Part shown: positions 1 to 56,517 of the stretch, piece after piece
Layout of the letters: each line of letters begins with the position of its first letter
Position numbering within the stretch: the first letter of the stretch is position 1
The notes under the pieces: generated by a model
Told to the model about the DNA's origin: nothing
The model's database searches: none
Seen by the model: only the letters and a program-made list of their open reading frames with translations
DNA from: Zancudomyces culisetae
Lineage: Eukaryota > Kickxellomycota > Harpellomycetes > Harpellales > Legeriomycetaceae
Direction: 5' to 3'
NCBI GenBank assembly: GCA_001969505.1
Contig: LSSK01000632.1
Span: 1 to 56,517 of the forward strand
Length of the DNA stretch: 56,517 bases
Program-made: the position numbers and the translations under genes

Positions 1-175
1 TGTTGAAAGATATTAGTGTAGTCCCACTCCCCTTGAACCAATGCCCATCGGGTACGGAGACTCTAGAGAGTCGAAGGGGAATAGGATGAGTTTAGAATAT
101 AGATTGTTTTTATTTTTTTTAGGAACTGTTTATCTTCTAAATAAATTTTTTTTCTACCAAAAAAAAAAAAAAAAA
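1..175 (+). mobile_element. Non-LTR retrotransposon tail, copy A (3' end with poly-A)
   Basis: Reading from base 3, a frame ends in LNQCPSGTETLESRRGIG followed by a stop. The same carboxy end, LNQRPVGMESLERRRGIG plus stop, is found in copy B at about 478-531. The stop is followed by a short AT-rich 3' UTR and a run of 17 A at 159-175, as expected of the polyadenylated end of a LINE-type element. Only the last ~30 codons of the ORF lie in the window; the rest is to the left. The frame and the poly-A are seen directly. The LINE assignment rests on copy B, which contains more of the protein. Confidence 0.65.
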
Positions 176-591
176 CCATTGAACACATGTTACTGGACTG
201 TAGATACTGGACTGTTGTTAGGTATAAAACTCTGGAACGTATCCCAGATATGTCAATTATAGGATGTGGGAAGAGAGGGAGTAGTGAAGGATGGCGGAGT
301 TTTTTTGTAGGACGACTCCTTGGAGGAGAGTCAAAAAGAATGGTGACTCTCTCCGCTAAGAAGAGAGAAACCGAAGCACCGTCTTTGGTTGAGCTGGTAA
401 CGGCACAATTTTTGGACGGAATATGTCGAACGAGGATGCAAATCTTAGAACGACTTAGATCAGAAACAACCTCCTTGAACCAACGCCCGGTGGGTATGGA
501 GTCCCTAGAGCGACGGAGGGGAATTGGTTAGGTAGATATTTTGTAGGATTATTTTTTGTAGTTTTATGGGATATTTATTTAATAAATTCAC
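176..591 (+). mobile_element. Non-LTR retrotransposon tail, copy B (5'-truncated)
   Basis: The frame is open from about base 175 to the stop at 529-531 and reads IEHMLLDCRYW near its start. The H-x(3)-D-C-x-x-W pattern resembles the zinc-binding segment found after the reverse transcriptase domain in many fungal LINE ORF2 proteins ('E-H-L-L-x-C-x-x-W'). The frame starts in mid-protein directly after the poly-A of copy A, so this is a 5'-truncated insertion or a head-to-tail dimer. The carboxy end matches copy A. There is no reverse transcriptase or endonuclease domain in the window, so the element is dead here. The 3' limit is approximate; there is no clear poly-A, only AT-rich sequence to about 591. 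Confidence 0.65.
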
Positions 592-928
592 CTAACATTA
601 AAAGTAAAAGGTTTTCTCTAGGAATTCCACACTAGCAAACTGAATGTTTATTGGTTATTTAATCACTTGTTAACCTGCAACGCTTGGGTAAAGTAAATTT
701 GGAAACCAAACACATTTCCTGCATCATGTGACCGCAGGTGGCTATTTGCTCCAAGAAATTTGGATAAATTCATCTTTGCATTCCTTTTTCTATTTGATAT
801 TAGCGCTTTTGGGAAACAGCTCGTTCTTAATTACATTTAGAGAGAATAAACAATATACAAAAGCTTACAAGTGTATAAATATTTTCCTTATAAAAACATT
901 TTAAATTCTATGCCAAAAAGTAATAGAA
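592..928. other. Intergenic, upstream of the ATG14-like gene
   Basis: There is no coding signal on either strand. A TATA-like string (gtataaatat) lies near 870-881, about 50-60 bases before the proposed ATG at 929, and may be the promoter of the ATG14-like gene. This is a positional guess only. Confidence 0.4.
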
Positions 929-2840
929 ATGGCCAGCACCACCGAAAAAGACGGATTTAATTGCTTGGCCTGTGCGGAATGCTCAAAGGCAGGATACTGT
1001 GCGGTATGCCTTGGTGGTAGGTAAGGATAACAATATTTTCACTATATCCAATTTGCGTAGTTTTTAATGAGGATAAAATAGTGGATGGGAAAGTGCAAAA
1101 AAAATGATAGCCGTGAAGTTTTCAAGAGTATGGAAAATAATTTATCCAACAGTAAAATGCAAATAAAACTGTCGATACGAATAATATAGACTCGAATTAC
1201 AGCAATGGATGATTAAAGCGATTCAAGAAAGAACTGAAAGGCTCAGAAATCGGTTTGGCTATAGCCATAAAAAAAAGATATTAGAAACTAAAATTGCTAT
1301 TCTCAAATCTAAAATTCAACCCTTAGAAAATAACATTATAAGCAAAAAGTCAAAGATTCATGATTACAGAAGGGTCTTGGGGGAAATGACAAAAGAGAAC
1401 AGGGAGGCAAAACAAAACAGCTACATAAGTAGCGTAATTGATCAAGACGTACAAGAAATCAAAGTGCTTGGAGCAAGGCTCCAGGAAAAGCGCACAGACT
1501 TGGACCATATTTGCAGTGAGCTGAAAGAAGCACAGGATATGCTACTAATCGAAACATGTAATGTTGTTGGAATAGATAATCGAAACGAGATATTTGGAAT
1601 CAAACAGCCAAAGCTTGAGTCTCTCTTCAGAAAAAACAAAAACAAACACGGCTTACTTTCCCGTGGTAGCAGCAGCTTCGAAAGCAAGACAGGGGTGATA
1701 GAAGGTGGTGGCGGGAGTGAAGAATTTAATTCAGTGCTGTCCTATTTTGTAGTTGTTTATAGAGTGGTATTAAAATATATGAACCTGACCGATGAAGTTC
1801 CGTTTATATTATATTTGGATGGACACGGAAACAGCAAAATTAACTCGATATACAGGGTGAACTGCGATGTAAAAAGCGGAGCAGAGACCAAAACGGTTAA
1901 GTCTATGTCTATGCTAAGTATGCGACAAAAAGAAGATACCGATAAATACCTAGGCTCATTTGGTGATTTGTATTTAGAAAACCGGCTAGACGAAAAAAAG
2001 ATGCATGGAAACTTGGCGAGGTTCATTTTAGGATATTCCATGCTGATATCGAATATGATATATATAGGAAATCGAGTAGGGAAAAGAATTCCGGTTTCAG
2101 GAAATACTGACCAAAAAATTGAAGCAAGCCAGGTTACTGATAGCTCTGATGAGTTTGAGCGTGGAATCGCTAGTAAAAGCACTGGGGAACATGGCGTGTA
2201 TTGGGATGTGGTGAGGAGTCTGCGCGAAATAATAGAATACTTTATCAGCAGAGAAGAAATTATTCCCAAATACATACTATACCCAGACTTCTATGGTGTC
2301 GTGGAACAAACAATATACAAAGTAAACGAGCTTTGCAAAATACATAATTTGAAGGGAGGTAACAAAAGCACAATCAAGAAAATAATGGGCATAAACGGGT
2401 TGTATGCTTCTAGAAAATACTATAATCAGTGTGAGGGACCAAAATCCAACACCAAGAGTACAACTAAACCCAAACTTAACAGAGGTATACATGCCGCTGA
2501 ATGCTTTAGAAAAACGAGGGATGTATACGGACATAGTCACAGAAGTCACAATACTGGTAGTGGTAATGGCATAGATACTAACATTAACAAGAGAGTTGAT
2601 GACACAGTAAAGAATGCAAATAATACTAAATATAAAAGTCTAAAAAATATATCTAAATCGAGGGTGAATGGCGATCGTAATAATACCAAAGGAAACGAAG
2701 AAAAAGAGAGAGGTGAAGACAACAAAAAGTATGACAAGTATGGTGATTATGAGGATGATGAGGATGAGGAGGAGGAGGAGGAGGAGGAGGATTATGATGA
2801 TGAGGATGATGATGAGGAGGAGGGCTGGAATATAATATAG
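929..2840 (+). CDS. ATG14: ATG14-like subunit of the autophagy PI3-kinase complex, two exons
   Basis: Proposed join of 929-1020 and 1190-2840 (580 residues). Exon 1 ends at a strong donor (AG|GTAAGG). The acceptor TATAG at 1188-1189 restores the long frame; another AG at 1201-1202 does not. The first exon supplies Cys12, Cys15, Cys18, Cys24 and Cys27 in the pattern C-x2-C-x2-C-x5-C-x2-C. A 'YCxxC' knot directly before a coiled coil is the hallmark of Atg14/Barkor. A Lys/Glu/Ile-rich coiled coil covers about residues 40-140. A segment with LGYSMLISNMIYI (about residue 310) resembles the conserved Atg14/UVRAG core. The last ~90 residues are low-complexity and end in a long Asp/Glu tract. Family role: Atg14 targets Vps34-Vps15-Vps30 to autophagosome formation sites. 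Vps38/UVRAG is the alternative, but the Cys knot favours Atg14. Confidence 0.6.
2745..2824. repeat. Acidic-codon microsatellite (gag/gat)n
   Basis: Imperfect tandem GAG, GAT and GAGGAT triplets encode the Asp/Glu-rich tail of the ATG14-like protein. The tract stays in frame up to the terminal GWNII and stop. Such tracts often vary in length between strains. Confidence 0.75.
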
Positions 2841-2968
2841 CATAACGTAGTACAGCACAGCGCAGCGTATTTTAATGTGATATAATTCAATATACTGTTA
2901 AATACCACAAACATATATTATCGAGTTGCCATTCAACATTTGTATTAACACCGGCAGCATCTGCTGGT

Positions 2969-3448
2969 TTATGATTTATCATTTGTGGTAGTGGTAGCAG
3001 TGGTGGGAGTGGTAGGAGTATCTCCGGTGGGGTTTTGAGTATTATTTTTAGAAATTGTGTTAGGATTTCCCCTTTTATTCTCTGTTTCAATGAATTTTTT
3101 GACTTTTTCATGATAGTGCTGCTTTTGGAAAATACAAGCCTTTCGAGCAACAAAGCTAAAAAGCACAAATCCACCTACAGCGTAATTTCCTGCGCTCAAA
3201 GAATTCCCAACCTTGATGAACCGCAGAAGTCCGGTGCTTAGACCCAGTCCAATCCCGTACATGTATCCGATCCTGGAACAGGGCACAAAAAAGGATTGTT
3301 TATACTCGTCAAGAGTCTGAGATTTGAATGCTTCTACATAGTTTGTTGGGTTTTTTTGTTGTTTTTCTTGTAGCTGTTGTGTAGAGAGATTTGAACCATC
3401 GTGGGTATTTTGTGGGTTTGGAAATTCGGAGTTTTGATCGGTCGCCAT
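2969..3448 (-). CDS. COX20: Cytochrome c oxidase assembly protein COX20
   Basis: A single exon of 159 residues with a true ATG at 3448. The core reads VPCSRIGYMYGIGLGLSTGL, then RFI, then NYAVGGFVLFSFVA. That is the COX20/FAM36A layout: 'PC-R-x-x-x-x-G-I-x-x-G' in the first transmembrane helix, then a second helix starting N-x-A-V-G. COX20 is a mitochondrial inner-membrane chaperone for newly made Cox2 during complex IV assembly. Residues 1-50 are polar and the tail is Thr/Asn-rich low complexity. Length is within the usual range for fungi. It is transcribed towards the ATG14-like gene, with about 128 bases between the two stops. Confidence 0.87.
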   Translation of the reverse strand: MATDQNSEFPNPQNTHDGSNLSTQQLQEKQQKNPTNYVEAFKSQTLDEYKQSFFVPCSRIGYMYGIGLGLSTGLLRFIKVGNSLSAGNYAVGGFVLFSFVARKACIFQKQHYHEKVKKFIETENKRGNPNTISKNNTQNPTGDTPTTPTTATTTTNDKS

Positions 3449-4218
3449 TTGTGCTTGGATATTTACGATTCAAATCACTGTGTTGTAGCTTAGTATCGTT
3501 GCCTTTTTATTTCGATTTTACTAGTAACCTTTAGACCCGTTGTCTAAATAAAGTATGCCCCGTGTTTCTATCAAAGGTTTTAGCCTCGAGTTTATTTAAA
3601 GCAAGCTATTTAAATAGGAGAAATAGTATTAGTGTTATAAATAATTGATTGAGACAGGGTAAATTTTCGCTCTTGGATGTAGATAAAGCAAGAAAAAACT
3701 GGTTATTTTCGATTTCTAATATTTATTACATTTTTGAATTACGAATTTTGGGTGTAGAACCGCTTATTTGACACTAATTGAGTAGCTATGGAATTTTTAA
3801 TTTGTAATAGAAAATAAATAAATAAAATAAAAAAAGCAGAGTTGTGGGTTGTGTTTGCGGTTATGTTTGTAGCACTAACACTAGTACAAATATACAAATT
3901 TATGACATAATGAAAAAACCAGAACTGGCCATTTCGTCTTGGTACTTGCAGTGGATCGAAAAAAGGATAAGAAGAAAAGGAAAGGGGAGGGGAGGGAAGG
4001 GAAGGGAATAAGGAGGCAAAGGCACAATAACACCGAATAAAGTGAATGAGAAAATCAAATAAATCCGAGCCGAGGACAGGCAAGAACTGATATTGAGAGC
4101 AAGTAGATAAAACAAGACAATAATAAGCAATAAAATTTGTGAAAACCCGATCAAAATAAGTGAAGTGAATATTTAATAAAAACAAGAAAGAAAAACAGAG
4201 AAAAAGAAAAAAAAAACG
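3449..4218. other. Intergenic between COX20 and the PP2A gene
   Basis: Holds the COX20 promoter side and the 3' flank of the PP2A gene. A purine-only stretch at about 3957-4022 (ggaaaggggaggggaggg type) and an A-rich stretch at 4180-4215 are the only notable features. Minus-strand open frames here are Phe/Leu-rich and look like reading of the purine tract. I see no gene. Confidence 0.5.
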
Positions 4219-6385
4219 TTAAACGGCCTTGGCAGCCTTTACAGCAAAGTATCGGACATCCTGATCAGAGTCCGTGGTTAGCTTATTTAACAATGGAAGA
4301 ATCCGTTCAGAGACAAGGGTTTTTGTTTGAGGATCAGAAGACAGAACAGGAGCAAGTGCTTCAATAGACTTGGCGACGTTGAAACGAATGTTTGGGATAG
4401 GGTCGGAGGCCAAAGTCTCGACTGCGGGAAGAATCAGATCTTTGACTATAGCAGGAGTGATGGTGGGGGCCAGAGTGGTGATAGCAAAAATTGTGGTCAT
4501 GCGGTATAGGTAGTTTGGGTGGTTGGCCATGGCTAGGATTTTGGGGATGATTGATTTTCTTGCCCAGTCAACGCCAAAGACAAGAGTCAGTTTCTTGAGG
4601 TTGATAGTGGCAGCATCGCGAACCGAATAGACAGGATCACCTAGCCACGACATGGTTAAATTACTGAGCTGCTCGTCAAAAAACTGCATACCCAGCTGTG
4701 AAGCCAAGAGCGGAACGTATTCAATGATAGCAAGTCGCACGCGCCATTGCTTATCTTCGGCCAGTTCGACAATAGCCGGCAAAAGTGATTGAGAAAGATA
4801 GTCGACGCCTACGACTTTGTTAATACGATCAAGTTGCGAGATAATGTTAAGGCGCACTTCGGGGAACGTATCCTTCAAAATCATCAAGAATAAAGGTAAC
4901 AGATGCTCAATAGTGCCGTCTTTGCCAAACTTGTCACACAACCCAGTGATACTCTTGGCCAGGTTTGCGCGAACGTGTTGTGAGGGATCATTGAGCAAAA
5001 TCCTCAACAATGGCAATACCTTCTCCACCATCTTTTCGCGCGGCATAGCCTCGGAAATACCCTCGAGCTGCGTGCAAATAGCACCGCGAACCTCTGCCTC
5101 CTGGTCTTGCATCAGCTGCAACGCTGCTTCGCTAAGTGCCTCCCGCAGCTCATCGTTTTTAAGTGCCATCGAAAGACTTACTACCTTCTCTCCAAGCATG
5201 TACCGGACTCTCCATGACTTATCTGAACATAAATCATCTAATATTTCTGCCAAGTGCTCCATGTTTTGGCTTGCTGAAAGTTTTTCTGCTATCGCTATAA
5301 GCGGTTCAACTGTTAACAGCCTAACCGAGTCCTGACCATCGTTTACTAAAAATATTAAGTTCTTGATCTGATGATTAATAATGTCATCCGCCTCCATCAC
5401 TTTGACAAGTCCTTTTAGTGCTGACGCTGCTGATCTTCGTGTCATTGGCGTTTCATCTTTACATAGTGATTCAAACCCCCTATAATTTCATTCATTTTTT
5501 TTAGCTTACCTTCTCTAATAATACTATCTTTACTTACTGTAGTTAGTCTAGTTACTTACACTAATAGCTCACTTCTTGTCTGCTCTTTCGCCTTTGCGTA
5601 TGCTGCCGCATAAAGACCTGTGGCACTGGAACGACATGTGAACCAGTCCCCTTCGGATAATCTTGCTATACATGGTACCAAATACTTTTCTATTTGCTCT
5701 GAATCCATGACATCTGCTATTGCATTTATGGATTTGACCGCCTAAAGAAAACCGTTTTATTTATTTTGTTGAATTGTTATTTTCCCCTTGATTTACTGAA
5801 ATAAGATCCCTCAGTACAAATAGAATCATCCTTTTGAATATCTTACCTCTTCTCGCACTACTGTTTCCTCAGTCCCAGCCAGATTCTCTAGTGGTCTTAG
5901 AAGCACGAATCCATAACTTGGACCTCCTACATACGGTAAAAACTCACCCAGCTCCCTTGCCAAAGCTAACAATATCTCATCCTCGTCATCTATTGACTCT
6001 ATTTTAATGAAAACTTCATGTTTTAGCTTCTATAAATTTTAAAATGCGCATTAATTGATATTGGCTTTTTACCATCCAAAAAGGGAATCAATTCATCCCG
6101 TGTCCTTGTTTCCCCGAGTGCTGTAGCTATTGTTTTTAAACCTTGGATTGCGTGTAGCCTAAGCGTCATATCTTCATGCTTCAGCTCATCCATCAAAACC
6201 GCTATAGGATATACTGTATCTCCCGCGCCACTTGACTTTGAATCGGCCGTGTCGCCACCCTGGATGCTATCTGTTCCTGCCCCATCCACCGCCATTCCGT
6301 TCTCTATTATTCCCTCCATTTCTGAGTTTCCTACTTCTACAGCTGCTGTGTGTTCATTGTCGGTTTCCATTTGCTCTAACTCCAT
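4219..6385 (-). CDS. TPD3: Protein phosphatase 2A scaffold (A/PR65) subunit, four exons
   Basis: Exons on the minus strand: 6385-6073, 5998-5847, 5741-5560 and 5479-4219. All phases agree and give 635 residues, compared with about 590 in animals and, from memory, 635 in yeast Tpd3. The protein is built of HEAT repeats. Near-diagnostic PR65 strings include [40 protein letters not shown] and [15 protein letters not shown]. Splicing restores [19 protein letters not shown], matching the family's R-x-x-L..LC-x-D-x-x-P-M. The A subunit is the rigid horseshoe joining the catalytic C and variable B subunits. The first ~50 residues are an acidic, low-complexity extension. Donors are GTAAAAA, GTAAGAT and GTAAGTA; introns are 74, 105 and 80 bases. 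Only the last exon is visible as a long ORF. Confidence 0.95.
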
Positions 6386-7744
6386 CGTTACTACTTGTTT
6401 ACTATTTTAGCTTTCTCTTTATGGTAATTTGTTTCTTTTTTTGCTCGATTATGGGGATTTGAATTGTATTATTTCCTAAAAAGCACAATCAAAACAAAGG
6501 TTATGAATATGATAAGTATGGACTTAGTTCGCTCTTTGGTCAATTATACAACTTCTGATTAATCTAAATTCCTTTTTGTTTATTACACTTGTAAAATAAA
6601 AAAAATTAAGAATAAAAAATTCATATTTAATCTGTTGTCATTTTTTTCATTTATATTTACATTTAGAATATATCCATCCCCACCCCCCATTTTTGGTTTA
6701 GGATTTTGCGGGAACTGGTTATTTTTCGTATTTTGGTTCATTTGGCTGCCAAATGCAAATAAATTGCAAATTCAATCACAGACAAGGCAAACAACACAAT
6801 TTTGCAAGCCCCGATTGTATTGTAATCTTTGGATTCTTGCTAACATTTTCATAAAAATCAAAAAATAAAATAAAAAAAACAAAAAAATCACCTACTAAAA
6901 TGTTCCTCACCTATTCATGGCATAAACTTTACATTGAAAAAAAATAAAATACCAGAGCTAAAATAATGCGCAACAAACGCAAGCATTTCTTTGGTATTTG
7001 TCTATTGTTACATAAACAAAACGTGATTTGGCAAAATTATTTGTCTGTTTGCTCACCCGAGCTAATGAAATATTTCCCTATAAATATTGCCTAAATATTT
7101 TCACAATAAAAAAAATCAACAATAAAAATAATAACAATAATAGGAAAATTAGCGCAATTTCAAAAAATGGTCCCAAGCTGTCCAATAGCACTGCTAAAAA
7201 TAATAGGTGCACTATCAACACTGCTCGCAAATAAAAAACGATATACTACTCGCCTCCCCCCTCCCTCACACCACCATAGAGGCTGTAAAGCATGATTAGC
7301 ATCTGTAAAGTTCTGGCTACTGACAGGATTATTAGAAAATTAGATATGATATGTGATCTGTTTCCAAACAGTGGCACAACCTAGGCTGGTCTTAGTTTCG
7401 TAAAACATATATTAAAGGGGGATGCATCTGAATATCACAATGGTTGGGGAGAACAAAGAAATCACATGGCTTTAGAAACGACGGGGTTTCTGGACAAGGA
7501 GAAACACTTAATCTCTTGTAATCTATGATCAGTATTTTTATTAAAACATCACTCTCGATTTCCTTATCAATTGGCGCCCATATCCAACATTATATTTAAA
7601 ATCCTCAACTACTGAGTCTCGGCTGTAAGCCATTCTTTCTAAGGTTAGGTGAGAAAAAAATATATAAAGATTAGGAGTATTCATTCAACATACCTTTTTT
7701 AATAAAATTATAATCCGAGTACATACTCCACCATTCTCAATCCC
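6386..7744. other. AT-rich intergenic, PP2A upstream region
   Basis: Upstream of the PP2A start at 6385. It includes a C-rich patch near 6675 (tccccaccccccca) and another near 7252-7265 (gcctcccccctccct). I found no convincing exon on either strand. Confidence 0.4.
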
Positions 7745-8240
7745 TCATTTTCTTCCTTTTATTCCTTTTATTCCTTTTCTTCTTTTTTCGGTTGTAAATT
7801 GCGCAAAAATGTATTTGTAATCCTTTTTCCTACTGTAATAAGATCTAATGAAAAATATCAAATCATCTGCTTTTATTAGTCCAATAGGCTGTGCAAATTT
7901 TATCAGAAAACTAATTAACACCTGGGTTTTATAGACACTTTTTTGCTTAATACTGCCCTGTTTGCAATAAAACAACAATCAAGTACAAGTGTGTACTGAA
8001 GGGTCATAATAACTGATAGAATCGAGATACATTCGAGCAGGACAACAGTATAATTGGTGGCGGCTAATTATGAAATATTGAAAATACCATAATTTTATAT
8101 TCTCCTTGTGCTTTTCTACAACCTGGTACTTCAAGTTTGTGCATTCCAGCAATAATATCAACAAGATAAAAAAAAATTTACCATCGACTAAACACTTGAA
8201 AATCAACAAAGAAGGCGAGAATCAAATATCTAGGGTTCAT
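7745..8240 (-). CDS. Doubtful small multi-exon gene, unrecognised
   Basis: A possible model is 8240-8182, 8063-7997 and 7957-7745, all phase-consistent, giving about 112 residues. It starts MNPRYLILAFFVDFQ and ends in a lysine/arginine-rich tail. Exon 1 ends at GATG|GTAAAT. The last exon is the best part and contains the hydrophobic string VLISFLIKFAQPIGLIKADD. The weak point is the second intron, only 39 bases, much shorter than the other introns here. I recognise no domain. The start would lie only about 95 bases from the divergent start at 8337. It could equally be noise around one genuine exon. Confidence 0.22.
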
Positions 8241-8336
8241 TAATATTGTTGTAATTATCCCTTTGTTGTATATTGGAAAGAAAAGAACGATACTCAGCTG
8301 TCATAATTTTCACAATACAAGACAGACGCAAAGGAA

Positions 8337-8792
8337 ATGTCATATAATACTTCAACAAGTGTCGAAAATCGATCTGCACAAATTCCGCAGAGAAAAATCA
8401 CACAACTCGCGCCCTCGTCACAATTCTATCGATCCTCTTCACTAACTAGCCCTTACACGCTTCGGGCCTTTTTATTAACTACTTTGGGTGTTGGTATTTT
8501 GACTGAAATCACCAACCAGTACAGTAAGGCAAACTTCAGTCTCGTACATAAAAAACTCGAATATATTTCTAATAATGTACTTTTTCAAAGCCTACCTCAG
8601 TCTGAATATAAAAAAAGTACAACCCTAAATCCCTGGCCTTCCAATATTTACTGGTTTGGACTGACGTACGACACTGTGATGCTTAGAAGCTGGGTTCCAA
8701 AACACAGAAAAGATCCCAACTGCTTTGGTTACTATCTATCATCAAGATGGAACGATATGATTAGACATGTAGCTGACTACATGATTAAATAA
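8337..8792 (+). CDS. Small single-TM protein, possibly a MICOS Mic12-like subunit
   Basis: A single exon of 151 residues with ATG at 8337. The N-terminal ~40 residues are Ser/Thr/Gln/Arg-rich with no acidic residues except one Glu, as in mitochondrial proteins. A transmembrane segment follows at about 42-60 (RAFLLTTLGVGILTEI), then a polar region, and finally SRWNDMIRHVADYMIK. A short N-terminal membrane anchor with a terminal 'R-W-N-x-x-[IV]-x-x-[VA]' helix recalls the Mic12/Aim5 family of the mitochondrial cristae complex, but the resemblance is weak. The function should be treated as unknown; that the ORF is real is more secure. Confidence 0.6.
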   Translation: MSYNTSTSVENRSAQIPQRKITQLAPSSQFYRSSSLTSPYTLRAFLLTTLGVGILTEITNQYSKANFSLVHKKLEYISNNVLFQSLPQSEYKKSTTLNPWPSNIYWFGLTYDTVMLRSWVPKHRKDPNCFGYYLSSRWNDMIRHVADYMIK

Positions 8793-9259
8793 ACTCTTAT
8801 TATACCCTTATTGGTGTATTAAACCTCCTCTACCTTCTTCCCATTTCTACATCTTTCTTAGAATCAAAGTTTTAATATGTAAAAAGAAATAGAGCTATTA
8901 AAACAATCCAAACACTTTTTTTTGTTACTTGTTTTGATAGATACACGAAAACAGGGATGTTTGTATTCACTTGAAAAAAAACTTTCACTAAACTTGCTTT
9001 TCTTTAGTTTTGGCAGACCCCGATCCATAGCATACAATATAGAACGTTGATCCAAGCATGTCAAGCTCCATGCAAAAGTTTAATATACTCAACTCTCTCT
9101 CCCTTCCCTTCCAAGGTTATTTGGTAAAATATGAGTATGTGTTTCTTGATCTAACTATGAGCGCTGTTCTCGTACTTTAGAAAATATGTTTCATTAAGAA
9201 AAATTAATAATAAAAATTAAATAGATAAAAAACGGAAAAAATCGAAAACGACCCTCGCC
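8793..9259. other. Intergenic between two converging genes
   Basis: 3' flanks of the 8337 gene and the PTAR1-like gene. It is AT-rich, with no gene recognised. The minus-strand frame at 8864-9064 lacks any family resemblance. Confidence 0.5.
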
Positions 9260-10560
9260 TTACTGTGGATGGCTATCATCTGTAATACAGCTATTGCAAA
9301 AGCATTTACACCATTCATAGTAATATCGTATTACCAGATTATCAGTGCCAACAGTATCCATTAGATCTTGACTTTGTCTCAACTCTCTTACAGCGACCTC
9401 TTTGGCATGCTTTGTCCCGAATAGTTGAAATATAACTTGAAAAACTCTCTGGGCATAATTGTAGTTTCCGTACTCAAGGCAGTTTGAACTGGTTATATAC
9501 GCAATTGCCGCGAGTTCAATTGACCAAAAATCCAACTGGATATCAGAATTCGTTTTTGTACAAAAGTCCGGAAAATGCTTGTGGTATAAATCAAATAGAT
9601 AGTATCTATACACTTGGGCATAGTAATTCCTGGGATAAATACGCAGTACGCTTTTTGCTATTATCTCTTGCTCCTGCTTGTAAAACTGTAGCGCTAGCGT
9701 CTTATCATTGTCCGATAGTAGCGATTTTATGTCTGACAAGTTGTTTATCAACCATTGCCTATGGTACCAAACACCAGATCTTTTTGAAGTTGCTTTGCTT
9801 AAGCACAAAATATTGATAAAATCCAATTCTTTCTGCCAGCCCCCCCTGATTGTCAACAATTCCTTCCTATATTGAGGGATATTAAGCCAGCATTGATTAA
9901 GATCGGAAACGAAGCGTGTTGAATTTTATGATAGTTGTCAACAAATAGTACGAAAATAGATTATAGCACGTGACAGCGAATATGCGTATTTTTTGCAGCT
10001 GTCAAAATGCTACGTACCTTATTCCCCAAGCGGTATTATGTTCGCCATTTAGAATCAAAATACACTTTGTCAGGTTTTCTAGTGTATTGAATGTTGAATC
10101 TTCGCACGTTGGATCTGTCTGATTTTGGCAGTTGTCCATAAATTTTCGAAATTCTCCCCTCATCTCGGTAAGCAATCCACAGCAGTGTTTAAGCACTATT
10201 GGTATACAATATTGTGGAATCGCCAATTCACCATTAAAAACCATAAATGGACCCCTGTTTACGACATGCTTATCCAACACCACCATGCCATTCGGGGTAA
10301 ATTGTACCGCTTTCCTATCAATTAAGTATTAATATAAGCAAAGACACCTAATTTTCCTAAAACTTAAAATTAGAAAGAATATCTTTGGTTTATGAAACTA
10401 TTTAACCTACAATCTCCGTCCTCAAAAAGGGACTTTGGTGGGTATATATTTCCATTTGTCTATTATTTTGAATGTGCACTTGTTAGTTGGCTTACACAAT
10501 ACCAGTCTCGAGCAGGCCAGCCAAATCCTCAAAGCAAGAAGCTGCAGATTCTTTGTACAT
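9260..10560 (-). CDS. PTAR1: PTAR1-like protein prenyltransferase alpha-repeat protein, three exons
   Basis: Exons on the minus strand: 10560-10496, 10314-10018 and 9866-9260 (322 residues, phases consistent; donors GTAAGC and GTACGT). Three prenyltransferase-alpha repeats are visible: LILNGEHNTAWGIRKELL, SGVWYHRQWLINNL and YPRNYYAQVYRYYLFDL. These carry the 'N-x-x-x-x-A-W-x-x-R' and 'W-x-H-R-x-W' signatures. The string AWGIRKELL, created by splicing, is very close to the AWNVRKELI I remember in human PTAR1. Together with the upstream RGPFMVFNGELAIP segment this favours PTAR1 over the classical farnesyl/geranylgeranyl transferase alpha subunits. In animals PTAR1 partners with RABGGTB (GGTase-III) to prenylate Ykt6. 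The third repeat has Val-Tyr-Arg in place of the usual Trp-x-x-Arg. The function in this fungus is inferred. Confidence 0.75.
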
Positions 10561-11085
10561 GGCTTTTTATTAACACGCAAATGGCTTTTTATTTTTGTTG
10601 ATATTTCCCTGGTACGGCGTGGTTTATTTACTATTATAAACTCTGGTGTTTTGGTTTGGCGATTATTACCAATTCAATAATCTATTTAATTGTCCTTGGT
10701 TTTGACCAATTTTAACATTAATTTTGGTTTTATTTTGTGTATTTTTAATTTAACTCTGAAAATTACTACAAATAATGAATTTAGAACAGGCTTGCCTAAA
10801 AGAAAAAACAGGAAGGATGCAAACGGTTGTTAATTTTGAAGTAAGCGCACAAAATACAATTTCCAGGTTAGCCGAATACGTTCTTACAGTGTGGAGCTAC
10901 GCCAACAGGCTAGCCAAACCAACCTCACATCTAACCATTAGTTATTGTGGCGCACATACCACAACCAAATCAAAAGGCAAATAAATAAAATCTGGTTTTT
11001 TGAATCAGACACCAGAAGAAAAGCAACTATTAAAATACTCTAATTTAGAAAACTTCAGGAAAAAAAAATTATTATGCATATACCT
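10561..11085. other. Intergenic between PTAR1-like gene start and SH3 gene end
   Basis: AT-rich. A plus-strand frame at 10775-10984 (69 codons with ATG, containing ISRLAEYVLTVWSYANRLA) is helical in character but resembles nothing I know. It is recorded here rather than called as a gene. Confidence 0.4.
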
Positions 11086-13293
11086 CTAAATGGATTCTAC
11101 ATAGACCCTGGGAAAAACACCACTCGAATTTTCAAGCGGTTTGTAGCTTTTTGGATCGACTACAGAACCATACCACCAATCGTAATTGACCTTTTTGAGA
11201 ACTACTAACACGCTTCCTTTTTCGAAGCTTATATCTCCGTCAATTACTGGCCGGTAGTCATAAAGAGTTTTCACTAGAAACGGTGGTTCCAAGAAATCGA
11301 TCTCCTCACAGCCTGCATTTGTATCTGTGCTACATACTTCGTCATCGCAGGACTGCTTTGAAGTAAACGAGCACTGCGATTCATATGCATAGTTGTAGAA
11401 TGAAGGCGAGGTGTTTTGACTTGGCATATACTTTGTGGCCCTCGCTTGAGGATTTGAGCCAGTGTTGTTATTTGAAGCAGATTCGTGCTCAACTGCTCTG
11501 TCTTGTTGAGGCCTGCCAAGATCGTAAGTTTCATTGATGTTTAGAAGACTGTCGCTACCATCTACATAGTCCATTGGATCTCTAAGAACTGGGAGAGATG
11601 CACCGAGCGCCTTTTTCATCTTGGGGTGCTGTGGTAGAGGCTTACCACGTATATATTCGCCATTCTTCCCATATCTACTATAGCCTTCATTCCCGGCCGC
11701 TATTTGATTGTGGCTTGGAGAACTAGCCAGGAAACCCTCACCTGCCTTTATTGGAGATGTTCCCAACTCAAACCTATCGTTATCAAAAATGGTGACATTC
11801 TTAAACCTTGCTTTAAAGTTCTCAATTGAAATCGGCTGAGAAACATGTGTTTGCATATTGGGTAGGCTATCTGCATCTTCGTCAGCAGGGCCAGTAATGT
11901 TCTTTGACGTATATGAATACCTTGCCTTGTTGGGCGAAGTTACCAATGGTACCTCATTGACACGACCCCAACCCGTCCCAGAAAACTCTAGTGGTTGAGG
12001 AAACGCCGAATATCCCAACTTTTGCATATTAGGATGTTGCGAAGCTAGCTCAACCTCAGTTTCACGCGACTCCAAATTGCTACTCGGCTGATTTGGCAAG
12101 GATTTGTCAAGCTGTTGACGTGCTGTGTTGATTGGCAGCCTGCTGTATCTAACGTGTCCCGTAGAATCGTTCTGATTGTTAAATGCGTGGTGATTGCTGC
12201 TACTCTCATGATATCCGCTAATACATTTTTCAAAAACAGTACTGTTTGTCGAGAATTTTCTAGAAGAACTACTCGCATTGGAAATGTCTGAGGTTCTGGC
12301 AGAGCTGTCTTCACTTCGTTCCACCTTTGTGCTCACACTGATATTTTCCTTGGGCTCATTTTTATCTATTTGCTTGTTTGTTGTATGATTCTTTGAGGTA
12401 TGTGCTACACTTGAAGAAGATATTTCTTTCGCTCTACTACCGTTCATCATTGTGCCCATTTCAGCGTTACCTAGAAGACTCATTTTATTTAGGATAAGCT
12501 TCTCTGTATTATCGCTAATAAAAACGTTTACACCATTTTTCTTGCTTATGGTGTTCGTTTCCTTATTTTGGGTCGAGGTCGCAACTTTCTCAAGCTCTAT
12601 ATGGTACCGATTTGCGTTGGATATGGAATCGCGTTTAAAGTCACTCTTGTTTCGATTATCACTTGCACACCTGTTATCGGTATACATAGAATCATACTTA
12701 GGGAGCCCGGCTCTACCTAGCTCAGAAAAGTGCTTGAAATTGGCATCGTGAAGTGTTTCCATATCTTTTGTTGAGTTGACAAGCGAATCCGAGGATTTTG
12801 TTGAAACGCTTTCTGATTTCTTCAAAAAGATATTCTCATATGTTATTGGTTTGTTTTTTTCCACTATACTTGGTTTAAGTTTGGGGTAGCTATAATTCTT
12901 TGCAAAATTTTGCTCGTCTTTATCTGTCAATGTCGCACTTGGAAACACTGGTGCTAATGTATCAAGTCTCCCACCATTATCAGAAACTGAGGGCAATAGT
13001 GAGAGAATAAGCTCATAATTTTCAAAAGTAATACCCCCTATACTATACAACTTTTTCAAGTTGCTCTCTAGCATAGATAACAAGTAATTTTCCAATCCAT
13101 CCGATTCCTTCTTTTCTGATTCATCCGAGTATGTTGAATATACAGTGGGTGCTATTGTATGCTTGCTGATATGATTGCCCTTGATATTCTCTTCCTGTAT
13201 AATAGATATATTTTCTCCAAATTTCTGAACTACTCCTCCTCCTTTATCAACTCTAAGGGTTATATCACCCAGCAGTCCCTTGTTCCAAGACAT
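11086..13293 (-). CDS. SH3-domain adaptor protein, Lsb1/Pin3-like ends with long linker
   Basis: A single exon of 735 residues with ATG at 13293. The C-terminal ~65 residues are an SH3 domain: VKTLYDYRPVIDGDISFEKG, then NYDWWYG, then SGVFPRVYVESI. This has the ALYDY-type motif, the tandem Trp and the final 'G-x-F-P-x-x-Y-V'. Around residues 67-102, ENYLLSMLESNLKKLYSIGG, ending in LSLLPS, resembles the N-terminal helical segment of yeast Lsb1/Pin3-type SH3 proteins ('L..I...L..L...G.I....Y..I...LP'). Between them lie about 570 residues of Ser/Asn/Thr-rich low complexity with a few proline motifs. Family members bind the Las17/WASP actin nucleator at endocytic sites. The long linker is unlike the short yeast proteins. 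Role inferred; SH3 domain certain. Confidence 0.8.
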   Translation of the reverse strand: MSWNKGLLGDITLRVDKGGGVVQKFGENISIIQEENIKGNHISKHTIAPTVYSTYSDESEKKESDGLENYLLSMLESNLKKLYSIGGITFENYELILSLLPSVSDNGGRLDTLAPVFPSATLTDKDEQNFAKNYSYPKLKPSIVEKNKPITYENIFLKKSESVSTKSSDSLVNSTKDMETLHDANFKHFSELGRAGLPKYDSMYTDNRCASDNRNKSDFKRDSISNANRYHIELEKVATSTQNKETNTISKKNGVNVFISDNTEKLILNKMSLLGNAEMGTMMNGSRAKEISSSSVAHTSKNHTTNKQIDKNEPKENISVSTKVERSEDSSARTSDISNASSSSRKFSTNSTVFEKCISGYHESSSNHHAFNNQNDSTGHVRYSRLPINTARQQLDKSLPNQPSSNLESRETEVELASQHPNMQKLGYSAFPQPLEFSGTGWGRVNEVPLVTSPNKARYSYTSKNITGPADEDADSLPNMQTHVSQPISIENFKARFKNVTIFDNDRFELGTSPIKAGEGFLASSPSHNQIAAGNEGYSRYGKNGEYIRGKPLPQHPKMKKALGASLPVLRDPMDYVDGSDSLLNINETYDLGRPQQDRAVEHESASNNNTGSNPQARATKYMPSQNTSPSFYNYAYESQCSFTSKQSCDDEVCSTDTNAGCEEIDFLEPPFLVKTLYDYRPVIDGDISFEKGSVLVVLKKVNYDWWYGSVVDPKSYKPLENSSGVFPRVYVESI

Positions 13294-16204
13294 ATTGCCG
13301 CTTTTTCCACCTATGTTGTTTACAGTAACGAACCTTAATCTTTTTATATCTTGTACACTTCTAATATGTATCTTTAGAAAAGCGAATTTTCAAATAGATC
13401 CATTATATCTGTTATCGTTCTATCTATATACAATATTAAACTCAAAACGAAAAAACCGTAAAACGAAATATTTATGCTTTTGGTGAGGATGGAGATTGAT
13501 GATGTTTAAAAAGCAAGAAAAAAGAATGTCTCCAAATACAGACCATAATATTTTCACTAAATTTAAACAAGCGCACCAAAAAAAACCCCACTAGCGCGTG
13601 CTGGTAGCAAAAAAAAAAGAAAGAACTAGATTTACTAGCAGTTAAATATGAGTATACTTAAATTTTATGGCTTGTTGCTTATAAATGAACAATCACAACT
13701 ACACAATCAAACAAATATGGTGTAAAGGTACCCGAAATTTTCTGTCTTTCTTCTGTTTAAAAATCAAAGCCCCAAGTAAAAATGATAAACACAACATTCT
13801 CCGCAAAATAATGACAGTCGGTTTGAAATGAAAAACGTTCACCATTGTTATATCCATTTCTATCTGTATTCCCTCAATATTCCACATCTTTGCCTCAACT
13901 TTCCTCAATTCTCAACAAACATGTTCAACACAGTATAATAGCCTCGTATTTACACTTAAAAATATACTTTTATACTCCGTTATTAAAACTGTGAGGTTTG
14001 TATCATGCACTTGTTCTGAGTTCATCCAAAAAAATGGGTGAAAGGAATAAATGTAAATTATAGTAAATAAGATGGCCAAAGCTTTATCGCATACTGTAAG
14101 TCAGTGCAGTCAAAGTTATTTAAAAACTTCATGAAGTGTATATATCTAATATCTACAATAGGATGAAAAAATGAGGAAAAAACTATTTATATGCTGTAGC
14201 TTACGTGATATGTCTCTTTTTCTTGTCTATAGTGTTTATTCGGTCAAGTTTTTTGTCCTCTCTGGTCGTTAGTATGATATATTACGTCTTTTTAACTATA
14301 TGACTATATAGCTTATTTCCTTTTAACGAATTTTGGAAAGAAAAATGAAATGTAAAGCGAAGAAACCTGAAAACAATAATACTAAGGTTCGTATTTTGTA
14401 TTTTGTTTATTTTTCTATTTTAAAAGTCATTAAGGTTTAATCGATTTGTAATACATACTCTTCGTTTTTCGCTATCTTTTACCAGCTCAAAACAAAAATA
14501 ACACTTGTCGTGTTTTAATTATAAATTTTTTGATTTATCACTTGTTTATTGCTGAATTGTTACTGCAATTACCACGAATTATAATAATTAGTATTTATTT
14601 GGCTAACTTTTTTTGTCGTGTAGCTTTATTTAATCCATTAGCGCATTAATAAATGTTTGCTGGGTATATTTTAATATTGAAAAACCAACCGGAAGTTGTT
14701 TAAAAATAATGGAAAAATAATGAATGAATCAATTACCCAAAATGACAAGAAAATGCCAATACAAACCCCCTGATTTAAGCTTTTTACGGTCCTTTCCATA
14801 TATCTACTGATACAGTTTCTTGCAAAAGCTTTTTTTTTGGTTGCTGAGTAAACAAAATCATAAGCAGTATAAACCTCAGTGTCAAATAGCAATGACGACT
14901 CAAAAATACCAAGATACTTGAGTAAAAGCCCACGTTTTTTATTTGGGTATTTTTCATGTATTAATCCCACCCAACTTTATTAATGCGTATATTTATCCTT
15001 AAACAAAACACGTAAATGGCGTTTGATTTTAAGCATGTAAAAAACACAACAAAACAAGCAGATTATCTCCAATCAATAATTGTGGAGGAAAAAAATTTAA
15101 AAGCTTTTTCGCGTTTGTGATCCAAATGGTGCTTGAAAACTCGGTTTACACATAAATTTTTGAAGTCGAAATCATGGAGCTTCTTTGATTCACGATTTTA
15201 TTGGACATGCACTATTTGTTGTTTTTATAGTTTTGTTTTTGGGATTTCATAAAATAGCCAACGTGAAAATCGAAAAAGTAGCAAGGCATAATAAATAGCC
15301 AAACAGGAAAAAAAATGGAGTCGAATATAATTGCATTGGCTATTGAAAACTCAGAACATATTCGAAGTGTGTAAATAACAAAAGTACGAATATCAATCTG
15401 GAATTAATTGATACATTTGCTGTTTTAAGAAACCCTGGAAGAGTTGGAGTCTCCAAGTAGATCCAGTAATGGCTGCACGGTTTCTTGTGATGCTCTTATG
15501 TGATATCAAGTCATGATTTACTGCAAAACAATTGGATAAAATAGTAAAACTACTGCCTGTAGCCAATAGGACGAGAATAAAAAACAGGATCAAAGTAGTA
15601 AGTATTGCTTGAATTCGACGATATCACATCTAGATTACTGAAGCCAGTATGAGTATACTTATTAAGATCAATAATTTTGCGGATAAAAGGCTATGTCTGT
15701 TCTGCACTCCAACTTGGCAACAGATCTGGAGTATATACTCAAGTACATTTAAAAAAACAAAGTAAAATAATCATTTGTGTAAGGCTTATGGTATAAATTG
15801 TGAATGTAAACAAGTGTCCTAAGCGATGTCTACTTATCGTCTTGAACAGCGATGAGCTGGCATTTTTCCTGTTGTGTTTTGGAATTCAAATATATTTACG
15901 TTGAAAAATAAGCTGATGGTAACAAATGCAATAAAAACCAAACAATACAAAATCATCCCTGGCCAGGGTAATTGGCGGTGACCTGTTATTTGCTTATTCG
16001 ATACAAAAGCAACCCAATATTTCTAGGGTTAACCTTTTACATAATTACAAAGAACGTGATAAGTTTGGTAGTTTGGAGTGCATAATTGTCTTGTCATTAA
16101 CCTGAGTCAAAGTACGATAATAGAAAAGTGAAGGCAAAAAATAAAATCAGGTGCACATAGAACAAGTTAGCCAGGTGTAGTAGAGAAAGTTTTCATTATT
16201 GCAA
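13294..16204. other. Gene-poor AT-rich stretch with one possible coding exon
   Basis: Upstream of the SH3 gene (start 13293) and downstream of the TMEM234-like gene. Most is AT-rich without coding signal. On the minus strand at about 15405-15525 there is a coding-like exon after a TTTTGCAG acceptor, reading HDLISHKSITRNRAAITGST, then WRLQLFQGFLKQQ, ending in a stop. One possible upstream exon lies around 15715-15650. I could not complete a gene model or recognise the family. Confidence 0.35.
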
Positions 16205-17139
16205 CTACGAGTTTGTCATGCATAGGTATACACCAGTGACAACCAAGAGCATTCCTACAAGTTCGTCTACATTTATTAATCATTAATGGTGTTAGAGTGT
16301 AGTTTGTATTAAAATGGATAGGATGTACCTTTAGTAAGCCTTTTGTTAAAGAGCAAAAGCTCTGTAAGCTGTGTGACTATCAGAGCCAAAGAGTTGACTA
16401 TAGGAACAGCTACTGTGATATCTAAAATACAGTTGGTTTTCTTTTGCGTGGTTAATACAAATATGCTAAGCAATATAAAGTGATGAAAAATGAACATACC
16501 AGAATCACTGAGTGTCAGATAATATACAACTGAGCCACTTAAGTTGAGTACAAGGGGGAGCATATACTATAGTGCAATATTACACTTATTTTATATTATC
16601 AATGTGTTTTTTCATTATAACATTGGTATATATGCTCTTTTTAAAAATAAAACTAAAAAAAGTGGTAGTGATAGTAGTGGTAATATAGATATATTTTATT
16701 AAAACCATTGCGCACTTTGAAACGACAAGAAATATGGTAAAAAATAATCTTTTGTGGAAATGAAGTATCTTTACCCTCCAATTCGTAATCAAAAAGAGGA
16801 GTTCCGAAATGGTTTGACTGAAAACGTTGCTCTTCTTGATTTCGCTTAAACCTTCAGCTCCAATCTTTATGAATGGATTCGTACTTCCCCAACACACTGC
16901 TGTAAACACAAACCCAACTGATGTTTCTAGTGAATTTCGAATTCATAATTATGCATTGAGTATGCATTGATTACCCAGTCTTGAAAAGGCAACTCCAGGC
17001 AATATTCTTAGCTTTTTTTATTACAAAGGAAAAGTGTTTGGATGTTTGGCTAAACCTTTTATGGTTGACTGGGTAGCCTTTTGATTAATAGGATATGATG
17101 TATGAACATAAGGGATATCTTACTTAATACGCTTTCCAT
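16205..17139 (-). CDS. TMEM234: TMEM234-like small multi-pass membrane protein, about five exons
   Basis: Secure exons on the minus strand: 16899-16775, 16566-16500, 16421-16329 and 16266-16205. All junctions are in phase (1/0/1/1). The first exon, 17139-17124 (ATG, MESVL), is a guess that fits the phase with donor GTAAGA. The product has about 119 residues. It reads VCWGSTNPFIKIGAEGL at the start, MLPLVLNLSGSVVYYLTLSD in the middle, then VAVPIVNSLALIVTQLTE and GMLLVVTGVYLCMTNS at the end. This matches TMEM234 (domain of unknown function, EamA-like): 'W-G-x-T-x-P-x-x-K', 'N-x-x-G-S-x-x-Y-Y-L-T-L', 'V-A-V-P-I-x-N-S-L-A'. Four hydrophobic segments are visible. The biochemical role of the family is not settled. 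No single ORF covers it, so a simple ORF call misses it. Confidence 0.8.
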
Positions 17140-20100
17140 CTCTTATTACGTTAACTCTGCTTGCATTTCATACCCAAAGTATTATTCAAATACTTTTCTT
17201 GTGTGCCTGAATCACCCCTAATTTTTTTTAAAATATTATATATATTTTTTGTATGAACATATATAACAATTATTCTACAACTTCAAGTTAGAAAACTCGG
17301 AAAATAAATTTAAAAATTCCTCTGAAAACATCACCCTTTGGTTCAATTTTTCATTTATTTAGTTGTGTTCTAGTTACTGTTTGTTATTCACAATTCGATT
17401 ATTTTAGTATAAAAAAATAATATAGCAAACAAATATACAAATAATTTGAGAAACGATGTGAAGATAGTATTTCACAGTTAAAGCAAATATGTGGATTGCA
17501 AATAAACGCCGACTATTTGGACCGTTTATCAGATTGACTCATGGTGTATAAAATAAATAAAACAGTGTTAAATAGAGTGTAAAAATATAATGGTGTTTTT
17601 AACCTCCTTTTCAAAATGGTGAGGCGCATACTTTGCTATTATATTTGGCTAGAAAAGATAATATCCCCTAGGCTTGCTACTACAATATATGATAAGGGTA
17701 GAACTCAGCTATGTGGAAGGTGATTTCCTTTTATCAGAATTTGACAGCTAGTACCATCAACATCCTTAACAAAAGGTGAACATATATGTTTTTTGGCTGA
17801 TCCTTAGCAACTAAACTTAAATGGTGAAATCAAATGTATCTTCTTTTGGTAATAATAGTATCCTACTAGTATTATGCTTGGTATTCAACCACATTAATTT
17901 AACAGTACTTTAATAATATTTTATTCTCCCTTTTTGTTGAGTTAATAGTGAAAAGGTAGTGTTTATCATAATATTAGTTGGTTTAAATGTTTCTTTATAG
18001 CAAAAACAGAGTGTTGGAGTATAATAATAACCAGTAATCCTTTTTACCCGCCTATACATAACCACTATATATTCTAAAAACACAAAACTCAGGCATACAG
18101 AAATACCAGCCAAGTAAAAAAATGGAAACAACAACAAATACCATTTTAATATTTGAAACCTTATTATCCGTCCCTGCACATCAGCACTCGGTTGCATATC
18201 TTTATGCATTATTTTCTCATTTTGCCCTGTTCTCTTTTATTTGGTGATGTACTCGTATTATTTGACCTTATTTGTTATAATTAATGATATTTTTTTCAAG
18301 GAAAATAAAGATCGATATAACCATCTAATTTTACGCTACTACCAAATACCCAGATATAATTCAGCTAATTCAAAATAATAGTAAAATCGACATTAATTAG
18401 AGGCCTACATATATAAGATGATGAGACTTGGGGCAGTGCAAATATTGTACTACATTTGTGCCATCAAACATGTACCTTTGGCTGTTCAGAGCGTTTAATT
18501 GGCATTTTTTGAATACAGTAATTTTATAACGAGCAAAAAAAAAAGAAAAGTCAAGTGTTTCTACGTTTGTGAAACACGTTTATGTTCATTGCAGTTTTTA
18601 CAAGCGCCTTTCCGAGTACAAAGTGCTGGGAAGAGATAATGGTGTAGAGGCGAATTTTCCCTATTAGGTAATTTTTTTTATACCAATTTTGCCGTTTTTA
18701 CTGTTTTTTTTTGTGCTCGCATATAGGTTCAGTTCTGTTAGCCAATAATCAAATATAACCCACCCAAATAGCAAATTTTGGATCGTAAATTTTTTTTTCT
18801 CAGGTGCAACACAAAATTTGGCGAAATACCAAAAATGTTGGCCGGAGAAAGTAGGGACAAACATTTAGCCAAGACCACTAAATTATGGGAAATATGTGTC
18901 TCAAAATAAAGAGCTTGTATGTATTTTGTCAAAAGTAGTGTGTGTCTTTTGGCTACTTCTTATCAGCATTTAATTCGCGCTATACTATTGTTATCTTTAA
19001 AATAAACTTTTGCGTGTTTTTTTTTTTGTTTTTTTTATCGATTTGTTGTTGTTTTTATTTCTGTTGTTTACATTTCTATTTTATGCTTTTTAAAATAGTT
19101 TAATTTACGTGAAGATTAATTATTCCAGTCTTGTATTTCTAGTAGTTTGGTGATGTTTGTTTATGTTTTCTTAATTCTACTTTTTTTTTTTTTTGCAGAT
19201 TTTCATTTATTCTAAGCTGTGTATCTTTATATGTACAGCGTTAAGCGTATTTGTAAACTCAAATCAACCAAATGTAAACGTGTTTTTGTTGCCAAACACA
19301 ATAATAAAGATCACTGGGTTGGGCATACCACAAACCACTGCAATGATGTAATGAGTGATGGTTGGATCCAAAGTGTGATATGTAAACAATGATATGTATT
19401 GGGCTATTCAAGTTGCACATACCAATTATGTAAAAGTTACTAAGAAAATCCGAAAAACATTAAAAAACAACAATGTAACTAAATATTATAAGCTCCTTCT
19501 TTGGCTTCATTATGATACATTTTGTTTAACCGCCTTTTTTTCTTTGCGAAAATACACAAGGTAAAAAAAAAGCAACAAACTTTTATAAAGGCTACAAAAC
19601 AAGCATCGTGATGCTTAACATTTCAGGAAACGACTATTTTTCCAAACATTTTTTTGTCGCCAATAAACTAAGTGAATTATAGCCCCATTTTTTCCCTCTA
19701 ATATTCTTGCCTTTTTAGGTATATATTTAATTTTTGGTTGCAAATTACTACAAAATTGGTTAGATTAGGGTAGTACGAGTTGGTAAACGAGAATAAGAAC
19801 TAGCAATTCATCATATTTACATGTTCAAATAGTTAATAAAGGTGTCACGCTCACGCAAGTTTTCTATTTATAGAAGCGCAGTTTCGTCTAGAACGCACAT
19901 TGTCATGATACAAAAATTTATGATGGGGTAAATTGGGTCAAGAGGGAGGGCTACACCATTACACGTAGTTCCCAATATTTTATCGCATTTATGTTTATGC
20001 TTGTATTCATTATAATGTACATATTCATCCTGTATCTGTTTATATACACCTGCCTAGGAGTAAAGTAAATCTATGGTGTTATTTTTTTACTTTTGTTGTA

Positions 20101-21933
20101 GTACACCCAGTGAGGACAACTGATTAAGATTACTTTAACTCGAAATATGAGTAACAATCCTGTAGTTTTTAAAATTTTGGAAAGTTAAAAAAAAAAACCA
20201 AACCAAATTGTTTTTGTTGAAGCTCTTGATCTGACATTTCTTTTCAAATGGTCCTATTATTTTTGTGGGCAAATAAACAATGCAAAAACTTTGCCTGACA
20301 TTTTTTCTTTTTTCTGCATCTCCGTGTACAAAAAGATTTCAATCGTGAGAGAAAAGTGCACTATACATCTGATGTACAACCTACCGCATATGTATATGCC
20401 CCGTATACCGTATGTACACATAGCCTTTCTTCTGTCGGCTGTAATAGGGAGAAGGGTTAATGCATTTTTTTTTTGCTGAGACCTGTGCTACCCATGATGA
20501 TATCTGGTTTAGCGAGTATATATATCTCAGGCCAAAGGCACCTTCTTATTTTTGTGCAATCGACCCAAATCAAGCGGGAATTTGAAATCCAATAACTCGT
20601 TTCCAGATTTGTAATTTTCTTTATTTGAAGTATTTCTGCTTCCGTTAATTTCAGTGTCTTTACTTTTTATCAAGTAGAAAAATAATAAACAAGCCATTCC
20701 TGATACATCTTTTTAAAACAATTTCAAATGATTAAATGCACCAAAGATACAAAGAACCAATTGCTAATAAGAGGAGAACCATCCCTGGTACACTTTGATT
20801 AGTAACAAAATATTTTTATTTTAAAGCATTTGTAAGGCAGACATATCTAGAACGTATCACATTTTGCTTAATACTCGCTTTTCCCGCCATTATATTTTTG
20901 TACGTAATTTGCTTTTAAAAGTATTTTTCTAAAGGTGCATTCAAGTGGTTCAACATCTTGGGTTTTTTATTTACTGACAAATTTTTATTATCGTCCGCCA
21001 TTTTGCATTTTAGTCATCATTAAATAATTGGTTTGAATTTACCGCAAAATTAAAAAATTATAAACAATACGGCAAGGATACCATTTTCATTAGCCCAGAA
21101 ACTTTGTTTATAACATGCAAACTTCACACTTGAGTTAAAACGTACTGAATTTGCAGCTATATATGTTCGCAGTTTATCACGCTAATTTTATTACAAATAT
21201 CAGTAATTCTAATATTAGAGGGACAGGGTATGAAGTTGAGTTGCAATTTATCCAGGACTTTTACTTTTATAGAGTTTATAGTTGCACAGTCTTTACACGC
21301 TAAATAAGTAGCACATATTTATTCTTTTTTCTTTTGCGGATTCTAATATGGTACTCAAAAAAATATACGAAAACCATCTCATTTCCCTAAATTGCAGAGC
21401 TTTCTTCATTAAAATAATCGTCCACTTTAATTTATTACAAAAAAAAATTTTTTTTTTCTGAACAGTATTATAAATACCATTTCAGTAATTTTGAATCATC
21501 ACCAATATTATAAATTGAGGCAAAGGATATAATAATCAAAAAGGAACAGGAATTCTTCAAGTTAACCTCTTCATCCCTTAGTTATGTATTAGATTATTAT
21601 TATTAAACCAAAAAAACTCTTATGCTCGTAATACAAAACATTAGTTAATTGAAGTAAAAAATTGGTTGAATTCAGGGAATATTTCGAATATAGCTTCGGA
21701 TCAAACGCAATATTTCTAATAACTTTAAAAAAAAAATCAAACTAATCCGCCAAAATTAAGTCAATATCGCAATAATATTTACTGCTTACACATAAAGTAA
21801 TATTATTTTGATTTTCAACAACCTTAACTTTGATATTAACAACTGTCTGATACTAATCGTAAATATCAAACTTAATCTTGCAGATATTGCGTAATGATAG
21901 TAAACACCCGATAATAAACACATAGTTATAATA
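17140..21933. other. Long gene-poor AT-rich region upstream of the bZIP gene
   Basis: About 4.8 kb with many homopolymer A and T runs, for example T-rich at 19018-19040 and 19182-19194, and A9T10 at 21439-21457. The only coding-like pieces are a minus-strand frame at 18209-18048 (ATG; a hydrophobic KWYLLLFPFFYLAGISVCLS segment, then a possible donor GTAAAAAG) and short frames around 18560-18660 that I could not join to anything. I recognise no gene. Part of this region may be regulatory sequence for the bZIP gene, since the last 2 kb before its ATG contain nothing else. Confidence 0.4.
21439..21457. repeat. A9T10 palindromic homopolymer junction
   Basis: Nine A followed by ten T, about 0.5 kb before the bZIP start. 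Similar A8T10 and A9T10 blocks occur at 26552-26569 and 27653-27671. Such tracts are stiff, exclude nucleosomes, and can act as bidirectional terminators or promoter elements. Confidence 0.6.
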
Positions 21934-23114
21934 ATGGACACCTCACAATATACTAATAAATCGAAAGGATCTCAAGGCTTCGGAAGTGCAGTAAGCTCTA
22001 ATGCATCGGATAGCACAAAGAACCAACAATTAGCTAAACACGAACTTGACAACACACCAAAGGGTCGAAACAGAGCTCGTTCGAAGGTTGGAAATACACC
22101 CGAGGAGGCGGCTGCAAAAGCTGAAAGGAATCGTGCTGCCCAACGCGCATTTAGGCAGCGAAGAGAGCAGTACGTCAAGGAATTGGAGTTTCGTTCAGCC
22201 CAATATGATGAGCTACAAACAATTGTACACTGTCTATCTGAAGAAAACCAGATGTTGAGAATGCGAGTAGAAACACTCACACACCATTTTAACACACTGG
22301 GGTTACCACTTCCACCAATGCCACCTATAAATAGACCGCCTACCGATTGGGCACCTCTTTTACCACCTCCTCCACTTTCAAATATAATGTCTAGACGACC
22401 AGGTGCTGAATCTTTAGCAAGGGGTGGCTCACAGCCAGGCCTTGTTTCCACAAACACTCACTCCCCTAACCTTGGTGCGAACACCTTGAATACCTCGATG
22501 AGTACCGGTGGTGTGACAAGCAGTATTTCAGATAGGCATATCGGAGGAGGCCCAATTGATGATAAATCTTTGGTTGGGCACAGTCAAAGCGGTTCTGGAA
22601 TCGGAATGGCTCACTCTAGCTCCAATAACCCTGAAGGCAACGTCACCAACTTCCTCGGTGGGCCTCTTGGTAACGTTACTGGACAGCTTCCACTTTTGCA
22701 AGGACAACAAGGCGGAATCGATTTCCAAAACCGAAGCGTAGATTCTTCAATTGTAGACCAACAATCCAGAAATTATATGTATCAGTCACCTGGTGGAAAT
22801 CTCCAGGGTGGTAACTCGTACAACCCCTTTAATGAAAGGGTGGGCTATCAACAAGTTGCTCCAGCATCGTACATGCAATCGAATAGATACGCCAATGACA
22901 TTAGAATGGATATGAGATATGGTGGTAAGTGAATTCAGTCCAACAAATGTGACTTTCCGATTTGTAATTCTTTATTTCCTTCCCCCCTCCCTCAAATGTT
23001 GGCTTTTGTCTACTTTTTTTCATATATTAACTATATATGTCTATTAAAATAGAGGGCTACGTCTTAGAGCCAAATGATTCAAAGTATGTACCTCCTCATG
23101 GCAGTCGGAACTAA
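21934..23114 (+). CDS. Yap/Pap1-like bZIP transcription factor, two exons
   Basis: Join of 21934-22924 and 23053-23114, giving 350 residues. The donor G|GTAAGT and acceptor AAATAG replace a chance stop at 22932 with a tail ending PPHGSRN. The basic region at about residues 64-85 reads NRAAQRAFRQRREQYVKELE, exactly the fungal AP-1 signature N-x-x-A-Q-x-A-F-R. It is followed by a leucine zipper with a Leu, Val or Met heptad (YDELQTIVHCLSEENQMLRM). A proline-rich segment (LPLPPMPPINRPP) and a Ser/Asn/Gly-rich tail follow. In yeasts these factors regulate oxidative-stress and drug-response genes. I see no paired Cys-rich redox domain in the tail, so oxidation-dependent export like that of Yap1/Pap1 is not supported. 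It is preceded by several kb without genes. Confidence 0.9.
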
Positions 23115-23908
23115 ACTATCTACCTCTCCGCTTTTCTTTTTCCCTTTGTTTATTTGCCTTTCTTTATTGTGCACAGCTTCAGAAGGCAATATGAACCCAA
23201 AACTGTATTTTGCTTCGAAATTATTGTTGATTTGAAAATAAATAGAGGAGAGAGGGCCGGGAATGTTGTACAGATGTATCGTGCGTGGAGTGGATAGCAT
23301 ATTATGCTCGGTATATATATATATATTTATTTATGGATGGAAACCGCTACCTTTCTTTTTTTTCATTTCCAACTATTTTAGATTCTCCCACCCCACTTTG
23401 CGGTTTATCTATTTTTCGTTTATCTATCTTCTATTAGACTTTTTATTTCATAACCATTTAATTTTTTTTTTCATTAGAGTTTTAGTTGCTAATTTTACGT
23501 ACAGCTTTAATAGTAACATTTATACACGAACTCAGGTTTGGAACGATGAATGTGAGAATCATTGATATACTTTATTAACCTAGCATAACTGGCGAGGTGC
23601 CTTATTAGAATAATATGCCTTGTAATAATGGTACTCTCAAGTACTCTCATGGGCGGGATACAAGATAGTATAAAGAAAATTGTAGCTAAAGAAACAAAGA
23701 AAAAAGTGGAAGGCCCAGCGATATGTATTGTTATTAGCCTTCTTACAACATACATGTTGACAACTCGACTCGCTGTGCGCCATTTAGCTTTAAAAAAGGC
23801 GTATCACTTGTGCGCGCAATGTCGTTCCACAATGAGAAAAGAGTGATCTGTTTATCTGCAGCCCCTATAGGATTCTGAGATGTTGCACTCCAAGTTCGAT
23901 TGCTAGAT
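23115..23908. other. Intergenic between converging bZIP and TMEM14-like genes
   Basis: Contains a (ta)n stretch near 23311-23324. A plus-strand frame at 23628-23846 has 72 codons from an ATG: MVLSSTLMGGIQDSIKKIVA, a hydrophobic stretch GPAICIVISLLTTYM, then a basic tail. It could be a small membrane protein, but a minus-strand frame overlaps it and I recognise neither, so no gene is called. Confidence 0.4.
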
Positions 23909-24627
23909 TCATCCAAACACTCTTAATACATAAAACAACAGACCCATGAGACCCAGGGTACTCATTAAAACCGGAACAGGCTTGTGTGTTTTTAGCGCTT
24001 TGGGTCCCATAGCGCTAAGTAGAACAAGTGAGGTAGCTATGTGTATGCGCAATTATAAATCAATCATTGATTTATTTTCTTTCACTGAGCCTTCGTGAAC
24101 TATCATTATCATTTTTTTGAGCAAAGAAAATAAAGTTATGCCTATGCTTGTAAACCTACCGATTGCATAATAGAATCCCAAAGGATTTCTCCTTCTTATT
24201 TCGAATCTAGAAAAAAGTAACAGCGATAGGATTAGAATTATTATTTAGAAATGACACCTTGTTCAGGTAAATGTTACCCCTCTACTTCCATTTGGCTAGT
24301 TACTCGTAGCTCCGATTTGTAGAGTAGACACGTTTTTGACAATTGCTGGTTCAAAATTCGTCGATAAAAATGTAATATTTACTGATATATATAATTAAAC
24401 CAGTTACCCAGAAAACGCATACGCTATTCCTAGAAAACCACCTGCAACTAGTGACACAAGAGAATCGCTTTTTAAAAATCCTATTATTCCACCAAAAATA
24501 CCTATTTTTCGAATAAAGTATTCCAAAATGTGCTCTTAGAATTATTTTTTTACATTTTTAATATCCATTCAGTAATATGTTTATATTTACAGGTAAATGA
24601 CAGTACAAAGGCAAAAAACTCGCTCAT
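23909..24627 (-). CDS. TMEM14 family membrane protein, four short exons
   Basis: Exons on the minus strand: 24627-24591, 24501-24408, 24206-24160 and 24036-23909. All phases agree (1, 2, 1) and give about 101 residues. The product begins MSEFFAFVLSFTCIFGGIIG and continues FLKSDSLVSLVAGGFLGIAY. After SLVLLSAMGPKALKTHKPVP it ends LMGLLFYVLRVFG. This aligns by eye along the whole length of the TMEM14/YJR085C family (105 residues in yeast): 'G-G-x-x-G-[YF]-x-K-x-x-S-x-x-S-L-V-[AS]-G' and 'F-x-K-P-V-P-V-x-x-[TS]-x-L-G-x-x-G'. Four short transmembrane helices are expected. Animal TMEM14C is a mitochondrial inner-membrane protein implicated in porphyrin import. No exon exceeds 130 bases, so it is not visible as an ORF. 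Confidence 0.85.
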
Positions 24628-26703
24628 CTTGATTTTATTCCTTCAAAACTTTAGTTGTATTAAGTACGCTTTTTGTATTTGTTTTTAATTTCACTTATTT
24701 ATTTATTGCCCTTGCTCATTGCACTTTAAATTTGGTAGTTAAAATTGTCAATTTGCTGATTTATTTCTTGAAGCAAAATTACCTAACATTTCCAACAAAA
24801 TGTGTTGAAAGAGGGCAAGACAAAGGTGCATTACATAAAAAACCATTCAAATTTGAAAATACATCTAAGATTGTGTGTTTACATAAAAGATTATCAGTAA
24901 TGACGCTCTTGTCCTAACCAGAAGCGAAGATAGGTAAATTTATCAGCAACACCCAGGTCTTACGACTAGTACTACATAGTCTGGAATCGCGTAGAATTAC
25001 TTTTCACTTTTAGTTTATATACTAATTGTTTATGATCTACTTTTTAACTGCAAACCATGGCTCATATCTGTATTACATCAAGTGATTTTGATTAGATATT
25101 GTTAGTGATCATAATTGTCGTGCTTACAACATTTACAAATGGATAATTGTTACAATCATGAATTTCTCCGACTTAAAATGTGTAATACCAAAGATGATGC
25201 TCTACACTTGTGGTTACAAATGGTTTGATATTGTTTTTTATAATAAAAAAAATAGTAAAAATGTCCTAGTAGCTAGAAATCCAGTTGTATTCCATTCGAA
25301 TCATACACGAGACTCAAACTTTATTGTACAGTCGGCTGCTTTAAACATAGCGTTATATTTTATACAAGGCCCGTTTCTTTGAGGGGGTTTTTTTTGGAGG
25401 GGAGAGAGAGAGAGAGAGGTGGTTTAACACTCTATTTCTTACATCATATTTAGTTGAACTATAATTAAAAGTTGATATACAATACCATTGAATACAAAAA
25501 AAAATTACCAAAAAAAAAGAAAAAAGTCATGTATAAATAAATACAGTGGCTTTTAGTCAGTAAGGACAACAATAATTCTGATTTACAATTCCCACAGCTC
25601 TTAATTGTACAAATAGTGGAAAAATGATGGAAAAAAACTAATTGTTTGTTCAAAATTGATAAAAATTCCAGTCCACACCCATCATTTAGCAATCTACACA
25701 ACTAACTACACAATTTATTGAACAATCCATCAAACAATCCTCAGTGATTCACATGAAAACCAGCAAAAAACAAATGTGGGTTCAATATCTGTGTGTTGTT
25801 ATTTAGATATAATAGTTGATTGCCATACTGTTAGTAGCTTCTAGTACTTGACCACTAAACCCCCTTATTCTTGGCATTGACGAAAAACCAAAAAACAACA
25901 CTAGCAGCAAAGCCCAACTAGCAGATGTTTTTTTTTTAAAGTCATCATCTACTCATACGTTCTTTAAAACAAAAGAATAATACTAGGAGGAGGGGATTGT
26001 AATACAAAATATTACTCGTATCTCTAGCAACATAATAACATCAAGAAATCCGAAAAGAGACAAGACTAAGGCAATAATTAACCAGTATAGAACGCTGAGT
26101 TATGTAAAGAAGGAGGGGCATCTTCGTGCCTCGAAGTTCTGTGCATATTTTAACGTTTCTATTTTCCGCTCGCTGCCTCGCACCACAAGAAATAGTCGTA
26201 CAATTTCTCGAAAAATCCATCCGCTTGCCTAGCGTGTTTGTGCGCACTTACATCTAAATACCATTGGGTGTTGGCATCGAGAAGGCGCAAGAATTAAAAA
26301 ATAATTATAGAAAAAGAGTACTGCATTTCAACACCAACTAGATGGCTCTTTTCTAGAGCGAGAAGGTCTTTTATCCTTGATGCCTTTTTTTGCCCCTTAT
26401 TGTATATTGCAGAGGATCATCTTTATTTGTATGAATAATGTTAACAAATTTGCTTGAAAGTATTATGTAACAACAAAAAAAAACATTCTTCCACAAAGCT
26501 GTAGTAAATCAGGCTTTTTATTGGGTTAAAAAACAACGCTAAGTTCTGCATAAAAAAAATTTTTTTTTTCTGATTCATTGCTGACATCGCACTAATTCTA
26601 TTTTTACCCTTAAAACGCACTTAAAAATTTTTTCCTTTCTTTTCTCGAGAATACTAACTAATATTCATACAAAAAAACAACAGATTGTAAGAGTAGAATC
26701 ATA
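24628..26703. other. Intergenic between divergent TMEM14-like and CNBP-like genes
   Basis: A shared upstream region of about 2 kb. It holds a (ga)n microsatellite at about 25400-25420 inside a G-rich patch, and an A8T10 block at 26552-26569 about 135 bases before the CNBP ATG. A less AT-rich patch at about 26090-26260 has open frames on the minus strand but no recognisable product; it could be a non-coding transcript. No gene is called. Confidence 0.4.
25399..25419. repeat. GA dinucleotide microsatellite
   Basis: A run of 'gagagagagagagag' within ggaggggagagagag, preceded by a T-run. A simple repeat in non-coding DNA. Confidence 0.8.
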
Positions 26704-27590
26704 ATGGTGGGGTATGTACCAAGATGTTATAATTGCGGTGGAAGTAAGATCTCATTAAAATGTTAATATACTAAGATTGTATTCAGCTGTTCCAGTCCAG
26801 CCCTTTTCCTTTTACTCAGGTAATACTGTATGTGTGATGGGGGTTGAGGGAAGAGGGGGGATAATGTATTTCAGAAAAAATATTCGCCCGGCTATCTGTT
26901 TATTTATTTACTTTTTTGCTTGTCTTGGGTATCCAACGGAAATGTCTTCAAAGATGATTGGAAATTTAACTGATTAAATAAAATAACAATCCGATATATT
27001 TGCTTAGCCGGACACATGTCAAGGAATTGCACCAAAGAGAGACAGGGCCAGATGTGCTACAACTGCCAAAAGCCAGGTCACTTGAGCAAGGACTGCCCTG
27101 AGCCTCAAGGCGAAAGAGTATGCTATAACTGCGGACAACCAGGCCACATGGTAAGAATCTATATGCTTATAGTGCTTTTTTTTTGTTTCTCGGCTGATAC
27201 TTATTTTAAATTAAAACCGATTAGTCTCGTGAATGTCAAAAGGAGTCAAGAGATGAGGGATATGCTAGATCTGGTGGGTACAGAAGAGAAGGTAGAAGTG
27301 GTGGAAGTGGTGGAGATTCCGGCCCAATATGCTACAAGTGTGAACAACGCGGCCACATTTCTAGGGACTGTCGCTCATCAGCAAGAGGCTCTGGAAGCAA
27401 CCAGACCTGCTACTCATGTGGACAAACAGGACACTTGAGCCGTGATTGCTCAAACGGAACAAAATGCTATAACTGTGGAGGATTTGGCCATCTTTCTAGC
27501 GATTGTGAAAAGGAAACCAACAGAGCATGCTACAACTGTGGTCAGTCTGGACATATTTCCCGTGATTGCACTGCTGCAAGCAAGTCTTAA
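26704..27590 (+). CDS. GIS2: CCHC zinc-knuckle nucleic-acid-binding protein (CNBP/Gis2), three exons
   Basis: Join of 26704-26743, 27008-27150 and 27225-27590, giving 182 residues. Donors are GTAAGA at both introns; acceptors are GCTTAG and GATTAG; phases agree. Seven CX2CX4HX4C knuckles are seen: CYNCGGTGHMSRNC, CYNCQKPGHLSKDC, CYNCGQPGHMSREC, CYKCEQRGHISRDC, CYSCGQTGHLSRDC, CYNCGGFGHLSSDC and CYNCGQSGHISRDC. The first and third knuckles are each split by an intron and become complete only after splicing, which supports the model. An RGG-like Arg/Gly/Ser spacer lies between knuckles 3 and 4, as in animal CNBP and yeast Gis2. These proteins bind single-stranded G-rich nucleic acid and associate with mRNAs and ribosomes. 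The second intron is 74 bases and the first 264. Confidence 0.95.
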
Positions 27591-28296
27591 TTTTCTCTCT
27601 TTTTTTTTAGCTAGCTGTAGCTATAATTGTTACTCTTTTCTTTTTTGTTTACAAAAAAAAATTTTTTTTTTAAGCGCTATCTAAAACTAAGAATCATGTT
27701 CAAACCTGCTCGTGTTACCAACATTTTTGTCCACCTGTTGTAGTTGTCTGCTGTAATGTGATGTTACTAAAAAACATTTATTTTGAGAATCTGTTCTTCA
27801 TTAGGAATTCCAACTTTGTTCGCTTTTTAGGTGTGATTTGGTGGTGTATGAGATGATTAGCTTTTTCTCTATACACGTATATGCTTATTTTACAACTATG
27901 CTTAAATTGTTTGAATGGGAAGCAAAGTGGAGGGGGAGAAAGAGAGGAAGGGGCACACCCCGTTTGCTTTACATACCCAGTAAGTTGGAATCTTTATTGT
28001 ACTAGATAAGGTTTTGGCTTCAATAGTGGTAGTAAAAAACTGGTAAAAAAGAATTTTAAAATAATTTAAGAGCGGTCTATAGACAAATAGAGTTAGTAGC
28101 ATACATAAATGTTTACAGTTATACAAATAGTCTTCGCCATGTAGAAATTAATTTAAGCGTATATCATAACGAGACGTATTTGTGGATATCTAATAATGGT
28201 GCACTAGAGCATAGTGGCATATGGGATGAACCTGACGTTTGAGTGTTAAAGCCGAGTAATGGAAAAATATATTAAGATACAAATGGTTTTTTATAT
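27591..28296. other. Intergenic between converging genes
   Basis: 3' flanks of the CNBP-like gene and the large unrecognised gene. Includes an A9T10 block at 27653-27671, only about 60 bases after the CNBP stop, where it could serve in 3'-end formation. I see nothing else. Confidence 0.45.
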
Positions 28297-31200
28297 TCAT
28301 TGGGTACTCAAGATATTTTCTATCACTGGAGCATAACACCTATCATCTAGTTTCATATTTTTAGATGATTTAAGATGATAAGGCAGGTGCGGCCTACCAA
28401 TGTTAACAGACATGGCCCTTTTGCACTTGTCCAATCCCTTAAATGCAGTACCTCCATCCATATGCGTCGTATTTCTGAAATACTGCGTGCACACACCAGG
28501 CTCACATGGTCTAGTATGATTCCACACAAAATACTCGAACTTTTGAAAGTACAATTTGGTAGAAAATATAGATGTTGGTTTTGCACATCTTTTTTCAAAG
28601 AGTGTAGTGGGGTTTTTCCTGTCATCCAAAGTGTAGGGAGTCATATTATCAGCAAAAACCTCCACGTCACTATATGATAGAACTCTTTTTAAAACATTTT
28701 TTCCTGAAACACCAATTTCATCACACTGGAATTCATTAGCATGTACATTTGAAAGATCTACTAGTCCCATATACACAGAGTTATTTCTATCATACTGCTC
28801 GAGGAGCTCAATGATCTTGTTGAATTTGTAGAGATTGATTGCAAATATGGTCGAATACTCTGCTTCTTCCAGGGAGCTGCGATCGTACTCAGCAATGTTC
28901 TTTACTTGTGGAAATAGCTGATCGCTCAAAATGTTGCCTTCGACCTCTATATCCTCAAGATTGGGCGATTGTAAGCTTACATCCACGCCGTTGTCATTTT
29001 TAGAGTGCATTGGCGTTTCAAAATTGTACAAGACGTCAACTGGAAATTTAAATATCCACCTTTCTTGTCTCAACTTGTTAATTTCTTCAAAGTATCTGGA
29101 AAGGCTAGATCTGTTTTTCATACTACGTGACAGCTCACCAAGAAAGTTCACAGAGTTTCCACCAGTAAGGCTTTGTGGGGGGAAAATGGTATTGACATTA
29201 TTTCCAATGTTGTATACACCTGAATCCGCAGAGGCGGCAGAGTAATCCGGGATATTTCTGTAATCACGACTTTTCACGTCTAGTTGCGCTTTTCCCTTGT
29301 CTGGTTCATCTCTTTCTGTTGAACTGTCATGTGAAAAAAGAAACGAACCAGCTAGTGCAGATATTGACTTTTTACCAAACTTTGAGCCGTCCGCTTGTTC
29401 TACTGAGAGCAAGGAGCCTGTGTCATTCCTTTTTGAATCAGGAAGTAGACTTTTTCTAATAGACATTGACTTTCTACTAGCCCAACTTTTGGGAGCAGCA
29501 ACTCCCGAAGGTGTTAAAAATGACTCTGGCGTTGAGCTTGGGGTTTCGGCATTCGAAAAGGGTTTATTTCTTCCACCAAAAAAGCTTTTATTTCGAATTG
29601 TTGCGCCACCATAACTCTTGTTAGTGTCACTTCTGGAAGTACTAGAAATATGCACAGCATTTATAGCTGAAGTGGCTGGACTTTCTGAGCGGTTATTTTC
29701 TTTTTGACTCGACTGAAAACGTTCCCCTTTCTCTACAAAGTTACCCACCCTATAAGGCTCGATAATACTACCTGTCTGCTCAGCACCCGAAATACTATAC
29801 GAATTATCATTTGTACACGCGCCCAAAGACATATTAGAAGTTTGAGGTGGAGGCCTATTAACAGCAACACTGGTGTCTTTATAGAGAGATTCGAAACTAC
29901 TATCACTTTGTATTTCTGTGGTTATACATGGATTTTGAATGTTTTTATTGGAGTGACCAATAATCTCATAACTTTTATTTGAATTTTCAATACTTGTAGT
30001 ACTCGCATCTTCTGTTTCAAGCACTTGTTTTAGCTTCTGTTTATTTTCGAGGCTGTTGCTGTTAATTGTATATTCATCATGTCTTTTGTGTTGCTCAAGG
30101 TTTTGCCGAGCCCAAGATAATACATCTATCTGCATTGCCTTGAGATCCAAAAAGACCGTACTATAGGCGATATTATTCGTTCCAATTTCTTCACAAGCAT
30201 CCTCTACCACTTTACACAGGTGGGATAAATTTACTGGCTTTTTATGACTTGCTAGGTCTTCGACTTTTAAGTGTTTAGGCAATCTTTTAATAAACGCTTT
30301 GTCGTTTTTCCTCGATTGGGAGATCCGTGATAATACATCATTAACATATCTGCTATGAATTAGATCAAAGCATGGCACAAAATTTGTGGAACTCCTAACA
30401 CTGTCGAAAAACCCATACCTTCCCAGTAAAAACATATCTCCTCTTGCCCAAACTCTATCCCCCTCATCAGAAAGAACCAGTACACGATAGTCAAGCTTGG
30501 GAGCTTTGGCAATATCGAACTCTAAACCAATATTTTTAAGATCTTCAGTTTCCTCATACTCACTCCTAGTATGGCCATAGTAGTTGTTTTCCAGCTTCGA
30601 AATCTTTGCCTTTTCATTATCTCTAAGATCAAACATTGGAGGTTTGTAGCCCAGCTTGTTATAAATATGCAAAACATCATCCTTCTCCCTTGTAAACATA
30701 TCTTTGTCCTTGAGTGTTTTCAAGGAAACAGGACTGTGGTTATTTTCGAGGAAATCTGTGTCTATTCCATTAGTCGGAATAAACGTGCCATATACGTAGC
30801 TCAAATTTGTGCTAAACTCGTTATACTCAGAAAGAAGGGACATCCTAGATTTACTCTCAAGACTAAGGCTGGGCTCATCAGTATTATCTACAGCATGCCC
30901 AGAATCGGATCTGCTGTCCCAGTCGCTTCTTTTACTAAGAACACCTCGTCTTTCCTGCCCTCCCTTCGGAAGTTCCCATAGTTTCTCAGTATCTGTGTTG
31001 TTAGTTTTCAACAACTCGTTCAGATTGTAGTAATAGTGTGCGGATAGGCTAGGTTCGCTTTTTGACCTTTCAATAGCTATAGAATCCCCAGAAGAGTTAT
31101 TTCTAATCGAGCTTTTTTTAAAATTAACACCCGCTTGTAAAAAATCGCCTCCAAGATTCTCTAAAGGCTTAACCCACTTTCTAAAGATGAATGGCTTTAT

Positions 31201-32520
31201 TCTCTCTTCAAAATCAAGGAAAAATATATCCTCCTCGAGCACAGTTTGTACTCCTTTTTGTTGATCTTGATTCAATATAAATGCTCTCCTATTTCTTAAT
31301 AGCTCCTCAAAGCGTGCTAAAAGTCTCTTATTTGTTTCCATATACAAAGTTTTATGAGCATCTTGCACATCGTTCTCAAGCTCAGGTGTAGCCGAAGAGA
31401 AAGAATCTTTTTCGTTAGAAGGCTTTCTTGTCTCGGTCTCTGGGCTAGCATTAGATACACTTTTCTCTTTTCTTAGTCTCATTGCCTCATCCCGCAAATA
31501 AAGTAGCTGTTGGGGTGGTACCAGCTTGGGGGCCTGTTGGTACTGTGGAAGTCCACTTGCAGCTTTAATATTTGAGACGGTTGAATGCTTCTTGACATTA
31601 AATGGCTTGGAAATATCCTCTATCCCCGCCTCAAAATCTTCATTTTCGGAGGATTGATTAGACTCGGTCTTGAAAATACCAACGGAACTTTCATTTTTGT
31701 TAGAACTTTCGCTATGCCTCTCGACAGCAAGTGTTGATGCTTTTTTTGTAGCCGCCTCCTCTTTTTTTTTATCATCCATTCCTACAAAGCCCATAAAAGA
31801 CCCACGTGCTTTTTCAACACTAGGAATTAGTCCCCCCAACCCCAACCCACCCATCAGACTTTCAACTTTTTCACCCCTTGTACTACTTCCTTTATATCCT
31901 TGTTTACTCTCTAAATCACTATCATTAATTTCATCTTTGTTATCTCCCCAAAATAACATTGATCTCTTCTTCCCCCATTTACTAGAGTCACTAGTAGCTG
32001 TGCGAGCAGCCAAAAGCGGTTCTGAACCTTGGGAACTTGTTCCTATGCCTTTATTTTCGCCTATATATCCCCCTCCTTTTACTTCTCCTGCCCCTCTTAT
32101 ATCAAAGTTTGAACCTTTATTGGTGCTTTTCCTGGATAGTCTCGAAACTAAAAGTGAACAATCGGTTGTATTAATATTAATGTATTATTACACATCACAT
32201 CTTACAAGCCTTAGAAGGTTCATAGAGTTAATATTTATATTAAAACTGCAAGAAAGAGTGCCCTTACCATCGCTCATCTTTTTATCATTTCCATCTTTTT
32301 CTTCAGAATAACGACCTCTGGTAGAGGTTTCGCTGAAACTACTAGTTTCACTTGTAGCTTTATCCTCTTTCCTTGTAGCTTTATTATAGATTTTTTTCAA
32401 CCCCTTGAAAAAACCCATACCCCCAGAAGGCGTTACCTCTTTCTTTGTACCATCTTCTGCGCGACCATCAAAGTTTCCCCCCTTTGGATCCTTCCCTCTT
32501 TCATTTTTCATTCCAAGCAT
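28297..32520 (-). CDS. Large unrecognised protein, two exons
   Basis: Exons on the minus strand: 32520-32268 and 32147-28297, joined in phase 1 (donor GATG|GTAAGG, acceptor TTTTAG), giving 1367 residues. The first ATG of exon 1 opens MLGMKNERGKDPKGG. I do not recognise the family. Two parts look globular: about residues 560-700 (RVLVLSDEGDRVWARGDMFL, then PCFDLIHSRYVNDVLSRISQ) and the last ~230 residues (QERWIFKFPVDVLYNFETP, then a Cys/His-bearing NHTRPCEPGVCTQYF). The rest is Ser/Asn/Lys-rich and probably disordered. There is no signal peptide or membrane segment. It may be lineage-restricted. The existence of the gene is secure from the long open frame and splice fit; the function is unknown. 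Confidence 0.8.
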
Positions 32521-34672
32521 ATAATCCAGTTGGGCTCTGCTTGTAATCCCTTCTCTTCTATTTATTGTGTATTGGTATATTAAGATTATATTTTTTTCAT
32601 GAACCTTGGTTAATCATGTTAAATTACTACACTCGAGCGCGTTTATAAATCATAAATATTCCCGAATACTTTGTGATACTACGCTTAAGATAATTAAATC
32701 TAGTATCCCTTTAAAACCTCACACATAAAACCTCAACTTAAATGTTAGTATTATATCCATAATATACCTTTTTTAATAAAATAAAAAAGTAAGCTAAAAC
32801 TCACAGCATCGAATAGATGGGATGTCTTTAAACATCCAGATTCATACAAAGATTTCAAAAAGAAAAAACAAAAGAAAAATAAACTCACTTTTCTTGCGTG
32901 TTCTTATAGTTCTGATCCATATTTCCTGTCTTTACGTTATCATTATCGGCTATTTTATATTTAATGTAAAAGTCTTTGCCTCAAAGACCATAAAACAATA
33001 TATCGTTTGTATCAAGCTTTCTTTTTTATTCGAGCCAGCTATTTGCAGTTTAACTGAACGGTTTGGTGTATTCCTCTTCTAAATATAATATCTATTTATT
33101 GGTTGATATAGCAAATTATCATATACTCTTATCAGTCGATATCAACCAGAATTATCAATATGTACATGCATATTGTAGTTGTTCAGATAGTTCAATATGA
33201 TACAACCGCAATCACAGTCGCAATCAATATTGTATATGTACTAATACAGGGAGTTATATACATATATACATATATATATATATATTTAATTTTTTTTGTT
33301 CACTAGTTTTTATACACATACATGTGAACTAGACAAATAGCAATGGGTATCACACTTACATTCTTTTGCCTTCAACCTTAGCTTTCTTTGAGATCTACAG
33401 GTAGCGAAATATGTTTATGGTATGAATTATAGTGTGAACCTCTTTTTCTTTTTTTTTGTGTGAGTGACAAAATATTTTTAGTAGATTTTTTTCTCAAAAC
33501 GTTTGATTTTTGTCTTCACTATGAAATATATCAAATATGCAACGTTCAATTTCTTTGTTATTTGTCATTATTCTTGTATTTCGGCAAAAGTAAAAAAAAT
33601 CGAACAATTGTTCCCCTCCTAATCTACGTTATTAGAGGGGAGAGGAGGGTGCGTAAACTAAACATAGTTGGCCTTGAAATGAGGCCTTTTTATTCTCCAC
33701 CAAAAAAGTCTGGGGGAGGTGCAAGTATCCAAGTCATATTACTAGAAGATCTTCACGAAAATGCAAATTGGTGGCGTCTAGATTTTTGCAAACTCATTTA
33801 AACAGAAATATCTTTTTCTGCTTTATTGGATGGACTTGCCAATAACCACACAAAGCTATTTAACTCAGAAAGCCAATATACAAAAAGATGCTCTTTTTTC
33901 TTCTTTTTTGCACTATTTTGACCCCCCGCCAACGTTAACATTATTTTCCACTTGTATTACAGGTATTTCATACTAAGCACTAGAATATTGACTGCTCTTT
34001 CTTTTCAGTCAGTTAAATATAAGTGTGATTTTTCCACCTGTTTAACAGTTGAATGATATGACTGAAGAAAAAAAAACTCAAAAGATATTGGCTAGTACAG
34101 TGTTGGATTAACATTTGTTTATTCATTTTGCTTAGTGCAGTCTCCTAATTAATGCAAAAAGGTAATTCCCATTTACCATAGGCCCATAAATAAAGAAGTG
34201 TTCGGGTAGGTCATACAGAAGCCATAACTATTGTTTTATTTGGAAAAACAATAACTACCAAGTAAACAAACTTCAATATGCTAGCAAATAAAAGTTCAAG
34301 TGGTGTTCTTTATTTGCCAGAGTTGGTAATCTAGCAATTCAAATCAATTGTATAGCTTTGTAAATATCATCACTGCTAGAGTTATTTAGTGCATGTTCCC
34401 TTCTATTGGATCAATCACAAACTAACATATGAAAATCATATAAGCCTATGTCTAAAACCTGAGATGCTTTTGGAACTAGAGAGGAATAGATTTCTAAATA
34501 TGTGTTGTATGTATACCACGTCCCTATCCTAACTGATGTTGGAACTTGGTGTTTTTGCTTTTTTTCTTTGAAGGGAGGAGGAGATTGTAGTCATGTTCAC
34601 GGAACCTTAAATCCTGTATATCGTAAAATATATAGGTAATCAATGTATTGATCGCAAAGTCGAACCAGGTTT
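32521..34672. other. AT-rich intergenic
   Basis: Upstream of the large unrecognised gene. It has a (ta)n microsatellite at about 33265-33285. A plus-strand frame ending at 33801 contains IQVILLEDL, reminiscent of the start of ribosomal protein bL9, but nothing of the family follows. No gene is called. Confidence 0.4.
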
Positions 34673-35050
34673 TTACAACGTTTTTTTTCTGTTTTTATCA
34701 TTTAAAATTGAATACAATTTTGAAAAAATGCAGTATGGTGTGAGTAATTCGGAAAGTATCGCTGATAAGCGTGCTTTCCCAGTAGACGTTTGTATGTATA
34801 TGTATATACAACCATCTAGATGTATGCAAGTATGTGCGAGTGAGTTGAAAAGGAGAAAATAATATTCTCGGTACAAAGATTACGATTTGTTTATATTACC
34901 ATCGCTCAGAGAAATGGTGTCAAATATTTTGTCCATCCACATACCACCCCCTAAAATACTTATGGTTGCTATTTTCTTGGTTTTGCGCAATGTTTGAATA
35001 GTTTTGCTGTTCTTGGAAAACACAGGTGTATTATTGCAAGAGGTATTCAT
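34673..35050 (-). CDS. Possible two-exon small gene, unrecognised
   Basis: Model: 35050-34900 and 34815-34673, phase 1, donor GATG|GTAATA, acceptor CATCTAG after a pyrimidine-rich tract, 84-base intron, about 97 residues. It starts MNTSCNNTPVFSKNSKTIQT and contains KKIATISILGGGMWMDKIFD in exon 1 and STGKARLSAILSELLTPYC in exon 2. Both halves read like folded protein rather than AT-rich noise, and the intron has the size typical of this window. I do not recognise the family. Confidence 0.4.
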
Positions 35051-35334
35051 CTTCTTGCTAACATAACTTATTATCAAAATTTAAGGTAAAAAAAAAAACA
35101 AAAAAAGGCAAAATACAAAAACTCTAGAAGATCTACCGACTAAAATTAAAAGTAACTTCACTCCCCTTCCCTCCTCCAAAAGAAAAAAGAAAGAAAACAT
35201 GTGCTATGAAAGAGATAGGAAAGGTGGAGGGAGGGGGAAGGGAAGTTATGCTGAAAACAAGTGTTCAACAAAGTGTGTTTGGGGAAAATTCAAATTCGGA
35301 CTCCGAACTCAAAGAGTTGAGAGGATACGGGTTT

Positions 35335-38145
35335 TTATTTCTGAAATTCACTACTTGTGAATAAAGAAAGCAGCCTGTTCTTTTCGTGCTCAGACAAAAT
35401 CGGTGAGGTTTCGGCATCAGAGTGTGAATGCGGAGGAAGGGTTGATTCAAGATTAATGAAAGGTTGTTTGTTATTTTCAGGATCTATTGGGGCTGGGATG
35501 GTGGGAAAGATGGAATTGAATGAAGAGATCAGACATTGATCCAAAACAAAGGATGAGCTGTTTCCAGAAGGTTTAGGTGTTTCTGAAGAAAATTCGGAGA
35601 ATTTAGTGAGATGAAGTGGCTTTTGGATATTGTGTGACTCTGAATTATCAGGGGGTTCTAGGAGCTGCTGGACACCCAAGGGTATATCTTGAGAAACTGA
35701 GGGGTTTGAGTAAAGGATCTTTGCAGAAAGTGACTGAGAGATTTCCGGGAAAGGAATAATCTGGCCTTGTGATGAAGGGTCAATGTCGATGGGTAGACTC
35801 TTTTCAATCTCATCTACATCACCAAAGTGGCTAGCAGCGTTGGTTTCCTTGGATTTAGAATCTTTTTTTAGAAAGGGGTGTAAGTGGTAAGGGTCAGAGT
35901 AGGACAGCTTTTGTGAAGAGTAATATAGATCGACATTCATCCCTGCTGCGGGACCAGAAAATGTCGGAGTGGGTGCATAGCTGGCTGGGTTTTCGAAGGA
36001 ATGCAACAAGACCTCTAGATTTCCATTTTCAGGCTGCGGTTTTGGTTGTTCGATATATTTTGGGAGCGGTGGTAGATTTGTTATTTGTGGAACAGTGGGA
36101 CTTTTATTGGATACAAAGTTGGTTGGATTAAGCGATTGGTTGTCGCCCCGATAATCACTTAGATAGTCGCGGTAGTTAATGGTATTGAAGATATTTTGGA
36201 GGCTGACATCTATATTTTTCGACAGGTATTTGGATGTATCTGTAGAAATGCCATCGTAGCGAGGTTTTAGGGTCCTTGAAAGAATGCTGGTAGAACTTCT
36301 ATCATCAAAGATATTACCTTCTTCAAGAATAGCTCTGTTTTCAATAAGCTCGTTGCCAATCTGATTGTGATTTTTTTGAGAAATGAGGTTGTCGTTGAAA
36401 ATTTGTGTGCAATCGTTTACCAAGTGTTCGTTATTGTGTTTTTTCAAAGAATGGAATACGTTGGTATTGTGGTCATAAATGTTAGAACAATGATTGCAAA
36501 CGGAAATTTCTTCAGAAGTTGCCACTCTTGTTGCACTTGAAGAAGAAACAAGATATCGGGAATCATTTGAGATTTTTCTAAGTAGATGATCACCATCTAA
36601 ATCCAGGATATCCTGGTTTAAAGGTTGAATCGCATTTGATTGTGCATCCAATCTAGGATCTTTCATTTGGTGGATAAACCTTTTCAAATCAATGGGATAC
36701 AGGATGCCAGCCTTCTCATTCTGTTCGCCCATAAGAGCCTCCAAAATTTGCTGGTCGTTTTGGGGTGCGGAATTTGTTTTACCGCCTTGAGCCGCACTTT
36801 TCTTTGGAAACGACTTTAAAGATGGTCTTGGTCTTTTAGATGGTCTTTTAGGAATGGAAAAGTCGGCAGAAATACGTTTCAAAGACTTATCAGCAGATAA
36901 GTAGCCATCGGTACTATCAGATGGTATTATTTTTATCTCTGCAGAAGAAACTCGATTCTTTGACGAAGCATGGTCATCATTATCAAACATAGCTAATTCA
37001 TCGATTTCTAAACCCTGAAAACTCATAATCTTGCGCCATCTATTCCGGCAATGCAAACCCGGACGACCTACGAAAAATGACGCTATTTTTTGCCATTGAG
37101 CACCTAACTCTTTAAATTTCTGTATCAGTAGCTCGTCTTCATGAGGCTCCCACTTTTTTCTACTAATGGTAGGATCCAAACTCTCCCTCCATCGTTTGGC
37201 ACATTGATCATCTGTCCGTCCCTTAATCTTTTTTGCTATCTTTGACCACTGCCCAGGTAACATTTCAACCCAATATTTTAGCAGCTCATCCTCCTGTGCT
37301 GACCAAGGCCCTTTATGTAGTGTAGGATCTAGAGAATGAAACCATCGCTTTCTACATGCTTTGTTGGTGCGCCCCGGAACTAAAACCGCTATTTTAGGCC
37401 ATGATTCTGTATTCGCACCGTATAGCTGTACGCCTATCTTAAGAAGTCTGTCTTCTGCAGGCGACCACATGGTTCTGACCTTAGGAAATGTGAAATTGGC
37501 CTTGTTTAAATCCAGAGCATCGTCTACATCTTTTAAATATTTCTCCACATGCTTTATTACTCCTCCTTTATTTTGCCCCAGAGACTCTAGTAGCAGTTTT
37601 GCGTTTTCAATGGCTTTCTTAGCAAGGGTTATGGCATCATAGCCCTGGTTTTGTTGAGAACCAACTCCAACATTCACACTGCAGGGTTCTTGCTGAGTCT
37701 CTTGTAGTTCTTGCTGCACAACGCGGGTACCAATGTCAATATTTCGGTTTCCATCTTCACCTCCATATTCTTCTCTACCCACACCCCCATTTTCATTTTC
37801 ACCTCCCTTCCTTCGCTTCTTCTCCCACCCTGAACGTTTATATCTATATTTCGCTGTCCGGTAATTTTTAATCAAATCGTTCTTGCTTAGTTTTTGCGCG
37901 ATCAGGTCTGCCTCCAGGAGTTCTCTTTTTAAAACCCCTTTGTCTATTTCCCTTTTAATTATCCCAATATTTTTGTTTCCTTTAAACACAAACTCAGTTT
38001 CAGATGCATTTTCGTCATTTTCGGAATGGTTTTGAGCTTGGAGAACCTTATTCTCTCTTACTTTTTTCGTTCCTTTCACGATTTTATATTCACTATCCGA
38101 AACCTCTGCTTTATATCCCATTTCCATACTCGCACCCATTTCCAT
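35335..38145 (-). CDS. Three-repeat MYB (SANT) DNA-binding protein
   Basis: A single exon. I choose the ATG at 38145 (the frame opens at a TTG 15 bases earlier, just after an in-frame stop), giving 936 residues. Three tandem MYB repeats occupy about residues 225-375. They begin WSPAEDRLL, WSAQEDELL and WEPHEDELL, and end GRTNKACRKRWFHSLDPTL, GRTDDQCAKRWRESLDPTI and GRPGLHCRNRWRKI. Each has the spaced aromatic residues and the '[RK]-W' recognition helix, so sequence-specific DNA binding is expected. The arrangement resembles fungal Bas1-type and other R1R2R3 MYB regulators. A basic patch follows (KRPSKRPRPSLKSFPKKS), probably a nuclear localisation signal. The remaining ~550 residues are Ser/Asn/Pro-rich with no further domain. 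The target genes cannot be inferred. Confidence 0.88.
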   Translation of the reverse strand: MEMGASMEMGYKAEVSDSEYKIVKGTKKVRENKVLQAQNHSENDENASETEFVFKGNKNIGIIKREIDKGVLKRELLEADLIAQKLSKNDLIKNYRTAKYRYKRSGWEKKRRKGGENENGGVGREEYGGEDGNRNIDIGTRVVQQELQETQQEPCSVNVGVGSQQNQGYDAITLAKKAIENAKLLLESLGQNKGGVIKHVEKYLKDVDDALDLNKANFTFPKVRTMWSPAEDRLLKIGVQLYGANTESWPKIAVLVPGRTNKACRKRWFHSLDPTLHKGPWSAQEDELLKYWVEMLPGQWSKIAKKIKGRTDDQCAKRWRESLDPTISRKKWEPHEDELLIQKFKELGAQWQKIASFFVGRPGLHCRNRWRKIMSFQGLEIDELAMFDNDDHASSKNRVSSAEIKIIPSDSTDGYLSADKSLKRISADFSIPKRPSKRPRPSLKSFPKKSAAQGGKTNSAPQNDQQILEALMGEQNEKAGILYPIDLKRFIHQMKDPRLDAQSNAIQPLNQDILDLDGDHLLRKISNDSRYLVSSSSATRVATSEEISVCNHCSNIYDHNTNVFHSLKKHNNEHLVNDCTQIFNDNLISQKNHNQIGNELIENRAILEEGNIFDDRSSTSILSRTLKPRYDGISTDTSKYLSKNIDVSLQNIFNTINYRDYLSDYRGDNQSLNPTNFVSNKSPTVPQITNLPPLPKYIEQPKPQPENGNLEVLLHSFENPASYAPTPTFSGPAAGMNVDLYYSSQKLSYSDPYHLHPFLKKDSKSKETNAASHFGDVDEIEKSLPIDIDPSSQGQIIPFPEISQSLSAKILYSNPSVSQDIPLGVQQLLEPPDNSESHNIQKPLHLTKFSEFSSETPKPSGNSSSFVLDQCLISSFNSIFPTIPAPIDPENNKQPFINLESTLPPHSHSDAETSPILSEHEKNRLLSLFTSSEFQK

Positions 38146-41100
38146 CTGTCTATTGCTCAATTACTATATATCGGTTCTTTTTTCCACTTCTTGCAACATA
38201 TATGGTCACCTCTTTTGAAGTGCAGATTTGATCACAAATCCCTCGATTTGGATGTCCGAATTTTTAACTCTCCGGAAGGGGATCAAACTGCTATTTTTTT
38301 ATATATCAAACTCAAAAACACTTTAATGTTAAAGCCCAGTGATGGTAATAACTCTTGTTATTGTTGATCCAATCGCTGTTTTATAATTTTGTGTGTTATC
38401 CTAGACGGTATGCTCTTTTGGCTATTTTACTTCTTTAATTGCTTATTCTTTCATATCCTTTTGTACGTTCTTTAGTGAGTCAAAATTTGAGTTTAACAAA
38501 CTCTATGCGCTATTTTTTCGATCTCTTTCAATCTACAAGAAAAAAAAACAGCTATAGTTTTAAATTTTATGCTTGGCTTTGTTTAAGTTGTCCTATATTT
38601 GATAAAAGATAGATAAATTACATTTTGTATGCATCTCGCTCATCCTAGTCAAGCGCCTTTACACCTGGACCTGATGATCGGCTTATAATCACAATTGTAT
38701 TATGACTGATGTTTTTTTAAAAAAAAAAACTATGGATAATATTGTGAGGACCAATTTTGTCTTCATTTTCCATATGGGCCCCGATACATTTATCTAAATA
38801 TACTGGCTCAAACTCAAACTGACGATTTTGGTTTATAACGCATTAATTTTTTCCATGGAAAATTTTTTTTTTCATACTCTTACCATAAACTCGCCTTAGC
38901 TAGAGGAGCAAACTTTAACTCTACTGGGCTTTAACAAACCGTTTCTGTTTAGCCTTTACTTATGAAAGGCGGGTTTTCTCGCTTTTTCTTTTTTCTCGCA
39001 AATAGCTTTATTTCAATTTATGTAATCGTGAAATTGTCAAATAATACAGACCAAAATTCAGAGATAAACCAGTGCAGATTTATCACCATTGTCAAAGAAA
39101 ACTACCAATAGTAGCAGAAAGTAAACTTCCATTTAGCTAATATAGTTTTATCTGCTATTGTGTTGGTTTTTGGGTTGCATTTTTTTTTGATTTTCTTCTT
39201 GCAAGTAAATGAAACAGATGGCTTGGGAACTTATCACCCCTTTTAAATGAACACTAAGTACATTATAAATGGAAGAGGTGAAATGCGGTTGATTTTAAGC
39301 AGATTCCATCTGGGCGATTTGGTAATCGTTTTTTTAAATGTTGGTTGTGATATTTTCCTTAATCTTCCCCACTCTCGTCTATTTACTTTTAATATAATAC
39401 CCCTTTTCTTCTGGTGGATGATTTTGATGATTATTACATGGCCATTGTTTGTTTCAAAAAAAGTAAAACTGTACACAACATTTATAGAAGCAGTTCTATT
39501 TTTTTTGGAAATCGACAAAAAAAGACGCATTACAAAAAATTGCTGAAAGGTAAATGGTGGGAATGTATCACATGACTATGAAGCAAATGGAAAACCACCT
39601 GAAGGCTTGTGTATTATTTATGAATTTTGCTGACTACTTATGTTTTACCATAAAACTCATCGTCTTTCCCTGTACATGCCTTAATTGTTGAGATGATGAG
39701 GTCACTGACGCTAGTATCATTTTCCTTCAAGAAAAAAGTATATATAAAAAAGATAACGTGCCAACTGGTTAGCTAAATACGACTTAATTATCTGGGAGAA
39801 GCGAAATTCGCGTTTCGACAAAATCCGAATTGCCAGCCCTCCTTACCTCCACATCACATTATTTTACGTAAAATATTCAAATTCCAATTCAATTTTTTTC
39901 CATTTCTGCAAACTTAATATCTATTGGTTATTATGCATATAAGCAATATATGTAGCTGATGGGGCTACCCTAAAAAAGCAACTATATAGCAATAGTAGGA
40001 AGAAGTCTGGAAGAAGTTTTATAGAATGTTGGAGCTCAGCATTCATACTTGCCTCAGGTATTCAGCATTCATATTCTCACCCGTTGATACACAAAATGCA
40101 ATACAGGCCACAAAAAGTAATAACTTTTAATGCCAGTGTTTTACGCCCTACACCCTACGCCTTTAGAATCATGCGGTGGGTCTGCTATAGCGATTTAGAG
40201 AAGCAATATATCAGCCAGCTTTGCAGAAGACGTATCGACATTAATACCATGTGTCAATAATGATACCATGTCTCGCGTTTACAAATATCTTTGTTTGTGA
40301 GTTTCCAGCAAAAGACCAATCCCGCCCATTAAAATATCTTCGAATAGTTTGACATTAAGAAGGTCGAAGCAACACTACTGTTAGACAAAGAATTTTAGGT
40401 AGAGAAGACACATCACGCAAACAAACCATTAAAGAATCGGCATATATTTTTTTCATGTGTCTCGTGAGCCTTTTCAATGCCTTGAAAGAGTGATATTTAA
40501 AAGTTAAATTGCCATTGGTAACGCAAAAAAAAATGCGATGCTGCTATTGGCAGAGAGAAAGAGGTATTGGTACTATAACAAGATATATGATATGGTAAAT
40601 ATATCCTTTTTTGGGAGTGACTTTCTTGGAAGGGGAGGGAACAGTGTGATACTCGGTTTTTGTTTTTGTTTTTGTTTTACTCTTTTCGTCCTTTTGAGAG
40701 AAACTGGAAATGAATTTTCTTGAAGGTATGAGAAATGTCAAAACCAATATAAAATCAGTCTTAAAAGCATTAGTAGTGCGATTCATATAGCCGGAAATCA
40801 ACAGAGGTTTATAAAAAATATATATCCGAGGTAACTTGACATGAATTACACAAAAAGCACACGAGTTCAATTGCCTTCAGAACTTACCACCGCCTTCAGT
40901 AAGGCATAGAATGGGTATTTTTTTGTTAAAGACCCTAATAGGACTCGTACATTACCGTTATTTATACAAAGTAATATTCTGTTAAAAAAAAGCCTATTGT
41001 ATGTGGTTTTCCTAATGTAAAATAATGTACATAGCTTAGTTTCGATGTCAGAATATATTTAGTTGTAATAAAAAATATCCAAAAAAAACACACAAACACG

Positions 41101-41699
41101 CAGGGTTAATTCAGGCAAGTTATTTGTGATTTAGCATATATTTTATCACGGATATTTTATTTTTATTTACCATCAACTCTCAATACCCGAACCACAGCTT
41201 GCACTAAAATGTGTATTAAGGTCAAAAACATATGTTTTGGAGTGACCCAATTTTTTTGAGATTAGGAAGGCCAAAAACCCGAAAAAACGTTTATAAAGCA
41301 TATCACCCTAAAACTCTCTACAAAAGGGGTAATACGCAATCCAGTGTTATTTATAGCTTCATACAAAGATTAGTTTGTGAGTGATTTTATCCAAAGTAAT
41401 TTGTAGAAAAAGTAAAAGACGTAAACCAAACAGCATCCCCATTTTTTCCAGACTGGTCGAAGTTTTAAGCTCTAGTTTGTGTAGATAGTAGCTTTTATTT
41501 ATTTTTATTTGTTTTAGAAAAAATGAAAAACACACAGTTATTGTTTAGTGTGCAGCCCAACCTTTCTTCTCCAACAGAACACCATTAAACATAAAAACGA
41601 GTTAGCATATCGAACAAAAAATTTAAGATTTTCTTTACTTTTACAAGAATATAAGCACAATAATAAAAGTTTAAAAGAAAAAAGAGGAAGGGGAAGGGG
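38146..41699. other. Intergenic between divergent MYB and TF-like genes
   Basis: About 3.5 kb, AT-rich. It includes T/A homopolymer junctions (T7A10 near 38712-38729). One short plus-strand frame at 40096-40260 is less AT-rich than its surroundings and is listed separately. Frames at 39243-39546 exist on both strands with no recognisable product. The purine-rich stretch just before 41700 is presumably 5' leader. Confidence 0.4.
40096..40260 (+). CDS. Candidate short ORF, 54 residues
   Basis: ATG at 40096, stop at 40258-40260. It encodes MQYRPQKVITFNASVLRPTP, then YAFRIMRWVCYSDLEKQYIS, then QLCRRRIDINTMCQ. The stretch is richer in G and C than its surroundings and uses a balanced set of residues, unlike the Phe/Lys/Asn/Ile-rich noise frames nearby. 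It is too short to judge by composition alone, and no family is recognised. It could be a relic exon. Confidence 0.25.
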   Translation: MQYRPQKVITFNASVLRPTPYAFRIMRWVCYSDLEKQYISQLCRRRIDINTMCQ

Positions 41700-43446
41700 A
41701 TGGAAAAGGGTGTGAAGAAAAATCATTTTGACTTGGTTCAAGCCGAAAATGATGTATTGGAGTGTATTCATAACACTCAGGTACGTGTGTCGAGTTATAT
41801 AATAGAAAATGAGTTTTTAAAGCAGTTGGAGGGTGGGAAAGTATCCTATATGCTGAAGTATTCGTTTTTTGCAGCTGTTTGTACAGTTGAGGAAACATTA
41901 CTCCAAAATGATTCACTACTTGTGTATGCATTATATTTTATTAAATATTTCCATCAAGCTGAAAAAGCTGAAAAACTTGAATATAAAGAAATGATATACT
42001 CATATTTTTTTATTTCAAATGCATACCTTAATATGGGTAGCTTCAGTATGGCGACTAAATATTTAAGTAAGTGTAGTAAAATTTTAATAAAAACTCGTGA
42101 GGCGACCTTATATTTATGTAATTATTTATTTACGCACAACTAACCAGCCCCTGATCTTACTAGATGCCGTCTTTGAGGCCATGGTGGAGTTTGGGATCAT
42201 AAATGAAACTGATAGTAAAAACAGTGCTCACGGCCGCCTACGTTTAAAAAATACCAGACTAAGTAACATGTCGGAAGCAGAGGCTACGGCTTACAGGAAA
42301 CTTGTCGTAGCAACATTTTTTTATTCCCTGTTTACCTCCAGTGTTACTTACATAAAGGCCAAATTAGTTACCGAAAACAACAAATACGAACTCTCAATCA
42401 TAACCATTGATGACGTTCTTGTGCATACACCTCATAAGCCCAATCCTGGTAACGGAACAGCAAACAATAAAGAGAATTCAGCAGATGTGATGCTTTATTG
42501 GCGGTATCTAAGAAAAATGTACCCGATTTTTACAGATAAAGCCTATGTATTTGAAAAGGGTGTATTGACTGAGCATGCACAGGTTTTGATTGAACATACT
42601 ATAAAAAGTCTTAAAAATATCAAGAGTTCAAATGATGTCGCAATTTTAACTGTAAATAACAAAAGAACGTTTGCGAACATTAAGGATTTTTCACTACGTT
42701 ATAACCTCGATTTTATTTTGATTTCGCTGACATCCTTGACGCAAATGATGCTAGATTTCCACTTTGATATAGGCCCGGATATGGATATACACAAGGCTAG
42801 AAATTCAATTGTTTTGGTATCCGAATTTTGCCTCATGTATGCTTTACCGTTGTTTAAACTGTACCACGAGCTGCATGGAATCGTACTGACACCTTTGTTT
42901 TCAATTCCGATGGCTATCAGGTCCTATATACTTTTTAAAAGCATGAGAAAGGTTGTACATTGTGAAGACTCATCTCTAAAGTATCAAGAATGCGAGAGCT
43001 TTATCAAGACATTTATTCAAAAGAAAGCAGCAATTCTTCCTACCTATAAATATTTGAATGATGTTTGTCTTGTAATGGATAACATTGATCTAGTTTTCGA
43101 ACCACATGTTTCGTATAATACACTGGCCGCGGCTCTTTTGCATTTCCCCAAAAATATCAACAAAATCGAAACGGATGAATTTGGCGTTTTATTCGACAAT
43201 TTGGCAAAACTTGGCATCATGAGTCTAGAAAAAATGGAAAATAATCTGTTTAACAGTGGGCATGTATATTATAATGATATTGCTAACGGATTTCTTCAAA
43301 GTTTTATAGAGAGTAGGTGTACCCATATGGATGAAAAAAAGGAATACAGATCGTTTCATAGTTTGCTTACAAAATACATCTTCTACAGCCTCGTTTTATC
43401 ATCTAATCTATCCGCACCGTTCAAGACAAATGTGAACCAAAAATAG
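41700..43446 (+). CDS. Fungal transcription-factor middle-homology protein lacking a zinc cluster
   Basis: Join of 41700-42066 and 42164-43446 (549 residues). Donor A|GTAAGT and acceptor TACTAG join in phase 1 and yield SFSMATKYLNAVFEAMVEFG. The pattern of helices ('YFFISNAYLNMGSFSMATKYL' type, then A-x-x-A-M-x-x-x-G-I) resembles the fungal-specific transcription factor domain that follows Zn2Cys6 clusters. The N-terminus, however, begins MEKGVKKNHFDLVQAENDVL with no six-cysteine cluster, and I found none in the ~600 bases upstream. It may be a cluster-less regulator, or an unseen 5' exon may carry the cluster. The rest is helical and without a named motif. The family assignment is moderate; the reading frame and intron are good. 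Confidence 0.5.
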
Positions 43447-44209
43447 CCAACATCCCTTCAATTAATACCAGATGTATATCGGGTTTCAAAGGGATTGACG
43501 AAGGATTAACTAGTTGAATGGTCATTTTTTAGGTTTTCTATTTTTTTCCTAATGATTATTTAATAACTAATAACAAAACCAGTGACACAAAAAAAGTGCT
43601 AGTAGATACAAAAGGATTATTGATTGAATAAAAAGCATTATTAGCGTGTCTGCTCAATACCTTAATTTTTGGCAGCCTCAGTAACGACAATTACTGCATT
43701 TATAATAAGTAAAACACTAGTTGATATGTGCAGCGACATGGTTTTTTATACCATATGAATATGTGATAAATGGTAGCAGTAGTGATATGTGTAATAAAAT
43801 TAGTTTTATTAAAGAAGTCCTGTTCAATGAAGTTGAACAGAGAGCCCTCATTGAAAAAAAACACCTTGTTCCAGAAAGTGGGTTATATAGTAATGGACGA
43901 ATAATAGTTGGTATGATTTGCAAGAATGGATTGTAAATTGGATGGAAAATATAGTTTATCAATTTAATCGTGTACAAAACTCTGATCATTGTACAAAAAA
44001 AAAATTTCATGGAGCATGAAATCAGTGGATATTTGTTAACAAAAACAGTGATACTTAAAGTTGATATAATGACTGCAAACTACCTCACAAAAAAATATTT
44101 TGCTTGATTCCTGGCATTTGAAAAATATTTACAGTTGGTTTTGGAACTTTTCTTGAGAAAACTCAGCATATTAGTGATTTGAGCATATTCGTGCAGCGTG
44201 GAAAATAGA
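43447..44209. other. Intergenic with one orphan open frame
   Basis: Between the TF-like gene and the pseudouridine synthase. After a possible acceptor (GTGCAG at about 43726-43731) the plus strand reads WFFIPYEYVINGSSSDMCNK and later NEVEQRALIEKKHLVPESGL, ending in a stop at 43936. It could be a final exon or a relic of something else; I could not find a start or a family. Confidence 0.35.
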
Positions 44210-45524
44210 ATGGATAAAAGAATATTAATCAAGGTGGTAAAACAGGACGTGGGGCAGCGATTAGACAGATTCCTGATGAAGAAGCTGAACATCCCAAATA
44301 GCCTAGTCCAAAAGCTAATAAGGCAAGATAAAATAGTAAGTACTTATTCTGTAAAAAAAACTGTTCTGAAATCTAGGCTGGGTCCAATCAAAAGTATTGA
44401 ATATGCCTTATTCTAAATTCGCCAAACTGAAAAAGGAATACATACTTATCCTGTAGAACACATCAACAACGATTGATGGCAAACTTGTAAACAAAACCAA
44501 AATTATACAAGATATGGAAATAAAGATAGACAGTGAGATAGCAATTCTTGAAGCTGAAAAAAAAATAAGGCAAATTGAAAGCGAAATTGAAGATCTGAGA
44601 GTGGAATACGAAGATGAAGCAATGATTGTGTATTACAAACCTGGGGGGTTGGCAACTCAAGGTGAGATAAACTGTTACGATTACATATATAACATATTCA
44701 AAGAAAAATAAACAAATTATTTGTAAACTCTTTAAAGGTGGGACAAATGTAAAAACGTCCGTCGATTCGATGTTGCAAGCAAAAGAGCAAAGTATGGGCG
44801 AGCGATACCGCCTTGTGCACAGGCTGGACAAGGTAATGCGAGTTTTGGTTGAGTTTCTGTGGAGATGTCTTTGTTTGTATAAATATATGACCATTTTTCT
44901 GCGTGTAAATACTGATCTGAAAAAGTGCGTAGTGTGAGCAACTTGGGAGTTAGTGAATAAATATAAAAATAAATAACCAACTAGGATACATCAGGATTGT
45001 TGGTGGTGGCAAAGACAAGGCAAGCGGCCGTGACGCTTACGCATTTATTTAAAACTCAAAGTATAAAGAAAAAGGTCTACCATGCGATTTTAGAAATAAC
45101 TGATAAAAGCAAGATTAAAAAATTCGGCAGAATAAACGCAGATATGTATAGAGATAACGAGGGAATGACAACATGGAGAAACGGAATAAATAGCAAAAAA
45201 CTAGAGGCAGTCACTGAATATAGAATAATTAGAGAAGTATATAGCGAAAGTTCGAAAAAAAAGCTGATGTTAGTGGAGCTAAAGCCAATAACAGGAAGAA
45301 AACATCAGCTGAGGGTGCATTGTAGTCAAGTGTTATGCAGCCCAATTTTAGGAGATCAAAAATACGGCGGCACAAAGACAGACATGAAAATGTTCCTGCA
45401 CATGAAGAGCATTGAGCTACCGCTCCTGGATGCAGATGGAACACAAGCGATGTCTAATGGAAAGCCGAAAGTAGTTGTAATAAACAGCGAATATCCTGAG
45501 TGTTGGAAGAAATTTACAACATGA
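44210..45524 (+). CDS. RluA-family RNA pseudouridine synthase with S4 domain, four exons
   Basis: Join of 44210-44335, 44457-44661, 44738-44832 and 44985-45524 (321 residues, all phases consistent). An S4 RNA-binding domain occupies about residues 5-65 (GQRLDRFLMKKLNIPNSLVQ, then IDGKLVNKTKIIQDMEIKI). The catalytic motif HRLDKDTSGLLVVAKT is assembled across the exon 3/4 junction; its Asp is the family nucleophile. The C-terminal signature PITGRKHQLRVHC...GDQKYGG is typical of RluC/RluD-type enzymes. The family isomerises uridine to pseudouridine in rRNA, tRNA or mRNA; fungal and animal RPUSD-type members are often mitochondrial. No clear targeting peptide is seen, but an upstream exon is possible because the frame stays open before the chosen ATG. 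The stop overlaps the convergent SQT1 coding end. Confidence 0.9.
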
Positions 45525-47053
45525 AAACCAGACAGCAACCATCATCTCCGCCACTGACAACATGCTGACCATCTGGTGAGATGTCAAAGTCTAAAACGGT
45601 GTCGTCATGCCCTTTGAACTCTCGGACAGCATGTTTGCTGTCGCTGGATCTAGCATCCCACACCCGCACAGTGCCATCTGCAGATGAACTCACAATCAGA
45701 TGACTATCAATCCATTTGAGCTTAGTTACTGCTGCCGCTTCTTCATGCAAGAACCGCGAACGTAATCGGCTGGTATTGATATCATATACGCACAGCTGGC
45801 CATCGGACGTTCCAGCTGCAGCCAGGTTTTGTTGCAATCCCACACATTCAACCGATTCGCCGTCGTTTTGCTGGTATGTGGCAACAACTGTTCCGCGGCT
45901 GGCGTGGAATATTTTTGCTGTTGAATCTTCTGATCCGGTCATAATCAGCTGATCATCCGAAGATATGTCGATGCTGGTGATTGAGTCTTGGTGGTTTCTT
46001 TTGTCATTTGGTAGGAACTTTTGCACCACTGTCTGTGTAGATGGCCCCCATACACGTACTGCACCGTCTGAATACCCGGCTACCAGTGTTCTCCCACTAT
46101 TGCTGAATCTTCCGCATGTAGTGCTGGTGACTAGATCAGTGTCAGACTGAATACCACTCAGCACATTAAGTGTAGATCCATGTACTGCATTGATCAGCCA
46201 TATTGTCGAGTCGCTGTAGCCTGCCGCGATGATATTTCCACTCTGATGCCATTGGGTCCATTGCACCTCGTTTCCCACATTTTCGTCAAACAAGCAGTGC
46301 GGCTTTACTTCTAAATTTTCCTCTATTTTGTACACACACAATCTGCCGTCCATACCAGCTGTTGAAATGTATGTGCCGTCTGAGCTAAATCCCACTGATG
46401 TCACAGAGTCTGTATGTCCTTCCATGGGATAGACAAGATCACCAGTTGCCTTATTCCACAAATATCCTTTGTCATCTCCTCCACCACTGACCACTAGATC
46501 TGGATACTTTGGATTTATACTTACACTATAAACAGGTTCTATTGAGTATTTGTCATATTAATCTTGGTGCTCTAAAAAAAACTACTTTTAGCGGACACAT
46601 CCGTGCAAATAAAGTCTATTTCAACTGGAAATTACCTTTGTGTAAGAAAAAACCTTGAACACTGTCATCCTCAAAAATAACCTGATTTTCTAATTTGGAA
46701 TTTTAGTTGCATTTTTAATGTTTTACCCAAACTAAATGATACGTAAATGAGAAAATCGAAGACCAATTTGGGGTTTTTATTGTTTTTTTATTTAAATTAC
46801 CTCCTTCTTCGTGCTCAGCATCCTCACCGGCCTCTGGTTCGAGATCTTCATCCATATATTCGCCATGCTCATTTATTACCTCTTCACCGAGAATATCGTC
46901 TTGGTTTATTATTTCCTCGACAGGATTTTCAACTATTTCGTGCTCGTCCTAAATACATAAAGATTTAGAGTAAGCACATTAATCAACGTGAGCCAAAAAG
47001 GTAAATAAACAGGTAAACATATAGTTATTCGTACTCACCTTTCGTTCTTCCAT
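45514..47053 (-). CDS. SQT1: WD-repeat ribosome-assembly protein SQT1/AAMP, four exons
   Basis: Exons on the minus strand: 47053-47039, 46948-46801, 46689-46636 and 46538-45514 (413 residues; phases 0, 1, 1). The first exon is only 15 bases (MEERK). An acidic N-terminal region precedes about seven or eight WD repeats, including VVSGGGDDKGYLWNKATGD, LVAGYSDGAVRVWG, IVSSSADGTVRVWD and a terminal HVVSGGDDGCCLVF. The order (acidic head, then EDDSVQGFFLHKEPVYSVSI leading into the first blade) matches AAMP and yeast Sqt1. Sqt1 is a dedicated chaperone for newly made ribosomal protein uL16 (Rpl10). The gene converges on the pseudouridine synthase and the two coding ends overlap at 45514-45524. Confidence 0.88.
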
Positions 47054-48176
47054 TGTGGATTCTACTCTTTATACCCTTTAAATATTGTTAACTGATAATT
47101 AGAATTTCGCCAAAGCTGAAAGAAAATGATGAGGTTTTAAAGGCTGTAAATTGAAAGTGCAAAAAAATTTTATTTCTGCAACTTATTTGGCAGAAACCTC
47201 AATTGAAAGGTTAATGGAAAAAAAATTGATTAATAATCAGAACGAGATCTTTGGATCAGAGTATTGTTTGGGCAAAAGTTGCATAGAAATTCTGATTTGC
47301 TTCTAAATAAAGAGTTTCTAGTATATTCAACCTGGCAAGGAGTTATAATTTATATGATGTGTAGTCATCAAGAAAAACATATATGGCTGAAGCGAAGGAG
47401 AATATAGACAAAATTTAATATTTATTCCATTTATCCACAGAAACAAGAGAGATAGAATAAATCAAAGCACAAAATGTTTTATAAATATAATGTGTTCAAG
47501 ACCTAAGCCGAGAACATAACCGGAAATAGGATTCGTATTTTACTATGTAAAGACTTTCAGAGCTAACAAGATGGGTTGCAACCGTCTTTGGCTAATGCAT
47601 TATAACTATCATACCTCCGATTAAATATGGGTACTAACAAACATTTTTGAAAGAAGGGGGCTAATATCCGAAAGTACATATGAATTGCCCATCGATGCAT
47701 TGTTCAGTTTTCCTGCTGAAGAAATGTATATGTTTGTTGATAAAAATACTAAAATTCTGCACTGATAATTCCAGTCGAGATTGAAAATATATCTCCCCTT
47801 GTTGTACAATAATATGACTATATTTTAATCTTTTGAACGCAGAAATTTAATAGGTGTTGGTGACAGAAGTAGCGGTAAATGTGATAATAAAAATAATAAC
47901 AGAATCACCAATACTAATAGCAATGCTAATAGTAATAGAAATTGTAACAGCACTAATAACGGTAGTAATAATAGTAATAGTAATGCTAAGGGAAAACATG
48001 TGTTGAAAAATGTAATAAAATAAAACAGGAACATCGTGGTAACTATCGATATTACATTACATTTTTCCATCCATTGACCCCTACTATGCTCTCCATTTCT
48101 TCAGTCCTCCCTGACATTCTTATCCAACTACATAAAACACACATTACTAGACCTCAGACTATTCCCAAGTACACAC
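47054..48176. other. Intergenic, SQT1 upstream region and FOX2 copy A downstream arm
   Basis: 47054-47820 is AT-rich with no gene. 47868-47985 is an imperfect AAT/AGT/AAC triplet repeat. From 47980 onward the sequence is the reverse complement of the right end of the window (56517 back to 56321), part of the FOX2 inverted repeat. Confidence 0.7.
47868..47990. repeat. Imperfect trinucleotide repeat (aat/agt/aac)n
   Basis: Many triplets of the type aat, agt, agc and aac with a 3-base period, for example gtagtaataatagtaatag. Read on the minus strand they give a Leu/Leu/Val string, so the open frame there is an artefact. The repeat lies at the mirrored limit of the inverted-repeat arm visible in the window. 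Confidence 0.75.
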
Positions 48177-50222
48177 TTAAAGCTTAGAGTTTTGTGATGC
48201 TGAAACCTTGGCTGGCTCTGAAAACTCTGCAATTCCATTAGCAATCACTTGCACGTTTCTTTCAATCACTCTAGCATTAAACAATACCACCTTTGGATTG
48301 GCTGAATCAATCCACATGCTTGTTTCAATGGTTTCTCCCGGGAATACTGGTGATGAGAATCTCACCTTAATTGCCTTCAGCTTTCTACCATCCTTCTGTG
48401 CCATAGTGTTCACTACATGTCTTGCTGCATGACCCATACTACACAGTCCGTGCAGAATTGGTTGGTCAAACTTACCCATGGCTGCCATTTCTGGATCAAT
48501 GTGTAGTGGGTTATAATCACCAGACAACCTGTAAATTGCAGCTTGGTTTGGCCCAATTTGCTGTGCTACAACTGCATCTGGTGTTCTCTTTGGTGCAGCT
48601 ACTACTGCTGTTGCAACTGGGTTTCTCTTTGGTGGTGATGGTTTCTTGAATCCTGGTGCCTTGCTAAATCCTCCAATACCTCTGATAAATGCTGTAGATT
48701 CAGCCTCTGCAATCAAATTGCCGCTTGTATCTTTCATAACAAGACGGCTTACAACCGCTGCACCACTGCCCTTATCAGCAATATCAACCAGTTCAGGTGT
48801 GCATAAAAGTGTTCCGGATGTTGGAAGTGGCTTGTGGATTTGAACAAATTGCTCACCATGAAGCAACATCATTGGGTGAAACTTGGGCAAGTGTTTCTGG
48901 AAAGTTGATTTGACGAAAAACGCAGGAATCACTGGGTATGTAGGGAAGACTTGGAAATCGGGGGAGTTTTCATACACAATGTTCAAATCGTGACGAGAAG
49001 CACCAATACCGACGGCATATAGCATGACATCGCGTTCAGTGTATTTGAACTCCTTTGTCTCTCCGACATCTGCACGTGCAGCTTCTACATCGACTGATAC
49101 TTGCTTAGGCGCTTTCACATTTTGCGCTGGTAGTTTAAAGTTAGGTCCGAACTTCTTCTTTAGTATTGTAGTGAGAATCTCCTTTGTACGTGCAGGAACG
49201 CTACCCACAAAGTGTGCACGACCGTCATCAAAGTTGGTGATGGTTGGCCACATATCTCTTACAGCCTCTGGTGTAAAGGTATCGTCTGGTGTAAACATAT
49301 GTCCACCTGTGCACTGGCGACGTACTTGTCCCATCCAGCATGATCCAACTTGGAACAGCTTTCCTGAGTCCTTGTTAGAGTTGTGTACAAGGTATCCAAC
49401 AAATGGTGCGACGTATTCTGGCTTAAGCATCTCTACTATTTCTGGTGGCATGACTGTGGCTGTCATTGCTGTACCTGCATTTGGTGCAATACAGTTGACT
49501 CTGATGTTGTGCTTAGCTCCCTCAAGTGCCAGCGAGAATGTAAACCCTATCATTGCAGCCTTGCAAGAACTGTAGTTGGCCTGTCCAAAGTTTCCGTAAA
49601 TTCCTACTGATGAACTTGTGTTGATAACTGCTCCGCTCTTTTGTTGAATAAATAGTGGCCACACAGCCTTGGTCATCTTGTATGAGCCATACAGATGCAC
49701 CTTGTATACATCCTCCCATTGCTTGTGTGTCATGTTTATGAACGACTTGTCTCTCAAGATACCTGCATTATTTATGAGTATATCTACTCTTCCAAATGCC
49801 TTCAATGCAGTTCCAACTACGGCCTCACCATTCTCAACTGAGTTGTAATCTGCTACGGCTTGACCACCGGCTGATTTGATTTCAGCGACAACTTTATCAG
49901 CAGATCTGGAGCCATCTTTTGCGGATCCTACATCGTTTACAACAACCTTTCCACCATAACGGGCAAACATAAGAGCGTATGTTCTTCCCAGACCGGCACC
50001 AGCGCCAGTGACTATTATTACTTGGCCATCGTACCTCAACTCTTCACCTTGTGGGTTTGAGGCTATTTTGTTTGAGTCCTCCATAAACTTAAGATAGTTG
50101 ACCCCGTTCCTGGGTGTAGGATATGTAGCACCAGTGTTGAACTGTGTAATCTCATTGTAGCGAGCCTTGACAGCAGCAGGAGTTAGAGTGGAGTCTGACT
50201 TGAATACTGCGCCCTGAGATAA
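47980..50222 (+). repeat. Left arm of large inverted repeat (FOX2 copy A, 3' two-thirds plus 3' flank)
   Basis: The sequence is the reverse complement of 54290-56517 with few differences. In the 3' flank and hydratase region, positions pair with a constant sum of 104497 (the end of the copy A stop, 48177, pairs with 56320), so there are no net indels there. The sum becomes 104512 upstream of a diverged linker, where copy A is 15 bases longer. Similarity falls sharply above about 50222. Since 47980 pairs with the last base of the window, the true outer end of the repeat is unknown. Confidence 0.93.
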
Positions 50223-51195
50223 CTCCCAACGAACTGCTGAAACAAACCCTCCTGCTTCTTCAACAAGCATGCCTGTATCTTTTGTTGATTCATGAGTCAA
50301 ATAAGCAACCACTGGAAGTACAAACTTTGGGTCCAATTGTGCAGACATCTCTTTACTAAATGTGGAGGCCGTAAGTCCAGAGGCAGCAAGTGGTGCAATT
50401 GCATTGGATGTAATATTATATTTTGCACCCTCCTGTGCAAGTGTGTTGGAAAATCCAATAAGTGCGTGTTTGGCTGCTGAGTAGTTGACTTGGCCAAAGT
50501 TTCCATAGATTCCGGCTGGTGATGTAGTCATGATTATACGGCCATATCCCTGTTTGCGGAAAATTGGCCATGCTGCTCTTGTAATGTAGTAGGCACCAGT
50601 AAGATGTACAGCCACTATTTGATCCCATTCCTTGTCAGTCATCTTTACAAAAGTTTTGTCGCGGAGGATTCCAGCGTTGTTTATCAAGATATCAACTCTA
50701 CCGAATGCGCGCATTGCAGTCTCAATCACACGTTCGCCATTCTCCACAGAGTCATAGTTAGCTACAGCTTTTCCACCTGCGGAAACAATCTGTTCGACAA
50801 CAACGTCTGCAGCCTTTTTTGAATTTGGGTTGGTTGGATCGACAGACCCAATATCATTCACCACCACTGAGGCACCCCGTGATCCATAGTAGAGTGCATA
50901 AACTCTTCCGAGTCCTAGTTTTATGTAGATAGTTTTTCTTGTTAGGATAAAAAGATTTCAACGTTGTAATGGGGAATGGAAAGTAGGAAACAGGAAATGG
51001 AAAATGGAGGTCACTGTTTTTCTAAACTCAAGACATATATTCCGATATCCATGGACTTTTTCCACGTGCACTATCTTTCCTCACTCCACCCTATAAACAA
51101 TTAAAACAAGTTTTTATTATACTATCCGTCTTCTTACCATTTCCCGCTCCAGTGACAACTGCAACGCGTCCGTCGAACCTTAATTGATCAGCCAT
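48177..51195 (-). CDS. FOX2: Peroxisomal multifunctional beta-oxidation enzyme Fox2, copy A, two exons
   Basis: Exons on the minus strand: 51195-51138 and 50914-48177 (931 residues). The 58-base first exon encodes MADQLRFDGRVAVVTGAGNG and splices inside the SDR glycine motif. Domains in order: SDR A (about 1-300, active-site NYSAAKHALIGF), SDR B (about 315-600, VTGAGAGLGRTYALMFARYG and NYSSCKAAMIGF), then hydratase 2 (about 640-925) with the MaoC signature GDYNPLHIDPEMA. The C-terminus is SKL, a type 1 peroxisomal targeting signal. The family hydrates trans-2-enoyl-CoA to (R)-3-hydroxyacyl-CoA and oxidises it to 3-ketoacyl-CoA in peroxisomal fatty-acid oxidation. Yeast Fox2 is 900 residues. 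It differs from copy B mainly in SDR A, the B-to-hydratase linker and a few hydratase residues (AFFVKSTFQKH versus GFFVESTFQKY). Confidence 0.95.
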
Positions 51196-51271
51196 GTTTA
51201 GTTTTTAAAAAGTCGGATTTTGTATAGTAATATTCAAAATTTTCTGTTTTCTTTGTAAGAAAGCTATTTAG

Positions 51272-51281
51272 CTTTTTATAT
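51272..51281 (-). promoter_or_regulatory. TATA-like box of FOX2 copy A
   Basis: On the minus strand the sequence reads ATATAAAAAG, about 77-86 bases before the ATG at 51195. The spacing and form mirror the box in front of copy B. Functional use is inferred. Confidence 0.5.
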
Positions 51282-53328
51282 CATAAATTGATAAACTAAA
51301 CTAGTTTTGATACCTAAAATATTTCAGCCTTTTAGCAAAAACAATATGGGTGGTTTTTTTTTTTTGCCTATCTTAAAAAGGTAAATGCAAAAAAAAGCAT
51401 TCGCAGTGCATGCATGGTTTCAAAATCTGGCTTTCTTTTCAATGTTTGAGATTTCAATTTTCACATTATTCTTTGAGCTGGCGCAGCTTTTTCACGTTCA
51501 TGCAGAAGAGATGTAGCTGACATTTCCATTGGCTAAAAACGATTAATTTGCTGGGATTTTATCAAATGGAACAAAAAGAGAAGCAAGGCTCATGAAATTC
51601 CTGTATCTAATGTCTGTGATAAAGGAAAAAGAAACAAACCAAAGTTGGTGTGTAGACTTTCAACAGCAACCACACAAAGCGGTTTTATTGGCCAACCATC
51701 GCCAAATGCAGGTTTTTCTTGATTCAGGTTTTGCATTGTTTTTTGTATTTATTTGGTTGTAGCGCTTTATGTATTTTCTGGCGGTCATCAATTACTAATA
51801 TATGAAAAGCAGCTAGGTTCAAAAAGCTTGTGCAAAGAGAGCATGGCGAACCAGTTCAGGTTCTAGAGTTGAAAAGGGTATGTTGTGCTCCAATATTAAG
51901 TGACTAAAATTACTATTACCAACCTAGTCCTACTATTTCTGGATTGTAGACTATTTATGGAAATGCACTAACCTCAAAAGTGCAGATATATTTTGTTAAT
52001 ACTTATGATAAAAGGGGTTTTTAAAGCATGTAAAACTTGTAAATACAATTATTAAGTGTGATCTACTATAGAGAAGTTCTTTATTATGTCTTTAAGGGAG
52101 TACTACCAGGGTTGTGCAATTCATACTATGGTCAGTACTTGGTAATTTTAATGTATACAAAGCCTGGATTATGAACTTTTTTTTTTTAAAAAAAATAATG
52201 CTATAACTGAAACTTGAAACTTGAAAACTGAAAACTGAAGAAATAGAATACAGACCATAAAATTGTCCTTTGCAAAAACCACGCATCGAAACTCGTAAAT
52301 CTCATAACACTTTTTATTCTGTACTGTTTTTTCTTTTGACCAGAATTGCAACACTGTCCGGAACTCTACAGGATTCACCAAACTTCGCAGTACAGAGCAG
52401 CTCAATTATGTACATATGCCTAGAGCGTACGCAGCTCATTAGTTTTCATGGTATCCCCACCCCTTTCATCCTCCTGGTTCCCCTAATAAAAAGGTCGTCG
52501 GTTTACACTTTACCACGGCCCTAATTATGCCAAAAACGTCATAGTATTATTTTATAGTCATGAGCCAGGTGTTGGTATGGATAAAATATATTTGTTCTTA
52601 TTTTATGATGAATATCCAATTAATGTATCCACACCCGTAATAAAACAGCGGTATTTTTTGCTATTTCTGGTAGCTAAGGCTCGGCGGTATCTACTTTACC
52701 TCTTCTAACAAACAGCAACATTGCCATATGCTACATCAAAGGCATCGATATCATATGCTGGAAAGGTCGCGGATATTTTACTTTCTGTTTTCTGTACCCT
52801 CAATTCTGCTAAGCCCGGGATTCTCAAACTCAGCTCTAGAAATGCTCTATGATTTTATTAGCCAGGAAAAGCACGCTACGCTTGAAAAATAAATATCCTA
52901 AGATTGTTTTTGAAACCAAAAAATTGTTTCATGACAATGGGCTTAATTTATCTACATATGAAAAAAAAATCCTTACAAATGCAAAGGAAATGAGTGGTCT
53001 GAGCCAACGAAAAACCAGAATACAGTAAAATTACAGAAAAACCTCCAATCACTTAATTTCTCTGCGTTGACTCCGATTTGTTTGCGAAAAAGGCAAATTT
53101 GCAAAAAAAGCAAAAAAAAAAGCGAGAAAAAATGGCAAAAGAAGGAAATGCAGCTCGGATTTGAACGGACCAGCGTAGATAATCACGTTCCAAATATCTT
53201 CATATAGGGCTATGAAAATTCTACGTTTAGTAAGGAGAAAGGTTCGCTCAATACAGGGGCAGTGCAGTTGTTTAGAAATCCAAAACAAGTGAACGCAATT
53301 ACACTACGCCCCCTCCCATTTCACTAAC

Positions 53329-53338
53329 TATATAAAAG
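53329..53338 (+). promoter_or_regulatory. TATA box of FOX2 copy B
   Basis: TATATAAAAG, 84-93 bases before the ATG at 53422, preceded by a C-rich patch (cgccccctccc, 53308-53318) that contains CCCCT, the core of a fungal stress-response element. Functional use is inferred from position. Confidence 0.6.
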
Positions 53339-53421
53339 CCAAACAATTGTATAGAAAATGTCGTTAGAAAGATTAAAGTACTTTTCTAAAAGATCAATAA
53401 AATAAAACTTAAACTTTAAAA

Positions 53422-56320
53422 ATGGCTAAAGAACTCAGATACGACGGAAGAGTCGCAGTTGTTACTGGAGCTGGTGGTGGTGAGTGTAAATAATTACAAA
53501 ATATAACAGCACTTGTACATAAACTCTGTGGATTTTTCAATATGCACAGGTTTATACAAAGAGTTAGTAACAAACTAAACAATACACATAAAAATAGGAT
53601 TGGGTAGACTCTATGCCTTGCACTATGGCGCCCGTGGCGCGTCCGTGGTTGTTAACGATTTGGGTGTGTCATTGTTGGGAGAAGCAGGCTCAAGTCGCCC
53701 AGCAGACGCAGTAGTTGCTGAGATTAAGGCAGCAGGTGGAAAAGCTGTTGCTAACTACGATTCTGTTACAAATGGAGAGAGTATCATTGAGACTGCAATG
53801 CGTGTATTCGGTAGAGTTGATATAATTGTGAACAACGCCGGAATCCTCCGCGATAGAACATTCGCTAAAATGACCGACAAGGAATGGGAGCAAGTGTTGA
53901 GTGTTCATTTGACAGGTTCTTATTCAGTTACAAGAGCAGCATGGCCAATTCTCCGTAAACAGAAATATGGCCGCGTAATTATGACTGCATCGCCATCCGG
54001 GCTTTATGGTAGCTTTGGTCAAGCCAACTACTCAGCAGCCAAACACGCACTGGCCGGATTTGCAAGTTCATTGGCACAGGAGGGTGCAAAATATAATATT
54101 ACTTGTCACACCATTTCGCCTATCGCCTTATCACGAATGACAGAAACAGTGGGAAATATTGAGTACTATAAACAGCTGACACCTGAAAGCATCGTACCAG
54201 TGGTGGCATATCTAACTCATGAGTCTGTCACAGAAACAAACAAGCTCATTGAAGCTGCTGGAGGGTTTGTAGGTGCTTCAAGATGGCAATTATCTCAGGG
54301 CGCAGTGTTCAAGTCAGACTCCACTCTAACTCCTGCTGCTGTCAAGGCTCGCTACAATGAGATTACACAGTTCAACACTGGTGCTACATATCCTACACCC
54401 AGGAACGGGGTCAACTATCTTAAGTTTATGGAGGACTCAAACAAAATAGCCTCAAACCCACAAGGTGAAGAGTTGAGGTACGATGGCCAAGTAATAATAG
54501 TCACTGGCGCTGGTGCCGGTCTGGGAAGAACATACGCTCTTATGTTTGCCCGTTATGGTGGAAAGGTTGTTGTAAACGATGTAGGATCCGCAAAAGATGG
54601 CTCCAGATCTGCTGATAAAGTTGTCGCTGAAATCAAATCAGCCGGTGGTCAAGCCGTAGCAGATTACAACTCAGTTGAGAATGGTGAGGCCGTAGTTGGA
54701 ACCGCATTGAAGGCATTTGGAAGAGTAGATATACTCATAAATAATGCAGGTATCTTGAGAGACAAGTCGTTCATAAACATGACACACAAGCAATGGGAGG
54801 ATGTATACAAGGTGCATCTGTATGGCTCATACAAGATGACCAAGGCTGTGTGGCCACTATTTATTCAGCAAAAGAGCGGAGCAGTTATCAACACAAGTTC
54901 ATCAGTAGGAATTTACGGAAACTTTGGACAGGCCAACTATAGTTCTTGCAAGGCTGCAATGATAGGATTTACATTCTCGCTGGCACTTGAGGGAGCTAAG
55001 CACAACATCAGAGTCAACTGTATTGCACCAAATGCAGGTACAGCAATGACAGCCACAGTCATGCCACCAGAAATAGTAGAGATGCTTAAGCCAGAGTATG
55101 TCGCACCATTTGTTGGATACCTTGTACACAACTCTAACAAGGACTCAGGAAAGCTGTTCCAAGTTGGATCATGCTGGATGGGTCAGGTACGTCGCCAGCG
55201 TTCTGGTGGATACACCTTTGTTCCAGACAATACCTTTACACCAGAGGCTGTAAGAGATATGTGGCCAACCATCACCAACTTTGATGATGGCCGAGCTAAA
55301 ATCATTTTGAACGGCAAAGAAGGATCGCAGGATATTGTAAAAAACATTACCGCCATGAGACAAAGATCTGCTAGTGGTGCCAAACCTGCTGGATCAGTCA
55401 TTGTGGATGTAGAGGCTGCACGTGCAGATGTCGGAGAGACAAAGGAGTTCAAATACACTGAACGCGATGTCATGCTATATGCCGTCGGTATTGGTGCTTC
55501 TCGTCACGATTTGAACATTGTGTATGAAAACTCCCCCGATTTCCAAGTCTTCCCTACATACCCAGTGATTCCTGGGTTCTTCGTCGAATCAACTTTCCAG
55601 AAATACTTGCCCAAGTTTCACCCAATGATGTTGCTTCATGGTGAGCAATTTGTTCAAATCCACAAGCCACTTCCAACATCCGGAACACTTTTATGCACAC
55701 CTGAACTGGTTGATATTGCTGATAAGGGCAGTGGTGCAGCGGTTGTAAGCCGTCTTGTTATGAAAGATACAAGCGGCAATTTGATTGCAGAGGCTGAATC
55801 TACAGCATTTATCAGAGGTATTGGAGGATTTAGCAAGGCACCAGGATTCAAGAAACCATCACCACCAAAGAGAAACCCAGTTGCAACAGCAGTAGTAGCT
55901 GCACCAAAGAGAACACCAGATGCAGTTGTAGCACAACAAATTGGGCCAAACCAAGCTGCAATTTACAGGTTGTCTGGTGATTATAACCCGCTACACATTG
56001 ATCCAGAAATGGCAGCCATGGGTAAGTTTGACCAACCAATTCTGCACGGACTGTGTAGTATGGGTCATGCAGCAAGACATGTAGTGAACACTATGGCACA
56101 GAAGGATGGTAGAAAGCTGAAGGCAATTAAGGTGAGATTCTCATCACCAGTATTCCCGGGAGAAACCATTGAAACAAGCATGTGGATTGATTCAGCCAAT
56201 CCAAAGGTGGTATTGTTTAATGCTAGAGTGATTGAAAGAAACGTGCAAGTGATTGCTAATGGAATTGCAGAGTTTTCAGAGCCAGCCAAGGTTTCAGCAT
56301 CACAAAACTCTAAGCTTTAA
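53422..56320 (+). CDS. FOX2: Peroxisomal multifunctional beta-oxidation enzyme Fox2, copy B, two exons
   Basis: Join of 53422-53479 and 53598-56320 (926 residues). The first exon is again 58 bases (MAKELRYDGRVAVVTGAGGG) and is split at the same codon and phase as copy A; the intron is 118 bases with donor GTGAGT. Domain order is as in copy A: SDR A with GLGRLYALHYG and NYSAAKHALAGF, SDR B, hydratase 2 with GDYNPLHIDPEMA, and terminal SKL for peroxisome import. SDR A is clearly diverged from copy A (for example SVDPTNPNSKKAADVVVEQI versus SLLGEAGSSRPADAVVAEI). From about 54290 to the stop the DNA is almost the same as copy A. The inter-domain linker (about 55296-55400) is different and 15 bases shorter. 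Both copies look intact and active. Confidence 0.95.
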
Positions 56321-56517
56321 GTGTGTACTTGGGAATAGTCTGAGGTCTAGTAATGTGTGTTTTATGTAGTTGGATAAGAATGTCAGGGAGGACTGAAGAA
56401 ATGGAGAGCATAGTAGGGGTCAATGGATGGAAAAATGTAATGTAATATCGATAGTTACCACGATGTTCCTGTTTTATTTTATTACATTTTTCAACACATG
56501 TTTTCCCTTAGCATTAC
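54290..56517 (-). repeat. Right arm of large inverted repeat (FOX2 copy B), truncated by the window edge
   Basis: The mirror of 47980-50222. Similarity runs through SDR B, most of the hydratase domain, the stop and the entire 197 bases of 3' flank present in the window, where I see no differences by eye. Diverged islands inside the arm are at about 55199-55235 and 55296-55400. The arm continues past 56517. Confidence 0.93.

Follow-up and report, generated by a model that had tools for sequence, protein, structure and literature searches.

Zancudomyces culisetae, a gut fungus of fly larvae (Harpellales), carries two copies of FOX2, the gene for the fat-degrading peroxisomal multifunctional enzyme type 2 (MFE-2), in opposite orientation at the end of one contig. 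Over some of their domains the copies are nearly identical, and over others they are strongly diverged. What could have made the divergence of a single gene pair so uneven along its length?

The FOX2 locus

The window, by which we mean the whole stretch of DNA analysed (56,517 bases), is the complete contig C93, which ends at base 56,517 with the FOX2 pair in its last 9 kb. A first-pass annotation of the window had described two complete FOX2 genes facing away from each other, and the gene models, the domains and the C-terminal ends bear this out: the two MFE-2 paralogs lie back to back and are divergently transcribed (Table 1). The spliced product of gene 1 has 931 aa and agrees letter for letter with a database protein (P0001), the product of gene 2 has 926 aa in all, and the intron follows the same codon region in both genes. 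In each protein, Pfam matches comprise two SDR stretches, an MFE-2 hydratase N domain and a MaoC domain, and each protein ends in -SKL, presumably a peroxisomal targeting tail. The glycine-rich region (TGAGNGLG/TGAGGGLG) and the Ser-Tyr-Lys region (SPAG...NYSAAK/SPSG...NYSAAK), which we take to be the active-site motifs of SDR A, are intact in both copies. The architecture is the same as in the solved relatives of the FOX2/MFE-2 family (2et6, 3oml, 1s9c and 1pn2) and is in itself ordinary; the odd feature is the mosaic of identity between the two Z. culisetae copies. The spacer between the start codons presumably holds both promoters and, to judge from its sequence, is not homogenised.

Table 1. 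Features of the FOX2 pair and its flanks, in window coordinates
Feature	Position	Strand	Remarks
FOX2 gene 1, exon 1	51195-51138	-	start codon, splice signs, reading frame
FOX2 gene 1, intron	51137-50915	-	splice signs
FOX2 gene 1, exon 2	50914-48177	-	rest of SDR A, SDR B, linker, hydratase 2, stop
FOX2 gene 2, exon 1	53422-53479	+	
FOX2 gene 2, exon 2	53598-56320	+	rest of SDR A, SDR B, linker, hydratase 2, stop
Region between start codons	51196-53421	.	2226 b; its two sides do not match each other in BLAST
SDR A, taken as unconverted, gene 1 exon 2	50223-50914	-	pairs with 53598-54289
SDR A, taken as unconverted, gene 2 exon 2	53598-54289	+	211/691 columns differ; dS 1.21
Tract T1 (SDR B), gene 1	49330-50204	-	6/875 columns differ
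Tract T1 (SDR B), gene 2	54308-55182	+	6/875 columns differ
Divergent linker island, gene 1	49083-49329	-	contains T2 at 49225-49282
Divergent linker island, gene 2	55183-55414	+	contains T2 at 55230-55287
Tract T3, gene 1: hydratase and the flank part mirrored inside the contig	47980-49082	-	
Tract T3, gene 2: hydratase and 3' flank to contig end	55415-56517	+	
Match to the end of contig C515	47787-47845	+	59 b identical
Triplet-rich stretch (AAT/AAC-like)	47846-47979	+	mirror would fill the C93-C515 gap, given the presumed join

Identity along the two copies

Self-comparison by BLAST found one long inverted repeat in the window, 47980-50944 against 56517-53568. Along this repeat, the SDR A part of exon 2 is 69.5% identical, an edge of 18 columns follows with one difference (54290-54307), and the SDR B tract is then 99.3% identical, the switch from SDR A to SDR B being completed within 18 bases. 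The linker island drops to 65.5% identity (80 of 232 columns differ, with 15 further gap columns), and the hydratase segment (55415-56320) returns to 99.3% (6/906 columns differ). Identity then crosses the stop codon, and with it the border between coding and non-coding sequence, into a 3' flank with no difference in 197 columns (56321-56517). In alignments that include the solved structure 2et6, a conserved Arg-Trp close to the C-terminal border of SDR A immediately precedes the first step, which thus lies within an exon and near a module edge.

Synonymous sites change in the same stepwise manner. As against 1.21 in SDR A exon 2, dS is as low as 0.015 in the hydratase and 0.049 in the SDR B segment, the codons of the edge being counted with the latter, whereas the linker reaches 1.09. 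In 40-codon windows the synonymous difference falls from 0.56 (codons 221-260) through 0.23 (codons 241-280) to 0 (codons 261-300). The dN/dS of SDR A is ~0.22 (0.271/1.206), and its divergence has therefore taken place under purifying selection. The longest identical run has 527 columns, as compared with a maximum of 142 in 5000 shuffles of the 304 differences over 2919 columns; because this permutation test ignores rate variation, the synonymous sites and the relatives were also used.

Inside the linker island lies a patch (T2) in which all 58 columns are identical. The island between SDR B and hydratase, with this patch in it, makes the pair a mosaic of at least three tracts, and a uniform palindrome of 8.5 kb is ruled out by the divergence of the island. 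Four of the six hydratase differences fall inside 30 bases (55575-55604 in gene 2, 48922-48893 in gene 1), three of these four alter the residue, and the cluster appears to be a small relic patch. Set against the residues of relatives, the few clustered hydratase differences gave no clear polarity. No clear trend pointing to GC-biased conversion was seen in third-position GC either (0.35/0.37 in SDR A, 0.42 in SDR B and 0.36 in the hydratase).

These figures modify the earlier description, in which near-identical arms with a 3' flank identical by eye stood next to an unconserved 5' third and spacer. Near-identity holds for SDR B and the hydratase but not for the linker island, which is as diverged as SDR A, while the flank is as described. 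The spacer is indeed not conserved between its sides, but SDR A is clearly homologous in the two copies and thus conserved, though without homogenisation. It had also been suggested to check whether identity is lost gradually or in steps, and whether synonymous divergence in the arms equals that of SDR A: the loss is stepwise, and SDR A exceeds the arms in dS by a factor of ~25 to 80.

Outer limit of the arms

An outer arm edge at 47980, as given by the first-pass annotation, is ruled out, this position being the mirror of the contig end at 56517. When 46500-48180 was searched against the Z. culisetae contigs, the terminal 59 bases of contig C515 (99,347 b; positions 99289-99347) were found to be identical to 47787-47845, and upstream of 47787 the two sequences match at 20 of 100 bases, which is chance level. 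From this, the outer boundary is likely to lie at 47787. In the simplest reading, the reverse complement of C515 would follow C93 past a gap that mirrors the triplet-rich stretch, a join that we infer. Because of this boundary and this join, the arms are taken to run from 47787 to about 50222, ~2.4 kb each. The 59-base match may also be an assembler overlap at the repeat, which would mark the same boundary.

Two minor observations concern these sequences. Bases 47885-47984, largely within the triplet-rich stretch, match four other contigs (C230, C156, C142 and C778) at 71-82% over 57 to 100 bases. The end of C515 (L019) holds two neighbouring reading frames on the minus strand, 1272-1856 and 2811-3386, of 194 and 191 aa; they are alike by eye and have a hydrophobic start, and are possibly a tandem pair encoding secreted proteins.

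Copy number and repeat background

A FOX2 DNA search of 23.1 Mb of Z. culisetae contigs gave two matches, both in the window. The corresponding protein search of the same contigs gave 15: the two genes of the window and 13 weak matches (E 2.6e-13 at best; shown identities at most 52%), the latter being read as other SDR or hydratase genes. A third FOX2 copy that might have served as donor was thus not found in the 23.1 Mb of contigs, but the published draft, from which the window presumably comes, is ~5.6 Mb larger (28.7 Mb in an excerpt of PMC5954228) and may contain a further copy. As a small sample of the repeat background, 20 contig starts (200 kb) held no inverted and three direct repeats of at least 200 b at E <=1e-10.

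Relatives and the age of the duplication

Relatives were drawn from two protein searches (the best 120 of 7,884 and the best 120 of 7,713 matches). Among the matches listed, FOX2 is represented by two entries from Smittium megazygosporum, three from S. culicis, two each from S. mucronatum and S. simulii, and one from Furculomyces boomerangus. The Smittium copies fall into groups alpha and beta and, like those of Z. culisetae, number at least two per species. Within the four Smittium species, protein identity between the main two paralogs (the third S. culicis entry, P0036, being left out) is 59/51/59, 59/57/57, 58/64/58 and 57/55/58% for SDR A/SDR B/hydratase. These paralogs are thus evenly diverged across the catalytic domains, at 51-64%, whereas the Z. 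culisetae pair is uneven (67/100/99%). Since the domains do not differ in the Smittium paralogs, domain-specific constraint is not the cause of the unevenness. The Smittium paralogs sit on contigs of unequal size, in contrast to the Z. culisetae pair on its single contig.

In domain trees, the Z. culisetae copies are at near-zero distance for SDR B and the hydratase; for SDR A, the placement of which is weakly supported, their branches measure 0.25 and 0.30. With the unconverted columns, five of the six trees compared were not rejected, and the best tree has the pair as sisters. For example, the AU test gave 0.29 for gene 1 with alpha and gene 2 with beta, 0.27 for both with alpha and 0.30 for both with beta; the arrangement with gene 1 in beta and gene 2 in alpha was rejected (AU 0.035). 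Over these columns the two genes are separated by 0.79 substitutions per site, and in that tree the alpha copies of S. megazygosporum and S. culicis are almost equally far apart (0.77). Judged by their Ser-Tyr-Lys region, the two Z. culisetae genes resemble alpha and are unlike beta. An old duplication is the best explanation for the origin of the pair.

Explanations for the mosaic

The two copies show an abrupt synonymous step, identity that runs across the end of the coding sequence, and histories that differ from region to region, and very probably the mosaic results from ectopic gene conversion between the inverted FOX2 paralogs. Among the other explanations, stronger purifying selection on SDR B and the hydratase than on SDR A, with no exchange at all, would be in keeping with the protein identity of the two domains, but the synonymous sites and the non-coding flank are also near-identical, and in Smittium SDR B and the hydratase are no better conserved than SDR A. 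Synonymous and flank identity rule out selection by itself, and this explanation is given practically no weight, in agreement with the earlier view that the pattern is unlike that expected from selection. A short-read assembler could also have merged 3' halves that in truth differ and used the one consensus twice. The published draft was made from Illumina short reads, and repeats can collapse in such assemblies (both from excerpts of PMC12611240); moreover, the contig ends inside an arm, and the contigs amount to 23.1 Mb against the 28.7 Mb of the draft (PMC5954228, in excerpt). On the other hand, the two SDR A parts, the two linkers and the two outer flanks each continue directly into the shared sequence, single differences are kept separate within the tracts, and a search of the 23.1 Mb of contigs gave no FOX2 3' half standing alone. 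On these sequence features a collapse at the arms seems unlikely, and an artefact of this kind as the source of the mosaic is highly improbable.

Somewhat less improbable, though still an outside candidate, is a single recent event in which a segment of ~2.4 kb, from SDR B to the 3' flank, was copied once to give a chimeric gene, either by template switching or by one-sided strand invasion closed by end joining. Both edges are abrupt, at the step in exon 2 and at the fall to chance level outside 47787, as such an event would predict, but the linker island with its 58-base identical patch and the clustered hydratase differences require either two or more tracts or a repair that is patchy.

Gene conversion, in turn, is well supported by the stepwise synonymous change, the flank identity, the putative relic patches and the even divergence of the paralogs in relatives. 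Homologous repair would have copied sequence between the inverted copies more than once, and this copying would have made SDR B, the hydratase domain and the 3' flank near-identical or kept them so; each tract may stem from one copying event. Exchange in the linker would be hampered by low identity and indels. SDR A and most of the linker probably escaped in this way, with exchange stopping where identity is low and indels occur, perhaps aided by selection that favoured keeping the two SDR A domains different. The inverted, closely spaced arrangement suits exchange, while the abrupt outer edge, from 100% identity to chance level, calls for end joining or for the duplicated unit to have ended there. 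The mosaic, the synonymous step, the identical flank and the even divergence in relatives are observations, whereas how repair proceeded, when exchange took place and whether the SDR A domains differ in function are matters of inference. Exchange could have been ongoing since the duplication or could have overwritten a pair that had already diverged; of the recent gene conversion first proposed, the conversion is thus upheld, but it need not be recent, and exchange may date from the duplication onward.

Comparison with a Saccharomyces flip/flop region

The nearest described case that we found is the flip/flop region of Saccharomyces chromosome XIV (YNL018C/YNL034W), where, according to excerpts of PMC9731477, the arms of an inverted repeat undergo homogenisation and the spacer between them changes orientation. 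Going by that description, the two loci share inverted fungal gene copies that gene conversion keeps alike (probably so in Z. culisetae), within-species copies that are more alike than their age predicts, and arms too similar for easy short-read assembly. The Saccharomyces case, in the same excerpts, involves 4.2-kb arms, a 24-kb spacer, many strains, long reads and an observed inversion, whereas the Z. culisetae locus has ~2.4-kb arms, ~4.1 kb between the inner steps and a single short-read assembly. Near-identical inverted arms of the flip/flop type are found here in T1 and T3, with the linker island interrupting them, and homogenisation also differs in that it halts inside a coding exon and skips the linker. 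By analogy, we would liken the Z. culisetae pair to the homogenisation half of the flip/flop system; inversion of the spacer, raised in the first-pass annotation, would be a reasonable extrapolation from the Saccharomyces region and is possible at this locus.

No earlier description of the Z. culisetae pair was found in the open-licence literature, among the matches listed; the one open-licence match for Harpellales together with gene conversion was a review on orthologs (PMC6759064), and Zancudomyces together with FOX2 had no match there. The pair is a new example of a process that is already known. From an early-diverging fungus, it offers a clear-cut natural example of concerted evolution that affects only part of one enzyme, and if the pattern recurs in relatives, it could be tested whether tract borders in a multidomain protein reflect recombination alone or selection trimming the tracts. 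There is also a warning for annotation, as the duplication would be dated much too recently in trees built from SDR B or the hydratase, and arms of this kind can interrupt short-read contigs.

A domain step in Smittium culicis

A comparable step is found in S. culicis, in a comparison of proteins only, with two of the three (P0036 and P0129) named as partial. P0003 matches P0036 at 613 of 616 residues through SDR A, SDR B and the linker as far as the hydratase motif FPTF; beyond it the matching residues number 159 of 252. The step may reflect homogenisation with the polarity reversed, or else a fault in gene models or assembly, and it hints at a recurrence of conversion. It is conceivable, if doubtful, that the FOX2 paralogs of Harpellales evolve in concert module by module, and repeatedly so, with some modules homogenised and others private and able to specialise. 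In Z. culisetae, the common modules would then be SDR B and the hydratase, with SDR A and the linker private, an assignment we offer tentatively. With similar reserve, in S. culicis SDR A, SDR B and the linker could be common and the rest of the hydratase private. If this were true, conversion and selection would together have split one multidomain enzyme into a common core and a private module. P0129 agrees with P0003 at 59 of 64 residues before FPTF and at 162 of 252 after it. P0036 and P0129 have GSYNPLH, and P0003 and P0006 have the conserved GDYNPLH, the Asp of which we take to be catalytic.
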